From positions 1-64,000 of the forward strand of contig LDWW01000017.1 in the NCBI GenBank assembly GCA_001045525.1: DNA of 64,000 nucleotides. Direction: 5' to 3'. The position numbers and the translations under genes were made by a program. Shown one piece after another: positions 1-64,000 of this stretch. Under the pieces are notes generated by a model. That model was given only the letters and a program-made list of their open reading frames with translations. It ran no database searches and was not told the origin of the DNA. How positions within the stretch are numbered: the stretch's first letter is position 1; every line of letters begins with the position of its first letter. Origin of the DNA: Chitinispirillum alkaliphilum. Its GTDB lineage: Bacteria > Fibrobacterota > Chitinivibrionia > Chitinivibrionales > Chitinispirillaceae.

Positions 1-1
1 G

Positions 2-181
2 GGGCTTAACAAAAGAAAGTCAACAATAAGGGCACGGGTTGAACATGTATTTGGTCGAATGGCCATGATGCATGAAAACACCCTTCGGTGTATCGGGCAG
101 CATCGGGCTGCGAGCAGGAATTTTTTAAGAAACACCGTTTACAACATTACTCGATATGAGACAATTGTTCGCTATGCATAA
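2..181 (+). mobile_element. IS5-family-like transposase, C-terminal fragment
   Basis: The open frame enters from the left edge and stops at TAA 179-181, giving about 59 residues. It contains the string RARVEHVFG, followed by a basic stretch and a tail reading NTVYNITRYETIVRYA. This is the typical C-terminal block of IS5-group DDE transposases, where the catalytic Glu region is followed by an R-VEHVFG motif. Only the 3' end is inside the window, so it cannot be said whether the copy is intact. Positions 182-329 follow without a gene and should include the right end of the element, but no terminal inverted repeat can be paired without the left end. The element borders the decayed accessory stretch to about 3.3 kb. 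Confidence 0.75.
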
Positions 182-329
182 ACAGTACAAAATAGGGGGA
201 ACTATATCCTTACATATTGGATCATTATCGCAATTTTTTGTCCGAAGTCCCGAACAAAAATCCCTTATATCAACTAATTGAATTAATTTTGATAATGAAC
301 AATTGAATTTTCGGTTTCAACATAGATTT

Positions 330-803
330 TTAGAGGTCACCTTCTTCAGGAAATTGAAAATCTGCAGGTACTGCTGCATAGTAGGCTCTCACGCTGTCGG
401 GTAGGCTTGGGTCTATTCCTTCCTGAATTATTTCATAATCCATGGGATAATCAAACAGCACGAAATTACTGTCACTGGTTTCATATCCTTCCATAATTGC
501 CCATTGCTCCTCACCGTAGGGCAGAAACTTTACATATATATAGTTGGGGTCTATCTCAAATTCAGAGTCCTCAATTGCTGCTCTTTTATGCAACCCTGCG
601 TTGTCTTTACTAAGCAGTGACATAAACGCAGCTCTCATATTCTCTATCGTGTACGGGTCATCCAGTTTTTCTCCGAGTATTAGCTGTTCCTCAACAGGGA
701 TATCCCGATTAGCCGGGGTAACCACATCAACATTTGAACAAGAAAAAAAGAATAACAAGAGAAAAAGTTTTAAGGCGAATGCCTCTTTAATAAGGTTCTT
801 CAT
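330..803 (-). CDS. Hypothetical lipoprotein
   Basis: The protein has about 157 residues with a strongly hydrophobic N-terminus rich in Phe and Leu, ending in a lipobox-like FFFSC. It is therefore predicted to be exported, lipidated on Cys and anchored in the envelope. The rest is acidic, with no repeat or catalytic motif that I recognise. The ATG at 801-803 is preferred. A GTG three codons upstream is possible, but the purine-rich GAAGG lies between the two. It stands alone, transcribed toward the insertion-sequence fragment, with almost 500 bases of apparently noncoding DNA upstream. Function unknown. Confidence 0.65.
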   Translation of the reverse strand: MKNLIKEAFALKLFLLLFFFSCSNVDVVTPANRDIPVEEQLILGEKLDDPYTIENMRAAFMSLLSKDNAGLHKRAAIEDSEFEIDPNYIYVKFLPYGEEQWAIMEGYETSDSNFVLFDYPMDYEIIQEGIDPSLPDSVRAYYAAVPADFQFPEEGDL

Positions 804-1306
804 AACCTTCACTTCTATTTAATAAGTGGTGTGTGAGATGGAATTGACAGGAGTGTCATTCTCAATATATAGAATAAACTGCTGCCATGCAGAATTTTTT
901 TCAGGATCAAACAGTTCTTTACAACAACGCACAGCATATCAAAAATGTTAGTAACCATTATCGAGGTATCGATATCTTCATTCAGCGATATCAGGTCCAT
1001 TCCCCCACTCCCCTGTTTTCTGTACCGTCTCATTTCCCCATAAATAAACTGCCGTATCGGGACTTTGAAAACGGGACGGGTTTTGGAACAGTAATTCAGG
1101 GTGATTTGAGGCTGATTTGCAGGAAATTCAGGTGTCCCGTTTAACCTTCGTTTTTAGGACTGGGGGAATAATGTGTGTTTGGTATTCATTGCCCTTTTTG
1201 TATTTTTTGCGTAAATCTTTACATTTAAATTCGATTCCGATGAGATCAGTAGAGCTTTCGTAACAAAGTGCAATCGTTTGTGCTACAGATGTAAATTCCT
1301 ATACTT
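804..1306. other. Gene-free stretch with a 9-bp inverted repeat
   Basis: No credible gene is seen in these 500 bases. Short open frames on both strands lack ribosome binding sites and protein-like composition. The one structure noted is a pair of inverted 9-mers, AAACGGGAC at 1069-1077 and GTCCCGTTT at 1134-1142, separated by 56 bases. It could be a remnant of a mobile-element end or a weak hairpin. The stretch lies between two minus-strand genes and probably carries the promoter of the lipoprotein gene, but no convincing -10/-35 pair was found. Confidence 0.4.
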
Positions 1307-2461
1307 TTAATCCAGTAGGATGAAGTCTGGTGTCTCTATAATTTTACTTTTTCCAGATGTTTTCAACAACCCAGAAATTTTAACGTTAATTCCTTTATCA
1401 AGAGCTTCGCAAGCTTTGCTAAAATCTTCAGTATTTAATAAAACCTTCGCTTTAATAATTTTTTCTTCATCTCCAATGAAATTAAATGTGATCTCACCTT
1501 CGCTACGATTAGCAGTATCAGGGTCTGCTTGTGCTTTAGAAACTTTTCCAACAAATGTCCCGGCCTTCCCCTCGTCAATAGGCTTAAGTTTCGAGATTAT
1601 TGATTCCATAGGAGGAATGTAATCTTTTGTAAATGATACGGCTCTCGGAACATCTATGACATCTTTTGTTATAGATGACCACGATGTAAATATTTCTATT
1701 TCTTCCTTATCGCCATATTCACCTAGTTCAACTATACTTTCTATAAAATTGGCACTTATCGTTTCAGGTTGATTAGGATCTTCAAGAGATTCGTGATTGC
1801 CTGTTTCGATTACATCTTTAAGCCTTGCGAGTGCTTTCATGTATCTCTTCGTAACTTTTCTTGTAAAAGAGGTCCCAAGCTTATCTTCAGTATTAAATAA
1901 ACTTAGTTGAATCGGTTTTTCTTCAATTGTTTCTTTAACAAAAGGACATACTACAGATGCAACAAAACTGCCTCTTTCTGTCTGACCAAGAAAACACGAG
2001 TCTATAAATTGCTGTGCATTTTTATATGACATTCTTTTATGAAATGATGTAGGATTTACAATATCACAAGCTGTTGCAAATAAAGATTTTTTTGCATTTT
2101 CAAGTAGGGCAAAACCGTCGTTAAATGATATTAGACCTAATTCTGTCTTTTGATTTTCAACTCGAAATCTAATCACATCAGAGGGTGGCACTAAAAGATC
2201 GTTAATTACTCTTTCAGGCTCTCTATTTTCTACGAATGCAATTTTTGAGATAGCTTTATATATCAATTCATCATAATCTGAAAAGGCTCTACTTATAGGC
2301 AATAATATTTCTGTAGGTTTTGGCAATTCTGTATAGAAAATGGTTAAGCCTTCCCGCTTGCTTTGCTTTTTTGTCCAATCTCTGTTTTGCAAATATCTTT
2401 GAAGCGTAGCAAAACTTAGTCGATTCACCACCGTTAAGGCTATTTTTGTATCGATATTCAT
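1307..2461 (-). CDS. Protein of unknown function, coupled to a DUF4365-type fragment
   Basis: A complete 384-residue frame with no signal peptide or membrane segment. The middle contains SYKNAQQFIDSCFLGQTERG and then a hydrophobic SFVASVVCPFV, which look like conserved blocks of a soluble family I cannot name with certainty. The last 80 residues alternate hydrophobic and charged residues, as in a small beta-rich domain. The start ATG (2461-2459) overlaps the TGA of the upstream fragment as ATGA, a classic sign of translational coupling. The upstream partner (2458-2700) is the truncated C-terminus of a DUF4365-like protein, so this gene was probably the second member of a two-gene unit. DUF4365 proteins are often found in accessory and defence-type regions, so a defence role is possible but not shown. 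Confidence 0.7.
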   Translation of the reverse strand: MNIDTKIALTVVNRLSFATLQRYLQNRDWTKKQSKREGLTIFYTELPKPTEILLPISRAFSDYDELIYKAISKIAFVENREPERVINDLLVPPSDVIRFRVENQKTELGLISFNDGFALLENAKKSLFATACDIVNPTSFHKRMSYKNAQQFIDSCFLGQTERGSFVASVVCPFVKETIEEKPIQLSLFNTEDKLGTSFTRKVTKRYMKALARLKDVIETGNHESLEDPNQPETISANFIESIVELGEYGDKEEIEIFTSWSSITKDVIDVPRAVSFTKDYIPPMESIISKLKPIDEGKAGTFVGKVSKAQADPDTANRSEGEITFNFIGDEEKIIKAKVLLNTEDFSKACEALDKGINVKISGLLKTSGKSKIIETPDFILLD

Positions 2462-2700
2462 AATTCTTCTTCTTTGGAAGTTTTAAGCATTAAATTATAA
2501 ACCAAGTCTGGCGAAAATGTGTTCGCAGTAGGGGTTCTTACCGTAACAGATGTCTGATTGTCAGATTCAGGGAGTCCTTTGAGGTTATAATAATAAGCAC
2601 ATTTTTTTACTATAAGCTCCTCCGGCGAGTGCTTTAGCCAGTCTTCCGATTCTTCGGAAAGACACAGTACTACAAGAAGTCGAGGTGTTCCAGTACCATA
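2458..2700 (-). pseudogene. C-terminal fragment of a DUF4365-domain gene
   Basis: Translating the minus strand in the frame that ends at TGA 2460-2458 gives about 80 codons without a start. They begin near TPRLLVVLCLSEESEDWL and continue with KKCAYYYNLKGLPESDN, then SVTVRTP and a short tail ending KTSKEEEL. From memory of DUF4365 proteins, the C-terminus reads P-R-hydrophobic-VV, then D-WL, RCAYW-SLRG-P-T-N, TVTV-P; the agreement is close over the whole fragment. An in-frame TAA lies about 10 codons upstream, inside the neighbouring DUF2493 gene. The N-terminal two thirds is therefore missing, and the piece overlaps that gene from 2670 to 2700. It is a remnant created by a deletion or recombination joining two genes. 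Confidence 0.7.
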
Positions 2701-2987
2701 GTAAACTTCGTTCCTCTGGATTTACCATCCCAGAAGGCAATTACCATATTGGAGGCATCAACGATCAACTTGTTCCGCACTAAAGGTGCTCCCCTACCGT
2801 GCTTTTTGTAATCAGGAAGAAACTCCTGCAGCTCGATGTTGTTTTCCCTGGCATACTGTGCTGCCAGTGAATCCGCCCCCTTCGCTCCACCAGAGACAAT
2901 CTTTACGATTTCCTCTTTATCCAGTGTTTCTTTCAACAAAGAATAATCAAATCCGCGCGATCCGATAACCGCTATTCTTTTCATCAT
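2670..2987 (-). CDS. DUF2493 / SLOG-superfamily protein with altered C-terminus
   Basis: About 105 residues. It shows the nucleotide-binding style motifs of the DUF2493 family: IAVIGSRGF near the N-terminus, SGGAKGADSLA around 32-42, and RNKLIVDASNMVIAFWDG before GTKFT. SLOG-type domains bind nucleotides or their derivatives. The start is placed at the ATGATG at 2987/2984 because AGGGGG precedes it; a longer 116-residue version is possible. In the family GTK-T is usually followed by a short helix and strand. Here the last nine residues instead come from DNA that, in another frame, encodes the DUF4365 fragment. The gene is thus probably a chimera truncated by the same event. A 38-aa peptide gene lies just upstream. 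Confidence 0.7.
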   Translation of the reverse strand: MMKRIAVIGSRGFDYSLLKETLDKEEIVKIVSGGAKGADSLAAQYARENNIELQEFLPDYKKHGRGAPLVRNKLIVDASNMVIAFWDGKSRGTKFTMVLEHLDFL

Positions 2988-3028
2988 ACCCCCTGGCAGT
3001 CTCAATTCCTGAGACTGCAATAAAGTAG

Positions 3029-3145
3029 TTACTTTTCTTTTTCCTGTGAACTGTCCGTATCGCTCTCTAAGTCAAGCTTCTCCAAAATGGCCCCCAGCTC
3101 TTCTTCGGTCAAAAGGCGCTCTTCCTCATACCAAATTCTTGTCAT
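3029..3145 (-). CDS. Small acidic peptide, 38 residues
   Basis: A short frame starting MTRIWYEEERLLTEEELG and ending in a Ser/Glu/Lys-rich tail. It has a GAGGAT ribosome binding site about 7 bases before the ATG and ends about 40 bases before the DUF2493 gene on the same strand. A longer version starting at 3271 exists, but its first 42 codons look noncoding and the ribosome site favours the short form. It is mostly helical and acidic in character. No function is known to me; co-transcription with the DUF2493 gene is likely. Confidence 0.45.
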   Translation of the reverse strand: MTRIWYEEERLLTEEELGAILEKLDLESDTDSSQEKEK

Positions 3146-3360
3146 GCTATATCCTCGTTGTAATCTTAATGAGAATCTGGTCAAATGCGAAAAAAAATAT
3201 GTATCGCTGCTAATGATGATACACGCGTCTGGTCTGCAATTCATCATTAAAAAAATTGAACACCTGAACATAACCCCGGAGTCCCCTTTGGCATGGTTAT
3301 TGTTCTATTCTCTAAGTAAAAAGAGAATTCAGGTTTTAGAGAGAAAGAGCGCTTAAGTTT

Positions 3361-4125
3361 ATGTTTCCATTAAGAGATGAAAACCCTACTTTCCGCACCT
3401 CTTTTCTTACATTCATTATAATAGGGCTCAACGTAGCCGTATGGATATTTATTCAGGGCATGGGTCGTGAGCCGCATGTAAGCCGCTCGATTTGCAGATT
3501 TGGTCTCATTGCCGGGGAGCTTCTTGGCACGGTCAATGAGGGGACACGGATCACAATCAGCCGCGACACTCAATGTGTAATCGGTGAACCAAACTGGTTT
3601 ACGGTATTCTCATCGATGTTTCTTCATGGGGGTTGGTTTCATTTAATCGGTAATATGTGGTTTCTGTATGTGTTCGGGGATAATATCGAGGACTCCACCA
3701 GCAGAGTGAAATTTGTCTTTTTCTTTTTACTGTGTGGTTTGGCGGCAAGCGCAGCTCAAATGCTTTCAAATCCCGCCAGCCCTGTTCCGATGGTGGGAGC
3801 TTCCGGGGCGATAAGCGGGGTTATGGGTGCATATGCAGTTCTCTATCCCAAGGCACCTGTTCACATGCTGATCTTTCTGGGATTTTTCATAACACGGATA
3901 GTCATCCCCGCATACCTTCTTCTTGGCTACTGGTTTCTTATACAGTTCCTTGGTGCACTTCCTGCCCTCACCGGCGAATCCAATGGAGGAGGGATAGCAT
4001 TCTGGGCCCATATAGGCGGGTTCATCGCCGGAGTGATACTCATACCCTTCTTTCAAAACAAAAACCAGGTACATCTTCACCGGGAAGCGCTGGAGGAGCG
4101 GTGGCGATGGCGGGATGAGGGTTGA
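3361..4125 (+). CDS. Rhomboid-family intramembrane serine protease
   Basis: 254 residues with at least six hydrophobic segments. Rhomboid hallmarks are present: HLIGN at 94-98 in the second membrane helix, GASG at 147-150 with the catalytic Ser148, and AHIGG with the catalytic His217. Rhomboids cleave transmembrane substrates within the inner membrane. The loop between the first helix and the HxxxN segment is long and holds two Cys (44 and 72), which could form a periplasmic disulfide. It is divergent from the DUF2493 side and followed by a 250-base gap before gmd. No clear Shine-Dalgarno sequence precedes the ATG. The substrate cannot be told from sequence. Confidence 0.93.
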   Translation: MFPLRDENPTFRTSFLTFIIIGLNVAVWIFIQGMGREPHVSRSICRFGLIAGELLGTVNEGTRITISRDTQCVIGEPNWFTVFSSMFLHGGWFHLIGNMWFLYVFGDNIEDSTSRVKFVFFFLLCGLAASAAQMLSNPASPVPMVGASGAISGVMGAYAVLYPKAPVHMLIFLGFFITRIVIPAYLLLGYWFLIQFLGALPALTGESNGGGIAFWAHIGGFIAGVILIPFFQNKNQVHLHREALEERWRWRDEG

Positions 4126-4377
4126 TTTAGCAGCTCAGTTCCATGAATTCAGTTTCTGCCCGCCTTAGAGCCTCTTTACGGTTTTCAGACCAGAATCGGT
4201 CTGTTGAAGATTTTTTTAGCGTTATCTATAAATTATCGCGTCCTACAGACGTAGTCACAATTCGCAGAAATGCTTTAGCAAGCGGTGCTGATTTAGTCAT
4301 TGATAGATCTGTACACCTGAGTTATTTATATTTCTTAACTGATTTCATATTTAACCTTACGAATCACAGGAAGAGAA

Positions 4378-5415
4378 ATGAAGAAAAAAGCACTTATAAC
4401 CGGTATCACTGGTCAGGATGGTTCCTATCTTGCAGAACTTCTGCTTGAAAAGGGGTATGAAGTTCACGGAATGATTCGCAGAGCAAGTTATTTCAACCGC
4501 AGCCGTATCGATCATCTGTATAAAGACCCCCACGGAAAGAACACCAGCCTTTTTCTTCATTACGGAGATATGTCCGACAGCAGTAATATGAACCGAATGG
4601 TTGAGAGGATAGAGCCCGATGAGATCTACAATCTTGCCGCACAGTCTCATGTCCGGGTGTCCTTTGAGGTTCCAGAGTACACTGCGGATGTCGATGCAAC
4701 CGGAACGCTGCGTCTTCTGGATGCCATAAAGGAAAGCGGTATAAGCACCAGATTTTATCAGGCATCAACATCAGAGCTGTATGGAAAAGTGCAGCAGATA
4801 CCCCAGAACGAAAAAACCCCCTTCTACCCCAGGTCCCCTTACGGGGTTGCAAAACTCTACGCCTACTGGATCGTGGTCAATTACAGGGAGGCCTACAATC
4901 TCCACGCCTCCAATGGCATCCTGTTCAATCATGAATCCCCTCGCAGGGGTGAAAATTTTGTCACACGCAAAATCACTCTCGGCGCATCTGCAATAAAGGC
5001 GGGAAAACAGGAGTGCCTCTATATGGGAAATCTGGATGCCAAACGGGACTGGGGATATGCCCCCGACTATGTTGAGGCGATGTGGCTGATGCTTCAGCAG
5101 GATACACCCGACGATTATGTCATAGCCACAGGGCAGATGCATACAGTCAGGGAATTTATCGAAAAAGCATTCCTTGCTCTTGGCATAAGGGTCGGCTGGA
5201 AAGGGAAGGGTGAAAAGGAGCTGGGTATAGATACTGAGACGGGGAAAACGATTGTAAGGATCGATCCCAAGTACTACAGACCTGCAGAGGTAGAGCTTCT
5301 CCTTGGGGATCCCTCCAAGGCGAAAAACAAGCTCGCCTGGAAACCAAGGGTGTGCTTTGATGAATTGGTGGAGATTATGATTAAAACCGATTACAATAAC
5401 ATACGGTGTAAGTAG
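4378..5415 (+). CDS. gmd: GDP-mannose 4,6-dehydratase
   Basis: 345 residues of the extended short-chain dehydrogenase family. It converts GDP-D-mannose to GDP-4-keto-6-deoxy-D-mannose, precursor of GDP-fucose, GDP-rhamnose and related sugars, in the cytosol. The NADP-binding motif [12 protein letters not shown] is at 9-20. The catalytic STSELYG stretch is at 130-136, and the Tyr155/Lys159 pair sits in PRSPYGVAK. Length is normal for the family, and GRP/RR segments for the NADP phosphate are present. AGGAAGAG lies before the ATG. No GDP-fucose synthase gene follows, so the onward product must depend on genes elsewhere. It lies 22 kb from the exopolysaccharide locus but may feed it. Confidence 0.96.
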
Positions 5416-5466
5416 GAGAGCATTCGCACTGTTTTATTTCTTCTCAAAATTTAAAGGAGTTTTTAA

Positions 5467-5658
5467 ATGAGTGATTGTCAGAATGCCACAGGAGAGAAAT
5501 GTAGCTGTACATATCCATGCAGCAGGAGAGGGAAATGCTGTCTGTGTGTAGCATATCATCGCAAATCCGGTGAAATCCCAGGTTGTTTCTTCACTCCCCG
5601 GGGTGAAAAAACTTACGACCGTTCACTTGAATCTTTTATGCGTGACCGAAACAAATAA
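5467..5658 (+). CDS. Small Cys-rich protein, DUF6485-like
   Basis: 63 residues with eight Cys: positions 4, 12, 14, 18, 24, 25, 27 and 40. The core CSCTYPCSRRGKCCLCVAYH, followed by GCFF and KTYDRS, matches small conserved proteins that I recall as DUF6485. The pattern suggests a metal site or iron-sulfur binding, but nothing proves it. A strong AAAGGAG precedes the ATG. It sits between gmd and the DUF3108 gene with a 21-base gap downstream, so the three may be co-transcribed. Function unknown. Confidence 0.8.
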   Translation: MSDCQNATGEKCSCTYPCSRRGKCCLCVAYHRKSGEIPGCFFTPRGEKTYDRSLESFMRDRNK

Positions 5659-5679
5659 TAACAGAAAGCAGGTACAATT

Positions 5680-6552
5680 ATGAGGCTCAGATCTTATTTA
5701 ATTGTTACAGTGTCTTTATTACTGATCTTTTCTGGCCTCATTTCCCCTTCTTCAGCAAGCAGCGATGAAGACATATTCTGGGAGACAGCAGCAACAGAGT
5801 TAGACTCATTCCCCTTCTCCCAGAGTTTTATCGACTCAGTTACCAATGAGTTTGGTGTAGTGCGCCCCACCTCATCTCTCAGGGAAATCAGCACCGGGCC
5901 ATTTGCACGTGGTGAGAAACTGGTTTATGAAGTAAGCTGGGGGCTTTTCAGAGCCGGCTTTCTTGTGGTTAATACCGAATATCAGCCACACAGCAACATG
6001 ATCAGAGTCGGAGCCAAAGCCATCTCAAACAATTTCATCAGCGCCTTTTACCGGGTTCGCGACTATATCATATCATGGATCGATGCCGATGGGCTTTATC
6101 CGGTTTTTTTCGAGCAGCATATAAGGGAGAGAAACAAGCAGACTGATGGGTATGTGATTTTCGACCACTTAAGTGAGCAGATCTTTATTGAAGGCAGAAG
6201 GTCACGTGTGGTGGAGGAAGCTCCCCCGATCTCTCATGATTATCTTTCGATTCTTCACCATATGCGCTCCCTTGATTTTTCCCCCGGGGAAGAGCATACC
6301 TTTGATCTCCTCATGAGCTCAGAGGTCAACCCCATCAAGGTGCGTGTCAGAGAACGGGGTGAAATCAGCACCGATGCAGGGGATTTCAAAACCATAAGAC
6401 TGGAACCTCAGCTTAGGGGCAGATCATTCAGACGAAGAGACAGACTGGAGATATGGGTAACCGATGATGAGTACAAGATGCCCGTAGAGATAAGGACAAG
6501 ACTGAGGTTCGGTTCTCTCACAGCCCGTCTGATCCACTACCAGAGAGCTTAG
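5680..6552 (+). CDS. DUF3108-domain exported protein
   Basis: 290 residues with an N-terminal signal peptide (residues 1-26, ending SSAS). The body matches the DUF3108 pattern: ARGEKLVYEVSWGLFRAGF, a central VRDYIISWID block, then LRGRSFRRRDRLEIWVTDD and a closing segment of beta strands ending LIHYQRA. Such proteins are periplasmic beta-structures often near envelope assembly genes, with no defined reaction. It ends 19 bases before the convergent cutA gene. Confidence 0.85.
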   Translation: MRLRSYLIVTVSLLLIFSGLISPSSASSDEDIFWETAATELDSFPFSQSFIDSVTNEFGVVRPTSSLREISTGPFARGEKLVYEVSWGLFRAGFLVVNTEYQPHSNMIRVGAKAISNNFISAFYRVRDYIISWIDADGLYPVFFEQHIRERNKQTDGYVIFDHLSEQIFIEGRRSRVVEEAPPISHDYLSILHHMRSLDFSPGEEHTFDLLMSSEVNPIKVRVRERGEISTDAGDFKTIRLEPQLRGRSFRRRDRLEIWVTDDEYKMPVEIRTRLRFGSLTARLIHYQRA

Positions 6553-6570
6553 AATATTTCCGGTTTGGGA

Positions 6571-6885
6571 TTATTCCGTTTCCTCCCGGAGCCATTGCAG
6601 GTAATCCGGGTTTCCTTCAGTCAGAGGAAGCCCCACCACGCAGGGTACCGTATAGGAGTGAAGCTCTTTCACTCTTGAGAGGATTTTCTCAAACCGCTCT
6701 TCCCTGGATTTGGCTATAAGTATAGTTTCATTATCTTCCACGATTTCTCCCTGCCAGCGATACAGCGAATTCATGCCATCCACGATATTAACGCATGCGG
6801 CAAGTTTTTCATCCACCAGTGTACGCCCGATCTTAACAGCTTCACCCCGGTCTTTTGTGGTTATGTACACCATTATAAATTTCAT
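6571..6885 (-). CDS. cutA: CutA1 divalent-cation tolerance protein
   Basis: 104 residues, the usual CutA1 size, starting MKFIMVYITTKDRGEA. Family blocks KLAACVNI, YRWQGEI and ETILIAKS are all present, along with the YTVPCVVGLPL segment. CutA1 forms a very stable trimer with a ferredoxin-like fold and has been linked to copper tolerance in Escherichia coli, though its role is unsettled. A start 30 codons upstream is possible, but the ATG at 6885 has a GGGGGGAAG site and matches the family N-terminus. It is the last gene of a minus-strand run beginning at 8210. Confidence 0.95.
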   Translation of the reverse strand: MKFIMVYITTKDRGEAVKIGRTLVDEKLAACVNIVDGMNSLYRWQGEIVEDNETILIAKSREERFEKILSRVKELHSYTVPCVVGLPLTEGNPDYLQWLREETE

Positions 6886-6981
6886 ACTACGCTTCCCCCC
6901 CAGTTTTTTCTGATTGCGGAATGTTTTATTCAGAAAAGATGGGAGCAAATTCTGCCCCACCTCCAAGAGGTTCAAAATAAT

Positions 6982-7680
6982 TTATAATCCCCGCATGCGC
7001 AGCTGATCGAGCTCTTCATTTACCTCTTTTTCCAAATCCAGCGAGACAGCTGAGAGCATATAGTCAAATCGCTTATCGGGGGCGGATATATTGATTGAGA
7101 AAATCACACGGGTTTTGGGGAAATCCCACCTGGCGTAGGCTGCAGTGACTATTCTCTGATAGAAATCGTAGGGGTGATAGCGCAGATTCCACCTCTCCTG
7201 TTTAAGGTAGGTATCGAGCCTGGTAAAAACAAGCCTGGGATCGAGTCCTCTGAAAACCGGTTGCCTTCGTCCATATTTTTTTCTTAAAAGGGAGTAGATA
7301 TCCTGTGTGAAAACCAGTGTTCTGTTTCTTATGGCCATGTAATATTCATTGACACTTCTGTATACGTTGAAATTGAAATCATACTCAGCCAGATCATCAA
7401 AATCAAACCTTACGGTTGCCTGGAAAAACTGATCATTCCAGAAATAATATTTCACCTGTGCGGGGTAGCCTGCGATTTCAGATTCAGCCCGGAACACATT
7501 TACATTCATCTCCTGAGGGAATTCCTCCTGAACAGGATCGGGCTGCCACTGTGGTATATCGATAATTTGCTGCACCTCCTGGGGTGTACTTCCCCAGGCT
7601 GCATCATTAAACCCACCGGGTTCACGCTGTGCAAAAACAGTAGAAAAAGCTCCAATCAGAAGCAGTGAGATAACTCTCAT
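6982..7680 (-). CDS. Exported protein of unknown function
   Basis: 232 residues with a signal peptide ending near AFSTVFA. After it comes GGFNDAAWGSTPQEVQQII, a pattern seen at the start of several exported proteins where a short segment reads 'W G x s xx E V'. The rest is rich in aromatic and charged residues with an F-RATVRFDFD block and many Arg/Tyr positions. The start codon overlaps the stop of the upstream lipoprotein gene as ATGA, so the two are translationally coupled and probably act together in the envelope. No family was recognised. Confidence 0.7.
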   Translation of the reverse strand: MRVISLLLIGAFSTVFAQREPGGFNDAAWGSTPQEVQQIIDIPQWQPDPVQEEFPQEMNVNVFRAESEIAGYPAQVKYYFWNDQFFQATVRFDFDDLAEYDFNFNVYRSVNEYYMAIRNRTLVFTQDIYSLLRKKYGRRQPVFRGLDPRLVFTRLDTYLKQERWNLRYHPYDFYQRIVTAAYARWDFPKTRVIFSINISAPDKRFDYMLSAVSLDLEKEVNEELDQLRMRGL

Positions 7681-8210
7681 TCAATCTCCCCTTTTATAGT
7701 ACCATCACTGATTTCAAGCTCCGGTGCATTTGCCCCAACCGACCGGGTACGAACATAGATATTTTCGATATGAACACTCTCCCCAGAGCTGCGAATTAAA
7801 TCCCTAACCTCCATGCGCACCGAATGTCCCTGAGAAAGCGGCATCGAAGGATGAACCGTATAGGTTGCATTGCTGTTACAATATCTGGACATATTTACAA
7901 GCAAAGTTTCATTTCCCAGTACCGGCCCGTCATTGCCAGGCCAAACATCCACTCTCAGAAGATCACCTTCCCGGATTTGGAACACTTCGCTGAACTCATC
8001 TGTATAAAAATAAAACCGCAGCGTATCCCCTATTAGCATCGCTCTGTTTGGCCAGCGTCTGTTGCCGGAAAAGCGGGTGTACACTCCATTTACATAGCCG
8101 GAAAAAACAGCGGGCGGATTGTATACCGGCAACACTGCAACGGGTTTCTCGCTGCAGTGAAAAAGCAGGACAAACGTTATAAATACAGGCAACCTTGTTT
8201 TGATTTTCAC
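7677..8210 (-). CDS. Hypothetical lipoprotein
   Basis: 177 residues beginning with a hydrophobic leader and a lipobox FHCSEKP, so lipidation at Cys19 or nearby is predicted. The mature part carries YSGNRRWPNRAMLIGDTL and beta-strand-like alternation, consistent with a small beta-sandwich. It is the first gene of the minus-strand run followed by the exported 232-residue protein and cutA. A near-consensus sigma70-type promoter lies just upstream (8260-8288). Function unknown. Confidence 0.7.
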   Translation of the reverse strand: MKIKTRLPVFITFVLLFHCSEKPVAVLPVYNPPAVFSGYVNGVYTRFSGNRRWPNRAMLIGDTLRFYFYTDEFSEVFQIREGDLLRVDVWPGNDGPVLGNETLLVNMSRYCNSNATYTVHPSMPLSQGHSVRMEVRDLIRSSGESVHIENIYVRTRSVGANAPELEISDGTIKGEIE

Positions 8211-8259
8211 TGTTTTTCTGGCCCCGCCTTTTGATACAGCACAGCTTTCTATTCATTAT

Positions 8260-8288
8260 ATTATAGGTTATCGGTAATGTGCATCCAA
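8260..8288 (-). promoter_or_regulatory. Sigma70-type promoter
   Basis: On the minus strand TTGGAT (8288-8283) is followed by a 17-base spacer and TATAAT (8265-8260). This is a perfect -10 box with an optimal spacer and a -35 matching four of six consensus bases. It lies about 50 bases before the start of the lipoprotein gene at 8210 and should drive the lipoprotein, exported-protein and cutA run. Confidence 0.65.
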
Positions 8289-8460
8289 TCCTTAAACATT
8301 TGAGCGCACTCTCTCACTGAAGAGCCCTTATCTCTGAGGGCTCAGCTTAAAACTGTTTCATCATTTTTCACAAAAACAGATTTGAATCTCAACTGCTCTG
8401 AGTTAATTTAACGGTAGACAACCAGAAGAGAAAACCCTTAACAAACACAGGTGTAGCAAT

Positions 8461-8928
8461 ATGAGCTTAACAAAGCAGGAAATCATAGATTGGGCATCCC
8501 GCTATGTGCAGGAAGATGAAGTTACAGATTTTCCCCACAACGGAGACATTTTTTGCCTACTGATAAGGGATATCCCTACAGATAAGGTCCTGAAAGAGGA
8601 AGAGGGGTGGAAATTCAACGGTTATGGTGTGTGTCTGGGCTACACTCTTGATGAAGACTCCAAACCGCTTGGAAAGTGGATTTGGATGAATTTTGCAACC
8701 CTCGAAACCTTCCCGCCATCCTCTCAGGTTATTAAACTTCAACCACCTCACATTATCAAAGGACGTTTCTTTACTCCTCAGCGTGACCGCGAAATCAGAA
8801 TCCTTAAAATGAACCTCATGGAGTCACAGAACATAGTAGAAACGGATCTCTCAGCAGAGCAGGCAAAGCAGAGCACTGAGACTAAAAGTGATCAGAATAA
8901 TGTTGTTCAATTCAGGAAAAAGAGCTAA
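8461..8928 (+). CDS. Hypothetical protein
   Basis: 155 residues, soluble, with no signal peptide. The first 110 residues are a compact, aromatic-rich domain (GYGVCLGYTLD, KWIWMNFATLETFPP). The last 45 are polar and probably disordered, ending VVQFRKKS. I do not recognise the family. It is a single-gene unit, divergent from the lipoprotein operon and convergent with the gene ending at 9198. The upstream 250 bases include a 7-bp hairpin (GAGCCCT 8322-8328 with AGGGCTC 8337-8343) that has no U-tract, so it is not an obvious terminator. Confidence 0.6.
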   Translation: MSLTKQEIIDWASRYVQEDEVTDFPHNGDIFCLLIRDIPTDKVLKEEEGWKFNGYGVCLGYTLDEDSKPLGKWIWMNFATLETFPPSSQVIKLQPPHIIKGRFFTPQRDREIRILKMNLMESQNIVETDLSAEQAKQSTETKSDQNNVVQFRKKS

Positions 8929-9133
8929 ACCACTGCGAGCAGCGCGGGATTGCCGGAACTGTCCCAAAATTCTTTTTTAAAGGGATAAAACGAAAGATCA
9001 TTGTGGATGGGAAAAGCTGAGACTGTTGTAAAACTAAAATAAGAATGATTTGGGCAGCTGCGGCATGCGCCCAGAATCTTATTACTCTTTTACCTTTACT
9101 GAGGATTTGCTCTGATCATTCCCCTGTCACACA

Positions 9134-9168
9134 CAAAAATGTCCTTCGGTCTGTAGCAACCGAAGGAC
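9134..9168 (-). terminator. Intrinsic terminator
   Basis: A perfect 10-bp stem, GTCCTTCGGT (9141-9150) with ACCGAAGGAC (9159-9168), closes an 8-base loop. On the minus strand it is followed directly by ATTTTTGTG. It lies 30 bases after the stop of the lipoprotein gene at 9198 and ends that transcript. The remainder of the 269-base gap (8929-9197) shows no gene. Confidence 0.85.
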
Positions 9169-9197
9169 ACAATAACAGCTAACAATTTCTTTGGGTC

Positions 9198-10226
9198 TTA
9201 TCTGAAATATTTTCCAGCAACCTGTTTATCATTTCTGTATTCAAGTCTCTTTATGGCAGCTGCAGGTCTTGGGAATGTAAGTCTGTACTGAGCTTCTCTC
9301 TCCTGTTCGAGAAAGTCGGGATCCATATTTGCGGAACGTCCCTGGTATTCTTTTCCATTAACATCAATCAGGTAAAAATCCTCCCCTCTCATATGCAGCG
9401 GTCTGTAAGAGTCGTTGAACACATTAACAAGAGCTACAGTATTGTTGCCCCTGTTCAGTATCGATGGTACGGCCAGGAGGATATCATACTTGTTGATCGT
9501 TCTGAAAAGAAGGGTATCGGTGTAGTTGTTGATAACACTGACATAGGCTGAATAGTTGCCTCTGTTTTTCTCTCTTATCTGGCCGAGGAGCTTTTGGGCA
9601 TCCTGAAAGGTGCTGTCGAAATAGAGTGCAGCCTGAGCATAATACTCCGCTCTGACCATAGCCTTAACATCATCGGAAGATTTTCCGGTTTCGAAATGTG
9701 ATTGTGCGAATTGGAGATTTTCCTGTGCAACGTTTTCAACCACACTGCTTCGTACCTCTTTTATGGGTTGTGGGTCGGAGGCCACATGGAGGGCTCTGTC
9801 GAGGAAGCCAAGGGCGTTGTTGAATTTTTCTCTGGTGATGCTTGAGTCTGCGAGCTGAACCAAAAACATTGCGTAGTTCTGGTGAAGTTCATCGGAGACA
9901 TCGGAAGTGAGATGTTGATCGATATTACGGGTAAGGATAGGAATTGCGGCCATATCAGCTCCGCCTTCATCCAGAAACATTTTTACCCGTTCGATACTCA
10001 TTTCGATAAAACGGTTTCTTAATTGCGGGCTTATGTTATCGGGGTTATTTATGACAGCTTCACTGAAGTGCAGGTAGGCGGTTTTAAGCAGATTGAGTCG
10101 TTCAGGTCCCTCAGCTCTTTTTGCCTGCTGATAAGCTTTGTTTCCTCTGGATTCGTGGGGTGATGTACAGCCTATGAGCAGAATTAGCGCGGTTAGACCC
10201 AAAAAAGTTGTTACCAAAGATTTCAT
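9198..10226 (-). CDS. Lipoprotein with helical-repeat (TPR-like) body
   Basis: 342 residues. The signal ends at the lipobox LIGC, giving lipidation at Cys20. Following residues form amphipathic helices with TPR-like spacing (AYLHFSEAVINNPDN; KFNNALGFLDRALHVASDP; VRAEYYAQAALYFDSTF), suggesting a protein-interaction solenoid. The last 110 residues become beta-rich (TVALVNVFNDSYRPLHMRGEDF), like a small Ig-type or DUF4352-like sandwich. This is a structural impression, not a match. A GGAGAAG site precedes the ATG. Likely anchored in the envelope; role unknown. Confidence 0.7.
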   Translation of the reverse strand: MKSLVTTFLGLTALILLIGCTSPHESRGNKAYQQAKRAEGPERLNLLKTAYLHFSEAVINNPDNISPQLRNRFIEMSIERVKMFLDEGGADMAAIPILTRNIDQHLTSDVSDELHQNYAMFLVQLADSSITREKFNNALGFLDRALHVASDPQPIKEVRSSVVENVAQENLQFAQSHFETGKSSDDVKAMVRAEYYAQAALYFDSTFQDAQKLLGQIREKNRGNYSAYVSVINNYTDTLLFRTINKYDILLAVPSILNRGNNTVALVNVFNDSYRPLHMRGEDFYLIDVNGKEYQGRSANMDPDFLEQEREAQYRLTFPRPAAAIKRLEYRNDKQVAGKYFR

Positions 10227-10433
10227 GAACTTCTCCTGTTTATGAGATTAGTGATTATATTTGAGGATTTTAACCAATTATAATATTAATTTAAAGATGC
10301 ATTTTAACCACAAAACAGTCAATAAATAATGTGCATCTGGTTTTCTTTTCGCACCATTTCTGCAGAAAGTAAAACCAAACCGCCTTACTCTAATCTAACA
10401 AAAAATTTTCAAAAGAAGAGGTTTTTCCTTTGT

Positions 10434-11774
10434 ATGAAGAATTTTTCACCCGATGAGCAGCTGCAGGCTGCAATTCATATAATAAAAACACTGGTAGAAA
10501 ATGGATATGAAGCACTGTTTGCAGGAGGTTGGGTCAGGGATTATTTGATGGGAAACAGGGAGCCGGGTGATATCGACATAGCCACCAATGCGACCCCCGA
10601 ATCGATTGCAGAGCTGTTCAGTCACACTCTTAATGTAGGAGAGCAGTTTGGGGTGATGGTTGTGATTTACCGGGCGATACCATTTGAAGTGGCCACGTTT
10701 CGCTGTGATGTTGGTATCAGTGACGGGCGACATCCCCAAAATGTTGTTTTCACCGACTCAAAAACGGATGCTCTGCGGCGGGATTTTACCATAAACGGAA
10801 TGTTTTATGACCCCTTCTCAGAAAAGGTGATCGACTATGTGGGAGGAAAAGAGGATATAGAAAAGGGGGTTGTGCGGTGTATAGGCAATCCCGACGAGAG
10901 ATTTGAGGAAGATTATCTCCGGATGCTGAGGGCGGTACGGTTTGCAGCGGAGTTTGATTTTTCCATTGAAGATCAAACGTATGAAGGGATAGAGAGGGCT
11001 GCTTCTTACATAAAAAAGGTTTCTCCTGAGCGGATATTTACAGAACTGGATAAAATGCTGCGTGGGGCCAATCCCGATCTTGGCATGAAAATTTTGCATC
11101 AGACCGGTTTGCTTAAAGAAACACTTCCTGAGGTTGAGGATCTGGTTGGGGTAAAACAGCCACCGCAATTTCACCCCGAGGGGGATGTTTTTTCCCACAC
11201 ACTCAAAGCCCTTCATCTTCTTCAACCCTCCCCAAGCTCATCTCTGGCCTGGAGTGTGCTTCTTCATGATGTGGGTAAACCGCCCACGATGAGTTATCAG
11301 GATCGCATAAGATTCAACAATCACCATCATGTAGGCGCAGTTATGAGCGTTGGGATACTTAAGCGGCTAAGAGTTTCCAATAATCTGACAGAAAATGTTA
11401 AAACCATGGTGGAAAACCATATGAATTTTATGAATGTCAGAAATATGCGTCTCTCCACACTGAAGAAATTTCTGACACGCCCGACATTACAGGAAGAACT
11501 TGAACTTCACCGGGTGGACTGTCTTGCAAGCCACGGGGATCTCTCAAACTATCATTTCGTAAAATTAAGACTGAGTGAATTCAAAAAGGAGCAGCTAAAA
11601 CCCGATCCGCTTTTGAGTGGTAAGGATCTTATAGGGCTTGGATTCAGGCCCGGGCCGCTGTTTGGCAGAATCCTTGGCAAGGTGTATGATCTTCAGCTTG
11701 AGGAAACGATAAAATCCAAAGATCAGGCAATCGGTTATGTGGAGGAGAGGTACCGGGATTTGAAAAAAGAGTAA
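10434..11774 (+). CDS. cca: CCA tRNA nucleotidyltransferase / poly(A) polymerase family
   Basis: 446 residues of the class II polymerase-beta nucleotidyltransferase family. Head-domain motif AGGWVRDYLMG and the metal-binding DIDIATNA are followed by the RRDFTINGMFYD segment, which fits enzymes adding CCA to tRNA 3' ends. The second half holds an HD domain with FSHTLKALHLL and LLHDVGKP, giving possible phosphatase or phosphodiesterase activity. Poly(A) polymerase I cannot be excluded by sequence alone. The ATG at 10434 is chosen; an upstream start at 10329 adds 35 residues with no family character. Confidence 0.9.
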   Translation: MKNFSPDEQLQAAIHIIKTLVENGYEALFAGGWVRDYLMGNREPGDIDIATNATPESIAELFSHTLNVGEQFGVMVVIYRAIPFEVATFRCDVGISDGRHPQNVVFTDSKTDALRRDFTINGMFYDPFSEKVIDYVGGKEDIEKGVVRCIGNPDERFEEDYLRMLRAVRFAAEFDFSIEDQTYEGIERAASYIKKVSPERIFTELDKMLRGANPDLGMKILHQTGLLKETLPEVEDLVGVKQPPQFHPEGDVFSHTLKALHLLQPSPSSSLAWSVLLHDVGKPPTMSYQDRIRFNNHHHVGAVMSVGILKRLRVSNNLTENVKTMVENHMNFMNVRNMRLSTLKKFLTRPTLQEELELHRVDCLASHGDLSNYHFVKLRLSEFKKEQLKPDPLLSGKDLIGLGFRPGPLFGRILGKVYDLQLEETIKSKDQAIGYVEERYRDLKKE

Positions 11775-11874
11775 CTTCTTTCAATTCATACCATAAGCGG
11801 ATATCAGTCAGGCTCTTCATTTCCAAGTTAAGTCTTGTAAATAAGGTATACAATTATTATCTTTGAAAGATTAA

Positions 11875-11919
11875 GCAACTTGGTATGTGGATTCGGGCAC
11901 AAGTGCCCGTTTTTGTTTT
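11875..11919 (+). promoter_or_regulatory. Attenuator: terminator and possible antiterminator before rimP
   Basis: CGGGCA (11894-11899), loop CAAG and TGCCCG (11904-11909), then TTTTTGTTTT, form a textbook intrinsic terminator. It ends only 27 bases before the rimP ATG, too close for a promoter in between, so rimP transcription must read through it. Just upstream GCAACTTG (11875-11882) can pair with CAAGTGC (11900-11906), with one bulged A. That pairing would open the terminator. The arrangement looks like transcription attenuation of the rimP-nusA-infB operon. The trigger is not evident. Confidence 0.65.
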
Positions 11920-11946
11920 ATAGGGGTAATTTTAAGAAGATAGATC

Positions 11947-12408
11947 ATGACATCGATAGAACAAATCAAACCTGTGGTAGAATCTAGACTTCATGAGCTT
12001 GGCTTTGAGCTCTTTGATTTACGCTTTTTTCAGGCTGGCAAGCGGTCGACATTTCGGATCACCGTTGACAGTCCCAAAGGGATAACTATCGCTGATTGTG
12101 AGACTATCAGCAGAGAAATCTCTTTACTTTTAGATGCTGAAAATTTCGCATCCGGAAAACCTTACAATCTCGAAGTGTCTTCACCGGGTATCGACAGGCC
12201 ACTAACCACAGAACGGGATTTCAACAGGATACAGGACAAAGATGTGGTTTTGCACCTGAAAGTCGATATAGAAGGGAAAAAGAAGATCAAAGGCAAAGTA
12301 GTCAAATGTGAAGACAACATATTAACAGTAGAAAACGAATACCAAAACCTGTTGGAAATTCCTCTCTCTGATATTTACAGTGGAAGGGAAGAGATCCGGT
12401 TCAAATAA
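11947..12408 (+). CDS. rimP: Ribosome maturation factor RimP
   Basis: 153 residues, the family norm. The N-terminal domain contains LGFELFDLRF and FRITVDSPKGITIADCETISREI. Next comes YNLEVSSPGIDRPL, the strongest RimP signature, and then a C-terminal SH3-like domain. RimP binds the 30S subunit and aids early 16S rRNA 3'-domain maturation. It is the first gene of a long conserved cluster and is followed 19 bases later by nusA, as in many bacteria. Confidence 0.96.
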   Translation: MTSIEQIKPVVESRLHELGFELFDLRFFQAGKRSTFRITVDSPKGITIADCETISREISLLLDAENFASGKPYNLEVSSPGIDRPLTTERDFNRIQDKDVVLHLKVDIEGKKKIKGKVVKCEDNILTVENEYQNLLEIPLSDIYSGREEIRFK

Positions 12409-12427
12409 ATGGAGGGGTTCTTAATCA

Positions 12428-13816
12428 ATGAAAAAGAAAAGTAAAAGTGAAACTCTGAAAGCATCTGATATTGTCAATTCTATCGGGGCTGTTACAAAGG
12501 AGAAAAGTATCAGCATGGACCTGGTACTGGATACCCTGAAAGACGCGCTGGCTACTGCTGCAAAAAAATATCTGGGCAGACCGACCCATGTAGAAGTTGT
12601 TATCGACAGAGAAAAAGGATCCCTTGAGGTATTCACACGCCAAACTGTAGTTGAGGAAGTTGAGGACTTTGAAACCCAGATCAGTCTTAAAGAGGCCCGG
12701 GAGATAGATGAGGATCTTGAAGTTGGTGATGAACTGATTCAGGACCTCGACATAGATCTTTTTGGAAGAACCGCCATACAAACCGCAAAACAGGTTATCG
12801 TTCAGAGAGTCAGGGAAGCTGAGCGAGAGAAGATTTTCGCCGATTACAGTGAACGTATCGGAGAGCTTATCACCGGTACCGTTCAGCAGGTTGAAAAGGG
12901 CAACATTCTGGTTAATCTTGGCAGAACAGAAGCGCTTCTCCCCTATAGGGAGCAGATCCGCAAGGAGCACTACCGTCAGGGTGAAAACATCCGCGCCTGC
13001 ATATCAGATGTCAAAAACAACATCAAAGGTCCACAGGTCATTATCTCCCGCACTAGCCCCATGTTTCTGGAACGTTTGTTTGAACTTGAGGTACCGGAAA
13101 TATTTGATAAGACAGTACGTATTATAAAGGTTGTGCGCGATCCGGGCCATCGGTCCAAAATAGCGGTCACCACCAATGACAGCAGAGTTGACCCGGTGGG
13201 AGCGTGTGTGGGGATGAGAGGTAACAGGGTTCAGGCTATTGTTCGTGAACTCTCAAATGAGCGAATTGATATCATAAACTGGACAGATGAAGTAACACTC
13301 CTTGTCAGACGTGTTTTTGCCCCTGCAGAAGTAAAACGTGTCATCCCCGTTGGTGAACACAAGATCGTTGTCGTTATCTCGGAAGAAGACCTTGCTCAGG
13401 CAATAGGCCGGGAGGGTCAGAATATCCGTCTTGCCTCCAAAATGCTTGATAAAGAGATTGATGTTTTTGGTGATGAGGAGTTCGCCTCTCTAAGCGAAGA
13501 GCAGCGTGCTGCAGCACTGAGTGAACCTGAGCCACAGCCAGCCCCCGGTGAAGAGATTCAGGGAGATTCCGATTCGTCACTTCCGGCTGAACCGGAGACC
13601 CAAGAGGATGTAAGCTACGATGAAGCGTATGATTCAATGAGGGAAGAAGCCAGGGGTGAGGAGTTTCCCCAGAACAACAACGAAGAAGATGCTGCACAAA
13701 GCGAAATTATAAGCGATGCTCTGGAATCATTGTCAGAAACAGATGAAGAATCAGATATTGCAATAGATAAAGAAAGCGAAAACAAAGAAGGAAATGAAAC
13801 CGGCTCAAACTTGTAG
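12428..13816 (+). CDS. nusA: Transcription termination/antitermination factor NusA
   Basis: 462 residues. The order is an N-terminal RNA-polymerase-binding domain (about 1-130), an S1 domain (GELITGTVQQVEKGNILVNL), then two KH domains with RDPGHRSKIAV, VGACVGMRGNRV and a C-terminal AIGREGQNIRLAS. NusA modulates pausing, termination and antitermination. After residue 360 the protein is a highly acidic, low-complexity tail of about 100 residues ending NKEGNETGSNL. The repeated AR domains of Escherichia coli NusA are absent. A hairpin follows the stop before infB. Confidence 0.97.
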   Translation: MKKKSKSETLKASDIVNSIGAVTKEKSISMDLVLDTLKDALATAAKKYLGRPTHVEVVIDREKGSLEVFTRQTVVEEVEDFETQISLKEAREIDEDLEVGDELIQDLDIDLFGRTAIQTAKQVIVQRVREAEREKIFADYSERIGELITGTVQQVEKGNILVNLGRTEALLPYREQIRKEHYRQGENIRACISDVKNNIKGPQVIISRTSPMFLERLFELEVPEIFDKTVRIIKVVRDPGHRSKIAVTTNDSRVDPVGACVGMRGNRVQAIVRELSNERIDIINWTDEVTLLVRRVFAPAEVKRVIPVGEHKIVVVISEEDLAQAIGREGQNIRLASKMLDKEIDVFGDEEFASLSEEQRAAALSEPEPQPAPGEEIQGDSDSSLPAEPETQEDVSYDEAYDSMREEARGEEFPQNNNEEDAAQSEIISDALESLSETDEESDIAIDKESENKEGNETGSNL

Positions 13817-13824
13817 TGTTTTAA

Positions 13825-13846
13825 ATGCCCCCAAAGACAGGGGCAT
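13825..13846 (+). terminator. Hairpin between nusA and infB (weak terminator)
   Basis: ATGCCCC (13825-13831) pairs with GGGGCAT (13840-13846) around an 8-base loop, followed after AGATTCAA by TTTTTA. The displaced T-run makes it at best a partial terminator. It sits 8 bases after the nusA stop and about 115 bases before infB, so it may lower expression of the distal genes or mark an RNA-processing site. Confidence 0.45.
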
Positions 13847-13961
13847 AGATTCAATTTTTATATCGACTGAAAAAATTTAGAACTCTGAAATACCGGGGAG
13901 AGATGCAACGCACGTTCCTTGCGGTTCAGACAAGCCGGTTTCATAGAATGAGAGGTAAAAC

Positions 13962-16385
13962 ATGGCTAAAGAAAAAGTATACAAACTTGCACAGGAATTT
14001 AAGGTCTCCAGTGAGGCCCTTGTACAGATGTTGCGAGGTATGGGCATTCCGGTAAAGAGCCATATGAGCACGGTTGATGAGAGCCTGCGTGAAGAGGTGA
14101 AAAAGAAATTTGAGCAGGAACGTGCGGAAATTAAAAAAGAGTACAACCGCAAAAAGAAAATGCTGGCCAAGGCACGTGAAGAACTTACTGAGAAAAAAGA
14201 AGAAAAGAAGGTTGAAGCCAAGGCCAAGCCGGAGAAAAAAACTGATACAGTGAAAGAGAGCGCTAAACCGGTTTCTAAAAAAACCGATACATCGGCAACC
14301 GAACCTCAGCGCCCAAAAACACATATCAGAAAATATCACGAAAAACAGTCCTGGGCACAAAAAGGTACAGCAAAGCCCAAAACTCCTGCTGCAGGCAAAC
14401 CTGTCACATCACCTGTAGCCGAAAAAGCACCTCCCGCAGAAAAACCTGACACAGGAAAAAGAGACAAGGGTAAGAAAAAAGGTGGAAAGCGCAGACATGA
14501 GCGCCCGGAAATAAACGAAATCGAAATGAAGGCCAATGTTAAAAAGACTCTGGCCCGCATAGGTTCCGGTTCTTCCAAAAAGAAGTACAAAAAAGAGATC
14601 GGTGCAAAGGAAGAGGTTGCAGAGGAGACCAAAAACATACTCAACGTCGCGGAATTTGTAACTGCTGGTGAGCTTGCAAATATGATGAACGTTGGCGCTT
14701 CGGATGTGATCGCAAAATGTCTTGAGCTTGGCCTCTTTGTCACTCTCAATCAGCGCCTCGATTTTGAAACTATAGAACTTGTGGCAGATGAGTTTGGTTT
14801 CACCGCACAGCTTATGAAAGAGTATGCTGCGGAAAATGAATTTGAAGAAGTTGAAGATGATCCGGAAAAGATGCTCCCCAGGGCTCCCGTTGTTACCGTT
14901 ATGGGACATGTGGACCATGGGAAAACTTCACTTCTCGATTACATTCGCAAAACCAACGTCATTTCAGGAGAATCCGGTGGTATAACTCAGCACATTGCAG
15001 CTTATGAGGTAAAAACCAAAAACGGATCTGTTACATTCCTTGACACTCCCGGTCACGAAGCCTTCACAGCAATGCGTGCACGCGGCTCACAGATAACCGA
15101 CGTTATCGTACTGATTGTTGCAGCCGACTCTGCTGTTATGCCTCAGACAAAAGAGGCTATTGACCATGCAAAAGCCGCCAATGTTCCGATCGTTGTGGCC
15201 ATAAACAAATCCGACCTCCCAACTGCCAACCCCGAGAGAATCAAAAACGAGCTTGCGCAGTATAACGTTATTGTAGAGGATTACTCAGGACAGGTATCAT
15301 GTGTTGAGATCTCTGCAAAGACCGGAAAAGGTATAGATAAACTGCTTGAGGTCCTTGCGCTGGAAACTGAAATTCTGGAGCTCAAAGCCAATCCGGAAGG
15401 AAAAGCACAGGGTGTGGTTATAGAATCTGAACTTGATCGTGGTAAAGGGCCTATTGCCACAGTGCTTGTTCAGAAAGGTACACTTAAAAAAGGTGACTCT
15501 TTTGTAACCGGTATCCACAATGGTAAAGTTCGTGAGCTTTACAATGAAGTTGGTAAGATGGTTGATTGTGCCAAGCCCAGCCAGCCGGTTCTGGTTCTTG
15601 GAATGTCGGGAACCCCACAGGCTGGAGACTCTTTCAGAGTAGTTGATGATGAGAAGCAGGCACGTGAGATCAGTGGAAGACGCAGACTGGCTCAAAAAGA
15701 GAGAGAACTTAGAAAGATCAGCTCTGTATCTCTTGATAATCTTTATGAACAGATTCAGGCTGGTGATGTACAGAACCTCAATCTGATAATCAAAGGTGAC
15801 GTGGATGGTTCGGTTGAAGCGCTTGCTGCATCACTGGAAAAACTCAGTACTGATGAAATCAAGGTGAGAGTTATACATAAGAGTGTTGGTGCAATCAAAG
15901 AGACCGACATTATGCTTGCAACAGCCTCAAATGCCCTGATTATTGGATTCCACCTCAGCCCAAATACAAAGATTCGGGAAATGGCCAAGAGGGAAGGTGT
16001 CGAAATCAGAACCTACCGTATTATATATGAAGTGGTTGATGATGTCCACAATGCTATGGAAGGTATGCTCAAGCCTGAGATAAAGGAAAAAATACTCTCT
16101 GAGGTTGTTATCAGGAAAGTTTTCAAAGTATCCAAAATCGGTACCATTGCCGGCTGTTATGTTGAGTCGGGTACGGTTACAAGGGGTGCAAAAGCGAGGA
16201 TTATCCGTGATGACATTGAGTTAGCCGAGAGCAGAATCGGTAGTCTCAAGAGAGTACAGGATGATGTCAGGGAAGTAAAAACCGGCTACGAGTGCGGAAT
16301 AATTCTCGACAGATTCTCCGATTATCAGGAAGGTGACAGGATCACAACCTACGAAGAAATTGAGATAGCCCGTAAACTTTCGTAA
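13962..16385 (+). CDS. infB: Translation initiation factor IF-2
   Basis: 807 residues. The N-terminus (VYKLAQEFKVSSEALVQML) is the IF2_N domain. It is followed by a Lys/Glu/Pro-rich linker to about residue 230 and a second IF2_N-like segment (LNVAEFVTAGELANMMN). The GTPase domain carries GHVDHGKTSLLDYI, GGITQHIAAYEV, DTPGHEAFTAMRARG and INKSDLP. The C-terminal domains bind initiator fMet-tRNA. IF-2 is a GTPase that places fMet-tRNA in the 30S P site and promotes subunit joining. The cluster position after nusA is standard. Confidence 0.98.
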   Translation: MAKEKVYKLAQEFKVSSEALVQMLRGMGIPVKSHMSTVDESLREEVKKKFEQERAEIKKEYNRKKKMLAKAREELTEKKEEKKVEAKAKPEKKTDTVKESAKPVSKKTDTSATEPQRPKTHIRKYHEKQSWAQKGTAKPKTPAAGKPVTSPVAEKAPPAEKPDTGKRDKGKKKGGKRRHERPEINEIEMKANVKKTLARIGSGSSKKKYKKEIGAKEEVAEETKNILNVAEFVTAGELANMMNVGASDVIAKCLELGLFVTLNQRLDFETIELVADEFGFTAQLMKEYAAENEFEEVEDDPEKMLPRAPVVTVMGHVDHGKTSLLDYIRKTNVISGESGGITQHIAAYEVKTKNGSVTFLDTPGHEAFTAMRARGSQITDVIVLIVAADSAVMPQTKEAIDHAKAANVPIVVAINKSDLPTANPERIKNELAQYNVIVEDYSGQVSCVEISAKTGKGIDKLLEVLALETEILELKANPEGKAQGVVIESELDRGKGPIATVLVQKGTLKKGDSFVTGIHNGKVRELYNEVGKMVDCAKPSQPVLVLGMSGTPQAGDSFRVVDDEKQAREISGRRRLAQKERELRKISSVSLDNLYEQIQAGDVQNLNLIIKGDVDGSVEALAASLEKLSTDEIKVRVIHKSVGAIKETDIMLATASNALIIGFHLSPNTKIREMAKREGVEIRTYRIIYEVVDDVHNAMEGMLKPEIKEKILSEVVIRKVFKVSKIGTIAGCYVESGTVTRGAKARIIRDDIELAESRIGSLKRVQDDVREVKTGYECGIILDRFSDYQEGDRITTYEEIEIARKLS

Positions 16386-16412
16386 GGGAAGTTTTTGCGA
16401 AAGGAGAAATAT

Positions 16413-16772
16413 ATGCCTTCGAATAATTTTCACAATGAACGTCTTTCAGAAGTGCTAAAAAGAGAGATTGGTACAGTAATCGCAAGGGAACTTCGTGATC
16501 CGCGAATCCCTTCGATTGTTACTGTGACACGAGTCAAACTTGCACAGGATAACAGAAATGCTACTGTGTACGTGAGTATGATGGAGGAAAAGGAGTATCA
16601 GGAAGAGGGTATCGATGCTCTCAACAATGCTTCACCATTCATTCAGCGCACTGTAGCAAGCCGTATGTCAATCAAACATTTTCCCAAACTGTACTTTAAA
16701 ATCGATAATTCGATCGAACACAGTCAACATATCAACAAGTTGCTCAAAGAAATAGAAAATGATCTGGAATGA
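16413..16772 (+). CDS. rbfA: Ribosome-binding factor A
   Basis: 119 residues with the KH-like RbfA pattern: RLSEVLKREIGTVIARELRDPRI, then SIVTVTRVKLAQDNRNATVYVS, and a C-terminal KLYFKIDNSIEHSQHINKLL. Pieces this diagnostic leave little doubt. RbfA assists late 30S maturation and cold adaptation. The start at 16413 follows AAAGGAG; six extra upstream codons are probably not used. Its stop lies inside the next gene, whose start overlaps by 14 bases. Confidence 0.94.
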   Translation: MPSNNFHNERLSEVLKREIGTVIARELRDPRIPSIVTVTRVKLAQDNRNATVYVSMMEEKEYQEEGIDALNNASPFIQRTVASRMSIKHFPKLYFKIDNSIEHSQHINKLLKEIENDLE

Positions 16773-17715
16773 ACTTAACGCTGCTATAGAGGCAAATGAA
16801 TCATTTTTAATCTCCTCACATCTAAGCCTTGATGGCGACTGCGTGGGTTCACAACTTGCGTTTTACTGGTATTTAAAAAGTATCGGTAAACGCCCGGTTA
16901 TGTATTGCGCTGATCCGGTCCCGTCAAAGTTTGCTTTTCTGAAAAACTCAGATCAAATCCAACAGGAAAAACCTGACGGGAAGTTTGATGTACTGATGAT
17001 CCTTGACTGCTCCAACCCAAGCAGGCTGGGGTGGGAAAACGCAGAAAACACAGCGGATTTCATTGTCAATATCGATCATCACAGAGACAATTCCCGTTTC
17101 GGATCCTTTAACCATACAGACACAACTGCAGCTGCAACCGGGGAAATTATCTACCGTTTTTTTAAAGACAACGATATCGATTTCCCCGAATTTGTTTCTT
17201 CTGCGCTTTATACTGCCATATTGACAGATACCGGAGGGTTCAGGTTCTCAAATACCAATGGTAAAACACTTGCAATCTGTGCCGATCTTGCGCAACGGGG
17301 TGCAAATTGCTCCGGAATCTATGAAAAGATCTACACATCACACAGCAAGGCAGCTCTGACATTGCAGGCCAGAATCTGGTCAAGTCTTCAATTCCATCTC
17401 GGTGGCAGGGTGTGTAGCATGGATATGCCACTTTCTCTTCTCTCTGAAACAGGGGCTCAATACAGTGACTCCGAAGGGATGTCCGATAACACAATCACAG
17501 CCAAAGAGGTTGAGGTTGGTCTGCTTACCAAGCACTCCCCTGCTGAAACCCATTTCAGTTTGCGCTCAAAGGGTTCAATTGATGTGGGAAGAGTTGCGCA
17601 GAAAATTCCCGGAGGTGGCGGGCACAGCTGTGCAGCAGGGTGCACCATCAAAAAACCCTACAAAGAGGCCATGGAAGAGATGCTTTCTATTATCACCAAG
17701 GAGATGAACAGATAA
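16759..17715 (+). CDS. nrnA: DHH-family phosphoesterase, NrnA-like
   Basis: 318 residues. DHH-family motifs are ordered as expected: SHLSLDGDCVGS, MILDCSNP, NIDHH and YTAILTDTGGF, with a C-terminal DHHA1 domain ending PGGGGHSCAAG. NrnA-type enzymes degrade short oligoribonucleotides (nanoRNA) and dephosphorylate 3'-phosphoadenosine 5'-phosphate, using Mn2+ bound by the Asp/His residues. The location between rbfA and truB is typical. The start overlaps the end of rbfA by 14 bases, suggesting coupling. Confidence 0.92.
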   Translation: MIWNELNAAIEANESFLISSHLSLDGDCVGSQLAFYWYLKSIGKRPVMYCADPVPSKFAFLKNSDQIQQEKPDGKFDVLMILDCSNPSRLGWENAENTADFIVNIDHHRDNSRFGSFNHTDTTAAATGEIIYRFFKDNDIDFPEFVSSALYTAILTDTGGFRFSNTNGKTLAICADLAQRGANCSGIYEKIYTSHSKAALTLQARIWSSLQFHLGGRVCSMDMPLSLLSETGAQYSDSEGMSDNTITAKEVEVGLLTKHSPAETHFSLRSKGSIDVGRVAQKIPGGGGHSCAAGCTIKKPYKEAMEEMLSIITKEMNR

Positions 17716-17716
17716 T

Positions 17717-18574
17717 TTGGATGGTTTTCTCTGCATAGATAAACCTCTTGGTCCCTCCTCATTTGCAGTGACTTCTGAGGTAAGAAAAAAACTCGGCATA
17801 AAAAAGATTGGGCACGCAGGTACACTTGACCCCTATGCTTCCGGGCTTTTGGTTTTGGCCCTGGGAAAATACACCAGATTAATTCAGTATCTGCCCGCTG
17901 AGCCTAAAATCTACGTTTTCAGTGTTCTTTTTGGCTTCACCACCGACACACTGGATCTGGAGGGTAAAGTAAGCCAGAGCAAGGGGGCTATCCCCGGAGA
18001 AAAATCGCTCGAATTGGCTTTGGAAACATTCGCCGGAGAGCAGTTACAGGTCCCTCCGCTGTACAGTGCTGTCAAAGTAAATGGCACTCGTGCTTACAAA
18101 CTGGCAAGAAGTGGCTCTGAGGTCCAGCTTAAAGGTAGAAAAATCACCATCCACTCACTGCGGCTTATTGACTACAATCAATCCGGGGGAGAAGCCCAAC
18201 TGGAACTGGTATGTTCCGGCGGAACCTACGTGCGATCAGTTGCAAGGGATCTGGCGGAGAAGCTTGGTACCTTCGGAGTAGTTTCAAAACTTCGCAGAAC
18301 TGCAGCAGGCGTCTTTTCTGTTGACCACGCTGTTAAACCGGAAAATCTTTCGGCTGGAGAAAATTATATTATCTCTTCTGCCAAAGTGTTCAGAGATTTT
18401 TCGCACACTGTCACACAAGAGGAAAAAGAGATTCTTAAAACAGGCAGAAATATCGACTTACCCCATAACTCGATAAAAAAGGGCCATCTGTTTGCCTTCG
18501 ATCAATCGGGGAAACTGGTAGCGGTATTAAAGCCACAAAACGATCAGCTTCACCCTGAAAAAGTGTTTATTTAA
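17717..18574 (+). CDS. truB: tRNA pseudouridine-55 synthase TruB
   Basis: 285 residues. It starts DGFLCIDKPLGPSS and has the catalytic loop GHAGTLDPYASG with Asp38. It also has the substrate-contact segments PLYSAVKVNG, RAYKLARSG and GGTYVRSVARDL. The enzyme converts U55 in the T-loop of tRNA to pseudouridine. The start codon is TTG at 17717, two bases after the nrnA stop. The nearby ATG at 17721 is out of frame, and AAGGAG lies about 15 bases upstream. A C-terminal PUA-like segment is short. Confidence 0.96.
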   Translation: MDGFLCIDKPLGPSSFAVTSEVRKKLGIKKIGHAGTLDPYASGLLVLALGKYTRLIQYLPAEPKIYVFSVLFGFTTDTLDLEGKVSQSKGAIPGEKSLELALETFAGEQLQVPPLYSAVKVNGTRAYKLARSGSEVQLKGRKITIHSLRLIDYNQSGGEAQLELVCSGGTYVRSVARDLAEKLGTFGVVSKLRRTAAGVFSVDHAVKPENLSAGENYIISSAKVFRDFSHTVTQEEKEILKTGRNIDLPHNSIKKGHLFAFDQSGKLVAVLKPQNDQLHPEKVFI

Positions 18575-18578
18575 GTTT

Positions 18579-19556
18579 ATGGTACATTTAGGTATAAACG
18601 ATAAACTCCCTCCCGGTCAGAAAAGCATAGTCACCGTTGGCAATTTTGATGGTGTGCATAAGGGGCATGCAATTCTTATAGATGAAGTGGTTAAGCGGTG
18701 CAAAGCAGAGGATGCAAGGAGTGTAGTGGTCACTTTTAACCCTCACACCCGTAGCGTTGTGTACCCGGAATTATCCCAGATGCTTATTACCACACAGGAT
18801 GAGAAGGAGATTCTTATTGAATCTTTTGGAGTTGATTACCTTCTTGTGATCCCTTTCAACGAACAATTCAGTCGACTGCCGAGTGAGGATTTTGTCCGTA
18901 CAATACTTGCCGATAAACTGAATTGCAAGGGTTGGGTGATGGGAGAAGGGCACTCTGTGGGAAAAAACAGATGTGGGAAAAAGAATCTTTTGCCAGAGGT
19001 GGTGAGCAAATATCATATTAAAACGATTATCGCGAATCTATACACTCAGGAAGATATGGTTATTTCCTCCACCCAGATTCGCAAACTGATAATTGAAGGC
19101 CGGATCTCAGATGCTGTTGCTCTTCTGGGTCACCCTTATCTGATTCGTGTTCAACGTACGGTTGGCACAAAAGTTGGCACAAAATTAGGGTATCCGACAC
19201 TCAATTTCAGAAAACCGTCTTCGCAAAAAGTTATTCCACCCGCAGGAGTGTATGCGGCAGAACTGAATTTTTCAGGTTCGAAGATACAGGGGGCGCTTTA
19301 TTTTGGAAATTGCCCCACATTTCCCGATCGTGACACTCACTTTGAGTTTCACGCTTTTGATCTGGGAAATACCGAACCGATTAATGGTGAATGGTGCAAT
19401 ATCTGGCTGCACCGTTTTATCAGGAAAGACATTGTCTTTTCAAATGAAAGTGAATTAACAGTCCAGATTGCACAGGATATAAACGATATAAAAGAATATT
19501 TTTCACAGGAGACAATGAATGGTTTTAACCAAAGAGAGCAAGCAGGACATCATTAA
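18579..19556 (+). CDS. ribF: Bifunctional riboflavin kinase / FAD synthetase
   Basis: 325 residues. The N-terminal nucleotidyltransferase half contains VGNFDGVHKGH and a later STQIRKLI segment, and makes FAD from FMN. The C-terminal flavokinase half carries GTKVGTKLGYPTLNF and GVYAAEL, and phosphorylates riboflavin. Both activities supply flavin cofactors in the cytosol. The 3' end overlaps rpsO by 38 bases in another frame, which is longer than usual. There is no good ribosome site before the ATG, so translation may depend on coupling to truB. Confidence 0.95.
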   Translation: MVHLGINDKLPPGQKSIVTVGNFDGVHKGHAILIDEVVKRCKAEDARSVVVTFNPHTRSVVYPELSQMLITTQDEKEILIESFGVDYLLVIPFNEQFSRLPSEDFVRTILADKLNCKGWVMGEGHSVGKNRCGKKNLLPEVVSKYHIKTIIANLYTQEDMVISSTQIRKLIIEGRISDAVALLGHPYLIRVQRTVGTKVGTKLGYPTLNFRKPSSQKVIPPAGVYAAELNFSGSKIQGALYFGNCPTFPDRDTHFEFHAFDLGNTEPINGEWCNIWLHRFIRKDIVFSNESELTVQIAQDINDIKEYFSQETMNGFNQREQAGHH

Positions 19557-19788
19557 GGAATACGGAAGCAGTGAAAAGGATAGCGGCAACACTGATGTGC
19601 AGATCGCACTTCTCACAAAACGTATCGTACATCTTACAGAACACGTGAAAGCAAACCCAAAAGACAATCATACCCGTTACGGTCTTCTAAAGCTTGTCGG
19701 AAAGCGCCGTGCACTTCTTGATTATCTGATCGAAAACGATATTGAGAGATACAGAACACTGATCAAAAAACTTAATATCCGTAAATAA
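19519..19788 (+). CDS. rpsO: Ribosomal protein S15
   Basis: 89 residues, the standard S15 length, starting VLTKESKQDIIKEYG and containing SGNTDVQIALLTKRI, a THL-like LTEHVKANPKDNHTRYGLL stretch and LVGKRRALLDYL. S15 binds the central domain of 16S rRNA early in 30S assembly. The first 12 codons lie inside the end of ribF. The gene is followed by a strong hairpin and then pnp, the classical rpsO-pnp order. Confidence 0.98.
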   Translation: MVLTKESKQDIIKEYGSSEKDSGNTDVQIALLTKRIVHLTEHVKANPKDNHTRYGLLKLVGKRRALLDYLIENDIERYRTLIKKLNIRK

Positions 19789-19797
19789 ATCTATTTT

Positions 19798-19835
19798 CAA
19801 ACGGATGATCAAAAGGTCATCCGTTTGATCTTTAA
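19798..19835 (+). terminator. Terminator-like hairpin after rpsO
   Basis: CAAACGGATGA (19798-19808) and TCATCCGTTTG (19817-19827) form an 11-bp stem with an 8-base loop, followed by ATCTTTAAG. The U-rich tail is weak. It may terminate part of the transcripts or serve as the processing/RNase site known between rpsO and pnp in other bacteria. Confidence 0.65.
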
Positions 19836-19851
19836 GTTATTCATTCGCAAG

Positions 19852-19878
19852 TGGAGTATTCGGACACGCTCCATTTTT
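19852..19878 (+). terminator. Second hairpin with T-run before pnp
   Basis: TGGAG (19852-19856) pairs with CTCCA (19869-19873), directly followed by TTTTT. The stem is short and the loop is 12 bases, so this is a weak terminator candidate. It is 100 bases before the pnp start. Together with the preceding hairpin it makes the rpsO-pnp gap rich in RNA structure, as expected where PNPase expression is controlled post-transcriptionally. Confidence 0.4.
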
Positions 19879-19977
19879 AGTTTATATCTTCAAGAATACT
19901 GCCCGAAATGCACTCTTATTTTTATCCTGTGAAAATGATTAACAAAAAACATTATATACTATTTAAGGAGTAGCTTA

Positions 19978-22047
19978 ATGGCTTACACGAAAAAAGAGGC
20001 CGAAGTCAATGGCCTGAAAATCTCTCTTGAAACGGGTAAACTGGCAAAACTGGCAAACGGATCTGCCGTTATACGTGCTGGTGACACTATGGTTCTTGCT
20101 ACAGCCTGCCTTGGGGGGGAAACCTCTGCAGACTTCTTTCCCTTGTCTGTTGAGTATACCGCCAAAGCATACGCAGCGGGAAAATTTCCCGGTGGATTTA
20201 TCAAAAGAGAAGGACGTCCAAGTGAGAAAGAGATCCTCTCTGCACGTCTGGTTGACCGCCCAATAAGACCGCTTTTCCCAAAAAAATACAGAAATGAAGT
20301 TCAGGTGATATGTACAGTTCTCTCTGCTGATGAGATCTACGATGCAGATGTACTCGCTATCACTGCCGCATCAACCGCCCTTTGCCTCTCTGATATGCCA
20401 TTTCATGAACCGGTTGCCGGCGTAAGAGTTGGAATGGTTGATGGAAAACTGAAGGTGTTCCCTACCCTTGCAGAAACAGAAAGCGGCCAGCTTGATCTTG
20501 TGATTGCGGGAACAGAAAATTCAATCATGATGGTTGAAGGTGGTGCCACAGAGCTTCCGGAAGAAACATTTATTGAAGCAATACTTCTGGCTCATGAGCA
20601 GATCAAAAAACTTGTTGCACTTCAGAAAGAGATGATGAGTGCAGGGGCCAAACCCAAGATTGAGTACACACCTGTTGAGCCGAATCCGGAACTGGTAAGC
20701 AGCGTAGAAGCTCTTGTAAAGGATAAGATTCACGAAGCCAGTTCCAAAGGGATCAAGGGCGAGAGATCTTTGGCCATGAAAAACCTTCGTGATGAAGTAA
20801 TTGCAGCTCTTGCAGAAAAACACCCCGACTCAGAAGGCGAGATAGGTTCTGTCTTTTCAGAATTCGAACGCCAGGACATTAGAAAAACAATTCTTGAGTC
20901 AAAAACCCGTATCGGTGGCAGGGGCCTTGATGAGATCCGTAAAATCAGTTGTGAACTCGATCTCTTGCCAAGAGCACACGGCAGTGCTCTTTTCACCAGA
21001 GGTGAAACCCAGTCTCTGGCGGTTACTACACTGGGATCAAAAACCGATGTCCAACATGTAGACGCCATTCAGGGGACATATGACAAATCATATATGCTCC
21101 ATTACAACTTTCCTCCCTACTCTGTAGGTGAAGTAAAGAAATTTCTCTCCGTCAGTCGTCGTGAAGTGGGGCATGGGCATCTTGCAGAACGTTCCATTTC
21201 ACCGATATTACCCGATGAGAAAAGTTTTCCCTATACCATACGAATCGTCTCAGAAATACTGGAATCGAATGGTTCATCTTCAATGGCTTCAGTCTGCAGC
21301 TCATCATTGTCACTTATGGCATGCGGCGTTCCTATCAAATCACATGTCGCGGGTGTAGCAATGGGGCTTATAAAAGAGGGTGAGCAAACTGCTATTCTCA
21401 CCGATATTCTTGGAACTGAAGACCATGTAGGAGATATGGATTTCAAAGTTGCAGGAACAAAAGAGGGTATTACAGCAATTCAGATGGATATCAAAATTGC
21501 CGGTATCACTCCCGAACTTATGAGAGAAGCACTTTCAAAGGCAAAAGATGCAAGGACTAAAATTCTCGACATTATGGAAGAAGCTATTCCGGCCAGCCGC
21601 AAAGAGCTCTCAAACTTCGCACCACGTATCAGCAGCATTGTAATCGATAAAGAGAAGATACGTGAAGTTATCGGCCCAAGCGGAAAAGTGATCCGTGATA
21701 TTCAGGAAACCACCGGAACCACACTTTTCATAGAGGATGATGGTACGATTCAGATTGCCGCAGCAAATCGTGAACAGCGCGATGCAGCAGTGGAGAGAAT
21801 CAAGGGCATTGTGGCAGAGCCTGAACTGAATGCGATTTACGATGCTACAGTTAAAACCATCGTTGAGTTTGGTGCTTTCGTGGAATTTCTGCCTGGTAAA
21901 GATGGTCTGATTCATATTTCTGAGCTTGACAAAGCACGTGTGGAAAAAGTTGATGACATTCTCCAGGTCGGTGATAAGGTCAAAGTAAAACTGATTGGCT
22001 TTGACCGTTTCGGAAAAGTAAAACTCAGTCGCAAAGCATTACTGTAA
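19978..22047 (+). CDS. pnp: Polyribonucleotide nucleotidyltransferase (PNPase)
   Basis: 689 residues. There are two RNase PH-like domains, with FFPLSVEYTAKAYAAGKFPG in the first and GEVKKFLSVSRREVGHG plus the catalytic-site SIMASVCSSSLSLMACG-like stretch in the second. After an alpha-helical linker come a KH domain (REVIGPSGKVIRDIQ) and an S1 domain (FVEFLPGKDGLIHISEL). The enzyme degrades RNA 3' to 5' by phosphorolysis and adds tails. AAGGAG lies before the ATG. A strong terminator follows. Confidence 0.98.
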   Translation: MAYTKKEAEVNGLKISLETGKLAKLANGSAVIRAGDTMVLATACLGGETSADFFPLSVEYTAKAYAAGKFPGGFIKREGRPSEKEILSARLVDRPIRPLFPKKYRNEVQVICTVLSADEIYDADVLAITAASTALCLSDMPFHEPVAGVRVGMVDGKLKVFPTLAETESGQLDLVIAGTENSIMMVEGGATELPEETFIEAILLAHEQIKKLVALQKEMMSAGAKPKIEYTPVEPNPELVSSVEALVKDKIHEASSKGIKGERSLAMKNLRDEVIAALAEKHPDSEGEIGSVFSEFERQDIRKTILESKTRIGGRGLDEIRKISCELDLLPRAHGSALFTRGETQSLAVTTLGSKTDVQHVDAIQGTYDKSYMLHYNFPPYSVGEVKKFLSVSRREVGHGHLAERSISPILPDEKSFPYTIRIVSEILESNGSSSMASVCSSSLSLMACGVPIKSHVAGVAMGLIKEGEQTAILTDILGTEDHVGDMDFKVAGTKEGITAIQMDIKIAGITPELMREALSKAKDARTKILDIMEEAIPASRKELSNFAPRISSIVIDKEKIREVIGPSGKVIRDIQETTGTTLFIEDDGTIQIAAANREQRDAAVERIKGIVAEPELNAIYDATVKTIVEFGAFVEFLPGKDGLIHISELDKARVEKVDDILQVGDKVKVKLIGFDRFGKVKLSRKALL

Positions 22048-22055
22048 TTCCATTC

Positions 22056-22102
22056 AACACAGACAGCGCGCTTGCAACAGGAGCTGTCTGTGTTCTTCTT
22101 CT
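22056..22102 (+). terminator. Intrinsic terminator after pnp
   Basis: AACACAGACAGC (22056-22067) pairs perfectly with GCTGTCTGTGTT (22083-22094) over 12 bp, followed by CTTCTTCTT. It begins 8 bases after the pnp stop and should end most transcripts of the translation cluster. The following dut gene starts at 22123, so it depends on read-through or a promoter in this short gap. Confidence 0.75.
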
Positions 22103-22122
22103 TGTTAACTTCAGGTTTTACC

Positions 22123-22572
22123 ATGACCAACAACTACATTTCAGTTAAACGGCTCGATCATGCTGCCACACTTCCTCTACCCTGCCGTATGACCAAGGGG
22201 TCCAGTGGTTGTGATATCTCAGCAGCTATAAATGATGAAATCACTCTTGAACCCGGATCAAGGGCACTTATCCCTACTGGATTGTGTTTTAATATCCCGC
22301 AGGGGTATGAAATACAGGTTAGACCAAGAAGCGGACTGGCTTACAAATATGGAATAACTGTACTGAATGCTCCTGGAACAATCGATTCTGACTACAGAGG
22401 TGAAGTTAAAGTAATTCTTGCCAATTTAGGTGAAGCTCCGTTTGTAGTTCGAAGGGGTGACAGGATTGCCCAGCTTGTTGCTGCCAGAGTTATGGATATC
22501 GAATATGAAGAAGAGAGCTATATTCCCGAAACAACCAGAGGCAGTGGCGGCTTTGGACACACTGGTCTGTAG
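22123..22572 (+). CDS. dut: dUTP diphosphatase
   Basis: 149 residues of the trimeric dUTPase family. It hydrolyses dUTP to dUMP and pyrophosphate, keeping uracil out of DNA and feeding dTMP synthesis. Motifs appear in order: [42 protein letters not shown] and the C-terminal [10 protein letters not shown] arm that closes over the active site. A longer frame from 22072 would begin inside the pnp terminator, so the ATG at 22123 is chosen. Confidence 0.97.
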
Positions 22573-22605
22573 TAAACACTTACAATAGTATTTTACCTAA
22601 TTTAT

Positions 22606-24516
22606 ATGATAAGCTTTGAATCAATTTCAAAACAATTCGGTGAGTCAGTCCTCTTTGACGAAGTCTCTTTCTCATTCAACGAGTCCCACCGAACCGGCCT
22701 GATTGGCAGTAACGGTTCAGGCAAAACTACCATCTTAAGAATGTTAGCAGGAACGGAAAACCCCGACAGCGGGTCCATATCCATTCCACCCGGAATTTCT
22801 GTAGGCTATCTTCCCCAGGAGATAGAACTCTTTGAAGAACTGACTCCAATGGAAATTGTTCTTCAATCATTTAAACACCTCCTTGAGTTTGAACAGAGCT
22901 TAATTGAGGCTGCACAAGAAATCGAGGATGGTAACCAAAACGGATTACGAATGCTTGAAGAACTCCAAACGGAAATGGAGCAAAAAGATGGTTACGCCAT
23001 CAAGTCAAAAGCAGAAATGATTCTTACCGGGCTTGGATTTTCGGCAGAACAGCTGAATAAGAGAATAGAGACGCTCTCTGGAGGATATCGGATGCGAGCC
23101 GTTCTTGGACGTTTACTGCTTGAAAAACCAGATTACCTTTTACTCGATGAGCCCACAAACCACCTGGATTTCGACTCTCTGATATGGCTTGAGAATTTTC
23201 TCTCCAGATACCAGGGCGGTTTACTTGTCGTATCCCACGACAGGGATTTTCTTAACCGTATCACAACCCACACCGCAAGCATCACAAACCGCAAAATCAG
23301 GATTTACAAAGGTAATTACAGCACATACCTTAAACTCCGTGAAGAAGAGAATATTTCCGCTCAAAGCAGAATAAAAAATATCAAGTCAAAAATTGCACAG
23401 AATGAACGTTTTGTCGAACGTTTCAAAGCAAAGGCGACCAAAGCAACACAGGCTCAATCACGGGTAAAACAGATTGAGATGCTTAAATCTGAACTGCCGG
23501 AGGAAGAGAGTGAGGAGAAATCAATAAGATTTACCTTTTCGATACCAAAGGAATCTGGTTCAGTACCACTCAAGCTCAACAATATATCAACCGGGTATAA
23601 TGATCAAAAAATCATAGAAAACCTCTACCTTGAAATACGCCGCGGGGACAGAATAGCGATAATCGGCCCTAACGGAGCAGGCAAATCTACTCTTCTAAAG
23701 GTGTTAGCGGGAATACAACCAGTATGGCAAGGAGAGTTTGAGGTAGGGCACAATACCATAACCCGCTATTTCGGGCAGCATCAGCTTGAACAACTGGATC
23801 TCGAAAAGAGCGCTTTGGAAACCGTTGCCCAACACTCTGCATCAACGGAAAAAAACTATATTCGTGGAATTCTTGGATCGTTTTTATTTAGTGGCGACTC
23901 AGTTGAAAAGAAAGTTGGGGTTCTTTCCGGAGGAGAGAAATCGCGCCTGGTTCTTGCAACTATACTCGCCTCTCCGGGTAACACCCTGCTACTTGACGAA
24001 CCCACTAACCATCTTGATGTGCGTTCCATAGAGATGCTCTCCGATTCTATGGCGGACTACAAAGGCACCATTGCATTTGTCTCCCATGATGAATATTTCA
24101 TCTCTAAAGTAGCAAACAGAATTATTGAAGTCAGGCCTGGTCTGATCCGTGATTTCCCCGGCACCCTAAGTGATTACAGATATTATCTTGAAACCCTTTT
24201 TCAGGATAAGACACAAAAAGATGAAAACTCAGGCAACAGCCCCAAAAATTCTCAGAACAAAGAAAACAGAATAAAAACACGGGAAAACAGGAAAAAACTG
24301 TGTCGAAAGATTGAAAAATATGAAAAAGAAATAGAGGCACGGGAGAGTGAAATTGCAGATATCGAATTAATTCTCCATGATTCGGTGAATGCAACAAACT
24401 ATCAGCTTCTAAATGACAAAACAACAGAACTTAAATGTGTGAGATCAGAACTCGATGCTTTGATTCAAAAATGGGAAGAGTCCAATCTGGAATTAGAGAG
24501 TGTTTCAGAGGATTAA
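22606..24516 (+). CDS. ABC-F family ATPase
   Basis: 636 residues with two ABC domains and no membrane segments. Domain 1 has GSNGSGKTT, a signature LSGGYRMR and LLLDEPTNHLD. Domain 2 has GPNGAGKST, LSGGEKSRL and a second LLLDEPTNHLD, separated by the charged ABC-F linker (roughly 240-310). The C-terminus (540-636) is a Lys/Glu-rich coiled coil like that of Uup/YdiF. ABC-F proteins act on ribosomes, relieving stalling or protecting from antibiotics. The precise subgroup is uncertain. Confidence 0.93.
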   Translation: MISFESISKQFGESVLFDEVSFSFNESHRTGLIGSNGSGKTTILRMLAGTENPDSGSISIPPGISVGYLPQEIELFEELTPMEIVLQSFKHLLEFEQSLIEAAQEIEDGNQNGLRMLEELQTEMEQKDGYAIKSKAEMILTGLGFSAEQLNKRIETLSGGYRMRAVLGRLLLEKPDYLLLDEPTNHLDFDSLIWLENFLSRYQGGLLVVSHDRDFLNRITTHTASITNRKIRIYKGNYSTYLKLREEENISAQSRIKNIKSKIAQNERFVERFKAKATKATQAQSRVKQIEMLKSELPEEESEEKSIRFTFSIPKESGSVPLKLNNISTGYNDQKIIENLYLEIRRGDRIAIIGPNGAGKSTLLKVLAGIQPVWQGEFEVGHNTITRYFGQHQLEQLDLEKSALETVAQHSASTEKNYIRGILGSFLFSGDSVEKKVGVLSGGEKSRLVLATILASPGNTLLLDEPTNHLDVRSIEMLSDSMADYKGTIAFVSHDEYFISKVANRIIEVRPGLIRDFPGTLSDYRYYLETLFQDKTQKDENSGNSPKNSQNKENRIKTRENRKKLCRKIEKYEKEIEARESEIADIELILHDSVNATNYQLLNDKTTELKCVRSELDALIQKWEESNLELESVSED

Positions 24517-24599
24517 TTGTTTCATAATTGTTCATGATTGTACTGAAAATTATATTTTCCCTGATAAACCAGCCATACTAAATTTAGGTATAAAAATAC

Positions 24600-25475
24600 A
24601 TGCACCTTTCTTCTGCCCTATCTGCAGTTCTCGCACCTCTGATATGTGGTATAACTGCATCACTACTGTTTGGCAGAGAACAGGAGAAAGTTAAGGCTGG
24701 CCTGCTTTTCCACTCCGTTGTCCCAAGCCCCAGCCTCTCTATGTCCCAAATGTCTGCAGATAAGTTTCAGCAGTTTTTACACCTCTTAAAAGCAAACGGA
24801 AAAACCACAAATACACTTTCACAGCACTGCAAAAATCAGGATAATAATTCCATAGTCCTGAGTTTTGATGACGGTCTTGAAGATTTTTATACTTACGCAT
24901 ACCCCCTGCTCGAAAAAATGGGGTTCAAGGCAACACTGTTCCCAATCGCTGAATACGTTGGCAAAGAGGTAAACTGGGATGTATTTGGAACCAAAAAGCA
25001 CTGCTCAGAAAAAATGCTCAGAGAAATAAGTGATTCGGGACACGAAATAGGAAGTCACTCACTAACTCACGCTAATCTGCCCTGGTTGAATGATAAAGCT
25101 CTCTGCCATGAACTTCGCATATCCAAAAACATTTTAGAGAACATAACAGGTAAGGAAGTCAAAAGTATTTCATTCCCGTTTGGAAGCTGGAATGAAAGAG
25201 TATGGGAAGCGGCAAAACAAAACGGGTATAAATTCGGGACAATATACAGAAGACACAAATACGCCAGAGCAGACCTTCTGCCGGTTTTTGGAGTTTATCG
25301 CTTTGATTCTCCGGATGAAATTTATCAAAAAGCTTTTCCTGAGAACCGTTTTCCAATTCCCAGAATATCTGCAAAAATCATGTCCCACTTTTCAAAAGGT
25401 TCTCCCCTTTGGAAATTCAGAGAAAACTACACTGAACTAAAGTGTGAGAGATCAGGTTTTAGAAAAACTGTTTAG
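24600..25475 (+). CDS. Polysaccharide deacetylase (NodB-like, CE4)
   Basis: 291 residues. An N-terminal hydrophobic stretch may be a signal anchor. The NodB domain shows VLSFDDGLEDFY (metal-binding Asp pair), the HSLTHANL histidine motif and FPFGSWNERV. Family members remove N- or O-acetyl groups from chitooligosaccharides, peptidoglycan or exopolysaccharides using a Zn-like metal. A late FGVYRFDSPD segment fits the C-terminal half. The gene is downstream of the ABC-F gene and upstream of purC, with no clear operon partner. The substrate is not known. Confidence 0.85.
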   Translation: MHLSSALSAVLAPLICGITASLLFGREQEKVKAGLLFHSVVPSPSLSMSQMSADKFQQFLHLLKANGKTTNTLSQHCKNQDNNSIVLSFDDGLEDFYTYAYPLLEKMGFKATLFPIAEYVGKEVNWDVFGTKKHCSEKMLREISDSGHEIGSHSLTHANLPWLNDKALCHELRISKNILENITGKEVKSISFPFGSWNERVWEAAKQNGYKFGTIYRRHKYARADLLPVFGVYRFDSPDEIYQKAFPENRFPIPRISAKIMSHFSKGSPLWKFRENYTELKCERSGFRKTV

Positions 25476-25665
25476 TTGAATCCTGTTATGTTGGTGCTTT
25501 TTTGAAGTTTTCATGGTCACGACACACACTTACCACACTACAACCGGAGCAGATATTACATATTGAGCTCTACTTATTTTAAAAAGAGAAAGTAAATATC
25601 AGTAACTCTCATCGTTAAAAAACAATTATTTTTAGGTAAATAATTAAAATTGGAGTAAAAAGAGC

Positions 25666-26641
25666 GTGGTTAACAAATCTCTGGTAAAAAGGAATCTCAA
25701 AAAACTGTCTCAATGACACATCCTTTCTCAAACTCTCAGGCTACAGAAAAGGAAAAGTACGTGACTTTTTCGACATCGGGGACAAACTTGTTCTTATTAC
25801 CACAGATCGGCAAAGTGCTTTTGACCGGCTGCTGACATCTGTTCCGTTTAAAGGACAGGTACTTAATCAAATAAGTGCATTCTGGTTTGAAAAAACCAGA
25901 CATATCGCAGAAAATCATATCATTTCAATACCCGATCCAAATGTCACAATCGCCAAAAAGTGTAAAGTTTTTCCAATCGAATTTACTGTTCGTGGCTATC
26001 TCACCGGCTCTACATCTACCAGTATATGGACACTGTATCAAAGTGGAATACGTGAAATATGTGGAAATAAACTGCCCCAGGACATGGTAAAAAATCAAAA
26101 GCTTGAAAAACCGATTCTTACCCCTACCACGAAATCTGATATTCACGATGAGCCGATCTCTGCGACTGAAATTGTTAAAAGAGGCATTATTGACCAAACA
26201 ACCTGGGACAAGCTTGAAAAAATAGCGTTACAGCTTTTCAGTTTCGGATCTGACTTCGCATCGAATAGAGGTTTGATTCTGGTTGATACAAAATATGAGC
26301 TTGGAGTAAATGAGAATGGCGATATAATTATCGTTGATGAATTACACACACCCGATTCATCGAGGTACTGGATTAAAGATTCTTATGAAACACGTTTGGC
26401 ACAGAATCTCGAACCGGAAAATATCGACAAAGAATTTCTTCGCCTATGGTACAAAAACCACTGTGATCCATACAATGATGAAATTCTCCCTGAAGCAACA
26501 GAAGAACTCATCACTGAACTATCCGTTCGCTATATCAAACTTTACGAAATGATAACAGGGTCAACCTTTGATGCTCAGACAGATATACCAATAACGGACC
26601 GAATAAAAACCAACCTTTCTCAAGCTGGCGTTTTGAAATAA
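25666..26641 (+). pseudogene. purC: SAICAR synthetase with apparent +1-base frameshift near the 5' end
   Basis: Reading two frames together gives a nearly complete PurC. The GTG at 25666, with GGAG ten bases upstream, opens VVNKSLVKRNLK. The frame then stops at a TGA shortly after. From the A-run at 25699-25704 a second frame continues NCLNDTSFLKLSGYRKGKVRD and on without interruption to 26641. It includes TTDRQSAFD, EFTVRGYLTGS, SFGSDFASNRGL and VDELHTPDSSRYW, all PurC hallmarks. One A fewer in the A6 run would restore a single frame. PurC makes SAICAR from CAIR, aspartate and ATP in purine synthesis and is usually essential without purine supply. This is either a sequencing/assembly slip or a real mutation. 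The second frame alone has no usable start. Confidence 0.8.
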
Positions 26642-26789
26642 ACAGCAATTGCCAAATACACGGTTGATTTTTCCTGAAACCGGTAAGCTGATTTCAAGCA
26701 GATTCAAAAAAAAATCGGGAAGTGCCGATTTCTCAACACTCCCCGTTTCATCCCACCGAAATACTTGATCGGCAGAAGATCTGGTGTAT

Positions 26790-28250
26790 TTAATTATTCC
26801 CCAACACAAGCCTGCTGGATAGTTGCTGATTTCCAACTCTCATTTCTACATTATAAATGCCAGGAGCAAGATTTCTATCCATTTCAAGTGTGAAATTGCC
26901 ACCTTCATTATGCCTTCTGGTCATGGACTGTACCCGCTGACCCCGCATATTATAGATATTGAACCTTACAACAGGGCTGTTCTCCAGGGCATCATTGGTA
27001 AGAGTGTAGCTAATACTTGCAGCTCTTCCATGAACTCCAGTGATGCTGCGTACAGATAAGCCATCATGCCCCCTTGAAGTCCTGATACCAGCTAAAGATG
27101 TTTCATCTCCCTTATCCTCATCTCCCTTATCTCCCTCATTTCCTTTATCCCCCTCATTTCCACCCTCATCGTCAATGGGATCAACAATGGTAGCAGTCAT
27201 CCGAAGTGGATGGGGATAAGTAAATGGTGTATAGTCCATATTTTCAGTACGAAAATAATCCCTGCCTTCTCTTATAATTGAAGGATGGCGGTTGTGGATA
27301 TTTGCGGGCTGACCATTATGAGTGTTATCCCAGATATGAAGCTGCCTGATCTGATCGGTATAAGGATAGCTGTGTTCATTACCCCTTCCCTCATACTGAA
27401 GAAGTATTGTGTTTACAAGACTGCCATTAAACACATTACCAAAAATCACCCCATCACCACCACGAATGTTCATCCCAACCCAGCGATGGCCAATGGTGAA
27501 GTGATTGTTATAAATTTCATAACTTCTGCTGCCACGCGGCCAGTAAAACTTGTTTCCATGTGCATCAACTGCCTGAGAACTGATATGTCCGTCATTTACG
27601 GTATTGTGCCTGAACACATAGCGTGATCCGTTGTTTGAAGCTATATGCATAACCCTTGTGGGGTCAGAAATGTTTCTTTGCTCAAAATAATTGTCCTCTA
27701 CATATATAGCGTGCTCTGTACCAAGCGTAAGAGGCCTTGCCCATGCTGCATCACCATCCCCGAAAACAACAACGGCTGTCGGGAAATTATCAATAAATCT
27801 GTTGTCGTAGATAACACCTCTTGAATTCCCGTGAATCTCAATGGCCCTATCGGTACAGCGCCTGAAAGTATTATCGTAAATCTTGAAATCCGTGCAATTG
27901 TTGAGTCGTATCCCTCTGGATGTATTTGGCGCAAGTCCGATTACGGTGAATCCGCTGAAAACGAATTGCTCACCATTGGAACCGTTAACGGTAAAAAGCC
28001 AGCTTGAACCTGATGATGTGCGTCGTAGAATAGTTCTGTCTCTTCCGGCACCCATAATCGTGATTCCAGCATTTACATTTATGCCACCATTGAACACAAA
28101 ATCACCCGGGGGCACCATAATTGTATCTCCAACCTGAGCACTGTTAACAGCTGCCTGAATATCGTTTCTGGTACCACTCCGGGCCTGTATGACCCTGGCA
28201 TGAGAAGAACTAAAAATTGCAAGAAAAAAAATTAATACTGCATAGCGCAT
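26790..28250 (-). CDS. Secreted right-handed beta-helix protein with C-terminal sorting-like domain
   Basis: About 486 residues. Signal peptide MRYAVLIFFLAIFSSSHA is followed by a beta-helix with short repeats (NAGITIMGAGRDRTIL; NNCTDFKIYDNTFRRC; NSRGVIYDNRFIDN). The conserved block VDAHGNKFYWPRGSRSYEIY comes next, then NIRGGDGVIFGN. Right after FTYPHPL comes an acidic Gly/Asp/Glu/Lys repeat linker. Next is an 85-residue beta domain ending FNIYNMRGQRVQ...LAPGIYNVEMRVGNQQLSSRLVLGNN, which resembles a type IX secretion C-terminal tail. The start follows GGAG. It is the last gene of the exopolysaccharide run and is paralogous to the next gene upstream. It may cleave or epimerise the polymer, but no catalytic residues are proven. 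Confidence 0.8.
   Translation of the reverse strand: MRYAVLIFFLAIFSSSHARVIQARSGTRNDIQAAVNSAQVGDTIMVPPGDFVFNGGINVNAGITIMGAGRDRTILRRTSSGSSWLFTVNGSNGEQFVFSGFTVIGLAPNTSRGIRLNNCTDFKIYDNTFRRCTDRAIEIHGNSRGVIYDNRFIDNFPTAVVVFGDGDAAWARPLTLGTEHAIYVEDNYFEQRNISDPTRVMHIASNNGSRYVFRHNTVNDGHISSQAVDAHGNKFYWPRGSRSYEIYNNHFTIGHRWVGMNIRGGDGVIFGNVFNGSLVNTILLQYEGRGNEHSYPYTDQIRQLHIWDNTHNGQPANIHNRHPSIIREGRDYFRTENMDYTPFTYPHPLRMTATIVDPIDDEGGNEGDKGNEGDKGDEDKGDETSLAGIRTSRGHDGLSVRSITGVHGRAASISYTLTNDALENSPVVRFNIYNMRGQRVQSMTRRHNEGGNFTLEMDRNLAPGIYNVEMRVGNQQLSSRLVLGNN
27104..27172 (-). repeat. Short tandem repeat encoding an acidic Gly/Asp/Glu/Lys linker
   Basis: The coding DNA here consists of variants of TCTCCCTTATC and TCATTTCC on the plus strand, encoding repeats of GNEGDKG and GDEDKGDE. 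Repeat-driven length change is likely between strains. It connects the beta-helix core to the C-terminal sorting-like domain of the 26790-28250 gene. Confidence 0.6.
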
Positions 28251-28604
28251 TCGTGAAAACTCCAATGTGAAATGTTTAAAGACCTTATCTTTTCAAATCA
28301 ATATCTCAAAAAGAGTATAGGAATCCCCTTTACGCCACTATTACAAAAGCGCGCTTCTGTCAACCCGAACTCAACTTTTTGATATGAAGTGAACTTACTA
28401 TTATTTAGAGGAACTGCTTCTGAACTTCTTATATAACTGCAGAACAACTGAAGAAAACCATTACTGCTTCACTTATTGCTCCGAGAATGTAAAGTATGAA
28501 GAGCTACTACTCTTTTAAACCTCCTGAAAAAAACAACCTGCAAAAATCACATTACCGATTTTGAAAAATTGTGTAAATTACATAACCCCTCCCCAAGTTG
28601 TTAT
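28251..28604. other. Gene-free gap with an 18-bp near-palindrome
   Basis: No gene is seen in these 354 bases between the two beta-helix genes. At 28343-28360 ACAAAAGCGCGCTTCTGT is a palindrome with one mismatch per half, a possible operator, about 95 bases before the start of the downstream gene. A minus-strand TTGACA (28363-28358) lies inside it but has no good -10 at the right spacing. The gap suggests that the last beta-helix gene has its own control. Confidence 0.35.
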
Positions 28605-29675
28605 CTATTCCACTGTAAGCGGATGTGGATATGTGAACGGCTCATAATCAGAATGTTTATTTAATTTAAAATCCCTGTTTTTTTCTATGATATGCGGATG
28701 TCTCACATGTACCTTTACTTCCTCGTCATTGTAGTAGTTATCCCACATATAAAGTTTTCTGATCTGATCCTCACAAGGATAGGAACACTCCCCGTCACCA
28801 TCCCTGCTCTCATGCATCAGATGCACAGGAGAAACAAAGCTGCCGTAAAACCTGTTATTAAATATAACTCCGTCACCACCCCTTATGTTAATTCCAGCCC
28901 AACGATGTCCTGCGTAGATTTTATTTCCATAAATTTCGTAGCTTCTGCTGCCCCTTGGCCAATAAAACTTATTCCCATGGGCATCAATAGCATGAGATGC
29001 CATATCACCATCATTTATGGTGTTGTATCTAAAAACATACTTAGAGCCATTGTTGGATGCAATATGATGTGCCATATGTATGTTTGGAACATCACTTTGT
29101 TCAAAATAGTTGTCCTCGACAAAAACCGCATTCTCACCACCTAATCTCAAATCCCCTTCCCAGGCCTGCTCCCCGGTACCAAACACCACAACTGCAGTTG
29201 GCCAGTTGTTGATAAAGCTGTTATTATCAATAACACCACGCCCTCCCCCTCTGACCTTAACAGCACGATTTGAACAACCTTCAAAAAGACAATTGTCAAC
29301 CCTGAAATCAACAACTCCATTATCCAGTAAAATACCGGGAGAACGAACAGAAGAATCTCCGAAAAAAGCCAGTCCGGAAATCCTTACAGACGAAGCGGTT
29401 TTTCCATCTACCCTGAAAAACCAAAAACTATTCTCTGCATGAATCGATCTGAAAACTTTACTTTTTTCAGTTCCTTCACCTTTGATAAAGACTCTCCTTG
29501 AAATCACCACACTTTCATCAAAGACGTAATCCCCCTTGGGGATCAGAACGGTATCTCCCTCATCCGCCATGTTTACTGCCATCTGTATATCTATGCCTCT
29601 GTTACCTGAAACTTTTATGGTTTCTGATGCAACCGATAGAACTAAAAGCAGTAAAAAAAGTACAGCCCTATTCAT
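28605..29675 (-). CDS. Secreted right-handed beta-helix protein, short paralogue
   Basis: About 356 residues with signal peptide MNRAVLFLLLLVLSVAS. The same core as the 26790-28250 protein is clearly present: GNRGIDIQMAVNMADEGD, DAHGNKFYWPRGSRSYEIYG, and NIRGGDGVIFNNRFYGS. It ends just after FTYPHPL, exactly where its paralogue continues into the acidic linker and sorting-like domain. The two genes therefore arose by duplication with gain or loss of the C-terminus. The start at 29675 has an AGGAGGAAG site; a longer start would overlap the flippase gene. Likely exported, function on the exopolysaccharide inferred from position. Confidence 0.8.
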   Translation of the reverse strand: MNRAVLFLLLLVLSVASETIKVSGNRGIDIQMAVNMADEGDTVLIPKGDYVFDESVVISRRVFIKGEGTEKSKVFRSIHAENSFWFFRVDGKTASSVRISGLAFFGDSSVRSPGILLDNGVVDFRVDNCLFEGCSNRAVKVRGGGRGVIDNNSFINNWPTAVVVFGTGEQAWEGDLRLGGENAVFVEDNYFEQSDVPNIHMAHHIASNNGSKYVFRYNTINDGDMASHAIDAHGNKFYWPRGSRSYEIYGNKIYAGHRWAGINIRGGDGVIFNNRFYGSFVSPVHLMHESRDGDGECSYPCEDQIRKLYMWDNYYNDEEVKVHVRHPHIIEKNRDFKLNKHSDYEPFTYPHPLTVE

Positions 29676-29697
29676 AACACCTTCCTCCTGTCTAAGC

Positions 29698-31284
29698 TTA
29701 AAGATCAACCGTCTTAATCTTTTTGCTTCTTAAAGGTAAATTATCTGCAACAAGCTTTACAAAATTACTGACGGGTGAAAAACTTCTAAATAACAGGACA
29801 ATAAAAGACAAATATAAGAGGAGAAAAACCGAAGTTGACATAAAAAGGCGAGCAAATACGTTTACATGATCCATGTTTTTTGATAGTATAAAAGAACCAA
29901 CCCCAGCTAGAACTGAAGCAAGATAATATCGCCAGATACTGTTCCATATTTTTTTCAGGCTCAGCTTTATGGGTTTTCCCGCATACCACAGCGCAGGAAA
30001 AGTAAGCACATATAAACTCAACGTATAACCCGCAGCTACCCCAACGGCCCCAAACCGTAACCCACCAAGGAAAAATAGCACTGTACAGAACGAACCGAAA
30101 ATTCCCCACCTGAACCACCTATCGGCTCTGCCCAAAGAAACATGTAACCAGCCCTGAGCGGCATAAATAATCTGCATCCCGGCTCCCAAACCAAACACCG
30201 CAAAAATATCTGCCGCTCCCATCCATGACTCGCCAAGCATAATCAATATCAGCATATCCCCCACAGAAGCGATATAAGCACTCATAGGCATTCCAATAAA
30301 AGCGAGCAAAGCAAGCGCTTTAAGGAAATATCTTTTGTATTGCTGAGGATCATTACGCAGTTTTGTCAAGGTAGTGACAGCAACACTCTGCAGGGGAATG
30401 GAGAACTGATTTACCGGCAGTACAAACAGATGAAAAGCTTTGTGGTAAAAACCAAGTACCACAGGCCCAACAGCCCACCCGACCAAAACTTTATCAAGAT
30501 TTCTTGAGAAATAGTTTATCAGATAAAAGCCTGTAGTATTGGCGCCAAAACGGATTAACGAGCGCACACCTGAATTTCTGCGCGGTAATCCGGGTCTCCA
30601 GGCACAGAAAAGCCACATCCCCACAGCTTTAAATAATGCCAAAACAAGCGGGCGGGCTACAAGTGCCCATATACCAAATCTCCCAAGAGCCATCGAGATT
30701 GCAACAGTTATGCTAAGGACTGAAGCCCCAATTTCTACAACAGCGATATTGGAGAATTTCATATTTCTTCTCAGCAATGCCAAGTGCTGGATAGATATGC
30801 CTGCAAATACAAAACTTACAGAAGAGATAATTGTGATTGGTAGTAATCTTGGCTCCCCATAAAACCAGGCCACAAAAGGAGAGATCACAATAGCAGAAAT
30901 AAAAATCAAAACACCAAAAAGAAGATTGAGCCAGAAGAGGGTGCTTACCTGAGCATGGTTTATTTTTTCACTTTGAACCGTAGCATCAGATAAGCCCATG
31001 TCCTTGAAAATTACAAAAAAACCGGTTAAGGCCAGAACCATTGCAAGCAGACCAAAATCCTGAGGGGAAAGCAGTCTTGCCAGAACAACAGTACCAACCA
31101 TATGCACAAGAAAGTCGATACCCCTGGCAACGATAGTTATAAATCCCCCTTTTACCGCCCTGCTCTTAAGGTCACCTTTTAGGTGTGAGGTCTCAAAGAA
31201 TTCATTCCGGTCTTTACACAACAGAGCAGAGTCGCCCCCACTTTCCTTACAGTTAATTTCACTGCTGTTTGAGTTTCGATACAA
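29698..31284 (-). CDS. Lipid-linked oligosaccharide flippase, Wzx-like (MOP superfamily)
   Basis: 528 residues with about 12-14 hydrophobic segments after a soluble N-terminal stretch of about 40 residues. GGFITIVARGIDFLVHMVG and ARLLSPQDFGLLAMV near the N-terminus are typical of polysaccharide flippases. It moves undecaprenyl-pyrophosphate-linked repeat units across the inner membrane for polymerisation by the Wzy-like protein encoded four genes upstream. Its start overlaps the end of the preceding gene by 26 bases; the hydrophilic N-terminal extension could be trimmed by a later start. Confidence 0.88.
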   Translation of the reverse strand: MYRNSNSSEINCKESGGDSALLCKDRNEFFETSHLKGDLKSRAVKGGFITIVARGIDFLVHMVGTVVLARLLSPQDFGLLAMVLALTGFFVIFKDMGLSDATVQSEKINHAQVSTLFWLNLLFGVLIFISAIVISPFVAWFYGEPRLLPITIISSVSFVFAGISIQHLALLRRNMKFSNIAVVEIGASVLSITVAISMALGRFGIWALVARPLVLALFKAVGMWLFCAWRPGLPRRNSGVRSLIRFGANTTGFYLINYFSRNLDKVLVGWAVGPVVLGFYHKAFHLFVLPVNQFSIPLQSVAVTTLTKLRNDPQQYKRYFLKALALLAFIGMPMSAYIASVGDMLILIMLGESWMGAADIFAVFGLGAGMQIIYAAQGWLHVSLGRADRWFRWGIFGSFCTVLFFLGGLRFGAVGVAAGYTLSLYVLTFPALWYAGKPIKLSLKKIWNSIWRYYLASVLAGVGSFILSKNMDHVNVFARLFMSTSVFLLLYLSFIVLLFRSFSPVSNFVKLVADNLPLRSKKIKTVDL

Positions 31285-32425
31285 GATGCACCAGTCCCTT
31301 ATACATAGTTGCCTGCCCCCAGTGGAGCATAGGAGTCTTCGCCTTTAATCCGGGAAGCTGACGGTAATAGAAATACCCTTCCTTGTCCTGCATGTTATTT
31401 ATTGTCCACATTGCAACTTTCACTCCCAGCGACAACGCCTCACTGTCCTGATCTGAAAAGTATGCCAACGTGTCAATAGCCTGCGAAGCACACTGAATGT
31501 CAACGGGGAAGACCCTGTTATGATAATACTTTGGCCTGCCGCTGTTTTCAAAAAACATCCTCTTATAGTACTCCATCCCCTTTTGCAGATGAGATCTGTA
31601 GTCCCTGTCACCGGTGGAATCACTGTAGCACTTCAGACAATCAAGATTGTAACCGGTATGGAAATTGTCTATCCATCTTGTACTGACCCCCTCTCCATAC
31701 CACCAGGACCCATCCGGACGCTGCCTTGAGCAACTGTACTCCATTGCCTGTTTTGCCACACTGATAAGCTCTTTTTCTCCTGTGAGTTTAGCGGTACGGG
31801 CCAGCATGGCAGCGCCAAGCATGTTGGAGTTATGAATTGAACTCTGGGTATAGGCCACATAACTCAGACATGTTCCCCTTGCTGTTTTTTCTCTGGGCAA
31901 ATCAATGATCCACCCACATATACTCTTTGCAATGTCAAGGTAACGTTTATCCCTGAACAACTCATAGGCATCAAGATAGGTTTGCCCAATTAAACTTGAC
32001 CATACAATAATCGGCTCCTGCTTGGGTAACTTTCCCGCTCTGCTTGTAAAATCAAAATGGTTTCCCCAGCTATGCTTCTGATAACCCGGAGCCTTATTCT
32101 TATCAAGCCAATCCAGACACTCAACTGCCTTCTCTTTGAACTGAGGATCTTTTGTCATCCTGTAACGTTTCAAATACCCCCATCCCATATACCCGCGTCC
32201 CTTTGTAGAATCCTTGGGGATGACCCCCAGAACCGGCCTCAGATTCAAAGGGCTCTGACGCACAAGCTGCTGCAAGAGCCGCTCGGCAAACACATTACCC
32301 GCCGTCAGAGGACGCAGATAAGAGGAAAGTCCATCAAAGGGCTCATACCCCCTGTAATTCTGCTTTTCAACCCACTTCTCAACCCTGTCGATACTGCTCT
32401 CCAAAATTGCCACTGTAGTATTCAC
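31259..32425 (-). CDS. Putative (alpha/alpha)6-barrel protein of exopolysaccharide clusters
   Basis: 388 residues, without signal or membrane segments. Helix-rich with repeated Trp/Tyr/Gly segments: YMGWGYLKRYRMT, KAVECLDWLDKNK, YCSCSRQRPDGSWWYG-like, WIDNFHTGYNLDCLKCY and CASQAIDTLAYFSD. This pattern is typical of six-hairpin glycosidase-like proteins or glucuronyl C5-epimerase C-terminal folds seen in polysaccharide loci. No catalytic acid can be named. It may trim, epimerise or monitor the polymer; the lack of a signal peptide argues for a cytosolic role. Confidence 0.65.
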   Translation of the reverse strand: MNTTVAILESSIDRVEKWVEKQNYRGYEPFDGLSSYLRPLTAGNVFAERLLQQLVRQSPLNLRPVLGVIPKDSTKGRGYMGWGYLKRYRMTKDPQFKEKAVECLDWLDKNKAPGYQKHSWGNHFDFTSRAGKLPKQEPIIVWSSLIGQTYLDAYELFRDKRYLDIAKSICGWIIDLPREKTARGTCLSYVAYTQSSIHNSNMLGAAMLARTAKLTGEKELISVAKQAMEYSCSRQRPDGSWWYGEGVSTRWIDNFHTGYNLDCLKCYSDSTGDRDYRSHLQKGMEYYKRMFFENSGRPKYYHNRVFPVDIQCASQAIDTLAYFSDQDSEALSLGVKVAMWTINNMQDKEGYFYYRQLPGLKAKTPMLHWGQATMYKGLVHLVSKLKQQ

Positions 32426-32457
32426 TTCACTACCCCCATACTGTTTTTATGATCCCG

Positions 32458-33357
32458 TTATGCTTCATTGAAAAGCCTTTTGAACATCATTGATTTAAGC
32501 CGTGTCATCTGCTCACTTCTATGGAAAGCCACCAACTCCCCTGGTATAGGACTCCTGACCCGCCGCACATAACCATCAAAATATCCCATAAGGAGAAACA
32601 ACCCGCCGAAAACATAAGGCCTGCGGGTCATCTGAAAACATGACCGGCATACCTGCCATAAAGGGTGCCCCCCGAGGTAGTGATCTTTCTGGCCGTGACG
32701 GTAACGGGACAAAAGGTAGCTGCTGTTACCGGTTCCCATCTTGCGGTGATGCTGGTACTCTTTTTCAGGAAATGTTCTGGTCATCCACCCGCGCATTCTT
32801 GCACTGGTCACAGCAGCCCAGTCAATACCCCCGCCCCTTATTGGCATGTAACCCCCGATCTCCTCGAAACACTCTCTCCTGAACAGCTGACAGGCACCTG
32901 AGACGTGCGAGAGATCCACAAACCCATGGTCGTAGACTCTTTTCCCATTTTCCACAAACGGGGCTCCTGCAACCCCAAGCGAGGGAAACTGGATAAACTT
33001 TCCCAGAATGAACTCAAAAAAATCTGGCTCGAAAGAAACATCTGCATCCACATTGCCTATGATGTCGTACTGTGCAGAGCCAAGCCTGCGGTAACCCGCA
33101 TCGAAAGAGTATACCTTGGCAGCAAACTGTCTTCCCTTATGCCCTGTGGTGCGGACCAATTCTATCCACTTGTGCTTCTCGGCATACTTTCTGACGATCT
33201 GATCGGTTCGGTCAGTGGAGCCATCACTTACAATTACCCAGCGCTTAGGCCGAACCGTCTGAGCCACCATCGATTTAATCAACCCCTCAATAAAGAGTTC
33301 CTCATTTCTTGCCGGAGTGATTATGACATAATTCAATTCACTTGATTTGCTCTTCAT
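32458..33357 (-). CDS. Glycosyltransferase family 2
   Basis: 299 residues. GT-A fold motifs are clear: VIITPARNEELFIEGLI at the start, VSDGSTDRTDQI, and GNVDADVSFEPDF with the metal-binding DxD. It adds a sugar from a nucleotide donor to the growing lipid-linked repeat unit at the cytosolic face. The C-terminus has a hydrophobic segment (VFGGLFLLMGYF) suggesting membrane association. It ends 33 bases before the alpha-barrel gene. A 150-base gap (33358-33507) precedes it. Confidence 0.9.
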   Translation of the reverse strand: MKSKSSELNYVIITPARNEELFIEGLIKSMVAQTVRPKRWVIVSDGSTDRTDQIVRKYAEKHKWIELVRTTGHKGRQFAAKVYSFDAGYRRLGSAQYDIIGNVDADVSFEPDFFEFILGKFIQFPSLGVAGAPFVENGKRVYDHGFVDLSHVSGACQLFRRECFEEIGGYMPIRGGGIDWAAVTSARMRGWMTRTFPEKEYQHHRKMGTGNSSYLLSRYRHGQKDHYLGGHPLWQVCRSCFQMTRRPYVFGGLFLLMGYFDGYVRRVRSPIPGELVAFHRSEQMTRLKSMMFKRLFNEA

Positions 33358-33507
33358 AGCAAACGATCCCTTCTATATGTATGAACCAAGCGCGTGCTCA
33401 TTTAAAAACGTGTGACTCTGTATAGAACTCTGAAGGAAGGGAAACTGCAATAAACATGCCGCGCTCAAGGGGCAGGCTATACCTTTTTTAATAAAAACAG
33501 CACGCCC

Positions 33508-34872
33508 TCACCCCTCTACCCCCTCGGTATACTGCACCACCTTACTGTCAAAATCGAAATCTTCATTATATGTGGTTTCCTCCCTAAGCTCTTCACCGGA
33601 AGGGTTTGGATCATTAACCGCAAACAGCAGAAATATGAACCACAACAGCGCCGTAGGCCTGGTATAGCTACTCTCGCTTATATTGTAAACAATGATCAGC
33701 ACTAACCAGATGAACCTGAATTTGGCAAACTCACTCCCCCTGGCCATAAGACGAAGCACCCCCTTGATTGTAACTACTATGAGAGCCACAACCAACCCAA
33801 GCCCGATAAACCCAAGCTCAAGGAATATATCCAGAAACCCATTATGTGCATTCATAGGCCTCCAGGGAAAAATCTCCCACAGATTGTGGGTAAGATCCCC
33901 CATCCAAAACGTTCCATACCCCGCCCCGCCCCAGGGACGCAGCATACCTTCCCGTATCACTTCAACCCAAAGATCCGTTCTTCCGGTCAAAGTCTCATCC
34001 CTTCCCCTGGACTCAACAATAACGCTGAAAATCGATGTACCGAAGAAAGAATTCAACATCACCTCAGTAAGAAGCACAGCCGAGAAAAATATTGCCACGT
34101 AGTATGCAAGGTGCTTGACATGTCTCATTCTGAGAAATGCAAATGTCATTACACTTCCCGAAAGGAAAGCCAAAATCGAGGTTGCGCTGTCTGCAGAGGG
34201 CGACCCCCCAAGCAGCCAAAGAGACATTATCAATACCGGTATATCGAACAGACTTCCCTTCTTCCTGAAATATGCCCACACGAAGAAAAGACTGCTTAAG
34301 GCAACAAGCTGAGCGAGGCTGTTTTTGTGAGTGGTGACACCTATCCACATTGTAAACCTACCGGAGTAGTCGTAGGCCACCCCAAGATGCCTGTAATATT
34401 TGACAAAAATAACAGATAAAGGCACCAGTATATAGGCAAACCTGCGCAGCATCCAGTGTATTGACTTAACATAATCAGTTTCGGTAAACACAACCAGAAC
34501 CATCATAAGATCCCCTACTGACCTGACCCAGCGCCGCATGGCCACCTCAGGAAAAGCAGACCAAAGGATAGTGACCGCCATGTAAATGTAAAGCAACACA
34601 AGGAGCTTATTGTTTCTGACAAACTCAAAAAGCGCAAAGCGCCTGTACACTAAAACCGCTCCCCCCATAGCCATGAGAGTGAGAAAGAAGGTTCTGTCGA
34701 AAATGTTTCCATGGAGATAATCCAAACCATCTTCTACAGTTGCCAGCTCCGGATCAAACCAATACGCCAGACTCCTTGACCCTACCCTAAGCAGCCATAA
34801 AAGAGGAAGCCACATGATAAGAGAGACTTTACTCTCCCTCTTTTCTTCTGAATTATTTTTTAATGAGTTCAT
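33508..34872 (-). CDS. O-antigen polymerase/ligase-like membrane protein (Wzy)
   Basis: 454 residues with about ten membrane segments. The diagnostic periplasmic loop motif is present: RPMNAHNGFLDIFLELGFIGLG (Wzy_C domain), preceded by GRTDLWVEVI. Such proteins link repeat units into polymer at the periplasmic face of the inner membrane. The C-terminus is acidic and cytosolic. The start overlaps the end of the GT4 gene by 20 bases, so the pair is likely coupled. Confidence 0.87.
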   Translation of the reverse strand: MNSLKNNSEEKRESKVSLIMWLPLLWLLRVGSRSLAYWFDPELATVEDGLDYLHGNIFDRTFFLTLMAMGGAVLVYRRFALFEFVRNNKLLVLLYIYMAVTILWSAFPEVAMRRWVRSVGDLMMVLVVFTETDYVKSIHWMLRRFAYILVPLSVIFVKYYRHLGVAYDYSGRFTMWIGVTTHKNSLAQLVALSSLFFVWAYFRKKGSLFDIPVLIMSLWLLGGSPSADSATSILAFLSGSVMTFAFLRMRHVKHLAYYVAIFFSAVLLTEVMLNSFFGTSIFSVIVESRGRDETLTGRTDLWVEVIREGMLRPWGGAGYGTFWMGDLTHNLWEIFPWRPMNAHNGFLDIFLELGFIGLGLVVALIVVTIKGVLRLMARGSEFAKFRFIWLVLIIVYNISESSYTRPTALLWFIFLLFAVNDPNPSGEELREETTYNEDFDFDSKVVQYTEGVEG

Positions 34873-36022
34873 CGACCAAACCGTGATAAATATGTTTTCT
34901 GATTTCCCAGTTATAATTCTCCATCATAGTATCTGCACTGCAAACCAAAGATCTTCTCATGTTTTTGCTCTTCTTCAGCTCCAGAATTTTCCGCGCCAGA
35001 TCATAATGATCCTCAGAGCTGAAGAATCGCACATGACTGTCATTGAAATAATGGGTGTGCACAAGAGTGTCAGAGGCAATTACCGGAATACCCATAAGCA
35101 TAAATTCCAGAATTTTGGTTGAAAATGCCTCATTTCCAAATCCACGCTTAAGCTTGGGTTCCACTCCGATATGTGCCTCTCCAATCACCTCACCCAGTTT
35201 CTCAATGGGAACAATTCCATTAAAGGAAACCCTGTTCTCTAACCCAAGCTTTCTCACCAGATTTACAAAATAGGATTCATCCGTACCCTTTCCATATATT
35301 CTGAACTCCAGCTCCGGGATCTGATCTTTGAGTATATCAACTGCCCTTATTGCCGTTTCAAGCCCCTGGTGCATACTCAATGTTCCGGGATAAATCATCA
35401 CAAATTTTCTACCCCCATCCCCTTTTTTCTTTCTGTTTCTGTAGAAAAGCAAAGGGTCGGGATAGTTCATCACCACCGTACACTTCTCCGGTGGAACAGA
35501 GCGGGTGACTAGCCTTTGGTGCCAAATGTGGTTAGCCACAATTACATGATCTGCAAAGGCGGTGGAGAGACGCTCCAATCCCACAAGCAGCTTGAATAGA
35601 ACGGAATCCTGGCTCACCTTGAACTTACTGGCAAAAAGCTCAGGCACTATATCATGAATGTCAAGAATCACCTTTGCCCCGGTGAGCTTAGGGGCAAGGG
35701 CAGCGAAAACTTCAAAATCGGGAACGGAATGGACATGCACCACATCATACTTTTTCTCTCTGTGGAGCTTGGTGAGTGTATATGCTGATCTTAACAGAAA
35801 GAGAATAAGTTTGATGAGATAGTCAACTTTGCGTTTCTCATTAAGCTGCCGTTTCTGAATCTTATAGACATTTACCCCCGAAACGTTTCTAAACGCCTCA
35901 TGCCCATCCTGCCGAAGAACAATAGCATCCACACTATCCCCTCTTCTTTGCAGGGACTCAGCATAGCGCCTCACCCTGTTGTCTCCCTCGTAAAATGTAT
36001 AGGCGACCATGCAAACTCTCAT
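34853..36022 (-). CDS. Glycosyltransferase family 4
   Basis: 389 residues, GT-B fold. The N-terminal half contains VCMVAYTFYEGDNRVRRYAESL and VHVHSVPDFEVF. The C-terminal half has VMIYPGTLSMHQGLETAI, RIYGKGTDE and the E-x7-E site in GNEAFSTKILEFMLMGIP. It transfers a sugar with retention from a nucleotide donor. The ATG at 36022 is preferred to the one at 36028 because it follows GAGGAG at ideal spacing and overlaps the upstream stop as ATGA. Confidence 0.9.
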   Translation of the reverse strand: MRVCMVAYTFYEGDNRVRRYAESLQRRGDSVDAIVLRQDGHEAFRNVSGVNVYKIQKRQLNEKRKVDYLIKLILFLLRSAYTLTKLHREKKYDVVHVHSVPDFEVFAALAPKLTGAKVILDIHDIVPELFASKFKVSQDSVLFKLLVGLERLSTAFADHVIVANHIWHQRLVTRSVPPEKCTVVMNYPDPLLFYRNRKKKGDGGRKFVMIYPGTLSMHQGLETAIRAVDILKDQIPELEFRIYGKGTDESYFVNLVRKLGLENRVSFNGIVPIEKLGEVIGEAHIGVEPKLKRGFGNEAFSTKILEFMLMGIPVIASDTLVHTHYFNDSHVRFFSSEDHYDLARKILELKKSKNMRRSLVCSADTMMENYNWEIRKHIYHGLVDELIKK

Positions 36023-36975
36023 GTACATCTCCTCGATTTAAGGAATCCGGCTTCTGTTTCACTTGTTAAAACTGTTCTTGAATACCTGGCAACCTCACAG
36101 GGAAGAGCATTCCAAAACTCCCCTCCATAGTTGTCCAAAACGTATTGTAGAAACTGCTCGTAGTAGTCTGCGGGATATTCCTGTATTCCCATCTCCCCAT
36201 TTCCAAAGTGCATGTAGTCGGGGTGGGTGTTTATAAGAGCCATTCCCCCATGCTCTGCAATCCAGTCAAGCTTTCTTTTCCAGATATCGATCTCTCTCTG
36301 TTCCATAAGAACAAAAAGGGTGAAATCCTGTGCCAGGGTGTAAGGGAGCTCAACGTAGGGGCCCCCCCCTGATTTTCTGTTTACAAGAAAGGGGAAAATT
36401 GTCTCTGCCGGCTCGGGCTGGGGCTCGAAGGGGTCGGTGTCAAAAGTTGAACAGTCGTACTCTATATCAAGCTCCCCGATCCACTCAAGATTGTGAAGCA
36501 TAGCAGCAGCCCTGAACCCCTCACTGTTCCACTCCTTAAGAAAGTGGTTTATAACCGGAGCCCGTTCTCTGAAAATCCGATAGGAGCTGAACAGCTTACC
36601 ATCATGGTCATAGTCGTGCACCCCTATTTCAAAGCCCTTCTCCACAAGTTTCCTCCTAAGCTCAGCGGAAACATTGTATCGAAGCGGTACCAGATTGAAA
36701 GCGGAGCGGAACCCCAGGCGCTCCTCCATACCAGCCAAAGAAGAGCATTTCTCCTGCCCGAAGAAACTCTCCACATCATGGGTAAGCACAAGAGAGAACC
36801 TTTTGTTTTCCGGCCACCCATACCAATTCCCCGGCACTTTTGCCGCCTTCTGAAGAATTGGCCACCTATCCGCACACCTCAGACGTTTCCTCGCCACCAT
36901 CTCCCTTCGAAGCTGAATCTGAACAGCTCTGGGAACAAGAGGCTTAACGTAGTAATAGAGTTTTCTGGCCAACAT
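36019..36975 (-). CDS. Polysaccharide deacetylase-like protein
   Basis: 318 residues, no signal peptide. The NodB-like pattern is divergent: SLVLTHDVESFFG replaces the usual FDDG, then FEIGVHDYDHDGKLFSS, a central Cys/Asp region, PYVELPYTLAQDF and MALINTHPDYMHF. His and Asp residues suitable for a metal site remain. In related clusters such proteins may act as deacetylases or as structural relatives without activity. The gene lies between the aminotransferase and GT4 genes with tight spacing, so it is part of the biosynthetic unit. The reaction is not certain. Confidence 0.7.
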   Translation of the reverse strand: MLARKLYYYVKPLVPRAVQIQLRREMVARKRLRCADRWPILQKAAKVPGNWYGWPENKRFSLVLTHDVESFFGQEKCSSLAGMEERLGFRSAFNLVPLRYNVSAELRRKLVEKGFEIGVHDYDHDGKLFSSYRIFRERAPVINHFLKEWNSEGFRAAAMLHNLEWIGELDIEYDCSTFDTDPFEPQPEPAETIFPFLVNRKSGGGPYVELPYTLAQDFTLFVLMEQREIDIWKRKLDWIAEHGGMALINTHPDYMHFGNGEMGIQEYPADYYEQFLQYVLDNYGGEFWNALPCEVARYSRTVLTSETEAGFLKSRRCT

Positions 36976-37012
36976 TTTTCACTTCCCCTCACGGAAAAAG
37001 ACTTAAAAATCT

Positions 37013-38236
37013 CTACAGTTTCTCTACCAACTCACCCTCATCGAGTCCACTTGGATCACTTTGCAGAAACTGCCCTATGGCCAGGGAGACCTTCTGCTGC
37101 TGTTCTTTTGAGAGGAACGGATGCATCGGCAGAGAAAGAAGACCTCTGCTCAGTTTTTCGCTTACTGGAAAAGACCCCTCCTTGCACCCCAGGACAGAAT
37201 AGGCATTCTGCAGGTGAAGCGGGATGGGGTAGTGAAGTCCGGTGCCTATTCCCTGCCGGGAGAGGGAGTTCTGGAGCCGGTCCCTGAAGGGGGTCTGTAT
37301 TACATAGAGATGGTAGACCGAGCGCGCCCATATGGGTTCGTAGGGCAGCTGAATGCCTTCAAGAGAACACATTATCCCGCTGTAGTGAGCCGCGCACTCC
37401 CGTCTAAGTTCATTCCAGCGCTTTAGATGACGCAATTTTACGAGTAAAACACCTGCCTGAATCGAATCGAGCCGCCCGTTGTACCCCTCCAGCTTATGCA
37501 CATACTTCTGAGTTTGTCCATGATCCCTCAGCATCCGCACGGTTTTTGACAGCTGCTCATCATTAGTGGTGACCGCACCCGCCTCACCGAAGGCACCGAG
37601 GTTTTTCCCTGGATAAAAACTAAACGCAGCTGCATTACCCATTGAGCCGGCCTTAAGCCAGCTTTGGTGTTTTTGGGAGAAATACTCTGCCCCATGCGCC
37701 TGACAGGCATCTTCCACCACAAGCAGGTGGTTTCTTTGCGCTATGTCGAGAATAGGATCCATGTCCGCAGGCTGCCCATAGAGGTGCACCGGCACAACCG
37801 CCCTGACCGGTTTGTGGGTTATTTTGCTCACTGTGACCCCGTTGAGAGAATCAAGATAACAGTGTGTATCCAGGTATTCTCTTAATTTTTCCGGTGACAT
37901 ACAGGCAGTGCGCTCATCAACATCGATAAATACGGGTATGGCACCAGCCTGAGTTATGGCCTCGGTTGTGGCAATAAATGTATTGGGCACGGTAATTACC
38001 ATATCCCCCGCACCCACACCGGCCGCCATGAGGGCAAAGCGCAGAGCGTCGGTTCCGCTCCCCACTCCAACAGAATATCTGGTTGAGCAAAACCGGGCAA
38101 ACTCATCCTCAAACTCCTCCACCAGAGGTCCCCCGATAAACTGGGCATTTGACATACTTTCTCTGAAAATCTCCAGAATCTCATCCTCAAGCTCTCCGTG
38201 AAGAGCCTTCAGGTCCATAAATGCTACATTATCCAT
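37013..38236 (-). CDS. DegT/DnrJ/EryC1-family sugar aminotransferase
   Basis: 407 residues of the PLP-dependent sugar aminotransferase family. The PLP Lys is in FSFYPGKNLGAFGEAGA. VEDACQAHGAE and GYNGRLDSIQAGVLL are family signatures, and HYPIPLHLQ is near the C-terminus. It transaminates a keto-sugar nucleotide using glutamate. With the adjacent dehydrogenase and acetyltransferase it fits a pathway to a 3-acetamido sugar (WbpE-like). The start ATG follows AAGGAGG. It overlaps the end of the acyltransferase gene by eight bases. Confidence 0.92.
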   Translation of the reverse strand: MDNVAFMDLKALHGELEDEILEIFRESMSNAQFIGGPLVEEFEDEFARFCSTRYSVGVGSGTDALRFALMAAGVGAGDMVITVPNTFIATTEAITQAGAIPVFIDVDERTACMSPEKLREYLDTHCYLDSLNGVTVSKITHKPVRAVVPVHLYGQPADMDPILDIAQRNHLLVVEDACQAHGAEYFSQKHQSWLKAGSMGNAAAFSFYPGKNLGAFGEAGAVTTNDEQLSKTVRMLRDHGQTQKYVHKLEGYNGRLDSIQAGVLLVKLRHLKRWNELRRECAAHYSGIMCSLEGIQLPYEPIWARSVYHLYVIQTPFRDRLQNSLSRQGIGTGLHYPIPLHLQNAYSVLGCKEGSFPVSEKLSRGLLSLPMHPFLSKEQQQKVSLAIGQFLQSDPSGLDEGELVEKL

Positions 38237-38705
38237 CGATCCTCCTTATAAATCTGGCAGGATTACCTGCCACCACGGTTCCAGCTTCCACATCACCTGT
38301 CACCACACTTCCGGCACCAACCATAGCACCCTTTCCAATCACCACTCCGCACAGTATCGTTGCTCCGGAGCCAATAGAAGCCCTCTCCTCCACCACAGTC
38401 CTCACCAGCTCCCAGTCCTGCTCGTTTTGAAGTTTTCCATCGGGATTAGTGGAGCGGGGATAGCGGTCGTTTATAAACGTTACACCATGACCGATAAAGC
38501 AGCCCTCCCCCACACTCACCCCCTCACAGATAAAGGTGTGACTCTGGACTTTGCAGCTGTTTGCAATCGTTACGTTTTTCTGTATTTCCACAAACGACCC
38601 CACCTTGCAGTTATCCCCGATACTGCATCCGTATAAATTGACAAATTTCGAGAGCCGGACATTTCTGCCCAGCCTGACATCTGAGGCCACTCCCAAATTC
38701 TCCAT
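38229..38705 (-). CDS. Left-handed beta-helix N-acetyltransferase (WbpD-like)
   Basis: 158 residues built from hexapeptide repeats (VRLGRNVRLSKFVNL, IGDNCKVGSFVEI, VSVGEGCFIGHGVTF). FINDRYPRST is the motif of UDP-2-acetamido-3-amino-uronate acetyltransferases. The end is VVTGDVEAGTVVAGNPARF. It uses acetyl-CoA to acetylate an amino sugar nucleotide, most likely the product of the neighbouring aminotransferase. The start at 38705 follows GGGAGGAG; an earlier TTG would add five residues inside that site. Confidence 0.88.
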   Translation of the reverse strand: MENLGVASDVRLGRNVRLSKFVNLYGCSIGDNCKVGSFVEIQKNVTIANSCKVQSHTFICEGVSVGEGCFIGHGVTFINDRYPRSTNPDGKLQNEQDWELVRTVVEERASIGSGATILCGVVIGKGAMVGAGSVVTGDVEAGTVVAGNPARFIRRIDG

Positions 38706-38755
38706 GTTCTCCTCCCCCAATTCTTTTTTTCAGTTAGGATTATTTGAATTCACTT

Positions 38756-39784
38756 TTAAAACTGATCGAGGGAGAGCATATTTTCCATACTGATCATCCG
38801 CCCCTCATTTCTGAGCGACTCATCACAGGCCTCAAGCATCTGCACCACTTCAAGCCCGCTGTAGCCACTGTTAAGGGGCACTGTGTCATTCAGTATGCAG
38901 TCCACAAAATGCTGGCACTCCAGTTTGAGAGCTTCGGTTTGCTCCACCTTCGGTGCCCACATATCCCCCGAGCGATAGCTTACCAGTAAGTCGTATATTC
39001 CCTGAGAACTCTTTGCTTCAACCCCCCTGTCATAAACCTTTATCTTCTCATCGGGATTCACATCGTTCCAGACCAGCATTTTGCGCTCCCCGCCGATAAG
39101 GGTAGTTCTGACCTTTACTGGAGACAGCCAGTTGACACTGAAATGAGCTATTTTGCTTGAAGAGAAATGGACTGTGACATAGGCGATATCCTCCAGTTTG
39201 TTTATGTGGGAGCAACCCCAGGCACTGAGAGCTACCGGTTTATCCTCTATGAGGTAGCGCATGATTGAGAAATCGTGAGGAGCAAGATCCCACACCACAT
39301 TGACATCGTGCTGGAAGAGACCCAGATTCACTCTGATAGAGTCGTAGTAGTAAATATCCCCCAGTTTCCCCTCAGAGATAAGGCTTTTGATTTTTCTCAC
39401 AGCCCCGGTGAAAAGGAAAGTGTGATCCACCATGATTTTCAGATTTTCCCTTTCCGCAATTTCGATAAGGTCTATTGCCTGAAGTGAAGTTGCGGTGAAG
39501 GGTTTTTCCACGAAAATGTGTTTTCCGTTAAGCAGGGCTTTTTTGGCCAGCTCATAGTGAGTTGACACGGGAGTAACAATAGCCACCGCATCGATTTTTG
39601 GATCTTTCAAAAGCTCATCATTATCGCTGAGGAGCCTGATATCTGAATTTGTTTTCCCAATCCGCTCCAGGGCCTCTCTGTTCTTGTCGCATACTGCAAC
39701 GACCTGTGCCCCGCTGACGCCATTTAGATTTCTGACTATATTGGGTCCCCAGTACCCATACCCTATAACCCCTATACTCAACAT
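38756..39784 (-). CDS. Gfo/Idh/MocA-family sugar-nucleotide dehydrogenase
   Basis: 342 residues. The Rossmann motif GVIGYGYWGPNIVRNL, a KHIFVEKPFTAT segment with the catalytic EKP, and a C-terminal VWDLAPHDFSIMRYL domain define the family. The enzyme oxidises a sugar carbon with NAD(P). With the two genes downstream it probably forms the 3-keto intermediate for amination and acetylation, as in WbpB-WbpE-WbpD pathways. The exact donor sugar is not determinable here. The ATG at 39784 is preferred to a GTG nine bases upstream. Confidence 0.88.
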   Translation of the reverse strand: MLSIGVIGYGYWGPNIVRNLNGVSGAQVVAVCDKNREALERIGKTNSDIRLLSDNDELLKDPKIDAVAIVTPVSTHYELAKKALLNGKHIFVEKPFTATSLQAIDLIEIAERENLKIMVDHTFLFTGAVRKIKSLISEGKLGDIYYYDSIRVNLGLFQHDVNVVWDLAPHDFSIMRYLIEDKPVALSAWGCSHINKLEDIAYVTVHFSSSKIAHFSVNWLSPVKVRTTLIGGERKMLVWNDVNPDEKIKVYDRGVEAKSSQGIYDLLVSYRSGDMWAPKVEQTEALKLECQHFVDCILNDTVPLNSGYSGLEVVQMLEACDESLRNEGRMISMENMLSLDQF

Positions 39785-39845
39785 ATCTACCACTCTCCCT
39801 TCTAACTGTTTTTTTTCCCCGTTTTAACCACACCTGTGAAACTTT

Positions 39846-41018
39846 CTAAAAAGCTCCCTTTGCACTCAGCAGGGCAAAAGGGGTCTTTACTATAAGCCAC
39901 ATATCGACCCACAGCGAAAAGCTGCGGCAGTACCTCAGATCCATTCGCACCATCTCATCAAAGGTGGTGTGACTTCTCCCCTCCACCTGCCAGAGTCCTG
40001 TGATTCCAGGTTTCTGCTCCATGATGCGAGCTCTGTGCCAGGGCTCATACTGCTCAAACTCATAGGGGATTGCGGGCCTGGGTCCCACCAGGGACATATC
40101 TCCAAGGAGAACGTTTATAAACTGCGGCAGCTCATCGAGACTGCTCTTTCGGAGCAGCCGCCCCACGGGTGTGACCCTTGGATCTTTTGTGATCTTATAG
40201 ACCCCGTCCTCGGCGTGTTCGGAGGAGTTTTGCCCCTCTCCCCCGATAAGCTTGCTTACATACTCCCTGTGGATCGAGTCATCGGCCCCTATATACATTG
40301 ACCTGAATTTATAAAAGTTAAACAGTTTTCCACCATGCCCCACTCTCTTCTGCACAAAGAACACCGGACCATCCGAGCCAAGTTTTATAAACAGTGCAAT
40401 AAGCAGGAAAAAAGGGGAGAAAAAAATCAGTGCAGCCAAACTGCCCGCTATGTCAATCACTCTTTTGCCCAGAAGATAGATCTCCCTGCTCAGGGAATTC
40501 TGCACCGGGTAGAAATAAAGGGGTGAATCCCACTCTTTTCTCTCCCCCGATTCCCCATCCTTTTTGCCTCTTTTTGGGAAATCTGAACCCGAAACCGTTA
40601 TGCGCACATCCCCCCCGGAGCCAAAGAGCTCATCCACTTTTCTTCTGAGCTTGTTTAAAACACACTCCTTTCCTCCCGAGGAGATCTCCGGACACACCAC
40701 CCCTATGATCCTGCCACTCTCATACCAGCCGCGCACATCGATATCTCTTGTAAGCTGACACACGGCAGATACCAGCTGCAAAAGCTCAGAGCGCCTGGCG
40801 CCAGGACCGTTTACTCCCCGGGAGGAGAAAAAATTCCCGTTAAGATGTATAAACACGAGTAAAAAGGGACGAAGAGTACGTTCCGCTCTCATCCTCTCTT
40901 TTGTTAAATTTCGCCTGAAACTTCTCTCATCACAGAAATCCCACTTTTCCTGAATAAGAGAGGATAGGGAATCAGCAGTCCTTCCAAAACGAGTTGATCT
41001 ATCAAGCTTTACTCCCAT
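39846..41018 (-). CDS. Bacterial sugar transferase with extra N-terminal domain
   Basis: 390 residues. The C-terminal 210 residues are a polyprenyl-phosphate sugar-1-phosphate transferase: [22 protein letters not shown], then [39 protein letters not shown] and PGITGLWQV. This starts the repeat unit on undecaprenyl phosphate. Before it, residues 40-145 form an unusual domain ([39 protein letters not shown]) resembling a degenerate GGDEF-type fold. It probably senses or scaffolds, but no active GGDEF signature exists. The ATG at 41018 with GAGGG is preferred to a TTG upstream. It is the first gene of the locus. Confidence 0.87.
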
Positions 41019-41368
41019 AACACCCTCGCTTGCCAAAACAGTGTAACTTCAAACCAGCATCCAATTGGTGGCAATCTCTTTTCATTCAGCGTCTGAAAAA
41101 CAGATCAATTGCTAAACTGTTTAGTGAGCAAAATGAGGACCATGCGGACAGATCAGGTGAATTTCAACAACCCTCTTTTCTTTACTCATGATGAAACGTT
41201 TAAATCCCGGGGACTCAGACAAAAACCGAACAGATCTTTTCCATCTTTATAACGAGGATAAAAAAAAACTCATAACCAATAGTAAACATCAAACACATCA
41301 ACCATTTACTATGACTGTCTGTGAGCTGTCTGTTCACATGTTTTCAAAAGGGGAAACTTATTTACATA
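41019..41368. other. Upstream region of the exopolysaccharide locus
   Basis: No gene is seen in 350 bases. A 13-bp palindrome, CTAAACTGTTTAG, lies at 41112-41124, about 100 bases before the sugar-transferase start, and could be an operator for the whole locus. No convincing -10/-35 pair was found. The endonuclease Q-like gene ends at the right side, on the same strand. Confidence 0.35.
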
Positions 41369-42604
41369 TTACAACTCGGGGAAAACTCTTATACTTCCAT
41401 ACTCTCCATCATACCCCCCCTCCCGCTGAACAGCCCCCGCCCTTACGAGCGCTATTCCCTGAGCGGCCTTAGGGTCCAGATGCGCAATTCTCTTCAGAGG
41501 GGTTTCAAACAATACCACAAACTCTGAGCCAAGCTCCTTAAGGAAGTGTTCGTACAGAGAGGTGGTTTTTTTACTTGAGGGAGAAGTCCCTGTGATCTGT
41601 GAGAGTATTCCCTTTAAAGGGGTAAAAGAATAGAAACGTGGCTTTGAATCTGCTTTATCACCGGGATCTCTGTCTGCAAGCTGCATTACCCTGTTTAGAA
41701 CCCCAGTTGTAACCGGCTTTGCACACACAGGGCAGATCCCGTTATGTTGGCGGGTTTGCTCCGGACTCCAGCGTACCTTACATTTCCTGTGTCCATCCAG
41801 GAAATATTTACCCTCTTCGGGAAAGTATTCCAAAGTCCCCGCAAGCCTCCCGTCATCTTTAGCCTTAAGAGCTTCAACTATATGCTCAAAGCTTACCTGG
41901 GTGTCGAATATTGTAGCCTCCCGTCCCAGATTCGCGGGAGAATGGGCATCGGAGTTTGATATCAGTGCGAATTTATCCAGTATCGAGCAGCTCCAATTCA
42001 TTGGCGGATCACTGGAGAGTCCGGTTTCGAGCGCAAATATGTGTGAAGAGAGATCCCTATAGCACTGCTCTATGGAGTCGAATCCGGAACGGGCCCCCAA
42101 TACGGAGAACCATGGAGTCCAAATGTGGGCGGGTATAAGAAAAGATTGCTTTCCTGCACTGAGTACAACTTCCAGCAGATCCCTTGAATCCATTCCCAGT
42201 ATGGGCCTTCCATCAGAGCAGATTTTGCCTCTTTTTTCCAACTCAGCCTGAATTTTTTCCATAGTCTGGAAATCGGGGCAGGCTATAATGTGATGAACTT
42301 TTCTCACCTTGCCTGCGTACTTGTATATACAGCTGATTTCAGATGTAAGCATGAAAAATGGCTTTGAATCAAAGAATGCGGCTTCAGGATGAAGCATATC
42401 TTTTTTCAGGAGAAACAGACCGTTTTCTGCAGGCGTGAGGTTTTCTTTCAACTCCCTCATCCATCCGGGATGAACCGCATCCCCGGTCCCAATCACCTTG
42501 ATACCCTTTTTTCTTGCCCATAAATCCAGCATCGGGGGGTTAAGCTGGCTGCTGGTGGCCATGGAGAAATGTGAATGGATATGAATGTCAGCAATGAACT
42601 TCAT
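41369..42604 (-). CDS. PHP-domain nuclease, endonuclease Q-like
   Basis: 411 residues. The PHP N-terminus opens FIADIHIHSHFSMATS with HxH metal ligands, and later HIIACPDF, PAHIWTPWFSVLGARSG, LETGLSSDPPMNW and ISNSDAHSPANLG complete the PHP site. A zinc motif near residue 280, HRKCKVRWSP with CPVCAKPVT, matches endonuclease Q, which nicks DNA 5' of deaminated bases. The family is best known from archaea and some bacteria. The ATG at 42604 is preferred to a TTG 15 bases upstream. It is transcribed with the SpoIID-like, def and yajC genes. Confidence 0.85.
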   Translation of the reverse strand: MKFIADIHIHSHFSMATSSQLNPPMLDLWARKKGIKVIGTGDAVHPGWMRELKENLTPAENGLFLLKKDMLHPEAAFFDSKPFFMLTSEISCIYKYAGKVRKVHHIIACPDFQTMEKIQAELEKRGKICSDGRPILGMDSRDLLEVVLSAGKQSFLIPAHIWTPWFSVLGARSGFDSIEQCYRDLSSHIFALETGLSSDPPMNWSCSILDKFALISNSDAHSPANLGREATIFDTQVSFEHIVEALKAKDDGRLAGTLEYFPEEGKYFLDGHRKCKVRWSPEQTRQHNGICPVCAKPVTTGVLNRVMQLADRDPGDKADSKPRFYSFTPLKGILSQITGTSPSSKKTTSLYEHFLKELGSEFVVLFETPLKRIAHLDPKAAQGIALVRAGAVQREGGYDGEYGSIRVFPEL

Positions 42605-42630
42605 GTTAACAACACCCAAGGCTGAGTAGG

Positions 42631-44058
42631 TTATTCAACGGCGGTACGAATCTGGACCCCTGAATAGTAAGCTCTTAAAATGCGGTCAAAGGTGTAGCCC
42701 GCCCTCGATCTGCCGATTGCCCCTACCTGACACATCCCAACACCGTGCCCAAATCCTCTGCCTGCGACCACCAGTCTGTTTCTGTCACTTTCCTTTACTG
42801 TGAAATTTGAGCTGAACAATATACCCTGCTGATTGTTGTTTCGCCGCAGTAGGAACCTGATTCTATCACCACCGGCGAGGAAATTCCCACCCGAGGAGTT
42901 AATGGAAGCGCTTTTAATTCTTCCGCACGAAAACCGCTGGTTTACATTTATTGATCTGAATGCCCCGGAGTATGGAGTGGTAAGCCTTCCGTCCCGGGAA
43001 TGATTAGTCAGAATAGTGGAAAGCTGCCTGAGGTTCCAGCTCTCTTCCCAGGTAAAAAGGCGCGAGAAGTGACAATAGGCCACGCCCTCTGAGTTCAGAT
43101 CCGACACAGAACGCAAATAGGGGTAGGGGCTGTGCTGAGCCCAGACCTCGTGAACATTAGCTGTCTGCCCCCCGCAGGTGGAGTGATAGTAGGCATGAAT
43201 TATCTCGTCCCCATAGGCCATAACCAAATCCTTGGTCAACCTAATAGCCATGTCGGTATAACGGTATTCATCATTTGCCCCCCCGTATACCTGATCAGCA
43301 ACAGTACTCAGAACATCAAAATCCCTGGTTCTGTTTGCTTTCATTCTCACATAAACGTAGGTGCGGGCTGCAACTGCCTGACTTTTCATGGCGGCCATCT
43401 CAGGCTCTCCAAGCCGCCCTATCTCCCTTGGGACAACCCCTCTTAAGTAATCTTCAACACCCACTACATTTACCACAGAAAAGCTGTTTCGGCCTTCTGA
43501 AAGTAAAATCAAATTACCTCTGTAACTATCCTCCCCCACCTCAACAAACTGCATAAGACTGCTTAAACTCAGGGTACAGGGAAGGGGAATTTGCCTTGTC
43601 TCTCCATCCACAGTTGCACTTATCCTTGATCCATCACCAAGAGCCTGAACATGAACTCTTCCCCTGAAAGCAACACTACCCCCGCGGTATCTTATGGTAG
43701 CTCTGGATGGTGTGTATATTGTCTTTGAGCGCGCATGCCGCCTGATCATCACCCGTACCGGTCTTTTTTCGACTCTTATGGGTGGATATCTGTAGGAAAC
43801 AGTTTTTTCTTCCTCGAAACTGTCAGAAATTTTTTGGGAATCCCGGGGTGTGTCTTCCCTGAAAGCAACCGAGAAGTCGATTATCTCCTCTTCAGAGATA
43901 AAGTCTTCAGCAGAATCCACTTCGGTTTTAAACGCTTCAGCAGGCATATCCGGTGCAATCCCCCCTGGTGGATTAGGCACCAGAAAAGGAGTTGAACACC
44001 CGAATGTTAAAGAGAAGACAACAGCAAAAGAAGTTTTAAGTTTTCTGAGATTGTTCAC
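42631..44058 (-). CDS. SpoIID/LytB-domain lipoprotein
   Basis: 475 residues with a signal ending TFGCSTPF, suggesting a lipoprotein. Residues 180-470 form a SpoIID domain: VVGVEDYLRGVVPREIG, AMKSQAVAARTYVYV, YYHSTCGGQTANVHEVW and GRGFGHGVGMCQVGA. SpoIID-type enzymes act on peptidoglycan, cleaving glycan strands as lytic transglycosylases, or bind it. Outside spore formers they work on cell-wall turnover or division. Between signal and domain there is a basic, low-complexity stretch. The start overlaps the end of def by 23 bases. Confidence 0.88.
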   Translation of the reverse strand: MNNLRKLKTSFAVVFSLTFGCSTPFLVPNPPGGIAPDMPAEAFKTEVDSAEDFISEEEIIDFSVAFREDTPRDSQKISDSFEEEKTVSYRYPPIRVEKRPVRVMIRRHARSKTIYTPSRATIRYRGGSVAFRGRVHVQALGDGSRISATVDGETRQIPLPCTLSLSSLMQFVEVGEDSYRGNLILLSEGRNSFSVVNVVGVEDYLRGVVPREIGRLGEPEMAAMKSQAVAARTYVYVRMKANRTRDFDVLSTVADQVYGGANDEYRYTDMAIRLTKDLVMAYGDEIIHAYYHSTCGGQTANVHEVWAQHSPYPYLRSVSDLNSEGVAYCHFSRLFTWEESWNLRQLSTILTNHSRDGRLTTPYSGAFRSINVNQRFSCGRIKSASINSSGGNFLAGGDRIRFLLRRNNNQQGILFSSNFTVKESDRNRLVVAGRGFGHGVGMCQVGAIGRSRAGYTFDRILRAYYSGVQIRTAVE

Positions 44059-44557
44059 GTCGTGCCCTGGAGATTTTCTTCAGTTTTCCGCTTATAAGAC
44101 TGCGCTGAAGGGGCGAGACATGATCGATAAAAAGAATACCGTTCAAGTGATCGATTTCGTGTTGCAAAGCACGCGCCAGAAGTCCCCTGGCATTTTCAAT
44201 CAGGTACTCTCTGCCATTTTCATCCTGAGCTTTCACAGAAACAGTTTCAGGACGATTAACAGTAAGAGTGATACCAGGAATACTGAGACACCCCTCATCG
44301 TAATCTTGCTTTTCTTCAGAAGAATATACTATTTCGGGATTAATCAGTACATAGGGATCTTCTTCCCCCCCGCTTGTGTCTATGACCACCACTCTTACAC
44401 TCTTACCCACCTGCGGTGCGGCAAGTCCAACTCCATCCTCCCTTTGCATAGCCTCAACCATCTCCTCAACAAAGCTACGCAGAGCGTCATCGAAATGCTC
44501 TACAGGCAGAGCTTTTTTTCTGAGAACAGGGTCTCCATATAAACATAGTTCTAACAT
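44036..44557 (-). CDS. def: Peptide deformylase
   Basis: 173 residues. Motif 1 GVGLAAPQVG (42-51), motif 2 EGCLS with Cys90, and motif 3 QHEIDHL with His133, Glu134 and His137 are all intact. The metalloenzyme removes the formyl group from new polypeptides. The C-terminal tail is basic and overlaps the SpoIID-like gene. The formyltransferase fmt is present in the window at 49.5 kb, so formylation and deformylation genes are not adjacent here. Confidence 0.96.
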   Translation of the reverse strand: MLELCLYGDPVLRKKALPVEHFDDALRSFVEEMVEAMQREDGVGLAAPQVGKSVRVVVIDTSGGEEDPYVLINPEIVYSSEEKQDYDEGCLSIPGITLTVNRPETVSVKAQDENGREYLIENARGLLARALQHEIDHLNGILFIDHVSPLQRSLISGKLKKISRARREQSQKT

Positions 44558-44595
44558 ACAGCAGTTGATTCTCCCTTACAGACTCAGGAACCTTT

Positions 44596-44943
44596 CTATT
44601 TGTTTTCATCTGTTATTACGGATGAAACCGATGATTTGGTAACTTCAATTACAGTATTTTCACCAGTTTTAATAGTAAGGTTATCCCCTTTGGTATTGCC
44701 GATAGTTCCCACAATCCCCCCGACGGTAACGACCCTGTCCCCTTTTTTAACATTCTGTAACATAAGCTGACGCGCTTTCTGCTTCTTTTTTTCAGGGACG
44801 ATCATAAGGAAATAAACAATCAGAAGAATAGGAATCATCATTATAAGAAAATTACCGGGTCCAGGAGCCGGCTGGGTTTCCTGTGCCTGTACAACCTGAG
44901 CAAAAAACGGGATCGCCATAACGGAAAAGATACGTGTATTCAT
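44596..44943 (-). CDS. yajC: Preprotein translocase subunit YajC
   Basis: 115 residues with one strong membrane helix (FLIMMIPILLIVYFLMIVP), then a basic EKKKQKAR boundary and a small beta domain (GDRVVTVGGIVGTIGNTKGD). This is the YajC pattern. It associates with SecDF at the Sec translocon. It also has an N-terminal segment with the look of a signal peptide. An AGGAG site lies before the ATG. It leads the yajC-def-SpoIID-EndoQ run. Confidence 0.94.
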   Translation of the reverse strand: MNTRIFSVMAIPFFAQVVQAQETQPAPGPGNFLIMMIPILLIVYFLMIVPEKKKQKARQLMLQNVKKGDRVVTVGGIVGTIGNTKGDNLTIKTGENTVIEVTKSSVSSVITDENK

Positions 44944-45328
44944 TACATAACTCCTTTTCGGATAAATATCTCTTTAAACCAACAGTAGGATCAAAACTAC
45001 AGAATGCCCCTAAAATACGTGCAAAGCAGAAGTCGTGTCAACGCGAAGTTTTTTTTCCTGTATGCAGATTGATCAAACGGTTTAGTTCCTGTGAGCCCCC
45101 AAACTGATGAACAATTCCCAGAATAATTGTTCTCTTCAAGGCAGTTTAAAACTATATTTTTCTCTACCCAAGTAACTGCTTCAAAATTTTTAACCTTAAT
45201 TAAATCCTTCATAGATTCAGCTGTTTGAGATGAGTTCAGGTTTCTTATGGTTCTCTATTACTAAACCTCTCTTACAAAGATGTATTTTCAGCTGAAGCCA
45301 CCTAACTTTAACCTAAAAACCGGTAGTA
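44944..45328. other. Gene-free gap between yajC and the amidohydrolase gene
   Basis: No supported gene in 385 bases. A 71-codon frame on the minus strand (44997-45212) has an unremarkable composition and no family features. The two flanking genes are divergent, so promoters for both should be here, but none with a clear -10/-35 pair was identified. Confidence 0.4.
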
Positions 45329-46552
45329 ATGAACACAATCTATTTTGCCCGCTATATATATCTGGAAAGTGGAGAAATTCTTTTAAACGGAGCCGTTTCG
45401 GTCAGCGGTAACCGCATAGTCGATGTTGCTCCCCGGGGCAGAATAAAAAGAAACAGAAATGACAGAGTCGTCAACCTTGGTAACCTGCTGCTTCTGCCCG
45501 GGTTTATTAATATGCACACCCATCTGGAAGAGTGTGTAGCCAGGGGCAGCACCAAAGAGCCAAATGAAACATTCACGAAGTTTTTACAACAGAAGAACAG
45601 GCGTGTACAGGAGACCCCTGAAGAGGTAAAGCTTGCCTCGATGCGTCTGAATGTGCGTGAACTTCTGGCTGAAGGGGTCACCTCCGTGGTTGATTCAAGC
45701 AGCAGCCAGCTGTCCTTAAATATCCTGAAAGAAGAAAACATCAGGTCCTGGGTTATAAGCGAGATCCACGACAACAGCACAAAGATAGTTTTGCCCCAAC
45801 TGAACGAATCAGACAGAAACAGAGAAAAAAATCTCTTCATGAGCAGCGGGATCGGACCACATGCATTATTTTCTCTCACTCCACAGAAACAGAAAAAAAT
45901 CATAAATTTCACCTACGAAAATGATTGCATCTGGATGACTCATCTTGCAGAAAGTTCAGAAGAACTACAGGCATTCTCTGAACAGAGCGGGGATCTATTT
46001 TCCCACATGACAGAAAAAAAAGAGTGGCCATTTAAAAACTCCCCCCATGGCTCTGCACACCATGCAATCAGACACAACCTCATCCCTTCAAATGGGATAT
46101 GCATACACTGCAATTATCTAAACGGTCATGAACTGACACTGCTTGCAGCAAAACGGATATCTGTTGTGCTGTGTAATCAGTATACCCAAATGATGAATCA
46201 TAAGAGTTTTCCTCTTGAAGTGGCACTGAACAGAGGGGTGTCCATATGCCTTGGAACAGAGGGGGTTGCAGCAGCCGGCGAGATGAGTTTGTTTGATGAG
46301 CTGTTCAGCCTGAGGATGGCCCACCCTCATATCCCTGCAAGAGAGATGCTTAAATGGGTAACAACCAATCCTGCTGCAGCATTAAGAATGTCAGAACATC
46401 TGGGTTCAATATCCCCGGGAAAACTTGCAGACATAATCGGCGTCAGGTTTGCCTACGATACATCCCAGGATCTTCTTGAGGAGATGCTCATGGAAGACCC
46501 TGAGATACAGTTCGTCCTGATAGACGGAGAAGAGGTTATTGTAAACTATTAG
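45329..46552 (+). CDS. Amidohydrolase/deaminase family protein with altered metal motif
   Basis: 407 residues of the metal-dependent amidohydrolase superfamily. It has an N- and C-terminal beta-sandwich around a TIM barrel. NMHTHLEE gives the HxH ligands, MTHLAESSEE the central His and Glu, and ICIHCNYLNG the next His. The family's Asp ligand, usually GTDS, is here GTEG in SICLGTEGVAAAGEMSLFDEL. Overall it resembles aminofutalosine or S-adenosylhomocysteine deaminases, but the substrate is unknown and the Glu change may alter activity. It ends ten bases before a convergent hypothetical gene. Confidence 0.82.
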   Translation: MNTIYFARYIYLESGEILLNGAVSVSGNRIVDVAPRGRIKRNRNDRVVNLGNLLLLPGFINMHTHLEECVARGSTKEPNETFTKFLQQKNRRVQETPEEVKLASMRLNVRELLAEGVTSVVDSSSSQLSLNILKEENIRSWVISEIHDNSTKIVLPQLNESDRNREKNLFMSSGIGPHALFSLTPQKQKKIINFTYENDCIWMTHLAESSEELQAFSEQSGDLFSHMTEKKEWPFKNSPHGSAHHAIRHNLIPSNGICIHCNYLNGHELTLLAAKRISVVLCNQYTQMMNHKSFPLEVALNRGVSICLGTEGVAAAGEMSLFDELFSLRMAHPHIPAREMLKWVTTNPAAALRMSEHLGSISPGKLADIIGVRFAYDTSQDLLEEMLMEDPEIQFVLIDGEEVIVNY

Positions 46553-46561
46553 TGAGAGTCG

Positions 46562-46867
46562 CTATTGTTTCAGGATGCATTCTGTAAGTTTATCCACCAG
46601 AGAATCAACTGCAGCCTGGGGCGAGACATCACCGTCTTCAATTATACCTTTGTACTTTCCAACAAAATCCGGATCCCTCAGAAACCGGATATGTTTTTTC
46701 ACTATTGCAGCCTCTTTATTACGCGATAAGGCATTCAAAGCTTCTGCTGTGCGTTCGAGTGATTCGATTATGGAACTGATCTCTTTTTCGAAAACGACCT
46801 GAGGTCCATCTATATACATTTTCATTTTTCCCACTGTACAGTGGGATACATTTTCTCTTATTTTCAT
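46562..46867 (-). CDS. Hypothetical protein, helical
   Basis: 101 residues, soluble, with a long amphipathic helix region (EKEISSIIESLERTAEALNAL and EAAIVKKHIRFL). A clear GGAGAGG site precedes the ATG, supporting the start. It has no membrane segment or motif I recognise. It is convergent with the amidohydrolase gene and separate from the next exported protein. Confidence 0.55.
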   Translation of the reverse strand: MKIRENVSHCTVGKMKMYIDGPQVVFEKEISSIIESLERTAEALNALSRNKEAAIVKKHIRFLRDPDFVGKYKGIIEDGDVSPQAAVDSLVDKLTECILKQ

Positions 46868-46933
46868 ATATCCTCTCCTACTGATTACAAACTATTTACC
46901 TGCACATTAAACCCGCCATTTTCAATGGTCATA

Positions 46934-47305
46934 TCAATTCAAAAGAGGATATGAGACTGGCAGAGAGACAGTTGAAAACTGATCACTGAAACTTTCGACC
47001 TTCAAGAAACGCTTATACGAATTGCTTTGCTCAAAATTCGGTTTTGAAAAGACAAGCCGGTTTCTTGATCTTAGATCTTCAGGAGATTTGGGTTTGGTTT
47101 TGGGCCTTCTCCTGAAACAGTGTTCCTCATTTTCGGCACAGATTTTAACCTCTGCGTCGGCACAGGCATCAATGAAGATATTCTGGATTTCAGAGCAGCT
47201 AATCGCTTCAGTAGTTTTCTGCGAAGCAAAAACCGAAACAGCCGCAAACATCAGTAACCCGCAGCTGTAGTAAATAACTCTTTGAAATTGATTTTTCATC
47301 TTCAT
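46934..47305 (-). CDS. Hypothetical small exported protein
   Basis: 123 residues starting KMKNQFQRVIYYSCGLLMFAA, a good signal peptide, cleaved near SVFASQ. The mature part has four Cys (AISCSEI, DACADAEVKICAENEEHC) that could form two disulfides, then a basic Pro/Lys-rich stretch. No family recognised. The frame is plausible because of the signal and Cys pattern, but there is no support beyond that. Confidence 0.5.
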   Translation of the reverse strand: MKMKNQFQRVIYYSCGLLMFAAVSVFASQKTTEAISCSEIQNIFIDACADAEVKICAENEEHCFRRRPKTKPKSPEDLRSRNRLVFSKPNFEQSNSYKRFLKVESFSDQFSTVSLPVSYPLLN

Positions 47306-47404
47306 ACATTTCTATCTTCGTTCAACATAACATATTATTGTCAAAACATTTATGAGACTTTTTCCGCTTAGAAAGATTTTGTAAACAGAATCCGAATACC
47401 AGAC

Positions 47405-48130
47405 TTACCATTGATACTCAAACCAGGATGATACCCACAGCAAATCCCCTTCCCCCATACTTTTCAGATTGTCAAGCGCAAAGAGTTTGTTGAGAGATGC
47501 CGCGATCAGAAACTGATCGGTAAGATTATATGCAGCTTCCAAGCCCGTATAAATATGATTGAATCTGAAGTTATTATCCTCAGAAAGATACCCTGCGTCA
47601 ATTCCCGTAATCACAAATGGGGTAAGCGTGAAAAGCTGCCCAACAGAGAACGTCCGGTCCAGACCGATTCCAATAAAGGCCCCCTTCTCCTCTTTAAAAT
47701 CATACAACAGATCTGAAAACAAAACAGCCCCGGCAATCAGCGGAGTGTGTAACTCCAGGTAACCTTCTATGGTATATGGCTCGCGGGGAACCGGAGTGAA
47801 CTGAACACCGGCCCCCAGGTAGAGTTCTACCGGTCCAACGAAAAATCCATAAAGAGAGTAAAATGTAACGTCAAAAAGAGGCTGGGGAATTCCGACTATG
47901 TTTGAGACTCCAAACAGAAGAGGCCCTAGAGAATATTCAAACACACCTTCCAAAATTGTTGCATTGGGCAGCTCATCTACACCTTCAGACACATAGGAGC
48001 TGCTCCATTCAACAATTCCGATCAGATTGGTGTTCCCCTCATCGGCTAAAAGTGTATTTACACTTAAAGCATACAGTGAGAAAATCAGAACTATTTTTGG
48101 CAGGATCAAATCAGCTATCCCTCCATTCAC
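47405..48130 (-). CDS. Putative outer-membrane barrel (TorF/porin-like)
   Basis: 241 residues with a signal peptide ending LLADEG. The remainder alternates hydrophobic and polar residues in strands, with aromatic girdles (VEWSSSYVSEGVDELPN; YSLYGFFVGPVELYLGAG; FIGIGLDRTFSVGQLF) and a C-terminal SSWFEYQW ending in Trp, typical of barrels inserted by BamA. The opening block resembles TorF-type putative porins. Likely about 10 to 12 strands. The transported substrate is not known. Confidence 0.65.
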   Translation of the reverse strand: MNGGIADLILPKIVLIFSLYALSVNTLLADEGNTNLIGIVEWSSSYVSEGVDELPNATILEGVFEYSLGPLLFGVSNIVGIPQPLFDVTFYSLYGFFVGPVELYLGAGVQFTPVPREPYTIEGYLELHTPLIAGAVLFSDLLYDFKEEKGAFIGIGLDRTFSVGQLFTLTPFVITGIDAGYLSEDNNFRFNHIYTGLEAAYNLTDQFLIAASLNKLFALDNLKSMGEGDLLWVSSWFEYQW

Positions 48131-48211
48131 CTGATTTATTTTTGTGTGATTTTCCAGGTTTATGAAGAGAAAGCCCCGCTAAAACAGTGCCAAAAAAGAG
48201 GCGCTGTAATG

Positions 48212-49534
48212 CTACTGTTTTACAAATCGTGCTGCAAACATACCATCAAGCTCATGATCGTAAGGTGTAATTCTTAAACACCCGCTGTTATCGATAAACA
48301 TACCGGGAACAGATTCAGGCGCCTCATCGAGTTTGAAGTCCGGATGAGAAGAGAGGAACCACTCAACCTGCTGTTCATTTTCCTCAGGTTCAATGGAGCA
48401 GGTTGAATAGACCATTACCCCAGCGGTTCCTATAGTGGAAGCAGCACTTTCCATCAGCTTTCTCTGTAAGTTCACTACAGACTCTATATCACTTGGTTTA
48501 CGTGTCCAGCGTCCGTCAGGATGGCGCTGCAACACACCGCTACCCGTGCAGGGTGCATCGAGAAGGACCTTATCAAAATGTCCAGTGAAAGGCGGATGTG
48601 TTCCATCACAGGCGATTGGATATATATTTTCAAGTCCCATGCGTTTATAGTTTTGAATAACTTTGAGCAACCGGTGTATTTTCAGCTCGCATGCCACAAC
48701 GGATCCCTGTTCCTGAGCAATTTCAGCCATAAGAACAGTTTTTCCACCCGGAGCAGAACAGAGGTCCAGTATATGCTCAGCCCTCTGCACATCCATCATC
48801 GCAGTTACCCAGCCGGATGAAGGGGCCTGTACATTGCAAAGCCCCATTTTCAAAAGACGAATATTTTGAGGATCGAGCGGTTTTTTCATTTTGTAATAAA
48901 GATTCAAATACCCCGTTGCCGGTTCACACAGTGTGCGCACATCGGCTTCAAACTGCTGGCGGGATATTTCACGAATTTTTCGTCTCAAATAGATGGCCGG
49001 CTTTTTATTATTGAAGGCAAGCAGCTTTTTGGTTTTTGACAAACCGATCTGCTTAAGCCACCTCTCTACCATCCATTCGGGGTGCGAGTACTCAACAGAC
49101 AATCTGCGACAAAGATCTTTTTGCGGATCGGGAAGAGTGATTTGACGCTTTTTATTTATCACATTCCTCAACACAGCATTAACTACCCCTGAAGCAGCTT
49201 TGGTGTCAGGCTGCCCCTTGGCGATATTTACAGACTCATTAACTGCAGCATGGTCCGGAACCTTATCCATAAACATAATCTGGTACACCCCGATCTGAAG
49301 AATCCGCCTCAGAGTTGGTGACTGGAGGTTTTCTTCTATAGTCAGGAACTGATCGATTATATAATCCAGATATAGTTTGAACCGCATTACACCATATACA
49401 AGTTCAAAGACAAACCTTCTATCCCGGTGATCGATCTTTACATTTTTTAAGACCCTGTCGGTTATGGAGTCAAGATCTCCCGGACGTGAATCGTATTCAG
49501 ACAAAACTTTTAATACAAGCTGCCGCGTGTTCAT
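48212..49534 (-). CDS. rsmB: 16S rRNA (cytosine-967 C5)-methyltransferase RsmB
   Basis: 440 residues. An N-terminal NusB-like domain (to about 140) is followed by a Rossmann methyltransferase domain with LCSAPGGKTVLMAE for SAM, DAPCTGSGVLQRHPDGRW with the catalytic Cys, and YSTCSIEPEENE. It methylates C967 of 16S rRNA. The start overlaps the fmt stop as ATGA, the common fmt-rsmB order. The downstream porin-like gene is a separate unit. Confidence 0.94.
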   Translation of the reverse strand: MNTRQLVLKVLSEYDSRPGDLDSITDRVLKNVKIDHRDRRFVFELVYGVMRFKLYLDYIIDQFLTIEENLQSPTLRRILQIGVYQIMFMDKVPDHAAVNESVNIAKGQPDTKAASGVVNAVLRNVINKKRQITLPDPQKDLCRRLSVEYSHPEWMVERWLKQIGLSKTKKLLAFNNKKPAIYLRRKIREISRQQFEADVRTLCEPATGYLNLYYKMKKPLDPQNIRLLKMGLCNVQAPSSGWVTAMMDVQRAEHILDLCSAPGGKTVLMAEIAQEQGSVVACELKIHRLLKVIQNYKRMGLENIYPIACDGTHPPFTGHFDKVLLDAPCTGSGVLQRHPDGRWTRKPSDIESVVNLQRKLMESAASTIGTAGVMVYSTCSIEPEENEQQVEWFLSSHPDFKLDEAPESVPGMFIDNSGCLRITPYDHELDGMFAARFVKQ

Positions 49535-50457
49535 TGCAGTTTACTTCCTTCTGTTAATCGGTTCCCCAGCAGAAATGCTTCAACACTCATTTTTTTTCGC
49601 CCCTCGGGTTTTACTTCCAGAATTTTAAGACAGCCCCGGGCACATTTTACGCTAAAATAATCTTTCCCAATCTCCACAACACTTCCCGGCTCAGAGCCTT
49701 CCCTGCAATCTGTGACCTGAGCCCATTCGATTCCCAAACGTTTACCCTGCAGGTTGGTACAGGTCCCGGGAAAAGGTTTAAATGCACGGATTTTGTTGTA
49801 TATCTGCTCAGCAGAGAGATTCCAGTCTACAAAAGCCTCTTCTCTTCGCAACTTTGGAGCCCTGGTGATTTTCTCCTCATCCTGTTTTTGGGGTTTGAGA
49901 TTGCCGCTTTTAATTCCATCTATTGCCTCCATCAGCCCCTCTGCACCCAAATGGGTTAGCCTCTGATACAGATCAGGAGTGCACTCCTGAGGCTTAATGC
50001 CAATTTTTTTCTGAATCAGAATCTCCCCGGCATCTATCCCTTCATTTATTCTGAAAACAGTCACACCTGTTTCTCTCTCCCCCGCTTCAATTGCCCTGTG
50101 GATAGGGGCAGCTCCCCGGTATTTGGGCAACAAAGAGGCGTGGATATTAACAGTGCCCAGTCTGGGAATTGAGAAAACCTCTCTGGGCAAAATTCTGTAT
50201 GCAACCACTACGAAAAGATCAGCATCGAGCGCTTTGAGCTGATCGGTAAATTCCGCAGTCTTCAGATCAGAAGGGGTCATGAGCGGATGTACCCCCTCTT
50301 TTTCCGCATACTCATATACAGGAGAGTGACACATCTTCAACCCCCTGCCCTTTGGTTTTGCTGGCGTGGTCACAATACCCACTACCTGCTCAGATTTTCT
50401 GAGGTGCTCCAGAGCGGGAATCCCAAATTCTGCAGAGCCCATAAATACAATCCTCAT
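49531..50457 (-). CDS. fmt: Methionyl-tRNA formyltransferase
   Basis: 308 residues starting MRIVFMGSAEFGIPAL, the usual N-terminus. The catalytic region LGTVNIHASLLPKYRGAAPIHRAI carries the Asn/His, followed by GVTVFRINEGIDAGEIL with the Asp. The enzyme formylates the initiator Met-tRNA using 10-formyltetrahydrofolate. A start eight codons earlier is possible, but GGGTGG at the right distance supports 50457. Confidence 0.95.
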   Translation of the reverse strand: MRIVFMGSAEFGIPALEHLRKSEQVVGIVTTPAKPKGRGLKMCHSPVYEYAEKEGVHPLMTPSDLKTAEFTDQLKALDADLFVVVAYRILPREVFSIPRLGTVNIHASLLPKYRGAAPIHRAIEAGERETGVTVFRINEGIDAGEILIQKKIGIKPQECTPDLYQRLTHLGAEGLMEAIDGIKSGNLKPQKQDEEKITRAPKLRREEAFVDWNLSAEQIYNKIRAFKPFPGTCTNLQGKRLGIEWAQVTDCREGSEPGSVVEIGKDYFSVKCARGCLKILEVKPEGRKKMSVEAFLLGNRLTEGSKLQ

Positions 50458-50585
50458 ACACCACCCATTCTTCCCTGACACAATTTAATCTTTAAATTAA
50501 GGATATAAAATACCATATGAATTAGAGCATGATGATATAAATAACTTCTGCCCTTCAAAAACTGTGCAATGGGCCAGGGAGGCAC

Positions 50586-50639
50586 AAATTTGCTTTTATC
50601 CTCCCCAGATGGTAGTTTTCTATTTTAACAAGCAAATTT
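50586..50639 (+). promoter_or_regulatory. Leader hairpin before the zinc-ribbon gene
   Basis: AAATTTGCTT (50586-50595) and AAGCAAATTT (50630-50639) form a 10-bp inverted repeat enclosing 34 bases. It lies 25 bases before the ATG of the next gene, and GGAGG sits between. It may be a 5' leader element or a small operator. No riboswitch family was recognised. Confidence 0.35.
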
Positions 50640-50663
50640 CTTTGTAGCTATGGAGGTGAAAAG

Positions 50664-51041
50664 ATGGCAACAGCATTCTTACCTATAGAAAACCCCAGTA
50701 TATACTGCCGTTTTTGCAACAAAATCGTCCCTATGCAGCTTGATCGCAGCATTGCCGAAAACGGTAAAACCGTGGATAGAAAATCCACCTTCGAATACTG
50801 CTGCAGCAAATGCCTCAAAACAGTATGCTTCAGCGGTAATGATCTTCAGGAAAAATGTGAAGATACTCCACAGGAATGTCGTACCTATGCTCCCAAAGAA
50901 TCATTCTATATCGGAGAGCAGATTTTCCATCAGAAGTTCAATGAGACAGGCCTGATTGTAGGAAAGGAAAGCGGATCGCCAGAGAAGATACTTGTTCAGT
51001 TTGAAAAAGCAGGATTGGTAAAACTGATACAAAATATTTAA
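50664..51041 (+). CDS. Zinc-ribbon-like protein with UvrD-tail-like domain
   Basis: 125 residues. The N-terminal half carries CRFC (15-18), ECCSKC-like YCCSKCLKTVC and further Cys (DTPQECRTY), suggesting a zinc ribbon. Residues 80-125, FYIGEQIFHQKFNETGLIVG then ILVQFEKAGLVKLI, match in pattern the Tudor-like tail of UvrD/PcrA helicases and small proteins with the same fold. That tail contacts RNA polymerase in UvrD-type proteins, so a role at the polymerase is possible. This is inference. A GGAGGTG site precedes the ATG. Confidence 0.65.
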   Translation: MATAFLPIENPSIYCRFCNKIVPMQLDRSIAENGKTVDRKSTFEYCCSKCLKTVCFSGNDLQEKCEDTPQECRTYAPKESFYIGEQIFHQKFNETGLIVGKESGSPEKILVQFEKAGLVKLIQNI

Positions 51042-51054
51042 GACCAGATTTTTC

Positions 51055-51099
51055 TATAAAAAAAGAGGGAGCTGTTTTTCAGGTCCCTCTTTTTTTATA
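51055..51099. terminator. Bidirectional intrinsic terminator
   Basis: A 16-bp perfect inverted repeat (51055-51070 with 51084-51099) around a 13-base loop. Each arm has a run of seven A or T next to GAGGGA/TCCCTC, so both strands carry a GC-rich stem followed by a U-tract. It lies between the convergent zinc-ribbon gene (ends 51041) and hppA (ends 51117) and should terminate both. Confidence 0.9.
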
Positions 51100-51116
51100 T
51101 CCAAAGGTGTTTTATT

Positions 51117-53210
51117 TTAGCCTGCGATACGCACCACCATGGGAGCGATAACCAGTGATACCACACTCATCAACTTGATTAGGATGTTGATTGAGGGCCC
51201 AGCAGTGTCTTTGAAGGGATCCCCTACAGTATCTCCAATGACTGCAGCCTTGTGAGCTTCACTTCCCTTACCTCCGTGAGCACCACCTTCAATGTGCTTT
51301 TTGGCGTTATCCCAGGCACCTCCCGCATTTGCCATAAAAAGAGCCATCATAACCCCTGACACAGTAACCCCGGCCAGAACTCCCCCAAGCATTTCAGCAC
51401 CTCCTGTAAACCCAACAATCACAGGAGTAAGCACCGCTATAAGCCCCGGAGCAACCATCTCCTTTATGGCAGCCCTGGTTGATATATCCACACATCTGGC
51501 ATAATCAGCCTTTCCTGTGCCTTCAAGCAAACCAGGGATAGTACGGAACTGGTGACGTACTTCTTCAATCATCGAGAAAGCCGCCCGTCCTACAGCCCCC
51601 ATCGCAAATGAGGAGAACAGGAAGGGAAGCATGGCACCAAGGAACAGCCCCGCCATTACAACCGGCTCCGTTACATCGATATTCACTACAGCAGCTTCAG
51701 GAGAAAGCCCAGCCAGAACACGGGTTGTGAATATGGTTTCCCTGTAAGCTGCAAAAAGAGCAAGTGCAGTCAGTGCAGCGGAGCCGATTGCAAATCCTTT
51801 TCCGATAGCTGCGGTTGTATTTCCCACAGCATCGAGCTTATCGGTGCGCTTACGCACTTCAGGTTCCAGCTCGGCCATCTCAGCCAATCCACCTGCATTA
51901 TCTGCTATTGGGCCGTAAGCATCGACAGCCAGCTGTATACCGGTTGTGGCCAGCATTCCCAGAGCTGCAATTGCGATACCGTAGAGCCCGGCAAAAGAGA
52001 ACGAAACCAGTATTGCAGCACCAATAAACAAAACAGGTAAAGCCGTAGAGACCATACCAGTTCCAAGCCCAGCAATAATGTTGGTTCCAGCTCCTGTTTT
52101 TGATGCATCGGCGATTTTGGCAACCGGTCTTCTGTTTTCTGATGTGTAGTATTCTGTGAACTTACCGATCGCTATACCTGCAACAAGCCCTGAAATTACG
52201 GCATAAAAGATTCCAATTGACCTGTAAGTGACATTACCCAGCTCATATGTTGCGGGTGCAATCCAGTTTATCAGAGGCAACGTTACAAGCACCATCACAC
52301 CGGCAGCACCAAAAGTGCCGATATTCAGAGCCGACTGAGGATTTCCCCCCTCTTTTGTGCGAACAAAGAAAGTCCCGAGTATTGATATGATTATTCCGGC
52401 CCCGGCAATAACAAGGGGCAAAACGGCAAGATTGATCTGCCCAGCAGCAGCCCCCAGTACCATCGAACCCACGATGGCCCCTACATATGATTCAAAAAGG
52501 TCTGCTCCCATCCCTGCGACATCACCCACATTATCACCTACATTGTCGGCAATAGTAGCCGGATTGCGCGGATCATCTTCCGGGATACCCGCTTCAATCT
52601 TACCTACAAGATCAGCCCCCACATCCGCAGCTTTAGTGTAGATACCTCCGCTCACACGGGCAAAAAGCGCAATTGATGAAGCTCCCATGGCAAACCCATT
52701 GAGTATGGGGAGAACCACACCTCGCAGCACATCCACATCATCTCCAAACACAGATGTGTATATAATGAAAAGTGCCGAAAGCCCCACAATACCAAGCCCA
52801 ACCACACTCATACCCATAACAGTTCCACCTGAAAACGCAATAGCCAGAGCCTGAGGAAGTCCTTTCCGTGCGGCATTGGTGGTACGCATATTTGCCCCCG
52901 TGGCGATACGCATCCCAAAAAACCCCGCCAAACCAGAGCAAAGTGCCCCTACCACAAACGACACCGCAACCAACCGGATACTTCCTTCATTTCCGATAAC
53001 CAGGAGAATCGCGACAGCTATGACAAACACCGCCAGCACTCTGTATTCACGTGCAAGAAACGCCATAGCACCCTCTCGTACAGCAGCCCCGATCTCTTTC
53101 ATTTTTGGAGTACCGGGATCCTGTTTATTGATCCAGTTTGATTTCCATAGCGCGAAAAGAAGTGCAACTAAACCAGCGCCCAGTGACGCATACAGCAGTG
53201 TGACATCCAT
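51117..53210 (-). CDS. hppA: Membrane-bound ion-pumping pyrophosphatase
   Basis: 697 residues with about 16 membrane helices. [13 protein letters not shown] and [21 protein letters not shown] bind Mg-pyrophosphate. [19 protein letters not shown] lacks the Lys found in K+-independent enzymes and has Ala and Gly at the two positions that mark K+-dependent ones. Thus it should need K+; the pumped ion, H+ or Na+, cannot be fixed here. It conserves energy from pyrophosphate hydrolysis at the inner membrane. The start at 53210 has an AGGAGG site; a start 15 codons upstream is unlikely. Confidence 0.95.
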
Positions 53211-53420
53211 ACATCCTCCTACGAGCTGTAAGTGAAAAGTGTCACAGTTTTTCAACTGTTTGTGTTTATTTTCTGTTCAGGGAAGGATCAGGTATACAAA
53301 GACAAATTGATCTAAGTTACCTTACACATGAAAATTTAAAATAATTGTTAGCCCCGTTTTGAGCAAGCATACAGCCCCCCTTAGAGCATCTCAACAAATA
53401 ATGCAGCACAGGTTGAGAGA

Positions 53421-54968
53421 TTATTGCCCTGCAGACCCTTGCTCAGCTTCCTGATCCCCGCTTTGCCCTGCAAATTCTTCTTCTGCTGATGCCTCTTCGG
53501 TGTGCTCCGATTCATCGGAGCCCCTGTTTTCAGAAGACATACCCGTTGTATCAGAATCAGATAATTTTGTTTCCTCAACAAACCATTCATCAGAATCATT
53601 CTCTTTTGTCTGTTCGTCTGACACAGCCTGTAAATCCCTGTGCTCTGTAACCGAAGAGCTGCGGAAATCTATACCGGTTTCTTCCTGGAGTTTCCTCAGG
53701 ACCTCAGACGCAGTGAACGCAACTGCATCATTAGGATCGGTGGTGAGAACCTGTATAAGGTAGCCGGCTCTTGTTTCTTTCATTTTTCCAAGAGCGATAA
53801 GTGCCTCTATTCTGATTTCCGGATCTTTTGAATGGCTAAGGATTTCAAGCAGAACATCGGAGGCCATTCTGTTACCAATTTCACCCAGCAGGGAAACGGA
53901 TATGGTGCGGATTTTTGGATCAGCAGTTCTGTCCAAAACCTTATCCATAAGATGGGGTACGATTCTGTCTCTGTAGGAGACCAGTTCTCTGGCGGCGGTC
54001 TGAACCAAAGCAGGTTCAAATGGTTCCTGCTCATAGAGGACCTTAAGGGCTGTGAGTTTTTCTGTAACAAACAGCTCCATTCTGCGCTCGTCAGACTCCA
54101 CACTGTCGGCAAGAATCAGTACAAACTGGTTGAGACTGTCTAGATCTGTGCCGGTTTTGTTTAAGGTATACCTGAGAGTGTCGATTTCTGTTCTCAACTG
54201 CTCAATGAGTTTATCAGTTTGCAAAAACCTCTCCTCGATACCCTGCACCCCTTTCATAGATCCCAAACGTGAGACACCCCGGTATTTAAGAGATACTCTC
54301 AACCCCGGACTCATGAATGTTTCATATTCACTATCGGGAAACATCTGCAAAATGTCGACTAACCCGACACTCAACTCCACAGCATCCCTTAGAAATCTCC
54401 ATGAGGTAAGAACAGAGATACAATTATACCCCGATTTTCTCTGAAGCTCGGTGGTAAGATAGATACCGGCTCCAAAATACTTCTCGATTCCAAGGAAAGG
54501 ATTGAACCTATCCTCCCTCGAAGAGGCAGCACTAAGCATGCCAAAGTGAATACGGGTCCTCAGTGAGTTGATGTTTTTACCAAAAGCCAGAAAAAATTCA
54601 TTTTCGAACGAATCATTGTCAATATCGAAATACATTTCATCCCTGCTTGAGAAGAGATTTTGCATTCCGATAGTAACAGAGGGTAAAAGTGGATGGGCCT
54701 CACTCAGTAACAGGGCTTTGAACCCCAGGTTGAATTCACCAACATATCCCAGCTGTAGATTCACCCTGTCTGAAAAACCCAGATCAAGGGAAAAGCCGGG
54801 TGTTGCATCAGAGATATCTTCCAAAAGCGAAAATCCATGTAAATCCAAAACATAGGTTCCGCTTTGCAGAACATCAGCATCGGGCAGGGTTTGCAGAGAA
54901 CTCCAGCGTGTATTTGCGTATCCGGCAGTAAGAACAAAGAAAAGTAAAATCACTACACACTTAGTCAC
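53421..54968 (-). CDS. Envelope protein: barrel-like domain, coiled coil and HEAT repeats
   Basis: 515 residues. Signal peptide ends near TAGYANT. Residues 25-235 are beta-rich with amphipathic strands (FSLDLGFSDRVNLQLGY; FLGIEKYFGAGIYLTTEL), perhaps a small outer-membrane barrel. Around 240-300 a coiled coil with Leu heptads follows. HEAT-like helical repeats then appear (KIRTISVSLLGEIGNRMASD; PEIRIEALIALGKMKE; VAFTASEVLRKLQE). The last 80 residues are acidic and low-complexity. The start is GTG at 54968 with GAGGG upstream. It may be a scaffold linking the outer membrane to a periplasmic complex. Family unknown. Confidence 0.65.
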   Translation of the reverse strand: MTKCVVILLFFVLTAGYANTRWSSLQTLPDADVLQSGTYVLDLHGFSLLEDISDATPGFSLDLGFSDRVNLQLGYVGEFNLGFKALLLSEAHPLLPSVTIGMQNLFSSRDEMYFDIDNDSFENEFFLAFGKNINSLRTRIHFGMLSAASSREDRFNPFLGIEKYFGAGIYLTTELQRKSGYNCISVLTSWRFLRDAVELSVGLVDILQMFPDSEYETFMSPGLRVSLKYRGVSRLGSMKGVQGIEERFLQTDKLIEQLRTEIDTLRYTLNKTGTDLDSLNQFVLILADSVESDERRMELFVTEKLTALKVLYEQEPFEPALVQTAARELVSYRDRIVPHLMDKVLDRTADPKIRTISVSLLGEIGNRMASDVLLEILSHSKDPEIRIEALIALGKMKETRAGYLIQVLTTDPNDAVAFTASEVLRKLQEETGIDFRSSSVTEHRDLQAVSDEQTKENDSDEWFVEETKLSDSDTTGMSSENRGSDESEHTEEASAEEEFAGQSGDQEAEQGSAGQ

Positions 54969-55019
54969 TCAGCCCTCAACTTTCTCTCATAAGATCAAAA
55001 AACGGCCTGCCCTGCCCTT

Positions 55020-55463
55020 TTAGACGTTAAAATTGATTTCCTCTTGTTCCGATTCTGAAACCTGGTTGCCTTTACTCTCCTCGGCAGTCTCCTCCTTTTT
55101 ATCATTTGAGGACTCCTGTTGCTCTTCTGTTTCAGACTGAGCCTGCTGAGTGGATTCGGCCTCAGACGTGGCATCATCCTGATTTTCCAAAGGAGGAAGG
55201 CGATCCCTTATTTCCCTGAGAAGCTTTATAATCAGATCATTTTGCTTTACCAGTTTATCGTTGCTGTTTCCACCGTTTTTGTGACGATCTGATCTGCGAC
55301 GCGGTTGAGCAAAGTTTTGTTGTTGTTGCCCGTTAAAAGAGTTGTAGTTGTTCCCATACGAGTAACTGGAATTAAAGGAGTTGCCTTTTTCATTATACCT
55401 CCCAGAATTTCTTTTCCTGTTAACTGAATTTCCAGTTCCCCGTTGATGCTCATCATTAAACAT
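55020..55463 (-). CDS. Disordered Asn/Gln-rich protein with acidic tail
   Basis: 147 residues. The first half is Asn/Ser/Gly/Gln-rich with Arg (SYSYGNNYNSFNGQQQQNFAQ is a representative compositional block), then QPRRRSDRH. A central predicted helix (KLVKQNDLIIKLLREIRDRL) is the only ordered segment. The last 60 residues are Glu/Gln/Ser-rich and acidic. A good AGGAG site supports the start. The pattern could suit a nucleic-acid-binding or condensate-forming protein; no function is known. It lies downstream of miaA on the same strand. Confidence 0.6.
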   Translation of the reverse strand: MFNDEHQRGTGNSVNRKRNSGRYNEKGNSFNSSYSYGNNYNSFNGQQQQNFAQPRRRSDRHKNGGNSNDKLVKQNDLIIKLLREIRDRLPPLENQDDATSEAESTQQAQSETEEQQESSNDKKEETAEESKGNQVSESEQEEINFNV

Positions 55464-55628
55464 GCGGTAAAGCTCCTTTCAAACAAAAATAACCATAACA
55501 TTATGTCGCACGTATAGGGAGAAATCTCCCTTTTAAAACCTGGAATACCAGGGGAACATACAACTACCCCCTTAGTATACCATTTATGATTGATCAATTC
55601 AATGACGGTGTTAAACGATTGCAAATTT

Positions 55629-56543
55629 TTAGTTTATGCCGCTAAGGATGGCCCCAAGCCTGTCCAAAGCATGCTCTGAGCAGATTTCTGCTCCTTTTGT
55701 TTTGTTTCGAAACCATGTAAGCTGTCGCTTGGCATACTTTCTTGTATTCTGTTTTATTTTCTCCACCCCCTGGGAGAAACTCATCTCTTTTCTGTCCACC
55801 TGAAACAGTTCCCTGTATCCGACGCACTGCATCCCGGGACTGTTTTCATCATAACCTAATGCTCTGAGCAGTCTGTATTCTTCAAAAAGACCACATGAAA
55901 ACATCTCGTCAACTCTCTTGTTTATCTTTTGATAAAGTTTCTCTCTGTCAGAGGTCACAACACAGGTTAAAAAATCGATATCGGACGGTGGGTTTTTCTT
56001 CTCCTGCAAAACCGAAAGGGGTTTTCCTGTCTTATAAAAAACTTCCAGTGCTCTTACAATACGCTGTAGGTCATTTGGATGAAGTTTTTTTGAGCTCTCA
56101 GGATCACAGCGCCTCAACTCCTCATATAAAGAACCGGATCCCTGACTTCGGGCCCTTTGCTGCAAGCTGTTTCTAAGCGAAACATCAGCAACATCCTGAG
56201 CCCCCAGGCCATCACTCAAGGAATAAAAATAAAGGCCGGTACCACCACAAACCAAAACTTTCTTGCCCAAAGCACTTCTCTGGCGTATGATTTCGACTGC
56301 CTGTTGGGAAAAGACATGGGCTGAGTAGGGTTTGTCGGGATTGATTATGTTAATAAACCAATGTCTCACCTCCCTCATCTCGGAGGGTGTGACCTTTGCA
56401 GTCCCGATATCCATGTGTCTGTAAATTTGCCTTGAATCGCAGGAAATGATCTCATAGTCGAACTTCTGAGCCAGTTGCAAACAAAGATCGCTCTTGCCGA
56501 CCGCTGTTGGTCCCAGTATTACCGGTACTTTAATTTTCTCCAT
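55629..56543 (-). CDS. miaA: tRNA dimethylallyltransferase
   Basis: 304 residues. The P-loop ILGPTAVGKSDL is at 9-20, followed by the DSRQIYRHMDIGTAKVT substrate motif, and later QRIVRALEV and the tRNA-contact tail. The enzyme adds a dimethylallyl group to A37 of tRNAs reading codons that start with U. Usually miaA stands near mutL and hfq; neither is seen here. It is divergent from the deacetylase gene at 56680. Confidence 0.95.
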   Translation of the reverse strand: MEKIKVPVILGPTAVGKSDLCLQLAQKFDYEIISCDSRQIYRHMDIGTAKVTPSEMREVRHWFINIINPDKPYSAHVFSQQAVEIIRQRSALGKKVLVCGGTGLYFYSLSDGLGAQDVADVSLRNSLQQRARSQGSGSLYEELRRCDPESSKKLHPNDLQRIVRALEVFYKTGKPLSVLQEKKNPPSDIDFLTCVVTSDREKLYQKINKRVDEMFSCGLFEEYRLLRALGYDENSPGMQCVGYRELFQVDRKEMSFSQGVEKIKQNTRKYAKRQLTWFRNKTKGAEICSEHALDRLGAILSGIN

Positions 56544-56679
56544 TTTTTCTCTGATCCGGCGGTTATACCGAATTTATACTCCTAAACATTCTTTTGAACT
56601 GTTGAATCTTGCAGAAAGAGGAAGCAATGGCTATTTTCTTCTCTTTGCTTTAACATTTCAAACAAGATTTCGCCTGCAT

Positions 56680-57807
56680 ATGAAAAATCGCTTTAAATTG
56701 ATTGCTTTTTTAGTTTTTATCACTCTTACTTTTCTTCTTCTTATACCCAAAACACGAACTCATATTTCCACACTTTTATCTTCCACATTAGAAAATACCA
56801 TTTATAAGCTTCCCAATACATCGCTTCTATCCACTTTTTCCTCTGATCTGGAAGAAAACCTTTTAGTCCTGTTTGAGGATCTTGAGGTCAGTGATTCGGA
56901 TTACAGACGTAATCTTCTTGATGACGGCTCTGTTGAATTACGGGTATCTGTACCCAGAGGCAAACCTCTTGAGTGGATAATCTGGAAATTTTCATCAGCC
57001 GCTTCCGCTACCCCATACGAGGTTTGGGACTGCGTTCAGAGAAATCTGCTCTCAGGTACAATATACTATAAAAGCAACAATCCATCTTACAAACCAATCA
57101 CCCTTCACATTTCACGCTCATCGAGATATTTCTCCAACACCGCCACTCTTGCGATTCTTATCCAAAGTTTTGAATTCAAAGCAGACAAGACCACTGTTGA
57201 TTTCCTCTCCTTTCCTGAACCGCTCACGTTTTCGATTCTGCCCTCTCAGAGACTCGCGTCGAGAACCGCAGAAATCGCTGCAGAGTACAATAAGGAGATC
57301 ATTGCACTGCTTCCCATGGAACCTCTCCCCAGGTCACAGTCAGAGTACAGGCCATCCCAAATTATGGTCCACTTTGCCGAAGATCGTATCAGGTCGCTTA
57401 TTTCTGAAACGCTCAGGAATGTACCTGGCTATTCCGGTGTGTCCAACTTCCATGGCACACGGGTGCTGCAGGATTCGAGAGTAATGGAGGTAGTGTTGTC
57501 TGAAGCCAAAAGACGGGGAGTATATTTCATTGACACCGGTATTAGCAGCAAATCAACAGCCTCCACTGTTGCACATAAGGTGGATCTGCCTTTCATGACC
57601 GTGCAGGGACATATCAGAAACAGCAGTGACAGTGAACAAATAAGAAACAGCCTGATGCGGTATGCTGTCGTGTCGCAAAAGACAGGAAGGCTTCTGATTT
57701 CAGCTCCCCCGAGTGACACATTTCTACAGGTGCTTAAAGAGGAACTGCCTAATCTGCACGCCAATGGAATCAGGCTCGTGTATGTATCCGATGTTGTCAA
57801 TCGCTGA
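56680..57807 (+). CDS. Divergent polysaccharide deacetylase family (DUF610/YibQ-like)
   Basis: 375 residues with an N-terminal anchor (FKLIAFLVFITLTFLLLIP). Residues 190-375 fit the divergent polysaccharide deacetylase family: IALLPMEPLP, VMEVVLSEAKRRGVYFIDTG, ASTVAHKVDLPFM and RLLISAPPS. A role in envelope glycan processing is likely; activity is not proven for the family in general. The ATG at 56680 is chosen; an upstream start at 56494 would lie in the miaA 5' end on the other strand. Confidence 0.82.
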   Translation: MKNRFKLIAFLVFITLTFLLLIPKTRTHISTLLSSTLENTIYKLPNTSLLSTFSSDLEENLLVLFEDLEVSDSDYRRNLLDDGSVELRVSVPRGKPLEWIIWKFSSAASATPYEVWDCVQRNLLSGTIYYKSNNPSYKPITLHISRSSRYFSNTATLAILIQSFEFKADKTTVDFLSFPEPLTFSILPSQRLASRTAEIAAEYNKEIIALLPMEPLPRSQSEYRPSQIMVHFAEDRIRSLISETLRNVPGYSGVSNFHGTRVLQDSRVMEVVLSEAKRRGVYFIDTGISSKSTASTVAHKVDLPFMTVQGHIRNSSDSEQIRNSLMRYAVVSQKTGRLLISAPPSDTFLQVLKEELPNLHANGIRLVYVSDVVNR

Positions 57808-57835
57808 TATCAGACAGTTCCTCAGAGAAAGCCAG

Positions 57836-58711
57836 TTACGCCGCAGCCCTATGCCAGCCGGATCTTTGTACCCAGTCTTCAAATGTAGCCAAATTGGGAT
57901 AGATATTTTGCAGCTCCGAAATATCCGCACTGAATCCCCTCAGATTGAGCCAGTCATACATCATAGCATAATCAGCACTGTAGCTCCTGACCTGTTCGAT
58001 TGGCAATTCCTTAAATTCGACCGGGCGCCCTGTAGCCTTACTTAAAACCCCCGCCATTTCCGGTCCTGTCAACTCATCACCTGCGAGTTCGATCTCAGTT
58101 TTTGTGAACTTATGGGGATCAGCAAATACCATTGCAGCGATTGCACCAAGATCATCAACTGACAAAACCTGAACCGGAACATCCGGGCGCAACGCCAGTT
58201 CAAGTGTACCGTTATAAATTTTATCCCGTAGTGAAGGTGACATTAAATTTTCCATAAAGTACACAGGTCTTAAAATTGTGTAGCTCAAGTTTGATTTACG
58301 CAGAAACTCCTCAATTTCTGCTTTGCTATCAAAAAAAGGTACACCGGTGTTTTGATCTGCACTCCCGATACTGCTGTACACAAAATGCTCAACACCGCTC
58401 TTCTCTGCAACCTTTGCAAGTGCAATCCCCTGCCTGATTTCAGCTTCGACACCATGCTCCAGAGGCTGCTCAACACTAAACACCCCGTATACTCCTTTGA
58501 GGGCCTTTTCAAGTGACGAGGGTACGTTCAAATCACCCATCACAACCTCTGCTCCAAGAGACTCCAACTCTTTACATTTGGGCTTTTGTGGGTTGCGGGT
58601 AAGTGCTCTGACTTTCCACCCCTCATGCAAAAGGTGATGAGCCACTGAACCTCCCTGTTTACCGGATGCCCCCGTAACCAGAATCACTTTATCCTTTTTC
58701 TCCATCATCAC
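57836..58711 (-). CDS. NmrA-like NAD(P)-binding protein
   Basis: 291 residues, atypical short-chain dehydrogenase. VTGASGKQGGSVAHHLL is the nucleotide-binding loop, with R(A)LTRNP, VVMGDLN and HFVYSSIG later; the usual catalytic Tyr/Lys pair is not seen in its normal spacing. NmrA-type proteins act as NAD(P)-dependent redox sensors or quinone reductases. The start ATG follows AGGAG. It is convergent with the deacetylase gene, separated by 28 bases. Confidence 0.85.
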   Translation of the reverse strand: MMMEKKDKVILVTGASGKQGGSVAHHLLHEGWKVRALTRNPQKPKCKELESLGAEVVMGDLNVPSSLEKALKGVYGVFSVEQPLEHGVEAEIRQGIALAKVAEKSGVEHFVYSSIGSADQNTGVPFFDSKAEIEEFLRKSNLSYTILRPVYFMENLMSPSLRDKIYNGTLELALRPDVPVQVLSVDDLGAIAAMVFADPHKFTKTEIELAGDELTGPEMAGVLSKATGRPVEFKELPIEQVRSYSADYAMMYDWLNLRGFSADISELQNIYPNLATFEDWVQRSGWHRAAA

Positions 58712-59057
58712 AACTCCTGAAATGTGGTAAAAACATTTTGCTCTGCACGTAGTCTTGCTGCTATAGAAGAATACGAAATCGATAGGATCAATGTTTCATT
58801 TCAGCTTTGATGAGGGATTGCAAAAGGGTGATGCTGAATTTGACATTCAGCAAGATGTGTCACAAAAGTATCAGGGGCGGGGCTACAACATACGGGGTAA
58901 GCCAGTCATAATACGCTTTTTGCATCATTGCGCAATTACTCCAGACCTCCTCTGCGGGAAGAGGCCTCTAACCCAATGTTAACGTAAAACGACGAATCTC
59001 ACATCTTTTCCAGTCAAAGAAAACAGTGAATTCATCGCCGTTTATAAGCACATGGTG
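58712..59057. other. Gene-free gap with a hairpin
   Basis: No gene is supported. A small hairpin, TGCTGAAT (58832-58839) with ATTCAGCA (58845-58852), has a 5-base loop and no strong U-tract on either strand. It lies between the stop of the 530-residue gene and the NmrA-like gene and could stabilise or end the former transcript. Confidence 0.35.
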
Positions 59058-60650
59058 TCAATCTCCGCTACCGGGGCTTTCAAGCTCAAAAAAATCAACC
59101 AGTAACCCACCGGATGATTCCGATGAAAGACTGATTGTGGGCATTGGCTGTTCACGAATACGGAGATTATTATGTTCCCTGAATGTCAGATCAATAAATT
59201 CAAACCATTGCAGTCCAGTTTCACCCTTGCGTGCATATAGGGTTACAAAGTCATCGGGATTTTTTCTTAAGCGGACAACCATCACAGAAGAGTGAAGCGG
59301 ATCACTATCCCCCACCACCTCTCCCGTACTTTCCAATAATCCGGCCAGGAAATTCATGGCAGAAACAGCTCCCGGGATTTCCACAACCTCAGGGTCCGTT
59401 TCCGACAATGCCAGATCTCTTTTGCAGCTTATGAAAGCAGTAAGCATAACGATTGGAAACTGCCCCGAAAAGTCGATGGATAACTGAGCGGGGAAACGCA
59501 GATTGGAAACATTTCTAAGTGTTGAGAGATTGTCTGAAAAATAGGTATCTATGAGGGTCCGCACCTCTTCGGATACACCATTGAAGCTGAGACTGAAAGC
59601 GGACAGATCAGCATTTACAAAGAAAGGATGCATCCTGCTGTACTGAAGCTCTGCTTCCATCTCTTTTTCAAGCTGCCGTATCTCTGTTTGAGCATTCCGG
59701 ATAAAGTCTCTGTAGAGGTTTTTGTTTTTCTGTGAGTATTTCTCTATAAACTCATTGATGGTTTCGATTCTTCCGGAGTTAACGGCGTATCTGAACTCTG
59801 CTTCCACCTCACCAGCCTCAGTCTCATCTGATTTACAATCAACGCCTATTGCAAGGCGGGCTTTTTGGCACCAGTTTTTCTCTATCTGATAATACTCGCA
59901 ATCTTCCACAAATTCCCGTATTCTGACCGGATCTTCCGTTTCCATTGCTCTGTTGTAGAAAAAACGGGTTTTAACATCAAAGTTGAGCTGTTCCTGTTCG
60001 TATACAGAGATAAACATCGTATCTATACGGTTTAATCTTTGAAGACTCTCACCAAAAGCGATATCCATGGCGTTTTCATACCCGGTTATTTTCTCCCGTA
60101 AATTTTCTACTGTATCTCTCAGTGATTTGACGACCCTATTGATCTCGTGACGGTTTCTCTCTACAAGATCCGCTTCTGTTGAGGGAAGAGCATTCGATTC
60201 ATTTCTCACATGGGTTATCAGGCCAAAATGCTCATGCAGAAATTCACTCTCTGAAAGCTTGCTCTCTATATTCAAACTATCCATTCCTTCCGGAAAGGGT
60301 TTTTTCCTCTTATAGGACACATAGCGTTGCCAATCTCTAATTACGGTGCGATATTTTAGGGCAGCCTCCTCATAACGCTGTTCGGAAAAGAGTTTCTGAG
60401 CGGTGTGGAAAAGCTGTTCGATCTCTCCTGTCACAGAATCTCTGTAAGCAGCCCGTGCAGAGAGATGTCTGAAAAGGAAGTACCCGCCAGCTCCAAGCAC
60501 CGCTACTGCACCGGCTCCAGCAACCCAGGCCGCAGAAGAATTGTCATCTGAAGAGCTGTTGCCGGCAGAAAACACTTCAGCATTGCAGGCCTGAGTGTAC
60601 ACGAGCAGAATCATCAGAGCACAAACTGATAAACGGATTAGTTTTTTCAT
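59058..60650 (-). CDS. Large exported protein of unknown function
   Basis: 530 residues. Signal peptide ends near CNAEVFS, then a Ser/Asp-rich stretch and a Gly-Ala hydrophobic helix (AAWVAGAGAVAVLGAGGYFLF) that may anchor it in the membrane. The central 250 residues are strongly helical and charged, with long heptad-like segments (residues 65-290, for example HRLIMNRVVKSLRDTVENL-type runs). The last 200 residues are beta-rich (DLSAFSLSFNGVSEEVRTL; SIDFSGQFPIVMLTAF). It may be a membrane-bound sensor or scaffold. No family recognised. Confidence 0.6.
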   Translation of the reverse strand: MKKLIRLSVCALMILLVYTQACNAEVFSAGNSSSDDNSSAAWVAGAGAVAVLGAGGYFLFRHLSARAAYRDSVTGEIEQLFHTAQKLFSEQRYEEAALKYRTVIRDWQRYVSYKRKKPFPEGMDSLNIESKLSESEFLHEHFGLITHVRNESNALPSTEADLVERNRHEINRVVKSLRDTVENLREKITGYENAMDIAFGESLQRLNRIDTMFISVYEQEQLNFDVKTRFFYNRAMETEDPVRIREFVEDCEYYQIEKNWCQKARLAIGVDCKSDETEAGEVEAEFRYAVNSGRIETINEFIEKYSQKNKNLYRDFIRNAQTEIRQLEKEMEAELQYSRMHPFFVNADLSAFSLSFNGVSEEVRTLIDTYFSDNLSTLRNVSNLRFPAQLSIDFSGQFPIVMLTAFISCKRDLALSETDPEVVEIPGAVSAMNFLAGLLESTGEVVGDSDPLHSSVMVVRLRKNPDDFVTLYARKGETGLQWFEFIDLTFREHNNLRIREQPMPTISLSSESSGGLLVDFFELESPGSGD

Positions 60651-60809
60651 AATTTCCTGTAATTGATCGGGTTGATAGTAGGCTGTTTATACTCAAAATA
60701 ACGTATTCAGACGTTTGTTGCACAAATATTTGTTTCAGAAAAGTGTGGGTATTGATTAATGATCCTCCAAAGCACATGCTTCACTCACAGCTGCGATCTC
60801 AACCAATTG

Positions 60810-61670
60810 TTAAATACTTATCCGGCAGCCTATTGCGATACACCTTGAATCGTATCCGTGCCCCAATTGTTCAGTCTTAACTATTGGAAAAGGGTATTTT
60901 TGGGTAGATTTCAGGAAAAACTCATCTGTTTGACGGGTGGTGCACTCTGATTGAAGCTGGGTGAATGTGCCTAAAATTAACCCCGCACATTGCTGAAAGA
61001 TACCCATCTGTTCGAGTTGAGCAAGGGAAGAAGCGATTCTGCTCATTCCTCCACTATTGCTCTCCAAAAAGATAAGTTTATTCAATGGTGATGGGAAAAA
61101 AGGCGTCCCCGCAAGCTTGAGAAAGCAACGAATGTTTCCTCCAATCACACAGCCCTTCATAGATGTCCCGCGTAAGTATCTGTAATCAAACTGAAACAAG
61201 CTGGTTTTACCCTTAAGGAAAGTGTCGATAAACCCTTTTTTCTGATTACCGGATTTGTCCAGAATGAGATGTCGCAACTGATAATGGAAAGTCGTTAATC
61301 CCATGCGTGAGTAAAGAGCATTCAGCAACACTGTAAGATCACTGTATCCAAAGAATGGTTTAGGATTGGAGGAAAAAGTATCTGTATCGAGATGATTTAG
61401 AATTTGATTTGCAGAATCTCCACCAGAGATGTCAAAAATAGCCTTAACCGAATCGTTTTTGAACATATTGTGTAACTGATTTGCTCTTTCCACCGGTGTG
61501 CCGCTAAAGGGGCCCAATCTCCGAAACAGAGTTGAAGCGACTTCTGTTTGCAGACTCATATCACCCAAAACGGTAACTAAATCATCAACTATAGAGCTAC
61601 CGGAAGGCCCAAGTCCATCCGAGCATGATATGAGACCAACTTTGTCCCCTTTTTTCAGTGCATAATTCAA
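60810..61670 (-). CDS. Peptidase S66, LD-carboxypeptidase-like
   Basis: 286 residues. The family nucleophile Ser110 is in FFGYSDLTVLL, the Glu in LIFLESNSGGMS, and the His in TEQLGHGYDSRC. GDKVGLISCSDG opens the N-terminal domain. Such enzymes cut the D-Ala from tetrapeptide stems during murein recycling (LdcA), or process microcin C-type peptides (MccF). The former is more likely by lack of a cluster. The start is TTG at 61670, with GGAGG ten bases upstream. Confidence 0.88.
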   Translation of the reverse strand: MNYALKKGDKVGLISCSDGLGPSGSSIVDDLVTVLGDMSLQTEVASTLFRRLGPFSGTPVERANQLHNMFKNDSVKAIFDISGGDSANQILNHLDTDTFSSNPKPFFGYSDLTVLLNALYSRMGLTTFHYQLRHLILDKSGNQKKGFIDTFLKGKTSLFQFDYRYLRGTSMKGCVIGGNIRCFLKLAGTPFFPSPLNKLIFLESNSGGMSRIASSLAQLEQMGIFQQCAGLILGTFTQLQSECTTRQTDEFFLKSTQKYPFPIVKTEQLGHGYDSRCIAIGCRISI

Positions 61671-62398
61671 CTTTGAATATCCTCCGTAAATTTACGCATA
61701 CTGCTGTTTCAGGCTGTTCCAGGATTTTGCACAGTAAATTTCACCTCTAAAAAGGTTATCTGGCGAGATCATATAAGATATTCTATTCTTGCCCCAAAAC
61801 CCAAGCGAATCAACAGATAAAGCTTCAGAGAGTTAACCAGAAGCTCTAATTACAAAAGAAAGACTCTGATAACCTCTTCGTTTTAACTCCAGGTTTAGAG
61901 ATACGAAGAACCGTATCTGATCGATCTCTCCTTGTTCAATAAATTCATACTGCCGTTTGTGACAGATTTTTCAGACGCAATTGCAAACCAAGCGAAGCTG
62001 CTCTCAAATCCTTCCCCAGTTACCCGCAGGACCAAAACTCTGTTTGGCACCGGTTAGCCTTATTTACATTATCCAAAATCACACAGATCCCCGGATTGGT
62101 AGTTCAGCTATCAGATACACACCAAAAGGATTATATTCGGATTTGCAGAAATTAACCGGAATCTTTTTTCAATACATATGGCTGCAAGTCGAAATATGTA
62201 TAAAAAGGGGCATTGAAAGGGTTCTGCGATCTTTCTTAAAGCGATTAAATTGATGTAGTTTGTACGTGATATATGTTTTTCTGTTTTCAAAGAAGGTTAA
62301 AGAGCTATTTAAATTTGCTAATGTATGGTGTATATCATTTATTTTGTTTAAATTATAATAATAGAAACAATTCATTTAAAAAAACAGATTCTATACTC
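61671..62398. other. Gene-free gap upstream of argF
   Basis: 728 bases without a credible gene. Small frames lack ribosome sites and protein-like composition. A 7-bp hairpin, AGATACG (61899-61905) with CGTATCT (61912-61918), has no U-tract. The last 100 bases are A/T-rich with TATAAT near 62355-62360, a possible -10 box for argF, though the -35 is unclear. The region may hold decayed DNA or an unrecognised RNA. Confidence 0.4.
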
Positions 62399-63346
62399 AT
62401 GAACGATGTGACAAAAGACCTGCTTACACTGTTTGATTATACAACAGATGAAATCGTTAAAATAGTCAAACTTGCTAAAGATCTTAAAGACCGACGTGGT
62501 AAGGAGAATGAGCCTACCGTTTTCTCTGGAAAATCAGGTGTACTGATTTTCGAAAAGCCATCCCTGCGTACAAGAATAACTTTCGAAACAGCCATCAATG
62601 AACTTGGGGGCCACTCAGTCAATCTGGCCAGTGAGATGGTCGGTATGGGCAAAAGGGAGAGCGTTGAAGATGTTGCAAGAAATCTCGATCGGATAGTTCA
62701 TCTTATAATAGCAAGAACTTTTAAGCATGAAACCATCGAGCAGCTTGCAAAATACAGCTCGATTCCTGTTATCAATGCGCTGAGTGACCTTTACCACCCC
62801 TGTCAGGCACTTGCGTTTGCACTGAGTGTATATGAACGCCTCTCATTTGATGAAAAACTGAATGTAGTTTTTGTAGGTGACGGCAACAATGTGTGTAATT
62901 CTCTCATGGCAGTGAGCTCAAAGCTTGGTTACAATTTTACCATTGCGTGCCCCAGAGGATATGAACCCGATAATTCTGTGCAGAAAAGGGCTCAGGAAGT
63001 TGCCCGCCAGACGGGTGGTTCAGTTACAATCACCAATGATCTTTTCCCTGCAGTTAGCCGCGCGGATGTAATCTACACAGATGTATGGACAAGCATGGGC
63101 CAGGAAGCAGAATCAGAAAAACGCAGGTCAGATTTCAAGGATTATCAGATAAATATGGATATTATATCCAAAGCGCCAGGGGATGTGCTTGTAACCCACT
63201 GTCTCCCAGCACACAGAGGTGAGGAGATTACCAGCGAAGTGTTGGATTCAGGGCATAGCATGGCCTTTGACGAAGCGGAAAACCGGCTTCACGCGCAAAA
63301 AGCAGTTATAGTTCATCTATTTTCAAAAGAGAATCAGCATGAGTGA
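62399..63346 (+). CDS. argF: Ornithine carbamoyltransferase
   Basis: 315 residues. Carbamoyl-phosphate binding motif SLRTR (55-59), HPCQAL with the second ligand, and the ornithine motif HCLPAHRG, in that order, define an anabolic OTCase. It makes citrulline from ornithine and carbamoyl phosphate. The ATG at 62399 is preferred over upstream extensions because the family N-terminus starts here. The stop lies inside the next gene's start (63339-63346 overlap). Confidence 0.95.
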   Translation: MNDVTKDLLTLFDYTTDEIVKIVKLAKDLKDRRGKENEPTVFSGKSGVLIFEKPSLRTRITFETAINELGGHSVNLASEMVGMGKRESVEDVARNLDRIVHLIIARTFKHETIEQLAKYSSIPVINALSDLYHPCQALAFALSVYERLSFDEKLNVVFVGDGNNVCNSLMAVSSKLGYNFTIACPRGYEPDNSVQKRAQEVARQTGGSVTITNDLFPAVSRADVIYTDVWTSMGQEAESEKRRSDFKDYQINMDIISKAPGDVLVTHCLPAHRGEEITSEVLDSGHSMAFDEAENRLHAQKAVIVHLFSKENQHE

Positions 63347-64000
63347 CACAAGAGTTTCATTTGGTATCAAGTCTTTAGACGGCATGATCCGCGGCGGACT
63401 TCTTGAAGGCTCAGCCAACCTTCTTGAGGGTGCTCCCGGCACAGGAAAAACAACCATGGCTATGCAGTATATCTATAACGGCATAACCATGTTTGATGAG
63501 CCTGGTCTAATTATCACCTTTGAGGAGTTTCCCCAGCAGTATTATCACGATGCGCTTCAGTTTGGGTGGGATTTTAAAAAGTTGGAAAAAGAGGGCAAAC
63601 TTAAATTGGTTTTCTCAAACCCGCAGACCACCCTTGAAGAGTTTGAGATGATAGATGGGGAATTTGTAAAAATCATTGAAGAGATGGGGATAAAGCGGGT
63701 GGTTATCGACAGCATGACCCATTTTGAAACCCTCACCAAAGATGAACATGAGCAGCGCGAAATTGAGCGAAGGTTTATCAATGCGCTGAAACGGGAAGGG
63801 GTTACAAGTATTCTGTTAAGAGAAAACAACAACCTTCTCGGTCAGGTATCACACGTTACAAGTAAAATCCCCTTTATAGTGGACACTTATGTAGTTTTAA
63901 GGTATGTGGAGATAGACAGTGCAATCGAAAAAGCACTCTGTTTTCTGAAGATGAGAGGGAGCGATCACCATAAGGATATCCGCTGTTTTCGTATCACTTC
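63339..64000 (+). CDS. KaiC-like RecA-superfamily ATPase (partial, right edge)
   Basis: About 220 residues are in the window, and the frame is still open. FGIKSLDGMIRGGLLEGS and the Walker A GAPGTGKTT (31-39), the catalytic Glu pair in TFEEFP (62-63) and Walker B VVIDS (Asp124) match the KaiC/RadA-like single-domain group. Such proteins act as signalling or clock-type ATPases, or in DNA-related roles; a clock is not implied. The start overlaps the argF stop by eight bases, suggesting co-expression. Confidence 0.85.
   Translation, partial: MSDTRVSFGIKSLDGMIRGGLLEGSANLLEGAPGTGKTTMAMQYIYNGITMFDEPGLIITFEEFPQQYYHDALQFGWDFKKLEKEGKLKLVFSNPQTTLEEFEMIDGEFVKIIEEMGIKRVVIDSMTHFETLTKDEHEQREIERRFINALKREGVTSILLRENNNLLGQVSHVTSKIPFIVDTYVVLRYVEIDSAIEKALCFLKMRGSDHHKDIRCFRIT

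Follow-up and report, generated by a model that had tools for sequence, protein, structure and literature searches.

PDC-M02 is a candidate anti-phage defence system in PADLOC that consists of two genes, PDC-M02A and PDC-M02B. PDC candidates stem from a guilt-by-embedding approach, and experimental validation is pending for most of those discussed (PMC12988326, 2026); the literature that we searched contained no published function for PDC-M02. The domain of M02A, DUF4365, has been described as PD-(D/E)XK-like, and in the SPARDA-type protein TmuRE the residues Q62 and K64 are potential active-site residues whose mutation gives an inactive form (PMC10810196). The predicted structure of an intact M02A from a Weeksellaceae MAG (L031; pLDDT 94.4) had such a PD-(D/E)XK-like fold and matched the SPARDA DUF4365 chains best (9qcc, E 8.5e-6), and its Q-x-K at positions 61/63 resembles Q62/K64 of TmuRE. 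Unlike the SPARDA nuclease, which is a DUF4365-APAZ protein with a short Argonaute, M02A is a stand-alone protein without APAZ and without an Argonaute partner.

We compared these systems with a locus near one end of the window, the whole 64,000-nucleotide stretch of Chitinispirillum alkaliphilum DNA that was analysed. The features of the locus are as follows.

2–181, plus strand: DDE transposase gene, 3′ end only, at the edge of the contig and within an apparent AT-rich insertion (PF01609 DDE_Tnp_1, E 1.3e-5, profile positions 155–200 of 200).
1307–2461, minus strand: PDC-M02B, 384 aa, intact, with a C-terminal OB-fold (PADLOC PDLC04321).
2458–2685, minus strand: C-terminal remnant of PDC-M02A (DUF4365), matching PDLC04278 and lacking a start codon.
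2670–2987, minus strand: truncated DUF2493/YAcAr (YspA-type SLOG) gene, PF10686, 105 aa, whose last 8 codons are out-of-frame M02A DNA.
2686–2696, minus strand: junction interval, from codon-by-codon comparison with L004 (SLOG gene, same genus) and L031 (M02A).
2722–2724, minus strand: TAA stop that precedes the remnant in the frame of M02A (from frame reading).
3361–4125, plus strand: rhomboid gene, the first of the conserved right flank, 79% identical to and syntenic with that of a same-genus genome (G001).

The minus-strand frame that ends at 2458 stays open over 87 codons, with the sequence ...IQRNEVYYGTGTPRLLVVLCL...KKCAYYYNLKGLPESDN...SVTVRTP...EEEL, including TPRLLVVLCL. The initial annotation had placed a DUF4365 fragment with this pattern at 2458–2700; the frame is real, but homology to M02A begins at 2685, not at 2700. 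Among the PDC-M02A models of PADLOC, the remnant matched PDLC04278 best (E 3.4e-24, positions 90–165 of 167), and it also matched Pfam DUF4365 (PF14280, E 6.9e-5, profile positions 81–136 of 139). Its Pfam score of 23.4 bits is slightly below the gathering cut-off of 24.3 bits because half of the DUF4365 domain is missing. Against the intact M02A of the Weeksellaceae pair, the remnant was 59.5% identical over 84 aa. This similarity lies well outside chance; the DUF4365 name was therefore right, and the profile check proposed for the fragment and the neighbouring DUF2493 protein matched both families. The fragment had also been described as having no start and a TAA about ten codons upstream. 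We found no ATG, GTG or TTG in the remnant frame between the TAA and the first homologous residue, and the TAA is indeed present, at a distance of about 12 codons. In comparison with an intact PDC-M02A, the first ~89 residues and any start are absent. A genome search did not recover the missing N-terminal half at another place, but it was weak for want of a positive control; a full-length PF14280 search of the genome likewise gave no match, and its controls gave none either.

The neighbouring gene on the same strand belongs to the YspA/cpYpsA-related SLOG family (PF10686, formerly DUF2493). It matched the Pfam YAcAr profile with E 5.1e-12 (45.9 bits against a cut-off of 28.2) and carries the nucleotide-binding motifs SGGAxGAD and FWDGxSxGT. 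In contrast to the family, its C-terminal tail is replaced by eight out-of-frame codons. Relatives align with residues 1–97 only, with identities of 67% in the same genus (G001; 66% over the 97 residues), 60% in the same family (G009) and 52% in the same order (G034), and they extend ~20 or more residues beyond the break. The match to relatives runs through ...FTM (window 2697) and gives way to foreign sequence, so the SLOG gene has lost its C-terminal tail; the switch to MVLEHLDFL that had been proposed from the window sequence thus holds, the frame ending there as MVLEHLDFL*. Just upstream of the SLOG gene, at 3032–3145 on the minus strand, lies a 38-codon ORF (MTRIWYEEERLLTEEELGAILEKLDLESDTDSSQEKEK) with no relative among the fetched loci.

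At the DNA level, the window and the SLOG gene of G001 share sequence up to TTTACTATG, which ends at 2697; beyond it the G001 gene continues with AGATACGCT and the window with GTACTGGAACA. Similarity to M02A starts at CCT, 2685. Since the SLOG match ends at 2697 and the M02A match begins at 2685, the join lies within the 11 bases 2686–2696. A single shared break point, previously put near 2689–2700, is borne out, with this slightly shifted position. Third-position GC content also steps at the join, from 0.50 in the SLOG gene to 0.34 in M02A and 0.23 in M02B, with host flank genes at 0.50–0.54. From this change in composition, the SLOG side and the M02 side probably differ in history. We saw no IS end at the join, and no sigma-70-like promoter was found near it or before M02B, with the reservation that Fibrobacterota promoters may differ.

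The truncation removed the part of M02A that would hold its active site. In an alignment of 46 M02A sequences, the near-invariant positions ahead of the break include D33, D38, Q61, K63 and Y84 (L031 numbering). The residues D38, Q61 and K63 lie upstream of the join, whereas what is left in the window starts at about residue 94, and the putative nuclease site is thus absent; compared with the SPARDA DUF4365 proteins, the remnant lacks the half that bears Q-x-K and thus the complete domain with its D...QxK motif. Such a truncation would be expected to abolish nuclease activity and hence defence.

Directly downstream of the remnant lies an intact gene that the initial annotation had not included, PDC-M02B. 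Its product matched PDLC04321 over its full length (E 4.2e-135, residues 9–384 on profile positions 8–383 of 383), and its start overlaps the end of M02A: the TGA of the remnant (2458–2460) and the ATG of M02B (2459–2461) share an ATGA at 2458–2461. Judged from these profile matches and the gene order, the fragment is recognisably one half of a candidate PDC-M02 pair whose second gene is still whole, which adds to the earlier description of the locus. Translation of M02B may still begin at the gene's own start codon. Its predicted model (pLDDT 93.8) shows an OB-fold at residues 295–384 that is similar to SSB, PriB and RPA domains (structure search, Z 7–9, for a common fold). In the structure searches made, this C-terminal OB-fold was the only part of M02B that found matches. 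Sequence searches against solved structures gave weak matches only.

We then examined how PDC-M02 is arranged in other genomes. When the M02B protein of the window alone served as query, GTDB and IMG/VR gave no matches, whereas an alignment-based scan with one genome per species identified 80 loci with M02B relatives. In about 71 of them, a full-length M02A lies directly upstream and ends at or near the start of M02B, and none of the 80 has a SLOG (DUF2493) relative near M02B. The nearest intact pair was that of the Weeksellaceae MAG (M02B 54% identical), in which the M02A stop is spelled ...TTATGA, a form shared by L033, L034, L042 and the window. The five plasmid pairs inspected, from Entomospira, Phaeobacter, Gluconobacter, Pusillibacter and Caballeronia, had the same order and overlap. 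The window thus shares its gene order and ATGA-type overlap with intact plasmid and GTDB loci, and PADLOC models recognise both of its genes, but only M02B is whole; with M02A truncated, it does not hold the two intact genes that a functional PDC-M02 requires. Comparison with related genomes had been suggested as a way to see whether the same arrangement recurs, and we found it nowhere else. Because the pair is intact in about 71 of the 80 loci and SLOG stands near none, the arrangement in the window is derived and, within the reach of these searches, private to this genome.

This comparison also bears on whether the overlap of SLOG and M02A could function as a fusion, for instance by frameshifting, or whether a short protein could be made from the remnant. 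The frame of the remnant remains open and shows no decay, which speaks for such a reading; with no start codon, a TAA upstream, the catalytic half absent and the arrangement present in no other locus, we nevertheless regard this reading as highly improbable.

The genomic setting places the locus in DNA of a different character from the rest of the window. The right flank, which begins with the rhomboid gene at 3361, follows the gene order of G001 at ~60–83% identity. In G001, the gene to the left of the rhomboid gene, at a distance of ~1 kb, is one that from our reading of the sequence we take to be hcp. In C. alkaliphilum, the corresponding hcp lies on another contig (C39), 3.5 kb from its end, where the contig terminates in the 3′ part of an rve-type transposase gene. 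The hcp–rhomboid spacing is therefore at least 6.9 kb of AT-rich DNA in this genome versus ~1 kb in G001. The AT-rich DNA is mostly 34–40% GC versus 45% for the rest of the window, and the assembly breaks inside it at transposase genes at both contig edges. From the synteny with G001 and the transposase genes at the ends of C39 and of the window, at least 6.9 kb of AT-rich DNA appears to have been inserted between hcp and the rhomboid gene. As a separate observation, the hcp–rhomboid interval (G000:C39:1-3540, L133, and window 1–3340) has the look of an insertion hot spot, with an FMN-reductase-like gene aboard. The insertion also encodes a 160-aa lipoprotein (330–812, minus strand) whose residues 17–155 are ~30–45% identical to Fibrobacterota relatives; these lie mostly in open frames of 530–870 aa, and the lipoprotein may be a C-terminally truncated remnant.

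The setting also requires that an assembly chimera be weighed, in which the SLOG and M02 sides come from different places and were wrongly joined. The genome is fragmented (160 contigs, 3.64% contamination), the join lies 2.7 kb from a contig end and coincides with the GC step, and the closest M02B relative comes from a Bacteroidota MAG. Against these points, what the two parents could have in common at the join is limited to ~11 bases and a few more, well short of an assembly k-mer, and the lipoprotein to the left of the M02 genes has Fibrobacterota relatives. The AT-rich sequence resumes on C39 beside hcp, the flank gene of G001, and elsewhere M02A has been truncated independently beside an intact M02B, the isolate Pararobbsia alpina (L059) being one such record. 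We consider a chimera improbable; a chimera between phyla was considered as a specific case and judged unlikely as well.

To assess the age of the join, we compared the divergence of the remnant with that of M02B, using 903 pairs of intact loci as the baseline; a remnant long released from constraint should be the more diverged of the two. The remnant showed no excess divergence: its C-half identities fell on the expected line, with a mean z of +0.23 over 43 pairs. As the remnant has not diverged beyond what M02B predicts, the join event looks recent, if it is not an assembly artefact.

Our main reading, to which we assign a probability of about 0.8, is that an AT-rich insertion, acquired horizontally and lying between hcp and the rhomboid gene, would have carried PDC-M02, comprising a putative DUF4365 nuclease of the PD-(D/E)XK type (A) and an OB-fold partner (B). 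A single recent illegitimate event, for which a deletion between two same-strand genes is the simplest form, would then have fused the first 97 codons of SLOG to the last ~75 codons of M02A in a different frame. The initial annotation had likewise proposed that one deletion joined the two genes. That both are truncated at one point is observed; a single deletion would be the simplest cause, while an insertion would look alike. Specifically, an already truncated M02A–M02B segment could have entered the SLOG gene by insertion or recombination while the larger insertion was built up, yielding an identical sequence. The host-like GC3 of SLOG and the different GC3 of the M02 genes are consistent with this alternative, as are the nearby transposase ends and the lack of SLOG as an M02 neighbour elsewhere, and it deserves more weight than a chimera. 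It nevertheless requires two break points, no IS end marks the join, and the displaced SLOG 3′ end did not turn up on the other side, where a 25-residue tail would be hard to detect; we therefore hold it to be a possible but clearly less probable route than a deletion. No intact parental sequence or arrangement of this lineage was found.

Several other loci retain M02B next to a damaged M02A. In a second Fibrobacterota genome, a Candidatus Fibrimonadales (L032, G142:C288, 666–748), M02A consists of its first 24–26 codons (MLTENKIKEELNLAYVISVAATKKWS) and an intact M02B follows immediately, an arrangement that reads as an independent loss of the nuclease. M02B is also whole in Pararobbsia alpina, where M02A (3771–3938) is N-terminally truncated, in Methylobacterium pseudosasicola (L077), where M02A (3450–3926) is broken by a stop, and in Archangium violaceum (L043), where M02A (3491–3986) is broken by a frameshift. 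Stops or frameshifts likewise interrupt M02A in L087, with M02B whole, and in L039, with M02B running off the contig. The reverse case, M02A kept and M02B broken, was clear in only one of the 80 loci (L082). Since M02B was the means by which loci were found and ranked, this excess of broken A over broken B is biased and serves as a lead rather than a firm statistic. The pattern hints that M02B can persist alone. A nuclease-independent role, in which M02B is retained once M02A is lost, in the manner of an antitoxin-like protein with a protective or regulatory function, would be a speculative and rather doubtful extension.

The join looks like an ordinary kind of gene decay, in a very clear example that lies within an apparently mobile insertion. 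It offers a clean, and seemingly recent, case of the decay of a candidate defence system, in which one break removed the enzyme half and left the partner whole. For annotation, the lesson is that counting M02B (or DUF2493) genes is not the same as counting working systems. If loss of A with retention of B proved general, it would suggest which PDC-M02 protein is costly and which is the control partner.
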